DNA from: Chitinophaga pinensis | GTDB lineage: Bacteria > Bacteroidota > Bacteroidia > NS11-12g > UBA955 | Reading direction: 5' to 3' | NCBI GenBank assembly: GCA_945888525.1 | Contig: CAMDAF010000025.1 | Span: 1 to 38,121 of the forward strand | DNA: 38,121 nt | In this document: positions 1-38,121 of the stretch, piece after piece | How positions within the stretch are numbered: the stretch's first letter is position 1 | How the letters are laid out: every line of letters begins with the position of its first letter | Notes under the pieces: generated by a model | The model's database searches: none | What the model was told of the DNA's origin: nothing | The model's input: only the letters and a program-made list of their open reading frames with translations | Translations under genes and position numbers: made by a program

Positions 1-427
1 TGTTCTTGACGCTTTTGTATCTAATACAAAGTGAGTTTTTAACACGTGCTGGCGATTTACTTTCAACACTTCCAGGCAATTGCCATTGATTATCCCCGCC
101 TCCAATATTGCTAGCTGTTTTTATTTGAACCTGAAACCGAATGATTTCACCAATTTTCACTTTCTTTTTTTGGCAGGTTTTGCCACTATCTAATAAAATT
201 ATAGCTTGATCTGCTTTACCTTCTGCCCATCCAGAATCAACTGATAACCAGAATAAACGTTTTGACTTTGCATACATTGTATAAGTAGTTACCACCGGAC
301 TACCTGCCACTCCACCATAAAAGGTTTGTTTTTCTGCCCGTATAAGCGTGAAATCAGCCGCTTGGCTGGATTTCTTTGCCACTGACATACATATTATGGT
401 TAAAGTAATTAAAAAGAGGTAACGCAT
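1..427 (-). CDS. Partial secreted protein of unknown function (runs off the left edge)
   Basis: An open frame reads from an ATG at 425-427 leftwards to the window edge without a stop, giving about 142 residues of an incomplete protein. It opens with a hydrophobic signal-peptide-like stretch (MRYLFLITLTIICMSVA), so the product is probably exported. The mature part is rich in K, S, T and G, with short beta-strand-like segments, and contains FWLSVDSGWAEGK around residues 60-72. I do not recognise a family. A perfect -7 box for this strand lies 13 bases upstream of the ATG, which supports this start. The C-terminus is outside the window, so any sorting domain cannot be seen. Confidence 0.7.
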   Translation of the reverse strand, partial: MRYLFLITLTIICMSVAKKSSQAADFTLIRAEKQTFYGGVAGSPVVTTYTMYAKSKRLFWLSVDSGWAEGKADQAIILLDSGKTCQKKKVKIGEIIRFQVQIKTASNIGGGDNQWQLPGSVESKSPARVKNSLCIRYKSVKN

Positions 428-440
428 AGTTTACATGATT

Positions 441-448
441 CAAATATA
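441..448 (-). promoter_or_regulatory. Bacteroidota -7 box (TATATTTG) for the left-edge gene
   Basis: Read on the minus strand this is TATATTTG, a perfect match to TAnnTTTG, ending 13 bases before the ATG at 427. I see no clear TTG at the usual -33 distance, so the call rests on the -7 box and its position. Confidence 0.45.
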
Positions 449-483
449 ATACCACAGTTTCACCTGTCCATGCTATTGGATTT

Positions 484-630
484 TTATTGGTTTATTTTAG
501 GCCTTTTCCTGCTTTTCATTTTAGTCCAAAGTTGAATTGCTCTTATCTGCAAGTCAAACCATTGCTTGTTGCCACGCCGCCCAGTTTTGACAGCAGCTAA
601 TGCGCGTTCCAGCCTGCCTTTTTGGGGCCA
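484..630 (-). pseudogene. Possible C-terminal gene remnant, basic peptide
   Basis: Between the two flanking genes the minus strand holds an open stretch of 48 codons ending in TAA. It has no plausible start codon, and a TGA lies immediately before it. The translated text (GRLERALAAVKTGRRGNKQ, then WFDLQIRAIQLWTKMKSRKR) looks like genuine protein: amphipathic, Arg/Lys-rich and with normal composition. It could be the tail of a decayed gene. I do not recognise the family. The rest of 428-720 holds no gene I can support. Confidence 0.3.
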
Positions 631-720
631 TCATTCTTATTTTTATGGCACGCCACAAAAATGCTCATGAGGAATACAAGTATTTCTATTGATTGAACAC
701 GGTGAATACCTTTTGTAGTT

Positions 721-2016
721 CTAATTTTTAATCAATTTTTGGAACTTATTGGTTTGATTTTTACTATCAATCAATTCAACGTAGTAAACACCTTTAGCCC
801 ATTGGCATAGATCAATCGTATAATTATCTCTTAAAGCATTTTGACTCGACACCATTTGACCTAAACTATTGTATACTGAAATGCTGTATGGGTTTTGAGA
901 ATAACTAATTGTTACAAAGTCACTGCTAGGGTTAGGATACAATTTAAATTCAGGCAGAATAGCACCATTGATGCTTAAGCCCCATACACTAAGTGTTGCT
1001 TCTTGCGTGGTATCGATTATACAATCACCTTTAATGATGCAGCGGAAGGTCTGTTTGTTATTTGCAGAACTAATATTATTTACTTTTAGAGAATCTGAGT
1101 TTGAACCTGTGTATTGTCCGACATCGCTTAGTTTGGTCCAACCCATACCAGAATTACTTTGCCACTGGTAAGTCAACAATGTATCATTTGAAGCACAAGT
1201 AAATAAGGCATTTCCACTAAACATGCCTTGATTAACAGGTTGTTGAGTAATTGATTTGCTACAATTTAAAAACAAGTACTTAATTTCTAACGGACTTAAA
1301 GCTCTATTCCAAAGTCCAATATCATCAATTCTACCTTTAAATTCACCAAAAAAAGGATCACCTTGACTGCGATGAACTCTTCCAAAATTTAACCAATGAT
1401 TGTATACTGGAAGTTGTTTGTATCCTAAATTTTCTGAGGTAATTAAATTGCCATTTAAATACAATTTTATTAACCCATTTAAAAAAGTTGCTGAAACATG
1501 ACACCATTGTCCAATTGGTACACTATTAACTGCAGATAAAACATCACCTTGATATAAATTTAAATTTGTATTATTATTAAAAGAAAAACTTAGCTCTCTA
1601 TTAACTGATACTGAAAACTGAAATTGATTTCTTTCGCCATTTGGATTTCCAACAAAATCTCTTCTAGCCAATATAGTCCCACCCTCTAGTGCAGTTGGTG
1701 TGTCTTGTAAGAAAATCCAGGCACTAATTGTTGAAGAATCTTGAATTAAATTAAGAATAGGAGCTGGTGGTCTCTCCATATAATCATTTAGACCATTAAA
1801 ACTGAATGATGCAGATTGATTATTGAATCTGTCAGTAGATAATTGAGGTCCAATTACAGTTTGATTCAAGTTATTCCCACTCTCATCATTAGCATTGCCA
1901 TTAAATGGCCACCAACCTACTAAACCATTGCTTGGTAAATATGATGGTATTTGGCTAGATGCAGATCCACATCCACATACAGAAAGGATTACAAGTAAGA
2001 GGATTTGTTTTTTCAT
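721..2016 (-). CDS. LamG-domain surface protein with T9SS sorting domain
   Basis: A 431-residue exported protein. Residues 1-22 form a signal peptide with a short Cys-Gly-Cys tail. Residues about 32-250 are a concanavalin A-like LamG domain, opened by GLVGWWPFNGNANDESGN and closed by FKGRIDDIGLWNRALSPLEI, both typical of Bacteroidota LamG proteins. Residues about 255-345 look like an Ig-like beta-sandwich with two cysteines. Residues about 355-431 are a type A T9SS C-terminal domain (FKLYPNPSSDF, then SVYNSLGQMV, KGVYYVEL). The family is secreted across the outer membrane and usually bound to the surface or to glycans. The ligand is unknown. It stands alone, with degraded DNA on both sides. 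No clear promoter was found directly upstream. Confidence 0.88.
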   Translation of the reverse strand: MKKQILLLVILSVCGCGSASSQIPSYLPSNGLVGWWPFNGNANDESGNNLNQTVIGPQLSTDRFNNQSASFSFNGLNDYMERPPAPILNLIQDSSTISAWIFLQDTPTALEGGTILARRDFVGNPNGERNQFQFSVSVNRELSFSFNNNTNLNLYQGDVLSAVNSVPIGQWCHVSATFLNGLIKLYLNGNLITSENLGYKQLPVYNHWLNFGRVHRSQGDPFFGEFKGRIDDIGLWNRALSPLEIKYLFLNCSKSITQQPVNQGMFSGNALFTCASNDTLLTYQWQSNSGMGWTKLSDVGQYTGSNSDSLKVNNISSANNKQTFRCIIKGDCIIDTTQEATLSVWGLSINGAILPEFKLYPNPSSDFVTISYSQNPYSISVYNSLGQMVSSQNALRDNYTIDLCQWAKGVYYVELIDSKNQTNKFQKLIKN

Positions 2017-2310
2017 ATGAATATTTTGTTAGTGTTTAAAATGATATTGAATTAACTATGTCTAATATTAAAAGGGTGTTTAAGTTAAAATAAATCTTTG
2101 CTGCTCCAAACAGCTAAATCAAGCTATAATTTGTAATGTTTTGGCGTAATGATTACTTTTAGTGTAGATTGTTACATTTCAATATCTTTTTTATAACTCT
2201 TACAAAAATATGATACAGGACATGTAAATCCTAATATTTGATAGGAAATTGTCTGGAGTTCGTTGTGTTGAAAATGTATAGAAGCAACTATCTATGTCTT
2301 ATTAAACTTT

Positions 2311-2379
2311 GTGAGTCAGATTAAACACTACCGAAAGCTCAAAGGATTTACGCACGAACAGTTGAGTGCTAATTTAGAT
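2311..2379 (+). pseudogene. Fragment of an XRE-type helix-turn-helix protein
   Basis: From a GTG the plus strand reads SQIKHYRKLKGFTHEQLSAN, close to the N-terminal helices of Xre/Cro-type repressors, which typically read IKKYRKLKGLTQEQLA. The similarity stops after about 22 residues, where the opposite strand begins a beta-propeller remnant. The frame continues to a stop at 2505 but its sequence no longer looks like an HTH. This is best read as a truncated gene remnant rather than a working 64-residue protein. Confidence 0.45.
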
Positions 2380-2614
2380 CATGCTGTGGTTAGCAGAAAG
2401 CGCATCAACACATTCACGTTCAGACCAATTGCTAAAATTCCAAACCTCTACATAATTAAGTCCATTAATTTTTTTAAATTTACCTGCTGCATAAATATTC
2501 CTTAGCGGATCTTACAAATGTTATAAATAAATTATTTGCTCTAAGGGCTTTGCCGCTTCCCAATATAGTCCAAGTGTTGCCATTCCACATCGCCAAATAA
2601 CAATATCTACCATT
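2374..2614 (-). pseudogene. Frameshifted beta-propeller repeat remnant
   Basis: The minus strand encodes two pieces of one repeat protein in different frames. From 2614 down to about 2515 it reads LAMWNGNTWTILGSGKALRA, then NNLFITFV. From 2511 to the stop at 2374 it reads DPLRNIYAAGKFKKINGLN, then YVEVWNFSNWSE. Together these match the pattern (WNG..W..LG...N..I.TI..D..GNIYAAG.F) of the kelch/galactose-oxidase-like propeller repeats found in many secreted Bacteroidota proteins. A loss of about two bases around 2512-2520 explains the change of frame. Both ends are missing, so this is a decayed internal fragment. Confidence 0.6.
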
Positions 2615-2642
2615 TCAATCAGGGGCAAAATACCTTAAAAAC

Positions 2643-2673
2643 AAAAGCCCCAACGTTTACCGTTGGGGCTTTT
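2643..2673 (-). terminator. Intrinsic terminator of the PKD-repeat gene
   Basis: There is a perfect 13-bp inverted repeat (AAAAGCCCCAACG / CGTTGGGGCTTTT) with a 5-base loop, 24 bases past the stop codon at 2697. On the minus strand the stem is followed by a T-rich stretch. The arms are A/T-flanked on both sides, so it could also work in the other direction. Confidence 0.88.
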
Positions 2674-2696
2674 AAGAAATTGAAATTAACTATATT

Positions 2697-5600
2697 TTAG
2701 TTTGTAACTGTAATCTTGCTGGTGCTTGTAACACCATTGATTGTTACTTTAACTAAGTAGATACCTTTTGCATTGTTGTCTAAGTCAACAGCCAAACTAC
2801 CTTCAGTGGTTGTTTTGGTGTAAACTTTTTCACCCAATACATTGTATATCTCAACTTTCATTGCATTACCTGCTGCATTGCTTACAGTGAAGCCTCCTGC
2901 GTTCGGATTCGGGTATATGCTAATGCCATTGTTGTTTGCTACATTGTTGATACTCGTTGTTGCAACTGCCTTTTTCATTATAGAATTAGAGCAACCTGCA
3001 GCATTGGTCGTTTTCAATGTTACATTGAAGTTTCCAGTGTACGTATATTGGTATGTAGGACTAACTGAATTAGAAGATCCACCTTCACCAAATAACCACT
3101 CATATTTGCTATAAGTTGTGTTGCTTGGGGTAAAGCTTACTTTCAATAAACCAAGGTCTTTAGATGTAAAGTTGCTCACTGGAGATTCGCTCACTGTGAT
3201 GGTTTTTCTGATTGTATCGCTACAAGCACCTGGGTAAGATGCTACCAATGCCACCGTGTAGGTTGTAGTTGCTGTTGGCGTGTACAATCTGATTGGCGCT
3301 TGTTGTGTGCTGTATGTTCCGTTACCGAAATCCCAGCTGTATTGAATACCACCTTTATCGCCCTTAGACAAGTTAACGAAGGCAGCAGACTCACCTGAAC
3401 AAATGTCTTGAACATTGAAATCAGCTTTTGGTTGAATCAATACTTCGAAGTCTTTGCTTAGGCTAGCAGAACAACCATTGCTGTAACTGGCTTTTAAAGT
3501 CGCAGTGAAAGGTCCTTCACGTGGCCAATTTTTGGTTACATTTTTCAAAGTTGAAGTAACACCATCGCTGAAACTCCAATTGTAAACTGGGCTAGGCAAT
3601 TCCTCAAAAGTAGAGTTTGTAAATATTGTAGGGATTCTACCACAGAATTGGTTACCGCTAAATGCTGGATTTGGTGTTGCTTTGATTACCACATTTTTAG
3701 TGATAGAGTCTTTGCAATCAAATTCAGATACGGCTAGCAATTTAACTGCATAAGTTCCTGAAGCAGCATAGGCATGGTTGCCATCAAATTGAGTTGAAGA
3801 GCCGCCATCACCAAATACCCAGTATGCACCTTGGTTACCAAGAGCAATTGTAGAAGTGTTAGGCATCAATATATCTGACTTAGCACAAACTGGAGCAAGC
3901 GGCGCAGCAAAGTTTGCTACTGGTCTTGCAAAGCTGTATGCATTTTTAGTTATCGTGGCAACGCAACCGTTAGCAGAAGCTTTCAAAGTTACTTTGTAGC
4001 CACCTGGGTTTGCATAGTTATGAGTAGGGTTTGTTGCAGTGCTATTAGGAGTGTTGTCACCAAAATCCCAGTCGTAAGTTAATGCACCATTACCAACTGT
4101 TGTTTGGTTTTGGAAAGAAACCGCGATGCCTTGACATTTGTTGTTCGCTCTGAACTTAGCTTCAGGCAATTCACCTACTTCAACTTGGATTGTGGTATCG
4201 TGCAATACATTCCAAGGTGTGCTCTTCGCTATTAATTTTACTTGGTAAACACCAGGACTTAAGTATTCGTGAACTGGAGATTGTAAGTCTGAAGTATCAC
4301 CATCTCCGAAATACCAGATGTATGAGGCATTTCCTGAAGATACTGTACTAATGTTGTCAAATAAGATGGCATCACCCAAACAAATAGATGAAGGGAATTT
4401 AAAGTTAACGAAAGGGGTTGGAGCAACCACCAAAGTTCTTTTTACTGTAGAGTCACAGAAATGTGGACCTAAGTCAGAGAAATTTACAGAGAATGTTATA
4501 AAGCTGTCTAGGTAAGTTGCTGTAGGTGCATATGTGATGCTTCCATTACCCGCACTTGAAGGCGCAACAACTGTGTAGTCGGTTGAAGGAACGATAGCAC
4601 CAAATTTGGTTTTAGCAACCACATTGTTGATTACCCAAGTAGAACCTTGGTCTGCATTTGAATAACCAGTTGGTGGGCTTAATTCGTAAGTTACTGCTTT
4701 TCCTAAAACCGCAATATCAGGTGTTGTCATATCACCCACTCTGAACTGACCGTTAAATGGAGCACCTTTAACCACATCAGCGCCGATAGGACGAGGTTTA
4801 ACTGTAACCACTAAAGGAGTTCTAGCGGTATTGATACAAGCTTTGCTGTAATCAACTATACAGTCAATGGTGTAATTAGGACCAAACTGGGTGGAACCAA
4901 ACAAGCCATATGAATATTTGCCTCCTGTAATGTTTAAGTCAGCATTGCCTCTGTTAACACCACCTTGCATGTAAATGTCGTTACCGCCACCTGTTGAAGG
5001 GTCGATGGTGAAATAGAAACCATATGATTGGCCTGGGTTTATCAATAAACCTTTAGCAGAAACTTTGATGAAGTTTTGACCACCAGCTGAATATACTCTT
5101 CCACCACCACCGTTAACTGCTGTCCAAGCACTAGAATTGGTTTCAAAACCATTGTAGCTTCCAGCTTTGTAATACAATAAATAGTTAGTCGTTGATGTAA
5201 AGTTATAAATACGGAATGCCATACTATCGATGTTAATCGGACTTGTAGGCGTCATGTCAAAATAGTTGCCGTTGTATGCCGAATAGTTAAATGATACAAC
5301 TATATAACCTGACAAGCCATTGTTAAAAGAGGACTTAGCGGCAAAACGAATGGCTTGTGCATAGAATGTTGTTGTTGCACTGATTGATGGGCCTGTTATG
5401 GTTGCTCCCATTCCAAATGGAGAGCCACCGGTTGGTGTTCTGTACCACATAATGGTATCGGTGCTTACACCAGTTGTTGCAGATAATCTTGGTCTTCCAA
5501 TACCACACTGAATAAAGCTAGTGGTTGTTGGCGCTGGCGGATTGCCAAAGAATTTTAAAGTATATTTTAAAGTATCATTCGCTGCTACAGAGTCAACTGT

Positions 5601-6404
5601 GCCATTTGGGAAACTGGTCCAAAGTTTAAAATTGTAAGTTGTATTGTTGGTTAAGTTGTAAGCCGCATTCAATGGGATGACGGTGTCTTTCCCTCCTTTT
5701 AATTTAGAGGTAATGTATTTGCTCGTTTGAGGTGTGCCATTGATTGACCAATGTAGTCTAACACTGTCTAATGTTTTCTTTCCGTAGTTGAATACTCTAG
5801 CAGATAGCGCTTGTGTATTGCTACAAAAGTCTAATGCACCCATTGAAGCAACCCCTGCATCGTTGTTAACACTAGCACCGCTGATAATTTGAATTTCTCT
5901 CCAATTTGGATTTGAATTCTGACCAGTTGTAACCATTTTAACATCAGTGATTCTGATTTGAGTGGTTGTAATTGTAGGAAATGAAATGGAGTCAACACAT
6001 TGTTGTCCAATTTGTGAACTAGACGTTGTATACCAAGTTACAAACGCAGAACCATTCCAATATTGAACAGTACAGCCAGTCATTGTGCGACCAGGGTTAC
6101 TTGTTAGTGCATTGTAGAAAATGATTTTGCTAATACTTTTGGCCGAAGTCCACTCCCAATTCATATAATCGGTAGATGCTGGGGGGGACTGTGTCCATAT
6201 AAAAGCTTCTTGGTTGCCGCAGTTAGAAATTGTTCCATTGTTAATTTGGTTCCAATTCCAACCACCACCTGATGTGGTACCACCACTTGTAGTGTTACAA
6301 GTAGCCGTTGCCGAAGGGGCTAAATTGGTCTGCGCCTGCAAGCTCAGAGTGAGCGAAAACAGCATGCCTAGACACAATAGTAAGGTTTTGTAGATTTTTT
6401 TCAT
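2697..6404 (-). CDS. Giant PKD-repeat secreted protein with T9SS sorting domain
   Basis: About 1235 residues from the ATG at 6404. An in-frame ATG 7 codons upstream is less likely, because the Lys-Lys signal peptide (MKKIYKTLLLCLGMLFSLTL) begins at 6404. In order I see: a discoidin / F5-8 type C-like domain (about 26-176 from this start), a CARDB-like beta-sandwich (about 180-290), an Ig-like segment (about 292-360), a long beta-rich region, then about six PKD domains with the hallmark YIWYFGDGD, YDWDFGDN, YSWDFGNG and YEWLFGEG motifs, and finally a type A T9SS domain (ISIYPNPNAGGF, VEIYNVLGEKVY). It is probably displayed on or released from the cell surface as an adhesin-like or glycan-binding protein. 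No catalytic domain is recognisable. A terminator follows the stop. Confidence 0.9.
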   Translation of the reverse strand: MKKIYKTLLLCLGMLFSLTLSLQAQTNLAPSATATCNTTSGGTTSGGGWNWNQINNGTISNCGNQEAFIWTQSPPASTDYMNWEWTSAKSISKIIFYNALTSNPGRTMTGCTVQYWNGSAFVTWYTTSSSQIGQQCVDSISFPTITTTQIRITDVKMVTTGQNSNPNWREIQIISGASVNNDAGVASMGALDFCSNTQALSARVFNYGKKTLDSVRLHWSINGTPQTSKYITSKLKGGKDTVIPLNAAYNLTNNTTYNFKLWTSFPNGTVDSVAANDTLKYTLKFFGNPPAPTTTSFIQCGIGRPRLSATTGVSTDTIMWYRTPTGGSPFGMGATITGPSISATTTFYAQAIRFAAKSSFNNGLSGYIVVSFNYSAYNGNYFDMTPTSPINIDSMAFRIYNFTSTTNYLLYYKAGSYNGFETNSSAWTAVNGGGGRVYSAGGQNFIKVSAKGLLINPGQSYGFYFTIDPSTGGGNDIYMQGGVNRGNADLNITGGKYSYGLFGSTQFGPNYTIDCIVDYSKACINTARTPLVVTVKPRPIGADVVKGAPFNGQFRVGDMTTPDIAVLGKAVTYELSPPTGYSNADQGSTWVINNVVAKTKFGAIVPSTDYTVVAPSSAGNGSITYAPTATYLDSFITFSVNFSDLGPHFCDSTVKRTLVVAPTPFVNFKFPSSICLGDAILFDNISTVSSGNASYIWYFGDGDTSDLQSPVHEYLSPGVYQVKLIAKSTPWNVLHDTTIQVEVGELPEAKFRANNKCQGIAVSFQNQTTVGNGALTYDWDFGDNTPNSTATNPTHNYANPGGYKVTLKASANGCVATITKNAYSFARPVANFAAPLAPVCAKSDILMPNTSTIALGNQGAYWVFGDGGSSTQFDGNHAYAASGTYAVKLLAVSEFDCKDSITKNVVIKATPNPAFSGNQFCGRIPTIFTNSTFEELPSPVYNWSFSDGVTSTLKNVTKNWPREGPFTATLKASYSNGCSASLSKDFEVLIQPKADFNVQDICSGESAAFVNLSKGDKGGIQYSWDFGNGTYSTQQAPIRLYTPTATTTYTVALVASYPGACSDTIRKTITVSESPVSNFTSKDLGLLKVSFTPSNTTYSKYEWLFGEGGSSNSVSPTYQYTYTGNFNVTLKTTNAAGCSNSIMKKAVATTSINNVANNNGISIYPNPNAGGFTVSNAAGNAMKVEIYNVLGEKVYTKTTTEGSLAVDLDNNAKGIYLVKVTINGVTSTSKITVTN

Positions 6405-6501
6405 ATTACGATCTGTTAATTTCAAGCCTCAAAACTAATCAAATTCATCACAAAACCAAAAAAACTTACAAGTATTTTTACTAAAAATGACATAAGAATG
6501 A

Positions 6502-6509
6502 CAAATTTA
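6502..6509 (-). promoter_or_regulatory. Candidate -7 box for the PKD-repeat gene
   Basis: Reads TAAATTTG on the minus strand, a perfect TAnnTTTG, 97 bases before the ATG at 6404. No TTG is seen at the -33 distance, so this is weak. Confidence 0.3.
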
Positions 6510-6524
6510 GCTATTAATTAAGGT

Positions 6525-6998
6525 CTATTGAATTAATTTTAAAGCAGTTATACCTGCTTCAAATCCTTTATTACCATGTTTTCCACCGCTGCGGTCCTGG
6601 GCCTGTTCGAGATCATTGGTTGTAAGAACACCAAACACAACAGGGATGCGGTGTCTGAGGCCTAAATCCATAATTCCATCGGCAACGGCTTGGCAAATGA
6701 AGTCAAAATGTCTGGTTTCTCCTTGGATCACACACCCTAAACTAATTACAGCATCTGGTTTTATGGAGTCAATTAACACTTGCGCTCCAAAAGGCAATTC
6801 AAAACTACCAGGGACGTATTTTATATGGACGTTTTTGGGCTGCACATTGGCCTTTTCTAAGGCTTCTAAAGCGCCATCTAACAGCGCAGTGGTGATTTCG
6901 CTATTCCATTCAGAAACAACAATGCCAAAGATTTTATCTTCGGCATTTTGTATATCTTCGGGGTTGTAAGTTGAGAGGTTTCTCAGTGTACTCGCCAT
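6525..6998 (-). CDS. ribH: 6,7-dimethyl-8-ribityllumazine synthase
   Basis: 157 residues, the normal length. It condenses 5-amino-6-ribitylamino-uracil with 3,4-dihydroxy-2-butanone 4-phosphate, the penultimate step of riboflavin synthesis, in the cytoplasm as an icosahedral or pentameric assembly. Motifs visible: VVSEWNSEIT (substrate pocket), VPGSFELPFGA, LGCVIQGETRHFDF with the catalytic His, PVVFGVLTT and GGKHGNKG (phosphate site). It starts 6 bases after the TPR gene stop and so is co-transcribed with it. The partner riboflavin synthase, ribE, is about 30 kb away at the right end of the window. No FMN riboswitch was recognised in front of either gene. Confidence 0.97.
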   Translation of the reverse strand: MASTLRNLSTYNPEDIQNAEDKIFGIVVSEWNSEITTALLDGALEALEKANVQPKNVHIKYVPGSFELPFGAQVLIDSIKPDAVISLGCVIQGETRHFDFICQAVADGIMDLGLRHRIPVVFGVLTTNDLEQAQDRSGGKHGNKGFEAGITALKLIQ

Positions 6999-7004
6999 AA
7001 TTTG

Positions 7005-7712
7005 TTAATATTGATCGGTCTTGGCCTTAGCGCGGGTTATGAATTTATCGATTTCTTGGATACCATCATTTTCGCTGTAGTCTTTTTTTAATTTTTCGTA
7101 AATATCCAAGGCTTCTTTCCACTCATTTTTCTTTTCATAAACCCTTGCAGCTTTTTTATAAAACCAAACGGCAGAAAATTCGTTCTCAGCACCTTTTGCA
7201 GCTTTTAGATAGTTTTTTAAGCCTGCATCTAAGTCTTTGTTTTCAACTTGTGCATCGCCCAATAAACCAATGGCTTGGTATTTCATTATTTGATCGTCAA
7301 AGCTTACTTTATCAAGAAATAGAATAGCATTTTTGTAATCACCTGTATACAAATAAGAAGCTCCCGCGTAATAAGCCGCCAATTCTCCTGCCTTAGTTCC
7401 GCTAAATTTATCGGCTAGTTTTGGAGCCTCTTTAAGGACCAAACTAAAAGAATCGACATCAAACAATTCTTGGGTTTTGTAGATTGCAGACAAGCCTTCT
7501 TTTTCACGTGGCATTTGGTACAAAAACTGGTATCCAATATACCCAAGTAAGGCAACTATAACAGCGCCTATTCCATACACCAATGTTTTGTTTTGGGTGT
7601 TTAACCAAGTCTTTATTTTGTCAACCAATAGACTTAAACCTGACGGCGCTTTATCGCCACCACCTTGCTCTACATATTCGGTTTCGTTCTCAATGATTTC
7701 GTTGTTGCTCAT
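7005..7712 (-). CDS. Single-pass membrane TPR protein (YfgM-like)
   Basis: 235 residues. A cytoplasmic acidic N-terminus of about 43 residues is followed by one membrane helix (about 44-66, VYGIGAVIVALLGYIGYQFL). A periplasmic tetratricopeptide array runs to the end, with helical repeats such as AAYYAGASYLYTGDYKNAIL and AVWFYKKAARVYEKKNEWKE. This layout matches the YfgM-like TPR proteins found next to ribH and recF in Bacteroidota. In Enterobacteria YfgM associates with the SecYEG translocon and periplasmic chaperones, but the role here is inferred only. It lies between pdhA and ribH, 6 bases before ribH. A TATTTTCG box 27 bases before its ATG may give it its own promoter. Confidence 0.85.
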   Translation of the reverse strand: MSNNEIIENETEYVEQGGGDKAPSGLSLLVDKIKTWLNTQNKTLVYGIGAVIVALLGYIGYQFLYQMPREKEGLSAIYKTQELFDVDSFSLVLKEAPKLADKFSGTKAGELAAYYAGASYLYTGDYKNAILFLDKVSFDDQIMKYQAIGLLGDAQVENKDLDAGLKNYLKAAKGAENEFSAVWFYKKAARVYEKKNEWKEALDIYEKLKKDYSENDGIQEIDKFITRAKAKTDQY

Positions 7713-7739
7713 CTGTAAATAATTTAAATAAAAGGTCTG

Positions 7740-7747
7740 CGAAAATA
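7740..7747 (-). promoter_or_regulatory. Candidate variant -7 box (TATTTTCG) for the TPR-ribH pair
   Basis: Reads TATTTTCG on the minus strand, one base from TAnnTTTG, 27 bases before the TPR gene ATG and inside the short pdhA-TPR gap. The same TTCG variant precedes ribE and the M28 gene. No -33 TTG is evident. Confidence 0.3.
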
Positions 7748-7760
7748 ATACTTTTTATGA

Positions 7761-8762
7761 TTAATCCATAATGTAGGGGTAATTTCCTTCATACACATCT
7801 GTAAATAGCTCAGATGCATCAGGATACGGGGAGTTTTCAGCAAACTCAACCGATTTATTAACCGTTTCTATAATGTCTTCTTCCATTTTTTCTAATTCCG
7901 CCTCTGTAGCGAATTTTTGTTTTAAAATGGTTTCTTTGGTGGTTTCAAGTGGGTCTAAAGTTTTGTAGTGGGCCACTTCGTCTTTGCTTCTATAGGTTGC
8001 TGGGTCGCTCATGCTATGGCCCCTATATCTGTAGGTTTTGATTTCTAAGAATGTCGGTCCGTCACCTCTTCTTGCACGCTCTGCAGCTTCAAAAATTGCA
8101 TCATGAACGGTTTCGCATTTCATGCCATCTACTTGGAATGAGGGCATTTCATATGCTGATCCAATTTTGAATATGTCCAAAACATTGGTGGTTCTTTCAA
8201 CTGAAGTTCCCATTGCATAATCGTTGTTCTCGCAAATAAAAATTACTGGCAACTTCCACAACATGGCCATATTAAAGGCCTCGTGCAAGGCGCCTTGTCT
8301 TACAGCGCCATCGCCCATAAAGCAAACGCATAGATTTTTAGTGCCTAAATATTGTTCTGCAAATGCAATGCCTGCGCCCATTGGGATTTGAGCTCCAACG
8401 ATACCATGTCCGCCTAAAAAGTTGTGCTCTTTGCTAAACATGTGCATGCTTCCGCCTTTGCCTTTTGTGCAACCAGTCGCTTTGCCATACAATTCTGCCA
8501 TCACAGCATTGGCACTTATGCCAAGCGCTAAAGCATGTCCGTGGTCGCGGTAGGCTGTAATAAACTTATCGTCTTTTGTTGTTGCGCTTATCATTCCGGC
8601 AACTATTGCCTCTTGTCCTATATATAGATGACAAAAACCTTTTATTTTTTGTTGTCCATACAATTGAGCCGATTTTTCTTCGAATCGTCTAACCAACAAT
8701 ATTATTTCGTACCATTTGAGGTAAGTTTCCTTATTAAAATTTATTTTTGCAGCCTTAGCCAT
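7761..8762 (-). CDS. pdhA: Pyruvate dehydrogenase E1 component, alpha subunit
   Basis: 333 residues from the ATG at 8762. A longer frame begins at 8786, but the promoter -7 box at 8784-8791 sits over that upstream ATG, so it cannot be in the transcript. The enzyme is the thiamine-diphosphate-dependent half of the E1 heterotetramer that decarboxylates pyruvate. Motifs seen: the TPP/Mg site GDGAVRQGALHEAFNMA followed by FICENNDYAMGT, the CTKGKGGSMHMF loop, and the conserved YRGHSMSDPATYR loop (the phosphorylation loop of mitochondrial homologues). The beta subunit and the E2 are not in this window, so the complex genes are scattered, as is usual in Bacteroidota. It is divergent from recF. Confidence 0.95.
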   Translation of the reverse strand: MAKAAKINFNKETYLKWYEIILLVRRFEEKSAQLYGQQKIKGFCHLYIGQEAIVAGMISATTKDDKFITAYRDHGHALALGISANAVMAELYGKATGCTKGKGGSMHMFSKEHNFLGGHGIVGAQIPMGAGIAFAEQYLGTKNLCVCFMGDGAVRQGALHEAFNMAMLWKLPVIFICENNDYAMGTSVERTTNVLDIFKIGSAYEMPSFQVDGMKCETVHDAIFEAAERARRGDGPTFLEIKTYRYRGHSMSDPATYRSKDEVAHYKTLDPLETTKETILKQKFATEAELEKMEEDIIETVNKSVEFAENSPYPDASELFTDVYEGNYPYIMD

Positions 8763-8783
8763 AATTTTTTTCTTAATTAGGGG

Positions 8784-8814
8784 CAAAAGTAATCAAAAAT
8801 AATTGATCATACAA
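8784..8814 (-). promoter_or_regulatory. pdhA promoter (TTG-N20-TACTTTTG)
   Basis: On the minus strand TTG (8812-8814) and TACTTTTG (8784-8791) are 20 bases apart, a full match to the Bacteroidota consensus, giving a leader of about 15-20 bases before the ATG at 8762. The -33 element lies only 4 bases from the recF start codon, so the two divergent genes share this control region. Confidence 0.75.
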
Positions 8815-8818
8815 AAAA

Positions 8819-9895
8819 GTGCGTATACAACATTTATCTCTATTCCAATTTAAAAACCACCAAAGTCTAAAACTTGATTTTGATGCTGATATCACTTGCA
8901 TTACAGGTAATAATGGCAAAGGTAAAACCAATATTCTTGATGCAATTTACTTGTTGAGTACCTGCAAGAGTTATTTCAATTCTATAGATTATCAATTAAT
9001 CCAACACCAAGAAACCACCGCTTCTGTCATTGCGCGTTTTATGAATGGCCAGCAAATTGATTTGCAACTCACCTTAGAGCAAGGCAAAAAGAAAAAGCTC
9101 AAAAAAAACGATAAGCAATACGATAAGTTAATTGACCATATTGGCTTGGTTAATGTTGTGATGATAACCCCAGATGACATCGAATTGGTTATTGGACACA
9201 GCGATGTTCGCAGAAAGTTTATTGATATTTGCATCGCCCAAATTGACAGGGTTTACCTTAATAGCTTGAGTGAATATCAAAAGATTTTAGAACAAAGAAA
9301 CAGCCAACTGAAACTGTTTTCGAAACACAAACATTTTGATGAGATCATTATTGAAAGTTATGATCAAAAACTTGTTCCCTTGGCTAATTATATCTTTAAA
9401 AAGAGGGTGGAAGTTTTGGGTATACTAAATGCCTATTTCAGTGAATACTACAAAGAGTTTTCATCTGGGGATGAGGTGTTGACCTTTAATTATATAAGCG
9501 ATTTACATGGCAACGATTATGCGGCATTACTGAAATCAAATATAGACAAAGACTTGGTTCTCGAGCGCACGAATACAGGTATACATAAAGATGATGTGGT
9601 CTTTGAAATAGACAATTTCCCATTAAAGAAATTTGGTTCGCAAGGCCAAAGTAAGGCCTTTATAATTGCTTTAAAATTGGCGCAATACAAATACCTTTCT
9701 GATGTTTTAGGTACGCAACCGATATTATTGCTCGACGATATGTTTGAAAAGATAGATGAACAGAGGGCTCAGAAATTAATAGACCTTTTGGCTTCCAATC
9801 AATTTGGGCAAATTCTAATCACAGACACCCATTCGGATAGGGTAAAGAAACATTTTGAGAATGGAAATAAAAGCATCAAATTTGTAGACTTATAA
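8819..9895 (+). CDS. recF: DNA replication/repair ATPase RecF
   Basis: 358 residues with a GTG start. It is an SMC-like ATPase that, with RecO and RecR, helps load RecA at gapped DNA. The Walker A motif TGNNGKGKTN is at residues 29-38, the ABC-type signature region is FGSQGQSKAFIIALKLAQ, and Walker B is PILLLDDMFEKID. The N-terminal MRIQHLSLFQFKNHQSL is a classic RecF opening (usually LxNFRNY), which fixes the GTG as the start. The DUF721 gene follows after 6 bases, the usual recF-DUF721 pairing in Bacteroidota. No promoter box could be placed directly upstream. recO of the same pathway is at 22553-23263. Confidence 0.96.
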   Translation: MRIQHLSLFQFKNHQSLKLDFDADITCITGNNGKGKTNILDAIYLLSTCKSYFNSIDYQLIQHQETTASVIARFMNGQQIDLQLTLEQGKKKKLKKNDKQYDKLIDHIGLVNVVMITPDDIELVIGHSDVRRKFIDICIAQIDRVYLNSLSEYQKILEQRNSQLKLFSKHKHFDEIIIESYDQKLVPLANYIFKKRVEVLGILNAYFSEYYKEFSSGDEVLTFNYISDLHGNDYAALLKSNIDKDLVLERTNTGIHKDDVVFEIDNFPLKKFGSQGQSKAFIIALKLAQYKYLSDVLGTQPILLLDDMFEKIDEQRAQKLIDLLASNQFGQILITDTHSDRVKKHFENGNKSIKFVDL

Positions 9896-9901
9896 ACAGC
9901 C

Positions 9902-10198
9902 ATGGAGAAGAAGCAAAACCATCAATTTACTCTAGAAGAAGCCCTTCAAATGATGGTGTCAGATAAACGCATCAAGAAAGGCCTTAATGAAAGTGTAATC
10001 AAACAAGATTGGAGTAAAATTATGGGTGAAGCAATTGCAAAACACACCACGGGTTTGTATATGAAGGGAAGTGAGCTGACTGTTTATTTCAATTCGTCAA
10101 TTGTGAAAAACGAATTCATTTACCACAAAGACAAAGCCATTGGATTGATTAACGAAGCCATGGGCTATGAAGCAGTAACAGATATAATTATTAAGTAA
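9902..10198 (+). CDS. DUF721 / DciA-like protein
   Basis: 98 residues, the short form typical of Bacteroidota. It carries the DUF721 core (KQDWSKIMGEAIAKHTTGLY, then ELTVYFNSSIVKNEF), a KH-like fold. DciA in other phyla helps load the DnaB helicase at replication origins, and its gene often lies near recF, as here. I infer a similar replication role. The gene is 6 bases after recF and one base before the next start, so all three genes look co-transcribed. Confidence 0.85.
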   Translation: MEKKQNHQFTLEEALQMMVSDKRIKKGLNESVIKQDWSKIMGEAIAKHTTGLYMKGSELTVYFNSSIVKNEFIYHKDKAIGLINEAMGYEAVTDIIIK

Positions 10199-10199
10199 A

Positions 10200-10838
10200 A
10201 TGGCGGTCAAATTTAGTCCACTTAATGCTGGTTGGATTCTGGTCTTGGTTTATGCAGTTGGACTTGCCGGTTTTTTCTTTCCACAAACAAACGCCATAAT
10301 GAACCAATTGGTTTGGGTAAATTTGCTGTTTACACTAATTATTCTTTTGTTGTTTCATAAAAAATGGAATCAAGTCTTTGTCGCTTCAGTATTACTTATT
10401 GCTTGTATCGGTTTTTTGCTAGAGGTAGTGGGTGTAAAAACAGGGTATATATTTGGGTTTTATCAATATGGGCCAACCCTTGGTTTTAGTTATTGGGATA
10501 CGCCACTAATGATGATGGTAACATGGGTAACCACTATCTACACCACCAGGCAAGTGGCTGAAATGGTTTCTAAAGAACCGTTTTTAACGAGCACACTAGC
10601 TGCATTAATGATGGTTTTTTTGGATTTTTTCATTGAACCATTTGCTATTCGCCACCAATTGTGGACATGGAATTCTATAGAGGTACCTCTGCACAATTAC
10701 ATAGGTTGGTTTGTTTCAGGGCTGATTATACAATACTGTTTTATTAAATCTGTAAAGTTTTCAGTCAATAAATTGTCTTTGCCAGTTTACCTTATTCAAC
10801 TTGCGTTTTTTATCGCTTTGTTTCTTTTAAAGAAATAA
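10200..10838 (+). CDS. Carotenoid biosynthesis protein (DUF422/CruF-like)
   Basis: 212 residues with about seven hydrophobic helices, an inner-membrane protein. The conserved DUF422 patches are present: GFLLEVVGVKTGYIFG, YQYGPTLGFSYWDTPL, and DFFIEPFAIRHQLWTW followed by VPLHNYIGWF. In cyanobacteria and haloarchaea this family includes CruF and related hydratases that add water across the C-1',2' end of acyclic or monocyclic carotenoids. The substrate here is not known and no other carotenoid gene is in the window. It is the third gene after recF. Its last 43 bases overlap the convergent GT87-like gene tail to tail. Confidence 0.85.
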   Translation: MAVKFSPLNAGWILVLVYAVGLAGFFFPQTNAIMNQLVWVNLLFTLIILLLFHKKWNQVFVASVLLIACIGFLLEVVGVKTGYIFGFYQYGPTLGFSYWDTPLMMMVTWVTTIYTTRQVAEMVSKEPFLTSTLAALMMVFLDFFIEPFAIRHQLWTWNSIEVPLHNYIGWFVSGLIIQYCFIKSVKFSVNKLSLPVYLIQLAFFIALFLLKK

Positions 10839-12049
10839 TCCCAAAACATCCAAATCCAATTTAAAAATAGAAGAACATTCAATCCGAAATTTAAAATAGG
10901 GAATTGAAGTCTATCCGCAATGCTTCCTATTGGCAAGATTAAAAACAACAAAAGCAATAGGTTCAGGGGGTTTAAAGACTCACCTTGCTTTTTTGCAATT
11001 AAGGTAAAAGCAATAAAGACCAAAGCATCGTAGATAAGGTGTTGTCCAAAACAAAGATTACTTATACTTAAGAACAATAAAATTTGTCCATCGCTTAAGG
11101 CTTTGTTTTTTAAAACCACCAATACGTAAGAGCATGCCAAAGCTATTCCCATACTTAGTTTGAGTGTGTTTAGCGGGATATTTAACTGGTATTTAAGCGC
11201 TACCGATAGATTGCTTGAAATAATATTTAATCCATTTAATGTATTGAATTGATGGGGGTAGGCCCAAAGTTTATTGATATTCCCAGACCAAGCCTGCAGC
11301 AATTCACTTGGATTGTTATGCAAAAGCAATGCAGAGAAGTTTAATAAAACCACCATACCCAAATAAAAAATAAGAGGCCGTTTGTTTTTGCCCAAAAACA
11401 GCAAGCAAATCATTGGAAGTAAAAGAGTGAATTTGAATGAAACAAGGGCCAATAAAAATGAGCAGAGCAAAGGACTTGATTTTGATTGGTACAAACTTAA
11501 TGCCCATAAACAAATGGCAAATACCTGCAGCAAGGGTTGTCCGGTATCTAAGGCATACCAGGTACCCCTAAAGGCTAAAATTGAAAGAGCGATCAGGGCT
11601 GTTTTTAAATTTGGATTGGATTTTTTTATGCAGACTATTATCCAAAAGATTGACAATAGATTTAGTGCAAAATCCAAATATTTGGCAAACTTATAATCGA
11701 ATAAATTATAGAGACCAAAATACCAAATAAACTGGGGCGCATAAACAGCCCCCGCATGGGGAAATCCGCCGGGATTGCTTAAATGAATGCTTGAAGAATC
11801 GCGGTATGCATGAAGCGATTTGATTTGTGCTTCATCGCTGTATGGATTGTCGCCTTTCCAATAGGCTTCTGAACTGAAATAATACGTCCTAAAGTCCAAT
11901 GGTTTATATGGCTCTCTGACAAAATGATTCGCCCACTTCAGGCCATTAAATAGGGTGAATAACGTTAGAAGTATATAGAGTGCTTTTAGTCGAATGTTCA
12001 AAATTAATTCACAAATCAAATCAATAAATCTTACATTCGTGCAAAACAT
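10796..12049 (-). CDS. GT87-like (DUF2029) membrane glycosyltransferase
   Basis: About 417 residues from the ATG at 12049. An ATG at 12076 lies inside the opposite gene's start and is less likely. There are about ten membrane helices. The first extracytoplasmic loop holds KPLDFRTYYFSSEAYWKGDN then PYSD, and further on are AVYAPQFIWYFGLYN, FRGTWYALDTGQP and GNINKLWAYPHQFNTLNG, a layout matching DUF2029/GT87. That family uses polyprenyl-phosphate sugars to mannosylate lipids or glycans from the periplasmic side. The acceptor is unknown. It is divergent from the peroxiredoxin gene and overlaps the CruF-like gene tail to tail, so both 3' ends share 43 bases. Linkage to a carotenoid glycoside is possible but unsupported. 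Confidence 0.75.
   Translation of the reverse strand: MFCTNVRFIDLICELILNIRLKALYILLTLFTLFNGLKWANHFVREPYKPLDFRTYYFSSEAYWKGDNPYSDEAQIKSLHAYRDSSSIHLSNPGGFPHAGAVYAPQFIWYFGLYNLFDYKFAKYLDFALNLLSIFWIIVCIKKSNPNLKTALIALSILAFRGTWYALDTGQPLLQVFAICLWALSLYQSKSSPLLCSFLLALVSFKFTLLLPMICLLFLGKNKRPLIFYLGMVVLLNFSALLLHNNPSELLQAWSGNINKLWAYPHQFNTLNGLNIISSNLSVALKYQLNIPLNTLKLSMGIALACSYVLVVLKNKALSDGQILLFLSISNLCFGQHLIYDALVFIAFTLIAKKQGESLNPLNLLLLLFLILPIGSIADRLQFPILNFGLNVLLFLNWIWMFWDYFFKRNKAIKNAS
12032..12039 (+). promoter_or_regulatory. Candidate variant -7 box (TACATTCG) for prx-nfeD-floA
   Basis: TACATTCG differs from TAnnTTTG at one base and lies 25 bases before the peroxiredoxin ATG. It overlaps the first codons of the divergent GT87-like gene. 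No convincing -33 TTG. Confidence 0.35.
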
Positions 12050-12064
12050 TTTAAATTTAACAAT

Positions 12065-12532
12065 ATGTCTATTCACATCGGAGATACCGCCCCAGATTTT
12101 ACTTTATTCAATACTGAAAAACAAGCCATCAGTTTGTCGTCTTACCATGGGAAAAATGTAGTGGTTTTATTTTTCCCCTTAGCCTTTACATCAACCTGTA
12201 CAGCTGAGTTGTGTGGCGTTCGAGATGACATTGGCAACTATGGGAAAATGGATGCAGAAGTTCTAGCAATATCTGTTGACTCTCTGTTCTCCTTGGGTAA
12301 ATTTAAAGAAGAGCAAAGCTTGAATTTTAACTTATTGAGCGACTTTAACAAAACAGCTTCACAGGCATACGATTCTTTGTATGATACTTTTGTCTTGGAG
12401 ATGAAAGGCGTTTCAAAACGTTCTGCATTTTTGATCGACCGCGAAGGTGTCATTCGATATGCAGAAGTTTTAGAAAGCGCTGGTGATGTTCCAAATTTGG
12501 ACGCACTTAAAGAGATTCTAAAAACTTTATAA
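12065..12532 (+). CDS. Peroxiredoxin, AhpC/TSA family (AhpE-like)
   Basis: 155 residues. Thiol peroxidase of the cytoplasm that reduces hydrogen peroxide and organic peroxides. The thioredoxin-like fold opens with GDTAPDFTLFN. The active-site stretch is FFPLAFTSTCTAELCGVRD, with the peroxidatic Cys45 in the T-x-x-C motif and a second cysteine at 50. The conserved Arg is in SKRSAFLIDREGVIRY. The short length and the absence of a C-terminal resolving Cys resemble AhpE-type enzymes. Cys50 might resolve within the same helix, but that is inference. It leads the nfeD-floA pair, 8 bases ahead of nfeD. Confidence 0.9.
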   Translation: MSIHIGDTAPDFTLFNTEKQAISLSSYHGKNVVVLFFPLAFTSTCTAELCGVRDDIGNYGKMDAEVLAISVDSLFSLGKFKEEQSLNFNLLSDFNKTASQAYDSLYDTFVLEMKGVSKRSAFLIDREGVIRYAEVLESAGDVPNLDALKEILKTL

Positions 12533-12540
12533 AATAAACT

Positions 12541-13002
12541 ATGGTTACTGCCATCATTGTCATTCTGATTTTACTTGGCTTGATTTTAATCTTGCTTGAG
12601 TTATTTGTTACACCTGGTTTCATTACCGGCTTATTGGGTGGGGTTGCATGGACCTACGCGGTCTATAAAATCTACAACGATTATGGAACAACCTCTGGCC
12701 ATTTGGCTCTTGGTGGGTTGATCCTTTTATTGATTGCCTGCATTTTTATCGCAGTAAAAAGTGGCGTTTGGGATAGGGTGTCTCTTCACCAGCAAATGGA
12801 CAGTAAAGTTAACCTTTTGCCAGATGTTAAAATAGGGGATACTGGCTCAACCCTTAGTGCCTTGCGCCCAAGCGGGAAAATGCAATGGAATCAAATTAGC
12901 ATTGAAGTGTGTACCATGGGCGAATTGGTTGAAACTGCTGCCTTCGTTGAAATTATAAAAATTGAAAACAATAAAATATACGTAAAACAAATTTCATTAT
13001 GA
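12541..13002 (+). CDS. NfeD-like membrane protein (short NfeD1b type)
   Basis: 153 residues. Two or three membrane helices fill residues about 1-80, and a small OB-fold domain (about 95-153, [20 protein letters not shown]) follows. This is the short NfeD form, without the ClpP-like protease domain. NfeD proteins are almost always encoded beside a flotillin/stomatin partner and are thought to act with it in membrane microdomains. The partner floA follows with a 4-base ATGA overlap. Confidence 0.88.
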
Positions 13003-13985
13003 ATATACTAGAAATACCTCCATTTTTTTTAGGCATAGGCGGTCTTATTATGATCGTCATCGTCTTTTTTATCTTCTTGTATTACGTGCCTCTAGGACTT
13101 TGGTTCTCGGCCATTCTATCTAAAGTTAAAATTTCATTGCTTGACTTGATTTTTATGCGTTGGCGGAAAGTGCCGCCAGAAATCATTGTCAAAGGCTTGG
13201 TTAATGCAACCAAAGCTGGCTTGGTCATTAACAGTGATATGTTAGAGGCCCACTATTTGGCAGGAGGCAATGTGATGAAAGTTGTTGCCGCATTGATTAG
13301 TGCGGATAAAGCAAACATCCCTCTTGATTTCAAAGCAGCAACAGCCATCGACCTTGCTGGTCGTGATGTGTTTGATGCGGTTCAAATGAGTGTTAACCCA
13401 CGCGTTATTGATACGCCTCCTGTTTCTGCTGTTGCAAAAGATGGCATCCAATTGATAGCAAAAGCCCGTGTGACGGTTCGTGCAAATATTGCGCAGTTGG
13501 TAGGTGGTGCTGGAGAAGAAACTGTTTTAGCCCGTGTTGGCGAAGGCATTATAACCACCATTGGTTCTGCGGCTAACCATAAAGAAGTTTTAGAAAATCC
13601 TGACCGCATTTCGAAAGGCGTGTTGGCAAAAGGTTTGGATGCTGGCACTGCATTTGAAATTTTATCAATAGACATTGCTGACATTGATATTGGAGAAAAT
13701 ATTGGCGCAAAATTGCAAATGGATCAAGCAGAAGCTGATAAAAACATTGCACAAGCCAAAGCAGAAGAGAGGCGCGCAATGGCCATTGCACTTGAACAAG
13801 AAATGAAAGCGAAAGCCCAAGAAGCCAGAGCAAAAGTGATTGAAGCCGAAGCTGAAATTCCGCGCTCGATAAGTGAAGCTTTTAGAAGTGGCAATTTGGG
13901 TATCATGGACTATTACCGCATGCAAAACATGAAGGCAGATACCGAAATGAGAGATGCTTTTGCTAAGCCACCTAAAAAAGACTAA
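12999..13985 (+). CDS. floA: Flotillin-like protein FloA
   Basis: 328 residues, the normal FloA (YqfA/UPF0365) length. An N-terminal hydrophobic hairpin (about 8-32) anchors it in the membrane. The SPFH domain follows ([20 protein letters not shown], then [16 protein letters not shown] and [11 protein letters not shown]). Then comes a charged Ala/Glu/Lys coiled coil ([39 protein letters not shown]) and a short tail. FloA forms membrane microdomains that scaffold other membrane proteins and affect fluidity. It is translationally coupled to nfeD and ends one base before the convergent ubiA stop. Its transcript would have to terminate inside ubiA (see 14028-14065). Confidence 0.95.
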
Positions 13986-14870
13986 TTATAGATTAGCAAA
14001 TAAATATAAAACATATTCGGCAAAGAAAAACAGCCAAAACCTTTTATAATAGGTTTTGGCTGTTTGTTTATTAAGCGTTTTTAAGCCCATTAAATTCAGG
14101 GCAAATAAAACCATTAATACAATATGGCCACTGAATAATATAAGGTAGCGTGAGGTGTTAAGAAGATCTACATATTTATAAATACTAAAAATATAAGCCA
14201 ACAGTATCAGCGTGTTTCCTGCAATAATTGTAAACTTTGGACTGTATAAAATAGCCAAGGATTTAATTTTAAATTGTTCGTCACCTTCCATATCTGGCAA
14301 ATCTTTAAACCATGCAATGACAATGCTAAATGCAACAATGAATACACTTAATACCATGATGTCTAACTCAAATGAATAGCGCTTGTTGATTAGGATATTA
14401 AAGACTAAGTAACCACCAATATTAACCATTAGACCTCTCACCAAGCTTATAGCCAAGGCCGCAGGTAAATGGTGTTTGCGCAGCGAAAAAGGCGGGCATG
14501 AATACGCCCAACCAATAAGCATTGAAATGCTAACTATCAGAAGAAGTATAGGGCTTAGGTATAAAGCCATTAATGCACTTAATACCATGCTCGAATAAAC
14601 AATTGCTTTGGCTGTATTGATGCTTATTTCTCCTGATGCCAATGGCAAATAGGGTTTGTTTATTTTGTCCAATTCTATATCAACAATTTGATTAATGCCG
14701 ACTATAAAAATATTGCAAGTCAAACCCGTGAGTATGGCTAAAAATAAAATTGAAAGATGTTCAAGTTCTGAATGCTGGCAAACCATTGCATATAAAGCTG
14801 CAATGCTTATGCAGGTTCCAATGATGGTGTGAGGTCGACTGAATTTTATGAACGAATTAATTGCTTTCAT
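13986..14870 (-). CDS. UbiA-family prenyltransferase, homogentisate prenyltransferase-like
   Basis: 294 residues with eight or nine membrane helices. The first Asp-rich motif is NQIVDIELDKINKPYLPLAS (residues 60-79) and the second is KDLPDMEGDEQFKIKSLA (189-206). These resemble homogentisate phytyl/geranylgeranyl/solanesyl transferases and chlorophyll synthases more than MenA or UbiA proper. The enzyme should transfer a prenyl diphosphate to an aromatic or tetrapyrrole-like acceptor in the membrane. The real acceptor is unknown. It overlaps the methyltransferase-like gene by 14 bases and is the last of four minus-strand genes. Its final codons contain a perfect terminator-like hairpin. Confidence 0.85.
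   Translation of the reverse strand: MKAINSFIKFSRPHTIIGTCISIAALYAMVCQHSELEHLSILFLAILTGLTCNIFIVGINQIVDIELDKINKPYLPLASGEISINTAKAIVYSSMVLSALMALYLSPILLLIVSISMLIGWAYSCPPFSLRKHHLPAALAISLVRGLMVNIGGYLVFNILINKRYSFELDIMVLSVFIVAFSIVIAWFKDLPDMEGDEQFKIKSLAILYSPKFTIIAGNTLILLAYIFSIYKYVDLLNTSRYLILFSGHIVLMVLFALNLMGLKTLNKQTAKTYYKRFWLFFFAEYVLYLFANL
14028..14065 (+). terminator. Terminator-like hairpin embedded in the ubiA 3' coding end
   Basis: A perfect 15-bp inverted repeat (AAACAGCCAAAACCT / AGGTTTTGGCTGTTT) with an 8-base loop, about 43 bases past the floA stop and wholly inside the ubiA frame. On the plus strand it is followed by GTTTATT, suiting floA termination. On the minus strand it is followed by TTTTTCTTT, so it could also act on ubiA mRNA. 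I place it on plus because floA otherwise has no terminator. Confidence 0.7.
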
Positions 14871-15564
14871 CGATTTGTATAACTAAAAGTGGCGCCAAGA
14901 AATGCTTGATTTCAAAAACATTTAACCCACTTAATTTCAATGTTTTTTGATATTGTTTTACGGTTTTAGATTTTAGAACAGAAATGATTCCATCAATGCT
15001 TATGGTTAAAATATTAACAGGGATGATGTATGTAAATAAAATTCTTTTCCAGGAAAAGGGTTTTATAAAAGGGCTTAAAATCAGTACGCCAACAGTAGTG
15101 GCAATAAGGGTTTTTAATAGGTGCAAGAAACTTGGAAACAATATTTCTACAAAATAAGCACTTGCATTTGCTTCTCTTATTTTAAAACAAATAGTTCTTT
15201 GCTCATCTTCACTAAAATGGTGAAAGGCATTGAACATTGTGTAGGTTTTACCCGCTTCAAAATCCATGTTCAAAACATCTTTGCTTTCTTTGATATACTC
15301 AACATCAGGGTATTCTGAACCGAAAGCATAAGGGAATTTGTCTGATAAACTTAGATGCTTAAAATTTTTAGATTGCCGGTAAATACTTAAGGCAGGCTGG
15401 CCACAACCAGAACACAAATCGTACATTAGGCCAGCTTTCTTTTCTTGAAAGATTTTGATAAATGGGCCGTAAATGTTAAAACGCGATACCACAAAACCAA
15501 TGAATTCGGTCTGAAAGTTTCTCAATGTATCGGGAAACCAACTTTGGTCTTCGAGTTCTTTCAT
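14857..15564 (-). CDS. SAM methyltransferase-like protein with hydrophobic C-terminal part
   Basis: 235 residues. A glycine-rich motif I (MYDLCSGCGQPALSIYR, about 48-64) and acidic residues after strand 2 (LSLSDKFPYAF) fit a class I SAM-dependent methyltransferase. Then comes MFNAFHHFSEDEQRTIC, a common post-motif II stretch. The last third is unusual: two hydrophobic segments (LLKTLIATTVGVLILSPFI and ILFTYIIPVNILTISIDGII) suggest a membrane-associated enzyme acting on a lipid substrate. The gene starts 5 bases after the AAA gene stop and overlaps ubiA. I infer a shared pathway with the prenyltransferase, perhaps methylation of the prenylated product. The substrate is unknown. Confidence 0.7.
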   Translation of the reverse strand: MKELEDQSWFPDTLRNFQTEFIGFVVSRFNIYGPFIKIFQEKKAGLMYDLCSGCGQPALSIYRQSKNFKHLSLSDKFPYAFGSEYPDVEYIKESKDVLNMDFEAGKTYTMFNAFHHFSEDEQRTICFKIREANASAYFVEILFPSFLHLLKTLIATTVGVLILSPFIKPFSWKRILFTYIIPVNILTISIDGIISVLKSKTVKQYQKTLKLSGLNVFEIKHFLAPLLVIQIDESN

Positions 15565-15569
15565 TTACA

Positions 15570-17045
15570 TTATTCTGAGAAGCCAGAGAATACACTGCCG
15601 AATAGATCTCTAAAGCTAATGGATTTCTCTAAAAGGTGTTTGCTTAACTTGCTGTTTTCGCTCAATCCAAACAGTACCAATTCCATCATTAAAAGCTTAT
15701 CATTTGCCTTGGCTAGTGGGAAATGTGTATCTACAAATATCTTGAGCGCGGGAATTGATTCCAAGGTTTTTTGGTGTATTTTGTTCTTGCTCATATTCGC
15801 CAAATCAATATGTTGGCCTTCATCAAACCAAGCCGTAATGTCTTGGTAATGGTTTATGCCATCGCGCGATTTTTTACTTGCTTTTTCGAGTGGAGGGCAG
15901 GTTTCCAAAAAGACGGTTTTAATGGCTTTACCCAAAAGATTTTGAGCCACTTTTAGAGGACCTTCTTGTTCACCTTCATACACCATTTCTACTTTTCCTG
16001 TAATGGCTGGAATTATTCCTTGCAAATCAGAAATTCTCACTTCTGTGGTTTTGTCGCCACTCAAAAAGGCACGTCTTTCAGCGGCGCTTACCGCATTTTC
16101 GTATGCTGAAATACTTAGTCTTGCTGATACACCACTTTTAGCATCCACATATTCGCTGTTTCGCGCTTCAAAAACCACCTGCTCTATGATATTTTCTATT
16201 AACAAAGGAACATGCACCATGGCAATTTGTTCTGGTTTAAGTTTTGCTTCTTGCCTGGTTATATCCCGCGCAATGTCAATTGATTTGGGATAGTGCGTAA
16301 TAATTTGACTGCCTATCCTGTCCTTTAGCGGCGTTACAATGCTTCCTCTGTTGGTGTAGTCTTCTGGATTGGCGGTAAACACAAATTGAATATCTAAGGG
16401 CAAACGCAATTTGAATCCACGGATTTGTATGTCGCCTTCTTGCAATATATTAAATAATGCTACTTGTATTCTAGCCTGTAAATCAGGCAATTCATTGATT
16501 ACAAAAATGCAGCGGTTGCTGCGAGGAATCAACCCAAAGTGTATGGCCTTTTCATCCGAATAACTTAGCTTTTGGTTAATGGCTTTAACAGGATCTAAAT
16601 CGCCTATTAAATCGGCAACCGAAACATCAGGGGTTGCGAGTTTCTCTACATAACGCTCACCGCGGTGTAGCCACGAAATAGGGGTTTTATCACCGAGCTC
16701 TTTTATAAGTTCCTTAGAGAAATTTGAAATGGGGTTTAGTGGGTCGTCATTGATCTCACTGCCTGTAATATAAGGGATGTATTCGTCAAGCAAATTGACC
16801 ATTTGCCTTGCAATTTTTGTTTTCGCTTGTCCTCTTAATCCCAACATATTGATGCTATGTCCCGATAAAATTGCCCTTTCAATGTCAGGAATTACGGTGT
16901 CTTCATATCCCAATATTCCGGTGAATATCGCTTCACCTGACTGTAGCTTATTGATTAAATTTCTACGCAGTTCGTTTTTGATGCTCTCGCTTTTATAGCC
17001 ACTTTTCTTTAGTGCGCCAATTGTGTTTATATTCTCTGTATTCAT
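15570..17045 (-). CDS. MoxR/magnesium-chelatase-I-like AAA+ ATPase
   Basis: About 491 residues from the ATG at 17045, 7 bases past the upstream stop. An ATG at 17102 would overlap that gene by 50 bases and is less likely. Walker A is GLRGQAKT (69-76), Walker B CIFVINELPD (179-188) with Asn before the catalytic Glu, sensor 1 FTANPEDYTNRG (223-234), and LKDRIG nearby may carry an arginine finger. It resembles the COG1239-type ATPases annotated as magnesium chelatase in non-photosynthetic bacteria (for example the Rv0958 type). Members pair with a VWA protein, here the gene just upstream. Such pairs are thought to remodel or activate client proteins or insert metals. The client is unknown. Confidence 0.85.
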   Translation of the reverse strand: MNTENINTIGALKKSGYKSESIKNELRRNLINKLQSGEAIFTGILGYEDTVIPDIERAILSGHSINMLGLRGQAKTKIARQMVNLLDEYIPYITGSEINDDPLNPISNFSKELIKELGDKTPISWLHRGERYVEKLATPDVSVADLIGDLDPVKAINQKLSYSDEKAIHFGLIPRSNRCIFVINELPDLQARIQVALFNILQEGDIQIRGFKLRLPLDIQFVFTANPEDYTNRGSIVTPLKDRIGSQIITHYPKSIDIARDITRQEAKLKPEQIAMVHVPLLIENIIEQVVFEARNSEYVDAKSGVSARLSISAYENAVSAAERRAFLSGDKTTEVRISDLQGIIPAITGKVEMVYEGEQEGPLKVAQNLLGKAIKTVFLETCPPLEKASKKSRDGINHYQDITAWFDEGQHIDLANMSKNKIHQKTLESIPALKIFVDTHFPLAKANDKLLMMELVLFGLSENSKLSKHLLEKSISFRDLFGSVFSGFSE

Positions 17046-17052
17046 TCTGTTT

Positions 17053-18144
17053 CTAAATGTGCTTTCGCTTGTTGTTTTCAAAGTCTCTAAATATGTATTC
17101 ACCTAATCCGTGCAAGCTTGTGTAAAAAGCTTTTCCTTTGTTGGTTTCTGTAAATTCTTCTACGAAGTTCTGCAGATAAGGATCTTGCGCAATCATAAAA
17201 GTAGTTATCGGTATTTTTAATCGTCTGCAAATGGCTGCTTCATTCAAAGTTTTGTTCACAATTTTTCTATCCAATCCGAAACTATTCATATAGTATCCGC
17301 CATTTTCTTTTAGACAACTTGGTTTACCATCTGTTATCATAAAAATTTGTTTGTTTTTGTTTTTTCTTCTACGCAAAATGTCTTGGGCAAGTTGAAGTCC
17401 TGCTACCGTATTGGTATGGAACGGACCGACTTTCAAATAGGGGAGTTCTTTGATGTCAATTTGCCAAGCATCGTCGCCAAAAACTAAAATATCTAAGGTG
17501 TCTTTAGGGTATTTTATTTTGATCAATTCAGCCAAGGCCATAGCCACTTTTTTGGCTGGTGTTATACGGTCTTCTCCATATAAGATCATTGAATGAGAAA
17601 TGTCAATCATCAACACTGTGCTCGACTGCGACTTGAATTCTTTTTCGTTGATAATGAAATCGTCTTCCTTCATAATGCCTTGCGCATCGAGCATAATACT
17701 GTGGGCATTGCGCAAAGACTCTGTCATTGCAATTTGAGAAAGATCGTCGCCAAACTGAAAATTTCTTTGTTCTGCAGAGTATTCGTCGCCATTGCCGGTA
17801 AAGTTGCTTTGGTGTTCTCCTTTGCCTGATTTTTTAATTTGTCCAAATATTTCTTCCAAAGCACTTTTACGTATGCTTTGCTCCATTTTAGAACTCATCT
17901 CAAAAGACCCATTTTGAGTATTGTCTTTGATGTACCCTTTGTTTCTTAAATCTTGAATAAAATCACCCATTCCATAGGCATTATCTGTTATATGGTGTTC
18001 ACGGTCGATTTCATTCATCCAGTCTATCGCGTCTGCAACATCACCAGAAGTATAAACCAGTATTTCCTTAAAAATGCGGAGTAATTTTTCGAATGGATCT
18101 TGATTGGCTTCTTCTTCTTGTTTTTGAAATCTATATCCGATCAT
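17053..18144 (-). CDS. VWA-domain protein, partner of the AAA+ ATPase
   Basis: 363 residues, no signal peptide, so cytoplasmic. The N-terminal half (1-170) is helical and charged. The C-terminal half is a von Willebrand factor A domain with a complete metal-ion-dependent adhesion site: DISHS at 181-185, Thr in FHTNTVAGL near 244-246, and Asp in MITDGKPS near 272. It is followed 7 bases later by the AAA gene, matching the conserved Rv0958/Rv0959-like pair and the ChlI/ChlD logic, in which the VWA partner binds the AAA ring. It heads a four-gene run with the methyltransferase-like and UbiA genes. It is divergent from aspS, and no clear promoter could be read. Confidence 0.87.
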   Translation of the reverse strand: MIGYRFQKQEEEANQDPFEKLLRIFKEILVYTSGDVADAIDWMNEIDREHHITDNAYGMGDFIQDLRNKGYIKDNTQNGSFEMSSKMEQSIRKSALEEIFGQIKKSGKGEHQSNFTGNGDEYSAEQRNFQFGDDLSQIAMTESLRNAHSIMLDAQGIMKEDDFIINEKEFKSQSSTVLMIDISHSMILYGEDRITPAKKVAMALAELIKIKYPKDTLDILVFGDDAWQIDIKELPYLKVGPFHTNTVAGLQLAQDILRRRKNKNKQIFMITDGKPSCLKENGGYYMNSFGLDRKIVNKTLNEAAICRRLKIPITTFMIAQDPYLQNFVEEFTETNKGKAFYTSLHGLGEYIFRDFENNKRKHI

Positions 18145-18284
18145 TGATAGCTTAACAATTTTAGTCTTACAATGTTCGGTTTTTTTGTTGAATTTAATTC
18201 ATTCTTTAAATTGATAGATGTATTGTCTGAGATTTAAACTTTCGAATTATAAGCGGTTACTGCCATTTATGTGTTACTAAAAAT

Positions 18285-18318
18285 TTGCAAAAAGGAATCC
18301 TTTAAATTCGTAATTTTG
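18285..18318 (+). promoter_or_regulatory. aspS promoter (TTG-N23-TAATTTTG), implying a leaderless transcript
   Basis: TTG at 18285-18287 and TAATTTTG at 18311-18318. The -7 box ends only 4 bases before the aspS ATG, so transcription should start at or next to the start codon. Confidence 0.7.
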
Positions 18319-18322
18319 CAAA

Positions 18323-20068
18323 ATGTTCAGAACCCACGATTGCGGAGAATTAAGAATAGAAAACAACGGTCAGATGGTTACCCTTTCTGGCTGGGTTGCG
18401 AAGCGCAGAGATTTTGGTGCTTTGTCTTTTATCGATTTAAGAGACCGATATGGAATTACCCAATTGAGCTTTAACGAAGCGTACAACAAAGAATTATTGG
18501 ATGAAGCCCGAAAAATGGGCAGGGAATTTGTTTTGCAAGTGCAAGGTAAAGTGACCGAGCGCAGCAATAAGAATCCCAAATTGTCAACAGGAGATGTTGA
18601 AGTTGTGGTCGAATCGATGCGTATTTTGAATCCTTCCTTAACACCACCTTTTACCATTGAAGACGATACCGACGGCGGAGATGAATTGCGCATGCAATAC
18701 CGCTACCTCGATCTGCGCCGCGATGTGGTGCGTCAAAATTTGATTTTGCGTCACCAAGTTGCAAAGCAAGTTAGACAGTATTTAGACAATAAATTATTTA
18801 TAGAAGTTGAAACCCCGGTATTGATCAAATCGACGCCTGAAGGGGCCCGCGATTTTGTGGTGCCTAGCCGCATGAATCCCGGTCAATTTTATGCTCTGCC
18901 TCAGAGTCCACAAACGTTCAAACAGCTTTTGATGGTTAGTGGATTTGACCGCTATTATCAAATTGTAAAATGTTTTAGAGACGAAGATTTACGCGCCGAC
19001 CGTCAACCGGAATTTACCCAAATAGATTGCGAAATGAGCTTTGTTGAACAAGAGGATATCTTGAATTTATTTGAGGGCATGGTTCAGCATTTGTTTAAAG
19101 AAGTTAAAGGTTTTGATATTGGAACTTTGCCCCGCATGACCTACGATGAGGCAATGAGACGCTATGGGAATGACAAACCAGACATTCGTTTTGGTATGGA
19201 GTTCAATGAAATTAAACCATTAACTGAGGGGAAAGGTTTTCCTGTTTTTGATGCCGCCGAATCGGTCTTGGCAATTTCTGCCAGCGGATGCTCAGCATAC
19301 ACCAGAAAGCAATTGGATGAATTAACCGAATGGGTTAAACGCCCTCAAATTGGTGCAAAAGGTTTGGTGTATGTATTCTGCAATGAAGATGGTACTTTTA
19401 AATCTTCTGTCGATAAATTTTACAGCCAAGAAGACCTTGCTGCTTGGGCTAAATCATGTTCTGCAAATCCTGGAGATTTGTTGTTGTTGTTATGCGGAAC
19501 AGTCAATGGTGTAAGAAAACAAATGTCTGAGTTGCGTTTAGAAATGGGGCAACGCTTGGGCTTGAGAGACAGAAATATATTCAAAGCACTATGGGTAATT
19601 GATTTTCCATTGTTGGAACACGATGAGGAATCAGGCCGTTGGCATGCCATGCACCATCCTTTTACCAGCCCTAAGCCAGAAGACATTACATTGTTAGAAA
19701 CCGACCCGGGTGCTGTAAGGGCTAATGCTTACGATATGGTTATAAACGGTGTTGAAGTGGGTGGTGGCTCTATCCGTATACACGATAAAACCTTGCAGGC
19801 TTTGATGTTTAAACATTTAGGATTTACTGAAGATGAAGCAAGAAATCAGTTTGGTTTCTTAATGAATGCTTTTGAATATGGTGCACCTCCACATGGCGGA
19901 ATTGCTTTGGGATTTGACCGTTTGTGCAGTCTGTTTGGTGGTGTTGACAGTATACGCGACTTTATAGCTTTCCCTAAAAACAACCAAGGCCGCGATTTGA
20001 TGATAGATGCACCTTCAAGCATTGATCAAAAACAATTGGATGAGTTGAGCATTGCATTGAAAGGTTAG
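18323..20068 (+). CDS. aspS: Aspartyl-tRNA synthetase
   Basis: 581 residues, the bacterial-type length. Class II synthetase that charges tRNA-Asp. It has an N-terminal OB-fold anticodon-binding domain ([20 protein letters not shown]), class II motif 2 ([19 protein letters not shown]), a bacterial GAD insertion domain in the middle (about 285-410), and motif 3 ([15 protein letters not shown]). The [11 protein letters not shown] and RYLDLRRD segments are also diagnostic. It is monocistronic and convergent with the PH-domain gene, whose stop lies 3 bases past its own. It starts directly at its promoter box. Confidence 0.98.
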
Positions 20069-20070
20069 TA

Positions 20071-20553
20071 TTAACTCAGTCCCTGCACATCTTTCAAGAA
20101 CGCCTCTCTGTTATCAGGTGTCAAAACATAAGTCTTATCAGCGGTTTTAATCATAACCAGATTCACACGGTTGCCAGCTTGTAAATTATAGGTTTTTAAT
20201 TTCGAATTGTTGAATTTGCCATAGTAACCAAACAAACCTCCGGAGCCCATTAAGCGGATGCTTCCTTTGATGTCGTCAGCCTCTAACAATCGGCTTTCGA
20301 TGATTGTATCTCTCGGAATTACTATTGATTGCCACATTTTTCGAATGGTGATATTGGATGCATCGGTCTCAAATTGTTTGGGCGACCAAGCGTAAGACAA
20401 GCCCAAGGTTAATGCGAATAAAATCGATATTAGCACAGGGATTAACAAGCCGTCTTCGTCGAACCAAAATTTAATAATTATTGATAAAAGCAATAAACAG
20501 GTTAAACTTGAAACAACCTTTGTTGTTCTATCGAATGGGTTTTTGTAAATCAT
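20071..20553 (-). CDS. Small membrane protein with bacterial PH-like domain
   Basis: 160 residues. Two membrane helices at about 12-28 and 34-52, followed by a cytoplasmic beta-rich domain. That domain reads ITIRKMWQSIVIPRDTI, then IRLMGSGGLFGYYGKF, then TADKTYVLTPDNREAF. The pattern matches bacterial PH domains (the bPH_5-like group), in which YVLTP and a following Asp are typical. The function is unknown. It stands alone between aspS (convergent) and the phnA-like gene. Confidence 0.75.
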   Translation of the reverse strand: MIYKNPFDRTTKVVSSLTCLLLLSIIIKFWFDEDGLLIPVLISILFALTLGLSYAWSPKQFETDASNITIRKMWQSIVIPRDTIIESRLLEADDIKGSIRLMGSGGLFGYYGKFNNSKLKTYNLQAGNRVNLVMIKTADKTYVLTPDNREAFLKDVQGLS

Positions 20554-20727
20554 GATTTATTTTGCTAGTTGTATGAGGTTATTTACTTCTAAAATTTTCT
20601 TTTAGCTTCCATTCGCTCCTTTTGGTATGACTCTCACCTTTTCAGACTTGGGCTCAAATGTATAGGACTAGTTTTTTATTGGAAGCCTTTTTCGTTGAAA
20701 TCAATTATTTGTCGTCTATTAATAAAA

Positions 20728-20756
20728 AAAGAGACAATTGAATATATTGTCTCTTT
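20728..20756 (-). terminator. Intrinsic terminator of the PhnA-like gene
   Basis: A perfect 11-bp inverted repeat (AAAGAGACAAT / ATTGTCTCTTT) with a 7-base loop, 22 bases past the stop codon at 20779. On the minus strand it continues into TTTTATT, a good U-tract. Confidence 0.85.
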
Positions 20757-20778
20757 CAATGTTTATGTGAGTTTTCAA

Positions 20779-20985
20779 TTAAGCTTTTTTCAAAAACTCA
20801 GTTTTCAATACCATCATAACTTTTTCTATTTTACATTCAATCTCAGCTTCATCATCAGTTAATCGGATGTTTTTGCCTACTGATCCTCTTTTTAAAACAC
20901 TGGACGAACCTCTTACTTTAAGGTCTTTTATGAGTGTAACTGTATCCCCATCTTTAAGTTCATTTCCGTTGCTGTCTTTTGCCAT
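20779..20985 (-). CDS. PhnA-domain protein (short, YjdM C-terminal type)
   Basis: 68 residues covering only the SH3-like PhnA domain: DSNGNELKDGDTVTLIKDLK, then VKRGTxxKNIRL-like text (VLKRGSVGKNIRLTDDEAE) and MMVLKTEFLKKA. In longer YjdM/PhnA proteins this domain follows an N-terminal zinc ribbon, which is absent here. The family name comes from neighbourhood to phosphonate genes in E. coli. No phosphonate genes are near and the true role is unknown. It has its own promoter and terminator, so it is a monocistronic gene. Confidence 0.88.
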   Translation of the reverse strand: MAKDSNGNELKDGDTVTLIKDLKVRGSSSVLKRGSVGKNIRLTDDEAEIECKIEKVMMVLKTEFLKKA

Positions 20986-21004
20986 AATTTTGAATGTTAG
21001 GCCA

Positions 21005-21033
21005 CAAAGGTAAAAAAAAACGGGAAATTACAA
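21005..21033 (-). promoter_or_regulatory. Promoter of the PhnA-like gene (TTG-N18-TACCTTTG)
   Basis: Minus strand TTG (21031-21033) and TACCTTTG (21005-21012), 18 bases apart. The leader to the ATG at 20985 is about 15 bases. Confidence 0.7.
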
Positions 21034-21063
21034 AGTGCTTTTAATCAAATCTTTAGGTCTATT

Positions 21064-21756
21064 TTATTTTAATACAGACATTCCGCCGTCCAAATGAAGT
21101 ATTTGTCCAGTCATCCAAGTAGATTTATCAGAAAGTAAAAAGCAAGCAAGATTTGAAATGTCTTCAGCTGTGCCGATGCGCTTTAGCGGGTGGCGTTGGG
21201 CATTGGCGAGTCTTTTTTCTTCTGTATTTAATAAGCTTCCTGCGAGTGGCGTATCGGTTAACGACGGTGCAATGCAATTGACTCTTATGCTTGGCGCGAA
21301 TTCAGCAGCCAATGCCTTTGTTAATCCTTCTATAGCCCCTTTCGAACTTGCAACCAATGAATGGAAATTCAAGCCAGTTTGAACCGCTAAAGTAGAAAAC
21401 AAAACAACGCTTCCGTTGCTAGATTCTTTTAATCGGGGTAAAACCGCTTGTATGGTTTTAATGGCACCTATGGTTTGAAGCTGATAATCGCTTAAGAAAT
21501 CTTCTGCTTTAATCCGGTGAAATGGTTTAAGTACTATGCTGCCGGGGCAATATACGATACCATCAATTTTATCTGGCAGGAAACTCAAATCGTAATTTTC
21601 AGACAAAACATCTAAAGAATGATACTGTAAGTTTTCTTGACTGTTGCAAGCGTTCTTATTAAAGGTGCCATAAACTTGATGGCCAGCTTTGGCCAAGTCT
21701 TCAGCGATTGCTTTTCCTATTCCTGATGAGGCTCCGACAATTAAGTAGTTTGACAT
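21064..21756 (-). CDS. SDR-family protein with valine at the catalytic tyrosine position
   Basis: 230 residues from the ATG at 21756 (a TTG two codons earlier is possible). A Rossmann-fold short-chain dehydrogenase/reductase with cofactor motif GASSGIG (8-14), VNCIAPSLTDTPLAG and a C-terminal TGQILHLDGGMSVL. The active-site block reads LFSTLAVQTGLNFHSLVASS then KGAIEGL. The Ser (121) and Lys (139) are present, but the residue four before the Lys, normally Tyr, is Val135. The neighbouring codons read cleanly, so this is not a frameshift. It may be a non-redox or regulatory member, or use another residue. It lies 37 bases downstream of alkB. Confidence 0.85.
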   Translation of the reverse strand: MSNYLIVGASSGIGKAIAEDLAKAGHQVYGTFNKNACNSQENLQYHSLDVLSENYDLSFLPDKIDGIVYCPGSIVLKPFHRIKAEDFLSDYQLQTIGAIKTIQAVLPRLKESSNGSVVLFSTLAVQTGLNFHSLVASSKGAIEGLTKALAAEFAPSIRVNCIAPSLTDTPLAGSLLNTEEKRLANAQRHPLKRIGTAEDISNLACFLLSDKSTWMTGQILHLDGGMSVLK

Positions 21757-21793
21757 AATCAAAATAACAATGATGTCTTAAAAATGTTCTGAC

Positions 21794-22405
21794 TTATAAT
21801 TCTACAAAATTCCGAAAACTAAGATTGATGCGGGGTAGCTTGATTTTACTCGATTGTGGTAAGGCATGTTTCCAATATGTCTGCGTTTTTCCTTGCATAA
21901 TAACCAAACTCCCATTTTCTAAAAGCAAATCTATTTTTTGTTTGCTTTCGTTATGCTTAAATGAAAATTTTCTAGCAGCACCCACACTCAATGAGGCAAT
22001 TATAGGTTCTATCCCCATTGTTTTTTCATTGTCGCTGTGCCACGACATTCCTTCATTTCCATCTTTGTAATAATTGAGCAAACAGGAATTGAAATGTTGA
22101 TTGACACGCACTTCAATTTGGTTTTTTATTTCAAGGATTAATGGCGTAAAGATTTCTGCCTTTTTAGTGATTCCAGAATAGGTGTATTCAAAATAATCTT
22201 CACCCATCCAAGCAGTTTGTCTTTTGCACTCAATGGTTTTGCCATACATTTTTACCACATCATTTTGCCAATTGATTTCCCGCTTCAATGCGTCTAAATA
22301 TTGCAAAGCTTTTTCATTTGTGAATATTGGCCCATAACAATAAACCTCTCCATCATAAGGCAATAGATTGGTTTCGGGCTTGTATTGTTGGGTGAATAAA
22401 TCCAA
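21794..22405 (-). CDS. AlkB-like 2-oxoglutarate/Fe(II) dioxygenase (TTG start)
   Basis: 203 residues from a TTG at 22405. That start gives MDLFTQQ...NLLPYDGEVYCYG, the usual opening of bacterial AlkB2/3-like proteins. A TTG at 22486 would add 27 residues with no family resemblance, and no ATG exists in the frame before this point. The enzyme repairs 1-methyladenine and 3-methylcytosine in DNA or RNA by oxidative demethylation. Iron ligands are His123 and Asp125 (WHSDNE) and His180 (YWKHAL). The 2-oxoglutarate Arg residues are in PRINLSFRNF. The substrate loop TAWMGEDYFEYTYSG is present. It is downstream of recO, and both belong to DNA repair. Confidence 0.88.
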   Translation of the reverse strand: MDLFTQQYKPETNLLPYDGEVYCYGPIFTNEKALQYLDALKREINWQNDVVKMYGKTIECKRQTAWMGEDYFEYTYSGITKKAEIFTPLILEIKNQIEVRVNQHFNSCLLNYYKDGNEGMSWHSDNEKTMGIEPIIASLSVGAARKFSFKHNESKQKIDLLLENGSLVIMQGKTQTYWKHALPQSSKIKLPRINLSFRNFVEL

Positions 22406-22552
22406 AGTCGAGTAGTTTGAAAACGGGTTAAAGGTTGCTTTAATTTGAGTGCAATTTAAACTTTTGAATAGGATAATTGAATACAAATTGAAGTTTTTAA
22501 TTTTTGTTTCTTATGTTTTTCCAACTAATTTCGACAAGATCAAATTGCTTAA

Positions 22553-23263
22553 CTAAGCACTTAATACCTCACTTAAGATACTGCGGCTTCTAAGTTCAAA
22601 ATGCCCGGAAACATGGTATTGAAAATACCGTAGTAATTCCTCAATAACTTTTCCTCTTAAAGTTTTATCTTTGGATAGATGGGCGATGCCTTGGGTTAAT
22701 ATTTGAAATATTGCAGCCGAACTGTCTTTCTCTGCGATTGATTTTAAAGGCAATAAGGTTTCTATAAAGGTTCCGTTTTGTAGGTCTAGATAAGCGTCGT
22801 CCGTATACGATTCGCAGTTTGGAGAACACCCATAATGGAGAAGCACATTTAACATAGTAAATGGCAATTGCCAAAAATGGATTTCAGTGTTTAAGCCAGG
22901 TATTGCATCTTGGTATAAATAGTCAAATAGATTTTTATTCAACTCATTTTCTTTAAGCGTTTGTTGAATAAGTTCGCAAAAAACTTGGTAAAAGGCTTGT
23001 TGTGAAAATGTTTTGAATTCTGGAGATGATTGGCAAGTAATGTCGAGTATGCGTTGAAGGTTGCTGTTTTTTTTGTAATTCAAACTTAGTTCAACCGTAC
23101 TTAAAGGCTGTAAATAAGACATTTTTACTTTTCCTTTGTTTTTATAAACACCCGGGATGTGAAAACCTACAAGGCCATATTGTTCGGTTAAAATATTGCA
23201 AATTGCAGAAGATTCGCCATATTTTATGGTTCTTATAACAATTCCTCTGGTCTTGTTTTCCAA
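22553..23263 (-). CDS. recO: DNA repair protein RecO (TTG start)
   Basis: 236 residues starting at a TTG (23261-23263) 3 bases after the porZ stop. The opening ENKTRGIVIRTIKYGESSA matches Bacteroidota RecO, so the TTG is well supported, and translation is probably coupled to porZ. There is an N-terminal OB fold (ILTEQYGLVGFHIPGVYKNK), then a helical middle part, then the Cys-containing YGCSPNCESYTDDAYLDL where zinc-binding RecO proteins have their ribbon. RecO anneals SSB-coated strands and loads RecA with RecR. recF is also in this window, 13 kb away. Confidence 0.93.
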   Translation of the reverse strand: MENKTRGIVIRTIKYGESSAICNILTEQYGLVGFHIPGVYKNKGKVKMSYLQPLSTVELSLNYKKNSNLQRILDITCQSSPEFKTFSQQAFYQVFCELIQQTLKENELNKNLFDYLYQDAIPGLNTEIHFWQLPFTMLNVLLHYGCSPNCESYTDDAYLDLQNGTFIETLLPLKSIAEKDSSAAIFQILTQGIAHLSKDKTLRGKVIEELLRYFQYHVSGHFELRSRSILSEVLSA

Positions 23264-23266
23264 GGC

Positions 23267-25534
23267 TTAATGTACAAATAAGATTTTGCCAACTCGAGAT
23301 TCTGTTCCTTCAGTATTAATGCAAAAAACCAAGTATACGCCAGTAGAAACCCTTGAGCCATCAAAGTTCTTTCCATTCCATTTTGCCATGCTTCCATTCG
23401 AAAATGTTTGATACACCAAAGCGCCATTGATGTCGGTTATTTTTACCAAAGTGTTGTCAGGCATGCCGGTTATAGCAATATCACCCTCAAAATTCGGTTT
23501 GACAGGATTTGGGAATATCACCAAGTCATTAAATTCTTTTGACGCTTGAATGGCATCTGAACGGAATGATGCAATGCCTTGATCGGTTCCAAAGAATACC
23601 TCACCTGTTGCTTCCATTATTCCTATGCTCGTTACGTTGTCTGACATTAATGGAGAATTCTCTATCGTGAAATGCTGCAACAAGGTTTCCCCGTCGCTGT
23701 CGTATAACCATGCGCCTTTATTGGTTCCAAACCATCTTCTATCGCCGCCATCGACAACAATACAATTTACAACTTCAGATTCTAACAATTTACCACCCAA
23801 ATTGCTGTTGGATTCAACCGAAACAATAATTGATTGCGCATCGTAATCACCACCCGTAAAGGCATTGTTTGGGTTTCTGATGCGCACAAACCCTTGATCG
23901 GTTCCAATTAATAATTCACCCGATTTTGTGAAAGCGATATCATTAACGGCATTGCTCGGTAAATTGCCAGTGCCTTTGGCTGTATTGATTAATATTGAAA
24001 CATCGTCGCTTGCATTGCTAAGTGTTTTTTCGTTAAACGCCAATATACCACTGCTCTCTCCAGGCGTTAGTATCCATTTGTTGTTCTTGCTGTCTATTAT
24101 TATTTTGCCAGTTTTGTTGACGGGCAATTTGAAACTAGTAAAGACGCCTGAGGGGCTCATGCGCAGTAAAGCACTGTCAACATTAAAATTGCTTATCCAT
24201 AAATTGTCGCGGTTGTCGCTTGCTAAGCCGCGAATAATGGTGTAAAACACTTGTTTTTTAAGTGGTGAATTGGTTTCGTCGTATATTTTACTAGCAACAC
24301 CATTGTTTAATTGTAAAATACCTCTGCCAAAGGTCCCGATATACAATCTGCCATTTGATTTTTGATAGGAGGCTGTAATGTAATCAAATAAAGGATAAGT
24401 GAAAGGATCGGTGGGCGAATTGCTCCATTCAAAATTATTGAAATAATAATATTTGTTGCCATTAAACGTTGGCGCATCTGTTGTTGGCATATAGCCGCCG
24501 GCCAAAGTAAATAAACTGCCATAGGCGTTGACAAAGGAAAATACATCGGTCGATCGCGGACCATTTGGGTAAAATACCTGCTCACCATTTGGATGCATAA
24601 GCACCAGTCCGTTTGATGGACTCGAATACCAAAATTGACCATCTGTATCAAGCATACTTCGATTTAAAACATTGATGCCTTTATTGATTTCGTTGCCATT
24701 TTTATCTATTGAATAAATACTGTCGGCAAATGAACCAATAATTAATTTGTTGTGCTGTACATCAATGTTTGAAATTATTCGTTTGCGCAAACTTGGTTTA
24801 AATACTTGCCATGTATTGCCCGATTTTTTCATCAATTGGCTGTCTAATTCGGCATAAATTGACTGATCAAATGACGCCAAGTTTTGTGATTTTATATTGG
24901 CAGATAGGCTAAGATGCCAATTGGTATAGTCGGCTAAATTAATGCTTGGGCTGATAAATCCAGAATAGATACCCGATTTGCTGCTGATGAACAAGCTGTC
25001 GCCAAAAACAGTTGATGCATATACATCAATTACAGTTCCTCCAGGACCTATGTTCAAATACGAATTTTTAATTTCATTCTTTTTGAAGTCAAATTCCAAT
25101 AAGCCAAAAGAGGTACTTATATAAGCCATACCATTGCTGATTTGAATATGGTGTATGGTTTTTTCGCCAACAATAGTTTTGCGATAAATATCGTCGTTTT
25201 TTTCTATGGTTTTGTTTTTCACCATTTCAATGCGTGTGTCCGCATAAACAATGATTAAAGTGGATGATGCCCAATCGTAGGTCATGCATTTAACCTTATA
25301 GCCAGAAAAGCCATTGGCAGGCGACAATCTTTCAGTCATACCATCGGCTTTTGAATAGGAATACAGGCCATTAGCGGAGGCGCAATAAATTTTATCAGGG
25401 GTTTCACATAGGGCATTGACATTATTGTATGGCAGGTGCACCCGCCATTGGCCAAGAGCAACGGGCTGGTAGGCCTTTGCTTGATAAAGGCAGAAAATGC
25501 TTGTGAATAATATTAATATCTGTTTAATAGACAT
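23267..25534 (-). CDS. porZ: Probable T9SS component PorZ (double beta-propeller, CTD)
   Basis: 755 residues. Signal peptide at 1-22, then ALGQWRVHLPYNNVNALCE with DKIYCASANGLYSYSKADG, the characteristic PorZ opening. Two beta-propeller halves of regulator-propeller-type repeats follow (SNGMAYISTSFGLLEFDF, DNRDNLWISNFNVDSALL, SGELLIGTDQGFVRIRN, RRWFGTNKGAWLYDSDGE, GEVFFGTDQGIASFRSD), and a T9SS-like C-terminal domain ends it (LVIFPNPVKPNFEGD, KITDINGALVYQ, STGVYLV). In Porphyromonas gingivalis PorZ is a surface partner of the PorU sortase that supplies anionic LPS for cargo attachment. A similar role is inferred for the T9SS cargo seen here. recO is coupled downstream. The exact PorZ assignment needs a profile search. 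Confidence 0.75.
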   Translation of the reverse strand: MSIKQILILFTSIFCLYQAKAYQPVALGQWRVHLPYNNVNALCETPDKIYCASANGLYSYSKADGMTERLSPANGFSGYKVKCMTYDWASSTLIIVYADTRIEMVKNKTIEKNDDIYRKTIVGEKTIHHIQISNGMAYISTSFGLLEFDFKKNEIKNSYLNIGPGGTVIDVYASTVFGDSLFISSKSGIYSGFISPSINLADYTNWHLSLSANIKSQNLASFDQSIYAELDSQLMKKSGNTWQVFKPSLRKRIISNIDVQHNKLIIGSFADSIYSIDKNGNEINKGINVLNRSMLDTDGQFWYSSPSNGLVLMHPNGEQVFYPNGPRSTDVFSFVNAYGSLFTLAGGYMPTTDAPTFNGNKYYYFNNFEWSNSPTDPFTYPLFDYITASYQKSNGRLYIGTFGRGILQLNNGVASKIYDETNSPLKKQVFYTIIRGLASDNRDNLWISNFNVDSALLRMSPSGVFTSFKLPVNKTGKIIIDSKNNKWILTPGESSGILAFNEKTLSNASDDVSILINTAKGTGNLPSNAVNDIAFTKSGELLIGTDQGFVRIRNPNNAFTGGDYDAQSIIVSVESNSNLGGKLLESEVVNCIVVDGGDRRWFGTNKGAWLYDSDGETLLQHFTIENSPLMSDNVTSIGIMEATGEVFFGTDQGIASFRSDAIQASKEFNDLVIFPNPVKPNFEGDIAITGMPDNTLVKITDINGALVYQTFSNGSMAKWNGKNFDGSRVSTGVYLVFCINTEGTESRVGKILFVH

Positions 25535-25609
25535 ATTGTGTTTAACTGAATTTGATGTGCTATGGTATGTTTTTAATCAATAATGACACAGACATGACCA
25601 AGCCATTCG

Positions 25610-25642
25610 CAAAAATAAGAATTATCTAAACATTTTGTTCAA
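25610..25642 (-). promoter_or_regulatory. porZ-recO-alkB promoter (TTG-N22-TATTTTTG)
   Basis: Minus strand TTG (25640-25642) and TATTTTTG (25610-25617), 22 bases apart, giving a leader of about 70 bases before the porZ ATG. It is back-to-back with the LOG gene promoter. Confidence 0.6.
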
Positions 25643-25649
25643 TAAAATC

Positions 25650-25682
25650 TTGTGCGGATTGAGATTAGAAAACTTACTTTTG
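25650..25682 (+). promoter_or_regulatory. LOG gene promoter (TTG-N22-TACTTTTG)
   Basis: TTG at 25650-25652 and TACTTTTG at 25675-25682. The start codon is 153 bases downstream, so this is a long leader. The leader contains a possible 22-codon upstream frame at 25695-25763. Confidence 0.6.
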
Positions 25683-25835
25683 CATAAATTTAATATGTGT
25701 GCAGCAGTTTTTAAACTTGTTTTTATGGCAATCAAATTTCGAAACAATTTGTTTTTAATTTGAGCGTTGATTTTAAAAAGAGGTAAGCCCAAAACGAAAA
25801 GAAATTAAGCTGTCAGTATTTTTATTGTATATTTT

Positions 25836-26555
25836 ATGAGCAAACAAACATTTAACAAAGAGGAAATTAATTTTTTAGAAGGGCCTCAATCTAGGGTTAA
25901 AGATTTTATCTTCACCGCTAAGGTAATGTTTGAATTTATTAAAGGTTTCAGGGTTCTGCATTTCGTAGGCCCTTGTATTACCATTTTTGGATCCGCCCGT
26001 TTTAAGGAAGACCATCCCCATTATGAAAGCGCTAGGACTTTGGCGGGTTTAATAGCAAAAAAAGGATTTACCATCATGACAGGGGGAGGTCCGGGCATTA
26101 TGGAAGCGGCGAATCGAGGCGCTGTTGAAGTTGGCGGAAAGTCGGTTGGATGCAACATCGTGCTGCCTTTCGAACAAGACCCCAATCCTTACCTTCAAAA
26201 ATTTACCAATATCCGATATTTCTTTGTTAGAAAAGTACTGTTATTGAAATACTCATACGGCCTAGTTGCCATGCCTGGTGGATTTGGAACCGTTGATGAA
26301 TTGTTTGAAGTCTTGACCTTAATTCAGACCACCATGATAAAACGTTACCCAGTGGTTGTTTTTGGGCGCGAATACCATAAAAAACTACTTGAATATATGG
26401 ATGATATGATAGAAAGTGGAACCATAAGCCCAGAAGACAAAAACCTTTTTATCGTTACAGACAGCGTTGAGGAGGCGGTTGAATTTATAACAAAAAACAC
26501 CATCGTTCCATTTGGTTTAAAACCAAAAAAGAAGTTTAAATGGCTTTGGGAATAA
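25836..26555 (+). CDS. LOG-family (TIGR00730) nucleotide phosphoribohydrolase-like protein
   Basis: 239 residues. Rossmann-like fold with the two family signatures: GGGPGIMEAANRGA and PGGFGTVDELFEVLTLIQT, plus ITIFGSARFKEDHP at the start of the fold. LOG proteins cleave nucleoside 5'-monophosphates to base and ribose 5-phosphate and can activate cytokinins. In Bacteroidota the substrate is usually unknown. An N-terminal extension of about 45 residues precedes the core, as in many bacterial members. The thioesterase gene follows after 14 bases. Confidence 0.92.
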   Translation: MSKQTFNKEEINFLEGPQSRVKDFIFTAKVMFEFIKGFRVLHFVGPCITIFGSARFKEDHPHYESARTLAGLIAKKGFTIMTGGGPGIMEAANRGAVEVGGKSVGCNIVLPFEQDPNPYLQKFTNIRYFFVRKVLLLKYSYGLVAMPGGFGTVDELFEVLTLIQTTMIKRYPVVVFGREYHKKLLEYMDDMIESGTISPEDKNLFIVTDSVEEAVEFITKNTIVPFGLKPKKKFKWLWE

Positions 26556-26569
26556 AAATAATAAAAAAA

Positions 26570-27088
26570 ATGAGCAACATCAAAAAACCAAAAGATTCAT
26601 TCACCATTATGAATGAAATTGTACTTCCGAATGATACCAATACATTAAACAATTTAATGGGCGGAAAACTCTTGCACTGGATGGATATTGTGGCGGCAAT
26701 TTCTGCGCAAAAGCACAGCAATAACATTGTTGTTACAGCCAGTGTTGATGGTGTTTCATTTAAAGAGCCAATTCGTTTAGGTGATGTTGTTACCCTCGAA
26801 GCCTATGTTACCCGTTCATTCAATACCAGTATGGAAGTGTATATTGAAGTGTACGCCCAAAATATCCCAAGAAATGAAAAGTACAAATGCAACGATGCGT
26901 ATTATACATTTGTAGCTATTGACTCAAGAAACAAGCCAGTCATAGTGCCTACCATTGAACCAGAAACTGAAATGGAAAAGCTCAAATACGAAGGCGCCTT
27001 AAGACGAAGACAAATTCGTTTGGTTATGGCCGGTAAGTTGAAAAAAGATGAAGCCACAGAATTGTTGGCTTATCTAAATGCAGAATAA
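26570..27088 (+). CDS. Acyl-CoA thioesterase, hotdog fold (YciA/ACOT type)
   Basis: 172 residues from the ATG at 26570. An ATG at 26540 would overlap the upstream gene and adds an unlikely lysine-rich lead. Core motifs: TLNNLMGGKLLHWMDIVAAI with the catalytic Asp, VTASVDGVSFKEPIRLGDVV and YYTFVAIDSRNKPV. The family hydrolyses acyl-CoA to the free acid and CoA in the cytoplasm. The chain-length preference cannot be read. It follows the LOG gene closely and is probably co-transcribed with it. Confidence 0.9.
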   Translation: MSNIKKPKDSFTIMNEIVLPNDTNTLNNLMGGKLLHWMDIVAAISAQKHSNNIVVTASVDGVSFKEPIRLGDVVTLEAYVTRSFNTSMEVYIEVYAQNIPRNEKYKCNDAYYTFVAIDSRNKPVIVPTIEPETEMEKLKYEGALRRRQIRLVMAGKLKKDEATELLAYLNAE

Positions 27089-27117
27089 TCTCTAGGTTTT
27101 TATTCCCTTAGTTTTCT

Positions 27118-27125
27118 TACTTTTG
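27118..27125 (+). promoter_or_regulatory. dedA-like gene promoter -7 box (TACTTTTG), near-leaderless
   Basis: A perfect TAnnTTTG ending 4 bases before the ATG at 27130. No TTG is seen at the -33 distance. Confidence 0.55.
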
Positions 27126-27129
27126 CGGC

Positions 27130-27780
27130 ATGGAAATTATCAAACACGGCCTAGATATTTTATTGCATTTAAATGTTTATCTAAAAGATTGGATAGGCGA
27201 ATATGGTATCTGGATTTACGGCATATTGTTTTTAATTATTTTTGTTGAAACTGGTTTGGTGGTAATGCCACTGTTGCCAGGCGATTCGTTGCTGTTTGCT
27301 GCAGGTGCTCTTGCAGCATCTGAGGGTAGTTTGAACATTGCCATACTCATTCCATTGTTGATGTTGGCCGCCTTATTAGGAGATAATACCAATTATGTTA
27401 TTGGAAAGTATTTCGGCAAACTCATTAAGAGCAAAGAGAAAATACTGTTTTTGAAGCGAGAGCATATTGAAAAAACCGAAGCCTATTATCAAAAATATGG
27501 TGGTAAAACAGTGATCATTGCGCGTTTTATTCCAATCGTTAGAACGGTTGCTCCATTTGTTGCTGGTGCGGGTTCTATGGCCTACAAAAAGTACATTATC
27601 AATTGTGTTTTAGGTGCTGCTCTATGGGTTGGAGGTGTTACCACTTTGGGCTATTTATTGGGTAAAAATCAGTTTATTCAAGACAATTTTGAAATGGTTA
27701 TTTTCGGTATTATTGGCATTTCTTTATTGCCAATAGTGGTCGAATTTGTGAAAGCAAAAATGTCGTCTAACAAAGCATAA
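27130..27780 (+). CDS. DedA-family membrane protein
   Basis: 216 residues with about five membrane segments. The DedA signatures are clear: VVMPLLPGDSLLFAAGALAA, GDNTNYVIGKYFGKLI, and YYQKYGGKTVIIARFIPIVR then TVAPFVAGAGSM. DedA proteins are needed for membrane homeostasis. Some members flip undecaprenyl phosphate or phosphatidylethanolamine. It is followed by aroE after one base, so the two are probably co-transcribed despite unrelated functions. Confidence 0.93.
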   Translation: MEIIKHGLDILLHLNVYLKDWIGEYGIWIYGILFLIIFVETGLVVMPLLPGDSLLFAAGALAASEGSLNIAILIPLLMLAALLGDNTNYVIGKYFGKLIKSKEKILFLKREHIEKTEAYYQKYGGKTVIIARFIPIVRTVAPFVAGAGSMAYKKYIINCVLGAALWVGGVTTLGYLLGKNQFIQDNFEMVIFGIIGISLLPIVVEFVKAKMSSNKA

Positions 27781-27781
27781 T

Positions 27782-28504
27782 ATGCCTTTACTGGGACTGA
27801 TTGGCTATCCGCTGGCGCACTCATTTTCGCCGGAGTATTTCAAAAATAAATTTATAGAAGAAAATCTAAGCGATTGGAATTATCAAGCTTTTCCTATTCC
27901 TGAAATCGATGCATTGCCTGAATTGATGGCTTCACATCCTAACTTGCTTGGTTTTAATGTTACCATCCCGCATAAAACAGAGGTGCTAAAGTATTGTTTT
28001 TTACAAAGCGAAGATGTAAAGGCAATAGGGGCGGCAAATTTTATTTTAATTGATCCTAAAACAAAATTATTAAGTGCCTTTAATACCGATTTTTGGGGCT
28101 TTACTCAAAGTTTATTGTCATGGTATAAAGGAAATGGTCGTGCCTTGGTACTTGGCAATGGAGGCTCATCCAAAGCCATTCAGTACGCCCTCCAAAGGCT
28201 AGATGTTTCTTTCGATGTTTGTACCAGAAATGGAGCGCTAAATTATGGCAATATCAATTTCGGAATTTACACTTTGATTGTTAATTGTACCCCTGTCGGC
28301 ATGAGTGGAAATTCAAATGCTGAAGGCTGTTTAGACCTTCCATACGAGCAAATACACAGTGCTCATTATTTTTACGATTTGGTTTACAACCCCGAAAACA
28401 CGCCAATGATGCAAAAGTTTACAGAGCATGGCGCTAAGGTGAAAAACGGTTTAGAAATGTTGCATTTGCAAGCAGACAAAGCATGGGAAATGGTAAAGGC
28501 CTAA
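27782..28504 (+). CDS. aroE: Shikimate dehydrogenase
   Basis: 240 residues. Reduces 3-dehydroshikimate to shikimate with NADPH in aromatic amino acid synthesis. Motifs: GLIGYPLAHSFSPEYFKNKF (substrate site), NVTIPHKTEV with the catalytic Lys, NTDFWGF, the Rossmann loop VLGNGGSSKAIQYAL, NCTPVGMSG, and a C-terminal NGLEMLHLQADKAWE. The length is on the short side of the family, as usual in Bacteroidota. It is coupled to the dedA-like gene. Confidence 0.96.
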   Translation: MPLLGLIGYPLAHSFSPEYFKNKFIEENLSDWNYQAFPIPEIDALPELMASHPNLLGFNVTIPHKTEVLKYCFLQSEDVKAIGAANFILIDPKTKLLSAFNTDFWGFTQSLLSWYKGNGRALVLGNGGSSKAIQYALQRLDVSFDVCTRNGALNYGNINFGIYTLIVNCTPVGMSGNSNAEGCLDLPYEQIHSAHYFYDLVYNPENTPMMQKFTEHGAKVKNGLEMLHLQADKAWEMVKA

Positions 28505-28570
28505 AAGCCATTGACAAAATCCCGAAAATATTCTTCGGAACAACTTTCACCTGTTTTTGAGTGCTTAACG

Positions 28571-28595
28571 CTCAGGGGTGGAAAACACCTCTGAG
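28571..28595. repeat. Hairpin-forming inverted repeat downstream of aroE
   Basis: CTCAGGGGTG, a 5-base loop GAAAA, then CACCTCTGAG: a 10-bp stem with one mismatch (G-T when transcribed on plus). There is no T-run, so it is a poor intrinsic terminator. It might still protect or end the aroE message. Confidence 0.5.
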
Positions 28596-28666
28596 ACTGC
28601 ATTTCATCTGTGAAAAGTTCTACCAAATTTGTTTAGTAAACGCCAAACTATTAACTAATAATTCAT

Positions 28667-28706
28667 CCCTTAACGTGACGGAACGGAGTGAAGTCTCTGT
28701 TACAGG
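28667..28706. repeat. Interspersed palindromic repeat, copy A
   Basis: CCCTTAACGTGACGGAACGG, then AGTGAAGTCTCTGTTACAGG. The ends fold back (CCT-TAAC with GTTACAGG, one bulge). The core GGA.(C)GGAGTGAAGT..TCTCTG is shared with copy B, 37 bases away. This looks like a small non-autonomous intergenic palindrome family of the host genome. Confidence 0.55.
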
Positions 28707-28711
28707 TATCA

Positions 28712-28742
28712 ATTCATCAATTTATCGATTCATCAATTTATC
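28712..28742. repeat. Two tandem copies of a 15-base unit
   Basis: ATTCATCAATTTATC occurs twice, separated by a single G, between the two palindromic repeat copies. Probably replication slippage. Confidence 0.7.
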
Positions 28743-28743
28743 T

Positions 28744-28790
28744 ATCCCGTGGCGTGAATGGAGCGAAGCGGAGTTCTCTGCCACTGGGAT
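28744..28790. repeat. Interspersed palindromic repeat, copy B
   Basis: Begins ATCCCGTGGC and ends GCCACTGGGAT, which pair with one bulge. The core GGAGCGAAGCGGAGTTCTCT resembles the core of copy A, but the pairing arms differ in sequence while still matching each other. It accounts for the spurious open frame that crosses this region. Confidence 0.55.
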
Positions 28791-28803
28791 CATTTTCTCC
28801 CCA

Positions 28804-29229
28804 CTAATCCCTCAAATGCAACTCAACATCTTTGTTGTTGACGTTTACAATGACCCAAGCTTCATGGTTTTTTAGACGTAAAATTTTGCTTTTGTTTTCT
28901 TGGGTGGTATTGTTTGGTTTGAATACGATGTACAAATTGTCGTCGCTTAATTTCCAAGTTCCTTTTTCTGAATAGTCAAGCAAATTATAGGCTTTGTAAT
29001 TTAGGCTGTAATTGTCGTCAGTTTTCAAATCCAATTTATAATTGACGAAAGCAGATTTGTAGGCATCGGTTTTATCGACACCCGCTTCATAGGCTTTGTC
29101 GATATACCACGAATTAACGACTCTCGCCTTTTTAGAGCGAAAACTCATTTTTGGTCCATCTTCGTAAATACATGAGGACATAAAAACCAATGCAGGGAAA
29201 ATCAGTAAGTAGATGTTTTTTAATTTCAT
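28804..29229 (-). CDS. Lipocalin-like lipoprotein of unknown function
   Basis: 141 residues. Residues 1-20 are a lipoprotein signal with lipobox FMSSC (Cys20), so it should be lipid-anchored in the outer membrane or periplasm. The mature part has the pattern RVVNSWYIDKAYEAG...KGTWKLSDDNLYIVF...ILRLKNHEAWVIV, resembling the small lipocalin-like domains common in Bacteroidota lipoproteins. No function can be assigned. The promoter box ends 6 bases before the ATG. The gene is flanked by palindromic repeats on its downstream side. Confidence 0.75.
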   Translation of the reverse strand: MKLKNIYLLIFPALVFMSSCIYEDGPKMSFRSKKARVVNSWYIDKAYEAGVDKTDAYKSAFVNYKLDLKTDDNYSLNYKAYNLLDYSEKGTWKLSDDNLYIVFKPNNTTQENKSKILRLKNHEAWVIVNVNNKDVELHLRD

Positions 29230-29235
29230 TTGTTA

Positions 29236-29268
29236 CAAAAATAATTTTTTTACCCTTTCTAAACGCAA
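29236..29268 (-). promoter_or_regulatory. Lipocalin-like gene promoter (TTG-N22-TATTTTTG), near-leaderless
   Basis: Minus strand TTG (29266-29268) and TATTTTTG (29236-29243), 22 bases apart. The box ends 6 bases before the ATG at 29229. Confidence 0.6.
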
Positions 29269-29312
29269 ATTTTATAATTTTATTTTATTGAAGGTTTGTA
29301 TCTACCTATCAA

Positions 29313-29320
29313 TACTTTTG
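29313..29320 (+). promoter_or_regulatory. Promoter -7 box (TACTTTTG) of micro-lipoprotein 1
   Basis: A perfect TAnnTTTG with TTG at 29288-29290, 22 bases upstream, and the ATG at 29356, 35 bases downstream. An in-frame ATG at 29338 is also possible. Confidence 0.5.
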
Positions 29321-29355
29321 ATATCATTTGGCTCCTTATGTGTCGTTCATTAAGT

Positions 29356-29475
29356 ATGAAATCTTTAATTGCTCTATCCGTATTATTTGCTTTGCTCATC
29401 TGTTTGAGCAGCTGCAGTGGAAGTCGATGTTATGCTTCTCGAAAAAAACAATATTCTTGTGCGCATGCTTTTTGA
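29356..29475 (+). CDS. Micro-lipoprotein 1 (39 residues)
   Basis: A complete short gene. Residues 1-20 are a strong lipoprotein signal (MKSLIALSVLFALLICLSSC) with lipobox LSSC and the acylated Cys at 20. The mature peptide is only 20 residues, basic and cysteine-containing: CSGSRCYASRKKQYSCAHAF. The downstream neighbour encodes a peptide of the same plan (SSC, Ser, Arg, KK, Cys, terminal Phe), so the two look like tandem paralogues. An ATG 6 codons upstream (29338) would spoil the charge pattern less cleanly, so I prefer 29356. The function is unknown. Its own promoter box lies upstream. Confidence 0.6.
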   Translation: MKSLIALSVLFALLICLSSCSGSRCYASRKKQYSCAHAF

Positions 29476-29483
29476 TTTTGGCG

Positions 29484-29513
29484 TTGATATTCTGAAAATT
29501 CAATGTACCTTTG
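29484..29513 (+). promoter_or_regulatory. Promoter of micro-lipoprotein 2 (TTG-N19-TACCTTTG)
   Basis: TTG at 29484-29486 and TACCTTTG at 29506-29513, 19 bases apart. The box ends 4 bases before the first of two adjacent ATG codons (29518 and 29521). A separate promoter for a 37-codon gene supports it being real. Confidence 0.6.
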
Positions 29514-29520
29514 TTCTATG

Positions 29521-29634
29521 ATGAAACGTCTGTTTCTTTTTGCTTCGATTGCTTTGCTTTTAAGTGTAAGCAGTTGTAAAAGCGCCCGAATGGGTGGAGG
29601 AAATCAGAAAAAACATTGCAACTGTACTTTTTAA
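29521..29634 (+). CDS. Micro-lipoprotein 2 (37 residues)
   Basis: A complete short gene with two ATGs in a row. The second (29521) gives MKRLFLFASIALLLSVSSC, a classic lipoprotein signal with the acylated Cys at 19. The 19-residue mature part, CKSARMGGGNQKKHCNCTF, is basic, with KKHCNC near the end. It shares with its upstream neighbour the SSC lipobox, a Ser-x-Arg soon after, a KK pair, late Cys and a terminal Phe. Both have individual promoter boxes. I know of no function. A short secreted lipopeptide, metal-binding tag or membrane-stress peptide is possible, but this is speculation. Confidence 0.6.
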   Translation: MKRLFLFASIALLLSVSSCKSARMGGGNQKKHCNCTF

Positions 29635-29645
29635 TTTCATTTAAT

Positions 29646-29918
29646 GTGAACTTGCTTTTGAAAATCTTAGCGACACTTACAGAGTGGTTTTATTGGATCT
29701 TGCTTTTGCTTTGTCCTTTTTTGATTGTTGGTGCCTTGGGTTTATTCCTAGGTTTGACAATAGATTACAGAATTTTTTACGCCTCTTTACCCATCGGCTT
29801 TATACTAGGCGTTTTTTTTGCCCAGCGCATTAAACGCAAATATGGCACCAGCAATTTTTACGGCCGTCTATTAAGAATGCCTGAATTGGATGACTCGAAT
29901 TCTAAAGGTAAAATTTAA
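29646..29918 (+). CDS. Small two-helix membrane protein of unknown function
   Basis: About 90 residues from a GTG at 29646 (MNLLLKILATL). A TTG at 29616 would overlap micro-lipoprotein 2 and add ten residues. Two membrane segments (WFYWILLLLCPFLIVGALGL and YASLPIGFILGVFFAQRI) are followed by a basic cytoplasmic tail (KRKYGTSNFYGRLL). No family recognised. It follows micro-lipoprotein 2 after 11 bases, and its stop overlaps the convergent rsgA stop by 4 bases. Confidence 0.55.
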   Translation: MNLLLKILATLTEWFYWILLLLCPFLIVGALGLFLGLTIDYRIFYASLPIGFILGVFFAQRIKRKYGTSNFYGRLLRMPELDDSNSKGKI

Positions 29919-30847
29919 CTAAAAATATTTTGGTTGTCCAGTATACTCAAGTAATTGTAGTATCTGCTGGCCGCCATTTCGCCACTTTCATAAGCTGCAA
30001 TCACCGCGCAATCTGGTTCATTTAAATGCTTGCAGTTGTGAAAACGACAGGCCTGCATGTAATGTCTAATTTCAGGAAAGTAATGGCCAATTTCAGCTTC
30101 TTCAATATCAATAATGCCAAAATCTCTTATACCTGGGGTGTCAATGATGGCCGTGTGCTGATCGATGTTAAACATTTCTGCAAAGGTGGTGGTGTGTTTT
30201 CCTCTTTGATGCGACTCGCTTATTTTGTCAACCTTTTGAAATGCTGAAGGCAAAAGCGCATTTAACAAACTTGATTTTCCAACACCTGAATGGCCACTGA
30301 TCAAAACAGTTTTATTTTTAATTGCCTCACTTAATTGTTTGCTGGGCAAGTATTCTTCCATGTAAATAGAACTTAAGATGCACGGATAGCCAAGGCTTTC
30401 ATAGAGTTCTTTTAAATGGGCATGGTAGAGCTTTTCTTCCTCTGTGTATTGGTCGTATTTGTTAAAAACCAAAGTTACAGGTATATGGTAGGCCCCAGCC
30501 ATAATCAAAAATCGGTCGATAAATCCCAAAGAGGTTTTGGGCGATGATAAGGTTACCAAAAGTAAGGCTTGGTCGATATTGGCCGCAATAATTTGACCTT
30601 GTTTGCTAAGCTTATTGCTCTTGCGAATAATATAATTGCTGCGTTTTTCGATGCCTCTGATAACGCCATAGGTTTCATCTCCACTGCTTTCATATTCATA
30701 GTCAACGCGGTCGCCAACCGCTACAGGATTGGTGGTATTTAGCTCTTTCAATCTTATTTTGCCTTTCATTCGGGCATCTAGGATTGAGAGGTCTTCTTGC
30801 TTGATTTTATACCAGCTGCCGGTCGATTTGATGACTATGCCTTTCAA
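29915..30847 (-). CDS. rsgA: Ribosome small subunit-dependent GTPase A
   Basis: 310 residues. Late 30S-subunit assembly GTPase (YjeQ). It has an N-terminal OB fold (about 1-70), then a circularly permuted GTPase with motifs in the order G4 FNKYD (about 128-132), G1 GHSGVGKSS (about 184-192), RGKHTTT (G2) and DTPG (G3), then a zinc-binding knuckle CRFHNCKHLNEPDC near 267-280. The permuted order is diagnostic. It is the last gene of the M28-metF-rsgA minus-strand run, 9 bases after metF. The stops of rsgA and the small membrane protein overlap. Confidence 0.97.
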   Translation of the reverse strand: MKGIVIKSTGSWYKIKQEDLSILDARMKGKIRLKELNTTNPVAVGDRVDYEYESSGDETYGVIRGIEKRSNYIIRKSNKLSKQGQIIAANIDQALLLVTLSSPKTSLGFIDRFLIMAGAYHIPVTLVFNKYDQYTEEEKLYHAHLKELYESLGYPCILSSIYMEEYLPSKQLSEAIKNKTVLISGHSGVGKSSLLNALLPSAFQKVDKISESHQRGKHTTTFAEMFNIDQHTAIIDTPGIRDFGIIDIEEAEIGHYFPEIRHYMQACRFHNCKHLNEPDCAVIAAYESGEMAASRYYNYLSILDNQNIFS

Positions 30848-30856
30848 AAGCGCTGT

Positions 30857-31810
30857 TTAAAATATTTTTTCGCAAATTTGTTTGGTGGCCCCGCTTTTCC
30901 CCATGGTGTAAAAATGCAAAACAGGAACTTTGGCCTCAATTAATTCTTGACATTGCTTGATTGCCCATTCAATACCAATTTCTTTAACTGCATCTGTTGT
31001 TTTAGCTTGTTCAATCTCATCTGTTAAAGCATCTGGTAAATCGATATGAAACAATTTCGGCAGTAGAGTGAGTTGTGATTTGGTCGTTAAGGGTTTGATG
31101 CCTGGAATAATTGGAACCATAATGCCATTCTCTCGACACTTGGCAACAAACTCAAAATATTTCTGGTTGTCGAAAAACATTTGTGTTACAATAAATTCTG
31201 CTCCACTTTCTATTTTACGTTTTAAAAACTTCATGTCTGTTTTTAAGTTTGGCGCATCGTGGTGTTTTTCTGGGTAGGCAGCCGCTCCAATGCAAAAATT
31301 GGTGATGTTTGCATTGGATAATTCTTCATCAATATAAATGCCACTGTTCATGTTTTTTATTTGGTGAATAAGGTCTAGTGAATTGGTATTGCCTCCGTCC
31401 TCTGGCGTAAAAATATTTTCGTTTTTCGCATTGTCACCTCTTAGCGCTAAGACATTGTCTATGCCCAAGAAATTTAAATCGATTAAGGCGTTTTCGGTGT
31501 CTTCGCGGGTAAAACCACCACAGATAATATGTGGTACCGTATCGATGTTGTATTTGTGCATCACTGCAGCACAAATGGCCACTGTGCCTGGTCTTTTCTT
31601 GGTGCTTACTTTTACAAATGAACCATCGCTACGTTTCTTTTCTACATAGTCTTCACGGTGGTAGGTAACATCAATAAAAGATGGATTGAATTCCATTAAA
31701 GGATCGATGCCGTGGTAAATACTTTCTATACTATCACCTTTTAGTGGGGGCAATATTTCGAATGAAAACAAGGTTTTGTTTGCATTCTTAATGTGTTCTG
31801 TAATTTTCAT
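30857..31810 (-). CDS. metF: 5,10-methylenetetrahydrofolate reductase (NAD(P)H, FAD)
   Basis: 317 residues. TIM-barrel flavoenzyme that makes 5-methyltetrahydrofolate for methionine synthesis. Visible: FSFEILPPLKGD with the catalytic Glu, FIDVTYHRED, VPHIICGGFTREDTEN, DNVLALRGD, the FAD-contacting CIGAAAYPEKHHDAP, and EFIVTQMFFDN. The methyl group ultimately feeds SAM-dependent reactions. It starts 6 bases after the M28 peptidase stop and ends 9 bases before rsgA. Confidence 0.96.
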   Translation of the reverse strand: MKITEHIKNANKTLFSFEILPPLKGDSIESIYHGIDPLMEFNPSFIDVTYHREDYVEKKRSDGSFVKVSTKKRPGTVAICAAVMHKYNIDTVPHIICGGFTREDTENALIDLNFLGIDNVLALRGDNAKNENIFTPEDGGNTNSLDLIHQIKNMNSGIYIDEELSNANITNFCIGAAAYPEKHHDAPNLKTDMKFLKRKIESGAEFIVTQMFFDNQKYFEFVAKCRENGIMVPIIPGIKPLTTKSQLTLLPKLFHIDLPDALTDEIEQAKTTDAVKEIGIEWAIKQCQELIEAKVPVLHFYTMGKSGATKQICEKIF

Positions 31811-31816
31811 AATGAA

Positions 31817-33514
31817 TTAAAAAGTAACCTGTAGTGTTTTTTCTTCTGAACCTCTTTTTACGAGCACGGAAATGGCATCGCCTTTTTTAAATTGACTTAA
31901 GGCTTTCATATAGTCTTGGATATTGCTGATAACGAAATCGCCCATTTTAGTAATAATGTCACCTTTCAACATGCCGGCTTTTTCACCAGGCTTGCCTAAG
32001 TTGACGCCATCAATGCGCAATCCCACACCATCAAATATATAATCGGGCATAATGCCCAAGCTAACTTTAAAAGCCATGCGGGCGCTTTCTTCACTCTTGG
32101 TTGCAGTAAATGGCATGTCTTTTATTTTTTTAAGCGACTTAATTATTTGCAAGGTGACATTGTATACCTGTTGCATGCCGTTGTAATTGATTAAACTTTC
32201 ATCGTCAGATGGCATATGGTAATCTTGGTGCTGTCCGGTGAAGAAATGCAAAACAGGAATATTTGCATAGTAAAAGCTGGTGTGGTCAGAACTTCCTGTC
32301 CCACTTTCAGTGGTTTTGATTTTTATTTGAGTAGAATCTGTTTTCAAGTTGGCAATGCTTGTTTTCCATTGCGGGCAAGTGCCTACGCCATACACCATTA
32401 AGGTCTTTTTGCTGGAATCGAGACGGCCAACCATATCAAAGTTCAACATATATTGAACGGTCTTTACATCTATAACTGGGTGGTTTACAAAATAATTACT
32501 TCCCAATAGTCCTTGTTCTTCGCCGCTAAAAGCGATAAAAATGTAATTGTTATTTCTCAGTTTTTTAGACTTCTTTATTTTGCGCATCAACTCAAGCATC
32601 ATGGCAACACCACTGGCATTGTCGTCGGCACCGTTGTGGATTTGACCACCTTTGGTATCCCTGCTTCCGCCAAATTCATTGTATCCAAGATGGTCTTGGT
32701 GCGCACCAATGATTATTGTTTTTGCTTTTTTGTTGTTGATGTAACCAACCACGTTGTGTGCTGTTGAGTTGATTTGTTTGATGTCCACTTTGAAGCTGAT
32801 TTGTTTGGCATTCATCAATGAAGCTTGCATCGTATTCACAAATATAACAGGGATAGAGCGGGGCTTGATTTCACGGTCTAATTTGCCCTTAGGGTTTTCA
32901 ATGCTGGTATCTATATTTATAAACACAACGCCTCTAGCACCAAATTTTATGGCTTGATCAACTTTGTAGTTTAAGCTTTCGTAGGCTGAATATTTGCTGT
33001 GATCGTTTGATGCTTCTGGGCTGCCCAATTTAATGATAAATACTTTACCTCTGATGCCATTGGTGTCTTGGTAATCGCTGTAATTGTTTTCAGGCGCTAA
33101 AATACCAAAGCCTGCAAAGAATGTTGGAACATTCTCAACGCTGTCAAGGTTGCAGCTTTGTGAAAGCGGATAAAATTCAGCACGGTCAGATTTTAGTCCA
33201 CGCATAAATTCATACTTATCTGTCCACAACAAACTGCCTTTGTATTGAGAAATTCGCAAACGCACAATGCTGAAGGTTTGGAAATATGAACCAGAATCAT
33301 TTCCCTTCGGGCTAACACCATTGATTCTAAATTGGTCGGCAATATGCAAAGAAGAACGCAGTTCACCTGATGATCCACTAAGACGACCTTCTAATTGATC
33401 GCTGGCTAGGTACGATATATCAGACTTCATTCGTGCTGTGATATCTTCTTTCTTTTGAGCTTTGAGAGAAATGAAGCTAGCGGATATGAATAGTATGGAA
33501 AGTATTAAGCGCAT
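31817..33514 (-). CDS. Secreted M28 aminopeptidase with PA and PDZ domains
   Basis: 565 residues. Signal peptide at 1-19. A protease-associated (PA) insert lies at about 130-235. The M28 catalytic core has all two-zinc ligands: His272 (GAHQDH), Asp297 (NGADDNASG), Glu332-Glu333 (SGEEQG), Asp360 (NFDMVG) and His433 (QDYHMPSDD). A PDZ-like domain ends the protein (about 485-565, GEKAGMLKGDIITKMGDF). It probably acts in the periplasm or at the surface, trimming peptides. No T9SS domain is seen. It heads the metF-rsgA run. Confidence 0.94.
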   Translation of the reverse strand: MRLILSILFISASFISLKAQKKEDITARMKSDISYLASDQLEGRLSGSSGELRSSLHIADQFRINGVSPKGNDSGSYFQTFSIVRLRISQYKGSLLWTDKYEFMRGLKSDRAEFYPLSQSCNLDSVENVPTFFAGFGILAPENNYSDYQDTNGIRGKVFIIKLGSPEASNDHSKYSAYESLNYKVDQAIKFGARGVVFINIDTSIENPKGKLDREIKPRSIPVIFVNTMQASLMNAKQISFKVDIKQINSTAHNVVGYINNKKAKTIIIGAHQDHLGYNEFGGSRDTKGGQIHNGADDNASGVAMMLELMRKIKKSKKLRNNNYIFIAFSGEEQGLLGSNYFVNHPVIDVKTVQYMLNFDMVGRLDSSKKTLMVYGVGTCPQWKTSIANLKTDSTQIKIKTTESGTGSSDHTSFYYANIPVLHFFTGQHQDYHMPSDDESLINYNGMQQVYNVTLQIIKSLKKIKDMPFTATKSEESARMAFKVSLGIMPDYIFDGVGLRIDGVNLGKPGEKAGMLKGDIITKMGDFVISNIQDYMKALSQFKKGDAISVLVKRGSEEKTLQVTF

Positions 33515-33529
33515 TTTACAAATTTTCTG

Positions 33530-33537
33530 CGAAGATA
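33530..33537 (-). promoter_or_regulatory. Candidate variant -7 box (TATCTTCG) for M28-metF-rsgA
   Basis: Minus strand TATCTTCG, identical to the box in front of ribE and one base from TAnnTTTG, 15 bases before the ATG at 33514. No -33 TTG is clear. Confidence 0.4.
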
Positions 33538-33733
33538 AAGGGAAATTATTAAATGTATGGTAGGGTGCTTGTCATGAATCGGTAAGTTTTTTTGAAGCAG
33601 GAATAGTATGTGAGCACATAGGCTATATGATGTCTTTTCTTTGTTGGATAATTGCCGACTGCAAGGATTGATGCTCTTAGACTTATCTCCAACACCTTGG
33701 AGGAACGCAAATATTGTTGATTTATTTATGGTA

Positions 33734-33764
33734 TTGCTTAGTTGATCCACAAGGCATAACTTTG
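33734..33764 (+). promoter_or_regulatory. rpe promoter (TTG-N20-TAACTTTG), near-leaderless
   Basis: TTG at 33734-33736 and TAACTTTG at 33757-33764, 20 bases apart. The box ends 5 bases before the rpe ATG. Confidence 0.7.
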
Positions 33765-33769
33765 CACCC

Positions 33770-34417
33770 ATGCAATTTAAAATCGCACCAAGTGTGTTAT
33801 CAGCTGATTTTGGTAATTTAGAACGCGACATTCAAATGATTAACGAGAGCGAAGCAGATTGGTTTCACGTAGACATTATGGACGGGGTATTTGTTCCAAA
33901 TATTTCTTTTGGTTTTCCTGTGATGAATACCTTGAAAAAACATGCTAAAAAGCCTTTAGATGTGCATTTAATGATTGTTGATCCTGACCGTTACATTACC
34001 CGTTTTGCTGAAGTTGGTGCAGCCGTATTGTCTGTGCATATCGAAGCTTGCAGCCATTTGCATCGAAGTTTGCAATCTATTCGCAGCGCAGGTATGAAGG
34101 CCGGTGTGGCGGTTAACCCGCATTCAAATGTGAGTTTGTTAGAAGATGTAGCGGGCGATATTGACTTAGTGTGTTTGATGAGTGTTAACCCAGGTTTCGG
34201 TGGTCAATCCTTTATTGAAAATACGTACCGTAAAATCGAACAATTGAAAAATATGCAAGCCAAATTGGGCGTAAGTTTCGATATCGAAATTGATGGTGGA
34301 GTAACACTTAGTAACTACAAAAAACTTGTTGATACCGGAGCAACCGTATTGGTGGCTGGAAATACTGTTTTTTCTGCTCCTGATCCGAAAGCCATGATTT
34401 CTCAACTAAAACAATAA
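33770..34417 (+). CDS. rpe: Ribulose-phosphate 3-epimerase
   Basis: 215 residues. Interconverts ribulose 5-phosphate and xylulose 5-phosphate in the pentose phosphate pathway. The TIM barrel is recognised by IAPSVLSADFGNL, WFHVDIMDGVFVPNISFG (metal His and Asp), LDVHLMI, MSVNPGFGGQSFI (phosphate-binding loop), IEIDGGV (catalytic Asp) and AGNTVF. It is followed 35 bases later by the TonB receptor gene. Confidence 0.97.
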   Translation: MQFKIAPSVLSADFGNLERDIQMINESEADWFHVDIMDGVFVPNISFGFPVMNTLKKHAKKPLDVHLMIVDPDRYITRFAEVGAAVLSVHIEACSHLHRSLQSIRSAGMKAGVAVNPHSNVSLLEDVAGDIDLVCLMSVNPGFGGQSFIENTYRKIEQLKNMQAKLGVSFDIEIDGGVTLSNYKKLVDTGATVLVAGNTVFSAPDPKAMISQLKQ

Positions 34418-34452
34418 TACAAGCAGGTATTCGTTAATCAGCAAAACCGTTT

Positions 34453-36978
34453 TTGAAGTTAACAGCTCTGCTCATATCTCTTTTTTTTGTATCCGCTGCT
34501 TTTGGGCAGTCGTTTGTGCATGGTCGTGTTTTAAGTGATAGCGGCACCGCTATTTCGAATGCAGTGATCCACAATTCGGCAATTGATGGCATGTGGTATT
34601 CTGATAGTGACGGTAATTATAGAGTGCCTTACATCCGCAAAAAGAAAAATATTTTAAAGTTTGAGACACCCGGCATTAAACCATACCTAAGTGCGGTTCC
34701 TTTTTTATTTGAGGAAGAAGATTATAAACTCGACGTTACACTCAGCAATTCTATTACAACCTATAACCCCGGGGGCATCAGTGATAAAAGAGAGAGCCGA
34801 GGTGATATTGTGATGAAACCATTGAGCAGTAGACCGAGTGTTTCTGGCGATTTTTCTGATTTTATTAAAACCATGGCAGGGGTGAGTTCGAATAACGAAC
34901 TCAGTTCTCAGTATAATGTAAGGGGAGGGAGTTACGACGAGAATTTAATCTATGTGAACGATCTTGAGATATACCGACCGCAATTGGTGCGCAGCGGACA
35001 GCAAGAAGGCCTGAGCTTTATTAATCCAGATTTGGTTAACAATGTGAATTTTTCTGCAGGTGGTTTTGAAGCCCGTTATGGCGATAAATTATCGTCGGTG
35101 CTAGATGTCAATTACCGCAGTCCGAAGGCCAATGCATCAGGTGTGCAAATTGGGATGTTGGGCGCTACTTTTTTTGTTGAAGGGGTTGCAAAGGCGCGTA
35201 AACGCGTCGGGCAAAGAGATTCTATAAGATTTACATATTTAACAGGCGCCCGTTATAGGGGGAATAAAAATTTACTCAACACCTTCGATGCAGAAGGTTT
35301 GTATAAGTCGAGGTTCGGCGATTTGCAATCACTGTTTTCTTGGCATTTTAACCGTTACAACCGTTTGGAATTGTTGCTTAACTATGCGCAAAACCGCTAC
35401 CGTTTTGAGCCTGAACGTCAAGAAACAACTTTTGGAACACTGCAAAGTGCATTGAAATTAAGCATTGGAATGGATGGGCAAGAGATCGTTGACTACCGCT
35501 CTGGAATGGGTGGCTTGTCGTTTGTCCATTCTAAAAAAAGAATTGAATTAAAATTTATGGCCTCTGGTTTTGTTTCCTCAGAAATGGAGCATTATGATAT
35601 CCAAGGGGCCTATGAGATTTCAGAAGTAGACAATAATTTAGGATCAAGTGGTTTTGGAAATGCAAAGTCATTGTTAGGCCGTGGTTATTTTATTAACCAT
35701 GCGCGCAACGATTTGTATTTTTCTGTTTTTAATATGGCCCATCAAGGCGTGGTAAAATTTGCCGGAATTAAATCGGCTCAGAAAATAATGTACGAGCTCG
35801 ATCAAATGCGCCATCCAGGAAAATTAATTTACGGCATCAAATACCAATTGGAAAGTATAAACGACCGTTTCAAAGAATGGAAATTTGCAGATTCCGGAGG
35901 CTATAATATAAGCAGCTTGCCAGGCAATGATTCTAGTATTTATTTGAATGACAACGTCAACTCTAGGTCGAGTATCAGCAACCAAAGGGTTTCTGGCTTT
36001 TTTCAATTTCATCAAGGTTTTGGTGCCGTTAACGAATTTACAGTTACAGCAGGAACAAGGTACTTATATTCTAGTTTAAATGGTCAATCATTGGTTTCTC
36101 CTCGTGTTCAAATGTATTATGAACCGAATAAGCATTATAATGCCCGCCACAAACGCGATTCTGTTCCACTGAAAAAGAACATTTTATTGAAAGCCGCATT
36201 TGGATACTATTACCAAGCTCCATTTTACAGAGAGATGCGCGATTTTGCCGGTCAGTTAAACACCAATTTAAAAGCGCAAAGAAGTATACATTATACAGCC
36301 GGTATGGAATTCGGATTTAAGTCTTTTGGAAGACCATTTAAATTTTCAGCCGAAATGTATTACAAAGACTTGAATTACTTGGTGCCTTATGTTTTGGATA
36401 ATATCCGCATTAGATACTATGCCACCAATTCAGCACGCGGATATGCAACAGGTTTTGATGCCAGAATAAATGGAGAGTTTATTAAAGGCTTAGAAAGTTG
36501 GTTTTCTTTTAGTGTTTTAAAAACCGACGAACGCATTACCTACATCGACGTCAACAAGGAAGAAACTGAAACAGGCTTGTTGAGGCGGCCAACAGACCGC
36601 AGGGTAACTGCATCGGTGATGTTTCAGGATGAATTGAATTCAAACAAAGATTACCGCATGCATTTGATGATGAATTTTGGAACTGGGCTGCCTTATTATT
36701 TGGGTGGATCAGCAAGGTATAAAGAAGGTTATACCATTCCTGCATACAAAAGGGTTGATATCGGTTTTAGTAAAGTGCTAATAGGCGGTGAATCAACCAA
36801 GATAAAAAGCAAGCTGATTCGCAATATGTGGATAGGCGCTGATGTCTATAATTTATTGCAGATAAACAATGTAATTTCTTATTTATGGGTAAAAGATTTT
36901 AGCAACACGACCTACGGTATTCCCAATTATTTGACTGGAAGAAGGATTAATCTGCGCCTGGTTGCAGTATTTAAATAG
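34453..36978 (+). CDS. TonB-dependent outer-membrane receptor (TTG start)
   Basis: 841 residues. The start is a TTG: an in-frame stop lies 6 codons upstream with no ATG between, and the TTG begins a clear signal peptide (MKLTALLISLFFVSAAFGQ). Next is a carboxypeptidase-regulatory-like domain (about 20-105, SFVHGRVLSDSGTAISNAVI). The plug follows (about 125-225, QYNVRGGSYDENLIYVND and FINPDLVNNVNFSAGGFEAR), and then a beta-barrel to the end, closing in an aromatic-rich strand ending VFK. It imports an unknown ligand across the outer membrane. No SusD partner lies beside it, so a glycan role is not indicated. Confidence 0.93.
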   Translation: MKLTALLISLFFVSAAFGQSFVHGRVLSDSGTAISNAVIHNSAIDGMWYSDSDGNYRVPYIRKKKNILKFETPGIKPYLSAVPFLFEEEDYKLDVTLSNSITTYNPGGISDKRESRGDIVMKPLSSRPSVSGDFSDFIKTMAGVSSNNELSSQYNVRGGSYDENLIYVNDLEIYRPQLVRSGQQEGLSFINPDLVNNVNFSAGGFEARYGDKLSSVLDVNYRSPKANASGVQIGMLGATFFVEGVAKARKRVGQRDSIRFTYLTGARYRGNKNLLNTFDAEGLYKSRFGDLQSLFSWHFNRYNRLELLLNYAQNRYRFEPERQETTFGTLQSALKLSIGMDGQEIVDYRSGMGGLSFVHSKKRIELKFMASGFVSSEMEHYDIQGAYEISEVDNNLGSSGFGNAKSLLGRGYFINHARNDLYFSVFNMAHQGVVKFAGIKSAQKIMYELDQMRHPGKLIYGIKYQLESINDRFKEWKFADSGGYNISSLPGNDSSIYLNDNVNSRSSISNQRVSGFFQFHQGFGAVNEFTVTAGTRYLYSSLNGQSLVSPRVQMYYEPNKHYNARHKRDSVPLKKNILLKAAFGYYYQAPFYREMRDFAGQLNTNLKAQRSIHYTAGMEFGFKSFGRPFKFSAEMYYKDLNYLVPYVLDNIRIRYYATNSARGYATGFDARINGEFIKGLESWFSFSVLKTDERITYIDVNKEETETGLLRRPTDRRVTASVMFQDELNSNKDYRMHLMMNFGTGLPYYLGGSARYKEGYTIPAYKRVDIGFSKVLIGGESTKIKSKLIRNMWIGADVYNLLQINNVISYLWVKDFSNTTYGIPNYLTGRRINLRLVAVFK

Positions 36979-37021
36979 CTAGGATCCCATTGACCTTCTA
37001 TAAAAAAAATTTTAAAAAGAC

Positions 37022-37029
37022 TATCTTCG
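37022..37029 (+). promoter_or_regulatory. Candidate variant -7 box (TATCTTCG) for ribE, near-leaderless
   Basis: TATCTTCG ends 4 bases before the ribE ATG, the same spacing as at aspS and the dedA-like gene. No -33 TTG found. Confidence 0.5.
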
Positions 37030-37033
37030 CAGC

Positions 37034-37621
37034 ATGTTTACTGGCATAGTTGAGTGTATGGGTGAAATTAAGGCCATACAAACAGAACAAAATAACATCC
37101 ATTTTACAATTGAATCTTCAATTGGTTCAGAATTGAAAATTGACCAAAGCGTTGCACACAACGGTGTTTGTTTGACGGTTGTTGAAACAGCGGACAATAC
37201 CCATGTGGTAACTGCCATTCACGAAACTTTAAATAAAACGGATTTAAAATCATGGGCCATTGGCAAGCATGTAAATTTGGAAAGATGCATGAAAGCAGAT
37301 GGTCGATTTGATGGCCATATCGTTCAAGGCCATGTTGATTGCACGGCAACTTGTATTCAAAAATTAGATGAAGTTGGTAGTTGGCGTTTTACTTTCAAGT
37401 ATCCTGATGGGATGGGTACGACCGTTGAGAAAGGTTCAATAACAGTTAATGGTACGAGCTTAACTGTTGTTGGCAGTATGGATAATGAATTTTCTGTTGC
37501 CATCATTCCATATACATACGAGCATACTGTGTTTGGCTTTTTAAATTTGGGTGACACCGTAAACCTAGAGTTTGATATCGTTGGAAAGTACATCCAAAAA
37601 ATGCTGGCCAAGTCTATCTAA
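37034..37621 (+). CDS. ribE: Riboflavin synthase, alpha chain
   Basis: 195 residues. Dismutates two 6,7-dimethyl-8-ribityllumazine molecules to riboflavin, the last step, using the product of ribH at the left side of the window. The N-terminal MFTGIVECMGEI is the signature. Two tandem lumazine-binding barrels are visible: the first with VAHNGVCLTVVE (about 36-47), the second with SITVNGTSLTVVG (about 134-146). GHIVQGHVDCTA sits between. It is monogenic here. No FMN riboswitch is seen upstream. Confidence 0.97.
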   Translation: MFTGIVECMGEIKAIQTEQNNIHFTIESSIGSELKIDQSVAHNGVCLTVVETADNTHVVTAIHETLNKTDLKSWAIGKHVNLERCMKADGRFDGHIVQGHVDCTATCIQKLDEVGSWRFTFKYPDGMGTTVEKGSITVNGTSLTVVGSMDNEFSVAIIPYTYEHTVFGFLNLGDTVNLEFDIVGKYIQKMLAKSI

Positions 37622-38121
37622 TTTACAGGCTTACCAAATATAGGTATTGTTGTTTTACTTTTAAAGTAAAATACTATGGTTTAAAAGGGAATTGTAAAAA
37701 CCAAGAATCAGCCGAAAAAAAGCATAAATTTCAATAATTTTTATAATTCACGAAGAAAATGGAGTGGGCACAGAGCGCTTATCGTCTTAAAAACGCCTCA
37801 AAAACCATTGATTTTAAAGGATTGTCGTCTGTGTGTGCATTCAAATTTCTTTTAATTTGCTTGAATTGAATCAAAACAGGGGTTTTAATTGGTTTTTTAA
37901 CCATTTGATTTACAGTTACTTGTCCTTTAAATTTAGGATAAGTGAAAAAAGATTAGGGATAGTGGCAAATAATATTACCTTTGCACTCCCGTTCTGAAAA
38001 ACACTGTAGAGAAATAAGAGACAAACTTTATAATAACAGCTAAGGAGTTAATTGCTTCGAGGCTTTAAAAATAGAGACTTTAGCTTGGAGTTGTCATTGA
38101 AGTATTTTAATGAAGATGGCA
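37622..38121. other. Right-end intergenic region, mostly without recognisable features
   Basis: There is no coding frame I can support in this 500-base stretch. It holds a small perfect palindrome at 37653-37671 (TTTTACTTT-T-AAAGTAAAA) just past ribE, a strong promoter box near 37976, and an AT-rich leader. The last 12 bases read ATGAAGATGGCA from 38110, which could be a start codon or the approach to a stable RNA gene. The window ends before that can be decided. Confidence 0.5.
37976..37983 (+). promoter_or_regulatory. Strong -7 box (TACCTTTG) of a gene beyond the right edge
   Basis: TACCTTTGCACTCCCGTT is a perfect TAnnTTTG followed by a C-rich initial stretch. It resembles promoters of rRNA and ribosomal-protein operons in Bacteroidota. 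TTA at 37953-37955 sits about 20 bases upstream where TTG would be expected. More than 130 bases of leader follow with no coding frame. Confidence 0.55.

What the first reader, a model, noticed from the sequence alone, without database searches (positions are those of the whole stretch)
13986..18144. VWA, MoxR/ChlI-like AAA, methyltransferase-like and HPT-type UbiA genes in one tight run
Seen: four minus-strand genes with gaps of 7 and 5 bases and a 14-base overlap, so almost certainly one transcript. Known: AAA+VWA pairs of this kind resemble the I and D subunits of magnesium chelatase, and UbiA members with NQxxDxxxDKINKP and KDLPDMEGD motifs include homogentisate prenyltransferases and chlorophyll synthases. 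Inference: the AAA/VWA pair may remodel or metallate an enzyme acting with a membrane methyltransferase and a prenyltransferase to make an unnamed prenylated aromatic lipid or quinone in a non-phototroph. This could be an undescribed pathway or activation system.
Basis: partly seen in the sequence, partly recalled or inferred. Interest (0 to 1): 0.68.

Follow-up and report, generated by a model that had tools for sequence, protein, structure and literature searches.

The report
Homogentisate prenyltransferase–methyltransferase pair in a non-phototroph
A bacterium with no sign of chlorophyll-making machinery carries what looks like the key enzyme of plant vitamin E and plastoquinone synthesis next to a membrane methyltransferase, and in its relatives that enzyme's gene usually sits beside genes that look able to recycle the phytol tail of chlorophyll, so lipids of this type may be made well beyond phototrophs.

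Summary
The four genes are real and spaced as stated, but they are two modules. The VWA–AAA pair occurs widely without the others: AAA is in 22 of 37 genomes that lack the UbiA. One congener (G012) keeps aspS–VWA–AAA–floA with the other two genes missing. No CobN/BchH subunit was found in 59 of 59 genomes, which speaks against a metal chelatase.

The other two genes are the find. The UbiA protein passes NCBIfam's homogentisate phytyltransferase (HPT) model (262 vs 226 bits; 11 of 11 orthologues tested pass). Over-cut-off matches are rare in the phylum (2 of 395 genomes, one being the window's own), but the gene is in 46 of 108 genomes of the order. The methyltransferase lies beside it in 18 of 22 HPT genomes. 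In 28 of 36 loci with an uncut upstream flank, (MT–)HPT faces a divergent DUF92 gene (family of plant phytyl-phosphate kinase VTE6; mapping partly recalled), in 20 of 28 fused to a prenol-kinase-like domain.

Best reading: homogentisate plus a C20 prenyl diphosphate gives a methylated prenyl-benzoquinol, in relatives perhaps from salvaged phytol. The window's genome lacks DUF92 and no tocopherol cyclase was found, so the product is open.

The parts
13986..14870 (-). UbiA-family prenyltransferase of the homogentisate phytyltransferase (HPT) model
   Evidence: NCBIfam NF009525 262.3 bits, cut-off 226; next model 93.8 with cut-off 269; UbiA fold by Foldseek against 7bpu/6m31
14652..14693 (-). first Asp-rich motif NQIVDIELDKINKP (residues 60-73)
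   Evidence: N60, Q61, D64, D68 and I70-P73 invariant in 21 of 21 aligned orthologues
14280..14306 (-). second Asp-rich motif KDLPDMEGD (residues 189-197)
   Evidence: K189, D190, P192, D193, G196, D197 invariant in 21 of 21
14857..15564 (-). class I SAM methyltransferase with C-terminal hydrophobic hairpin (residues about 146-198); overlaps the UbiA gene by 14 bases
   Evidence: fold; the hairpin is modelled with low confidence; hydropathy; directly upstream of HPT in 20 of 42 loci of relatives
15570..17045 (-). MoxR/ChlI-like AAA+ ATPase (ATG start); separate module
   Evidence: PF07728; present in 40 of 59 genomes, own included
17053..18144 (-). VWA-domain protein with DxSxS motif; partner of the AAA
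   Evidence: PF13519; next to AAA in 24 of 30 loci
12999..13985 (+). floA (flotillin-like); context gene that marks the empty site in G012
   Evidence: PF12127; next to AAA in L154, 139 bases apart
12065..12532 (+). peroxiredoxin; context gene, directly next to HPT in five congeners
   Evidence: PF00578; L038, L039, L041-L043

Best explanation
The run joins two independent modules. The core of interest is a two-gene prenyl-lipid unit. HPT condenses homogentisate (from 4-hydroxyphenylpyruvate by HPPD) with a C20 prenyl diphosphate, with decarboxylation, to give a methyl-prenyl-benzoquinol in the membrane. The membrane-associated methyltransferase then methylates this ring, doing the job of plant or cyanobacterial MPBQ methyltransferase without being a detectable member of a curated quinone-methyltransferase family. 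The likely product is an open-chain methylated prenyl-benzoquinol (plastoquinone/tocopherol-precursor type), an antioxidant or accessory redox lipid made besides menaquinone. Ancestrally the unit was fed by a divergently transcribed prenol-kinase–DUF92 (VTE5–VTE6-like) protein that turns scavenged phytol or another prenol into the diphosphate. The window lineage has lost that gene and presumably uses de novo geranylgeranyl diphosphate. The AAA–VWA pair is a MoxR/ChlID-like chaperone with another, unknown client that became an operon neighbour in one clade. Shown: UbiA passes the HPT model, HPPD is present, MT–HPT linkage, DUF92 linkage in relatives, no chelatase large subunit found. Inferred: substrates, methylation site, product, role, operon, evolutionary order.
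For: HPT model over curated cut-off in 11 of 11 tested orthologues, other models far below theirs; a quick tree separates 43 HPTs from six Bacteroidota paralogues, DGGGPS and ChlG (SH-aLRT 99, long branches). Two HPPDs over cut-off in the window's genome; 56 of 59 genomes over cut-off. MT in 18 of 22 HPT genomes, always next to HPT, and in 3 of 37 others, p 1e-8 without correction for kinship. DUF92 divergent and adjacent in 28 of 36 uncut loci of 42; among 59 genomes 11 of 14 with DUF92 are HPT+ (p 0.0004), adjacent in all 11. VTE5 as phytol kinase and VTE6/COG1836 as phytyl-phosphate kinase: passages of PMC9782597. The prenol-kinase clamp Arg29-Lys30-His33 of a model in PMC10849223 matches RKxxH, invariant in 4 of 4 aligned fused N-terminal domains. 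Empty site in G012. BchH/CobN 0 of 59. MenA over cut-off in 52 of 59, own included.
Against: The window's own genome has no DUF92 match and no geranylgeranyl reductase over cut-off, so a phytyl tail is unlikely there. No tocopherol cyclase in 59 of 59, though no control genome rang over cut-off. The MT matches no quinone-methyltransferase model, and three divergent homologues occur away from HPT. HPT loci of genera g5/g6 lack the MT, and four such genomes had no MT match at all. Three of 14 DUF92 genomes have no HPT. HPPD is near universal, so it is no specific support. The DUF92 proteins tested score below the TIGR00297 cut-off (69-91 vs 205.85). The prenol-kinase-like domain has no Pfam match over cut-off, no NCBIfam and no PDB match, only motifs, and the clamp is itself a modelling result. 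No characterised HPT was available for the tree. Donor and acceptor cannot be read from sequence.
Confidence: 0.6

Rival explanations
1. All four genes act together: AAA/VWA remodels or metallates an enzyme of a prenyl-lipid pathway formed with MT and UbiA.
For: Tight spacing, AAA-MT 2-6 bases in four congeners besides the window.
Against: AAA in 22 of 37 HPT-negative genomes, unmatched in 4 of 22 HPT-positive ones, p 0.09; empty site in G012 with VWA-AAA retained; DUF92 stands between the pairs in G013; no CobN/BchH in 59 of 59.
Confidence: 0.1
2. The UbiA is HPT-like in sequence but uses another aromatic or polar acceptor, and the MT finishes an unrelated lipid; the product is not a homogentisate-derived quinol.
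For: HPT models rest mostly on cyanobacterial and plant members (recalled); apart from close congeners the orthologues are 36-59% identical to the window's; MT resembles small-molecule O-methyltransferases in the fold search.
Against: Large margin over the other UbiA models; HPPD present; linkage to DUF92 genes fits HPT.
Confidence: 0.22
3. The unit makes a respiratory quinone that replaces menaquinone.
For: Three HPT genomes show no MenA match: G003 (82% complete), G032 and G033.
Against: MenA over cut-off in 19 of 22 HPT genomes, own genome included.
Confidence: 0.08

Closest known systems
Plant/cyanobacterial tocopherol pathway (HPPD, HPT/VTE2, VTE3, VTE1, VTE5, VTE6)
   Same: HPT passes the curated model; HPPD present; DUF92 (VTE6 family) and a VTE5-like motif domain lie beside HPT in relatives; a membrane-associated methyltransferase precedes HPT
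   Different: No cyclase found; methyltransferase matches no curated quinone-methyltransferase model; host is a Bacteroidota without detectable BchH; kinase domains fused and divergently transcribed; window species lacks DUF92
Plastoquinone pathway (HST plus VTE3)
   Same: Homogentisate as likely acceptor; open-chain methylated quinol as likely product
   Different: Matches the phytyltransferase model (a solanesyltransferase model was not among the hits); non-phototroph; probably additional to menaquinone
Tocopherol synthesis reported for Leishmania promastigotes (PMC6443866; title and abstract start only)
   Same: A tocopherol-type pathway claimed for a non-photosynthetic organism
   Different: A eukaryote; genes not compared here
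Methyl-plastoquinone pathway of some non-phototrophic bacteria (recalled, not found in the paper library)
   Same: Homogentisate-type quinone outside phototrophs
   Different: No link to prenol-salvage kinases known to me; not compared here
MoxR/VWA and Mg-chelatase I/D pairs
   Same: AAA plus VWA, adjacent genes
   Different: Far below chelatase equivalog cut-offs (28.2 vs 499.55 bits) and no large chelatase subunit found

Membership tests
Homogentisate phytyltransferase (NF009525) | score over curated cut-off | tested here: met
   262.3 vs 226; 10 of 10 further orthologues 255.7-312.5
Homogentisate phytyltransferase (NF009525) | two Asp-rich motifs and UbiA fold | tested here: met
   invariant motifs in 21 of 21; model pLDDT 78.5, best PDB matches are DGGGPS and UbiA structures
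Homogentisate phytyltransferase (NF009525) | clusters with characterised HPT/HST in a tree | not tested
   no characterised HPT sequence at hand; only separation from paralogues, DGGGPS and ChlG shown
Homogentisate phytyltransferase (NF009525) | activity on homogentisate and prenyl diphosphate | not testable with these tools
   needs an enzyme assay
Tocopherol biosynthesis | HPPD supplying homogentisate | tested here: met
   two copies over cut-off in G000
Tocopherol biosynthesis | tocopherol cyclase PF14249 | tested here: not met
   0 of 59 genomes; no control genome over cut-off, so the negative is weak
Tocopherol biosynthesis | phytol kinase and phytyl-phosphate kinase | tested here: not met
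   DUF92 absent from G000; the first kinase was not searched on its own; in the order DUF92 lies beside HPT in 28 of 36 uncut loci
MPBQ methyltransferase (VTE3 or UbiE type) | match to a quinone-methyltransferase model | tested here: not met
   no NCBIfam hit for the window's MT; 3 of 8 aligned members weakly match generic Methyltransf_25
Class I SAM methyltransferase | Rossmann-like fold and glycine-rich SAM motif | tested here: met
   345 PDB chains at E <= 0.001; nearly all of the 50 listed are named methyltransferases or SAM-dependent enzymes; DLCxGxGxP invariant in 8 of 8
Magnesium/cobalt chelatase | large subunit BchH/CobN | tested here: not met
   0 of 59; 5 of 14 control genomes ring over cut-off
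Magnesium/cobalt chelatase | I/D subunits over curated cut-off | tested here: not met
   AAA 28.2 vs 499.55 and VWA 24.9 vs 779.45 bits
Prenol/phytol kinase (N-terminal domain of DUF92 fusions in relatives) | RKxxH clamp proposed for PfPolK in PMC10849223 | tested here: met
   R36, K37, H40 invariant in 4 of 4; a profile of those four finds the domain in 20 of 28 HPT-linked DUF92 proteins, three of them model rows; the other 8 are L038-L043, L051 and L235, of which L038 and L041 are cut by contig ends
Prenol/phytol kinase (N-terminal domain of DUF92 fusions in relatives) | match to a family model or solved structure | tested here: not met
   no Pfam over cut-off (best EbsA 20.8 vs 25.9), no NCBIfam, no PDB match up to E 10

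The most novel reading that the evidence does not exclude
Non-phototrophic Bacteroidota scavenge phytol released from algal or cyanobacterial chlorophyll, activate it with a fused phytol-kinase–phytyl-phosphate-kinase, and join it to homogentisate to make a vitamin E/plastoquinone-type membrane lipid; the window lineage is a descendant that dropped the salvage kinases and feeds the same enzyme with its own geranylgeranyl diphosphate.
Probability: 0.4. Interest if true: 0.8.

Novelty: new variant of a known kind. Interest (0 to 1): 0.6.

Why it matters
Two reviews state that tocochromanols/vitamin E are made only by photosynthetic organisms (abstract starts of PMC5745509 and PMC9515888); a listed paper reports tocopherol synthesis in Leishmania (PMC6443866), so the rule already has a claimed exception among protists. 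A homogentisate prenyltransferase locus with prenol-salvage kinases in an order of Bacteroidota without detectable BchH would bring this chemistry into heterotrophic bacteria and suggest a chlorophyll-to-antioxidant route. It would also offer natural fused prenol-kinase/DUF92 proteins, a class with few characterised enzymes (PMC9782597 passages), and a candidate new family of membrane quinol methyltransferase. It is testable by lipidomics and by expression in E. coli.

Tried and rejected
Rejected: AAA/VWA as a chelatase; a four-gene pathway; HPT as a menaquinone replacement; a second HPPD copy as an HPT-specific enzyme. Two HPPD groups exist by identity to one query (66-69% vs 71-84%). In L100 and L103 the second group sits with tryptophan-dioxygenase, 3-hydroxyanthranilate-dioxygenase and HgmA-like genes, and it also occurs in HPT-negative G002 (L112), so I did not use it. 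DUF92 without HPT (G016, G024, G028) lies in other contexts, in G016 after phytoene-synthase-type and amine-oxidase-type genes, so DUF92 is not exclusive to HPT. I wondered whether a 237-aa gene next to DUF92 in L051 and L235 was a split-off prenol kinase; in L051 it is a TP_methylase, and the L235 copy is nearly identical.

Led nowhere: paper searches; no paper held all terms; no listed title concerns such a route in Bacteroidota, but 54, 78 and 81 listed only 10-12 of 19-44 papers. Passages were read in PMC9782597, PMC10849223 and PMC6832408; every other paper was seen as search listing only. PDB and NCBIfam gave nothing, and Pfam nothing over cut-off, for the prenol-kinase-like domain.

Counts: the 59-genome set includes the window's own genome G000. 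UbiA matches weaker than E 1e-40 (eight genomes have only such matches) were taken as other UbiA paralogues and dropped. The 42 loci are 21 of the 22 HPT genomes (all but the window), G236, and 20 of the 24 further HPT genomes; G485, G486, G488 and G490, with split or partial matches, were not fetched. Six loci are cut by a contig end upstream (L045, L046, L048, L236, L237, L239) and were left out of the 36.

Full report
What is there. Four minus-strand genes run VWA, AAA, MT, UbiA from 18144 to 13986 with gaps of 7 and 5 bases and a 14-base overlap (AAA read from the ATG at 17045). The run ends at 13986, directly against the convergent floA gene that ends at 13985. The window is a whole contig of a 63-contig, 2.42-Mb genome. 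The seven named relatives that a search of species genomes returned are metagenome-assembled Bacteroidia/Bacteroidetes, two of them titled Chitinophaga pinensis and one from a pond sample. Against two congeners UbiA and MT show dN/dS of about 0.07-0.12.

Two modules, not one. I searched 59 genomes (the window's own plus 58 relatives) for each part. Strong matches to the UbiA are in 22, to the AAA in 40, to the MT in 21. MT and UbiA go together: 18 of 22 versus 3 of 37, Fisher p 1e-8. AAA and UbiA do not significantly: 18 of 22 versus 22 of 37, p 0.09. Related genomes are not independent, so these p values only rank the links. Neighbourhoods say the same. Of the 18 HPT genomes with AAA, AAA adjoins MT in five (G000, G003, G009, G010, G015); in G013 the order is VWA-AAA-DUF92(divergent)-MT-UbiA; in the other twelve AAA is on another contig. 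VWA adjoins AAA in 24 of 30 AAA loci looked at. In G012, a congener without MT and UbiA, the same syntenic block reads aspS-VWA-AAA-floA-nfeD-peroxiredoxin, with MT and UbiA missing between AAA and floA (aspS by Pfam; nfeD only by sub-cut-off matches). The large chelatase subunit BchH/CobN was found in 0 of 59 genomes while five of 14 control genomes ring. The AAA/VWA pair is therefore unlikely to be a metal chelatase. Its ordinary reading is a MoxR/ChlID-like AAA-VWA chaperone with unknown client.

The prenyltransferase. The UbiA passes NCBIfam's homogentisate phytyltransferase model (262.3 bits, cut-off 226), with the next model at 93.8 against a cut-off of 269. Ten further orthologues, nine from six genera of this order and one (G236) from another family of the class, also pass (255.7-312.5). 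Both Asp-rich motifs are invariant in 21 of 21, and the model fits UbiA-fold structures. A quick tree sets 43 HPTs apart from six Bacteroidota paralogues, DGGGPS and ChlG; several branches are long and no characterised HPT could be added. In a spread of 395 phylum genomes only two exceed the cut-off, the window's own and G236, but 46 of 108 genomes of the order carry the gene at E 1e-30 or better. I infer a rare acquisition that became common in this order.

The methyltransferase. It has no curated family. Its model (mean pLDDT 75.4, lowest in the hairpin) is a class I SAM methyltransferase with a hydrophobic hairpin near residues 146-198, as expected for a membrane substrate. In 42 HPT loci of relatives it lies directly upstream of HPT in 20, in genera g1, g2, g8 and g16; the 19 uncut loci of g5 and g6 lack it. 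Three divergent relatives lie elsewhere without HPT.

The third partner, seen only in relatives. In 28 of the 42 loci, and in 28 of the 36 not cut by a contig end upstream, the gene divergent from (MT-)HPT encodes DUF92. DUF92 is the family of plant VTE6, phytyl-phosphate kinase (the DUF92 to COG1836 mapping is recalled; VTE6 to COG1836 is from PMC9782597). In 20 of 28, all in genera g2, g5, g6 and g8, it is fused to an N-terminal membrane domain found by a profile built from four such domains, three of them among these 28. That domain carries RKxxH, the clamp proposed from a model of a prenol kinase of the VTE5/FOLK group (PMC10849223; domain). So the gene beside HPT would turn a prenol into its diphosphate in two steps. 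Since BchH was found in none of 59 genomes, phytol would have to come from outside. In the window's genus DUF92 stands alone without the first kinase domain in the four uncut copies (L039, L040, L042, L043), and in the window's own sub-clade (G000, G003, G009, G010, G015) it was not found. A geranylgeranyl reductase over cut-off was found in no genome of that genus but is present in the HPT+ genomes of g16. Order of loss is inference.

Mechanism. HPPD (two copies in G000) makes homogentisate; HPT prenylates it; MT methylates the product. MenA is over cut-off in 19 of 22 HPT genomes, so I favour an antioxidant or accessory redox lipid over a main respiratory quinone. No tocopherol cyclase was found (weak negative), so the open-chain quinol is the best guess. 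Substrates, product and role are inferred.

Known or new. Each enzyme family is known; the combination and host did not appear in the papers that my searches listed (several with capped lists). Two reviews hold that tocochromanols come from phototrophs only (abstract starts); a paper on Leishmania claims an exception (listing). A methyl-plastoquinone route in non-phototrophic bacteria is recalled but was not found in the library. I therefore rate it a new variant of a known kind.

Noticed in passing
G236:C1:896040-896891 (L150 9541-10401): The best-scoring HPT of the phylum scan (313 bits) stands without MT, DUF92 or AAA within the five genes looked at on either side, in another family of the class.
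   Followed up: partly
L100 1-3249, L103 4129-7195: A second HPPD group sits with kynurenine-pathway-type genes (tryptophan dioxygenase in L100, 3-hydroxyanthranilate dioxygenase in L103) and, in L100, an HgmA-like cupin protein, an unusual company for HPPD.
   Followed up: partly
L153 6617-10253: DUF92 in congener G016 follows a squalene/phytoene synthase and an amine-oxidase-type (desaturase-like) gene, suggesting a second use of prenol salvage near carotenoid genes.
   Followed up: no
window 10200-10838: CruF-like carotenoid biosynthesis membrane protein (PF04240), conserved in the syntenic block of several congeners.
   Followed up: no
window 16482-16505 (AAA, Walker B region): The AAA protein reads FVINELPD where ChlI/MoxR proteins have an Asp-Glu pair (recalled), so its Walker B looks atypical.
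   Followed up: no
L179 8541-10722, L180 9022-11201: Divergent homologues of the MT in genus g10 lie between an AraC-type regulator and a DinB-family protein (Pfam on L179), a different context without HPT.
   Followed up: partly
G485, G486, G488, G490: HPT matches split into two pieces, possible frameshifts or assembly errors.
   Followed up: no
L038, L039, L041, L043 (c8): An HgmA_N-like 385-aa protein (PF20510 in L043) lies just beyond the peroxiredoxin next to HPT in these congeners (in L038 with one ORF between).
   Followed up: no
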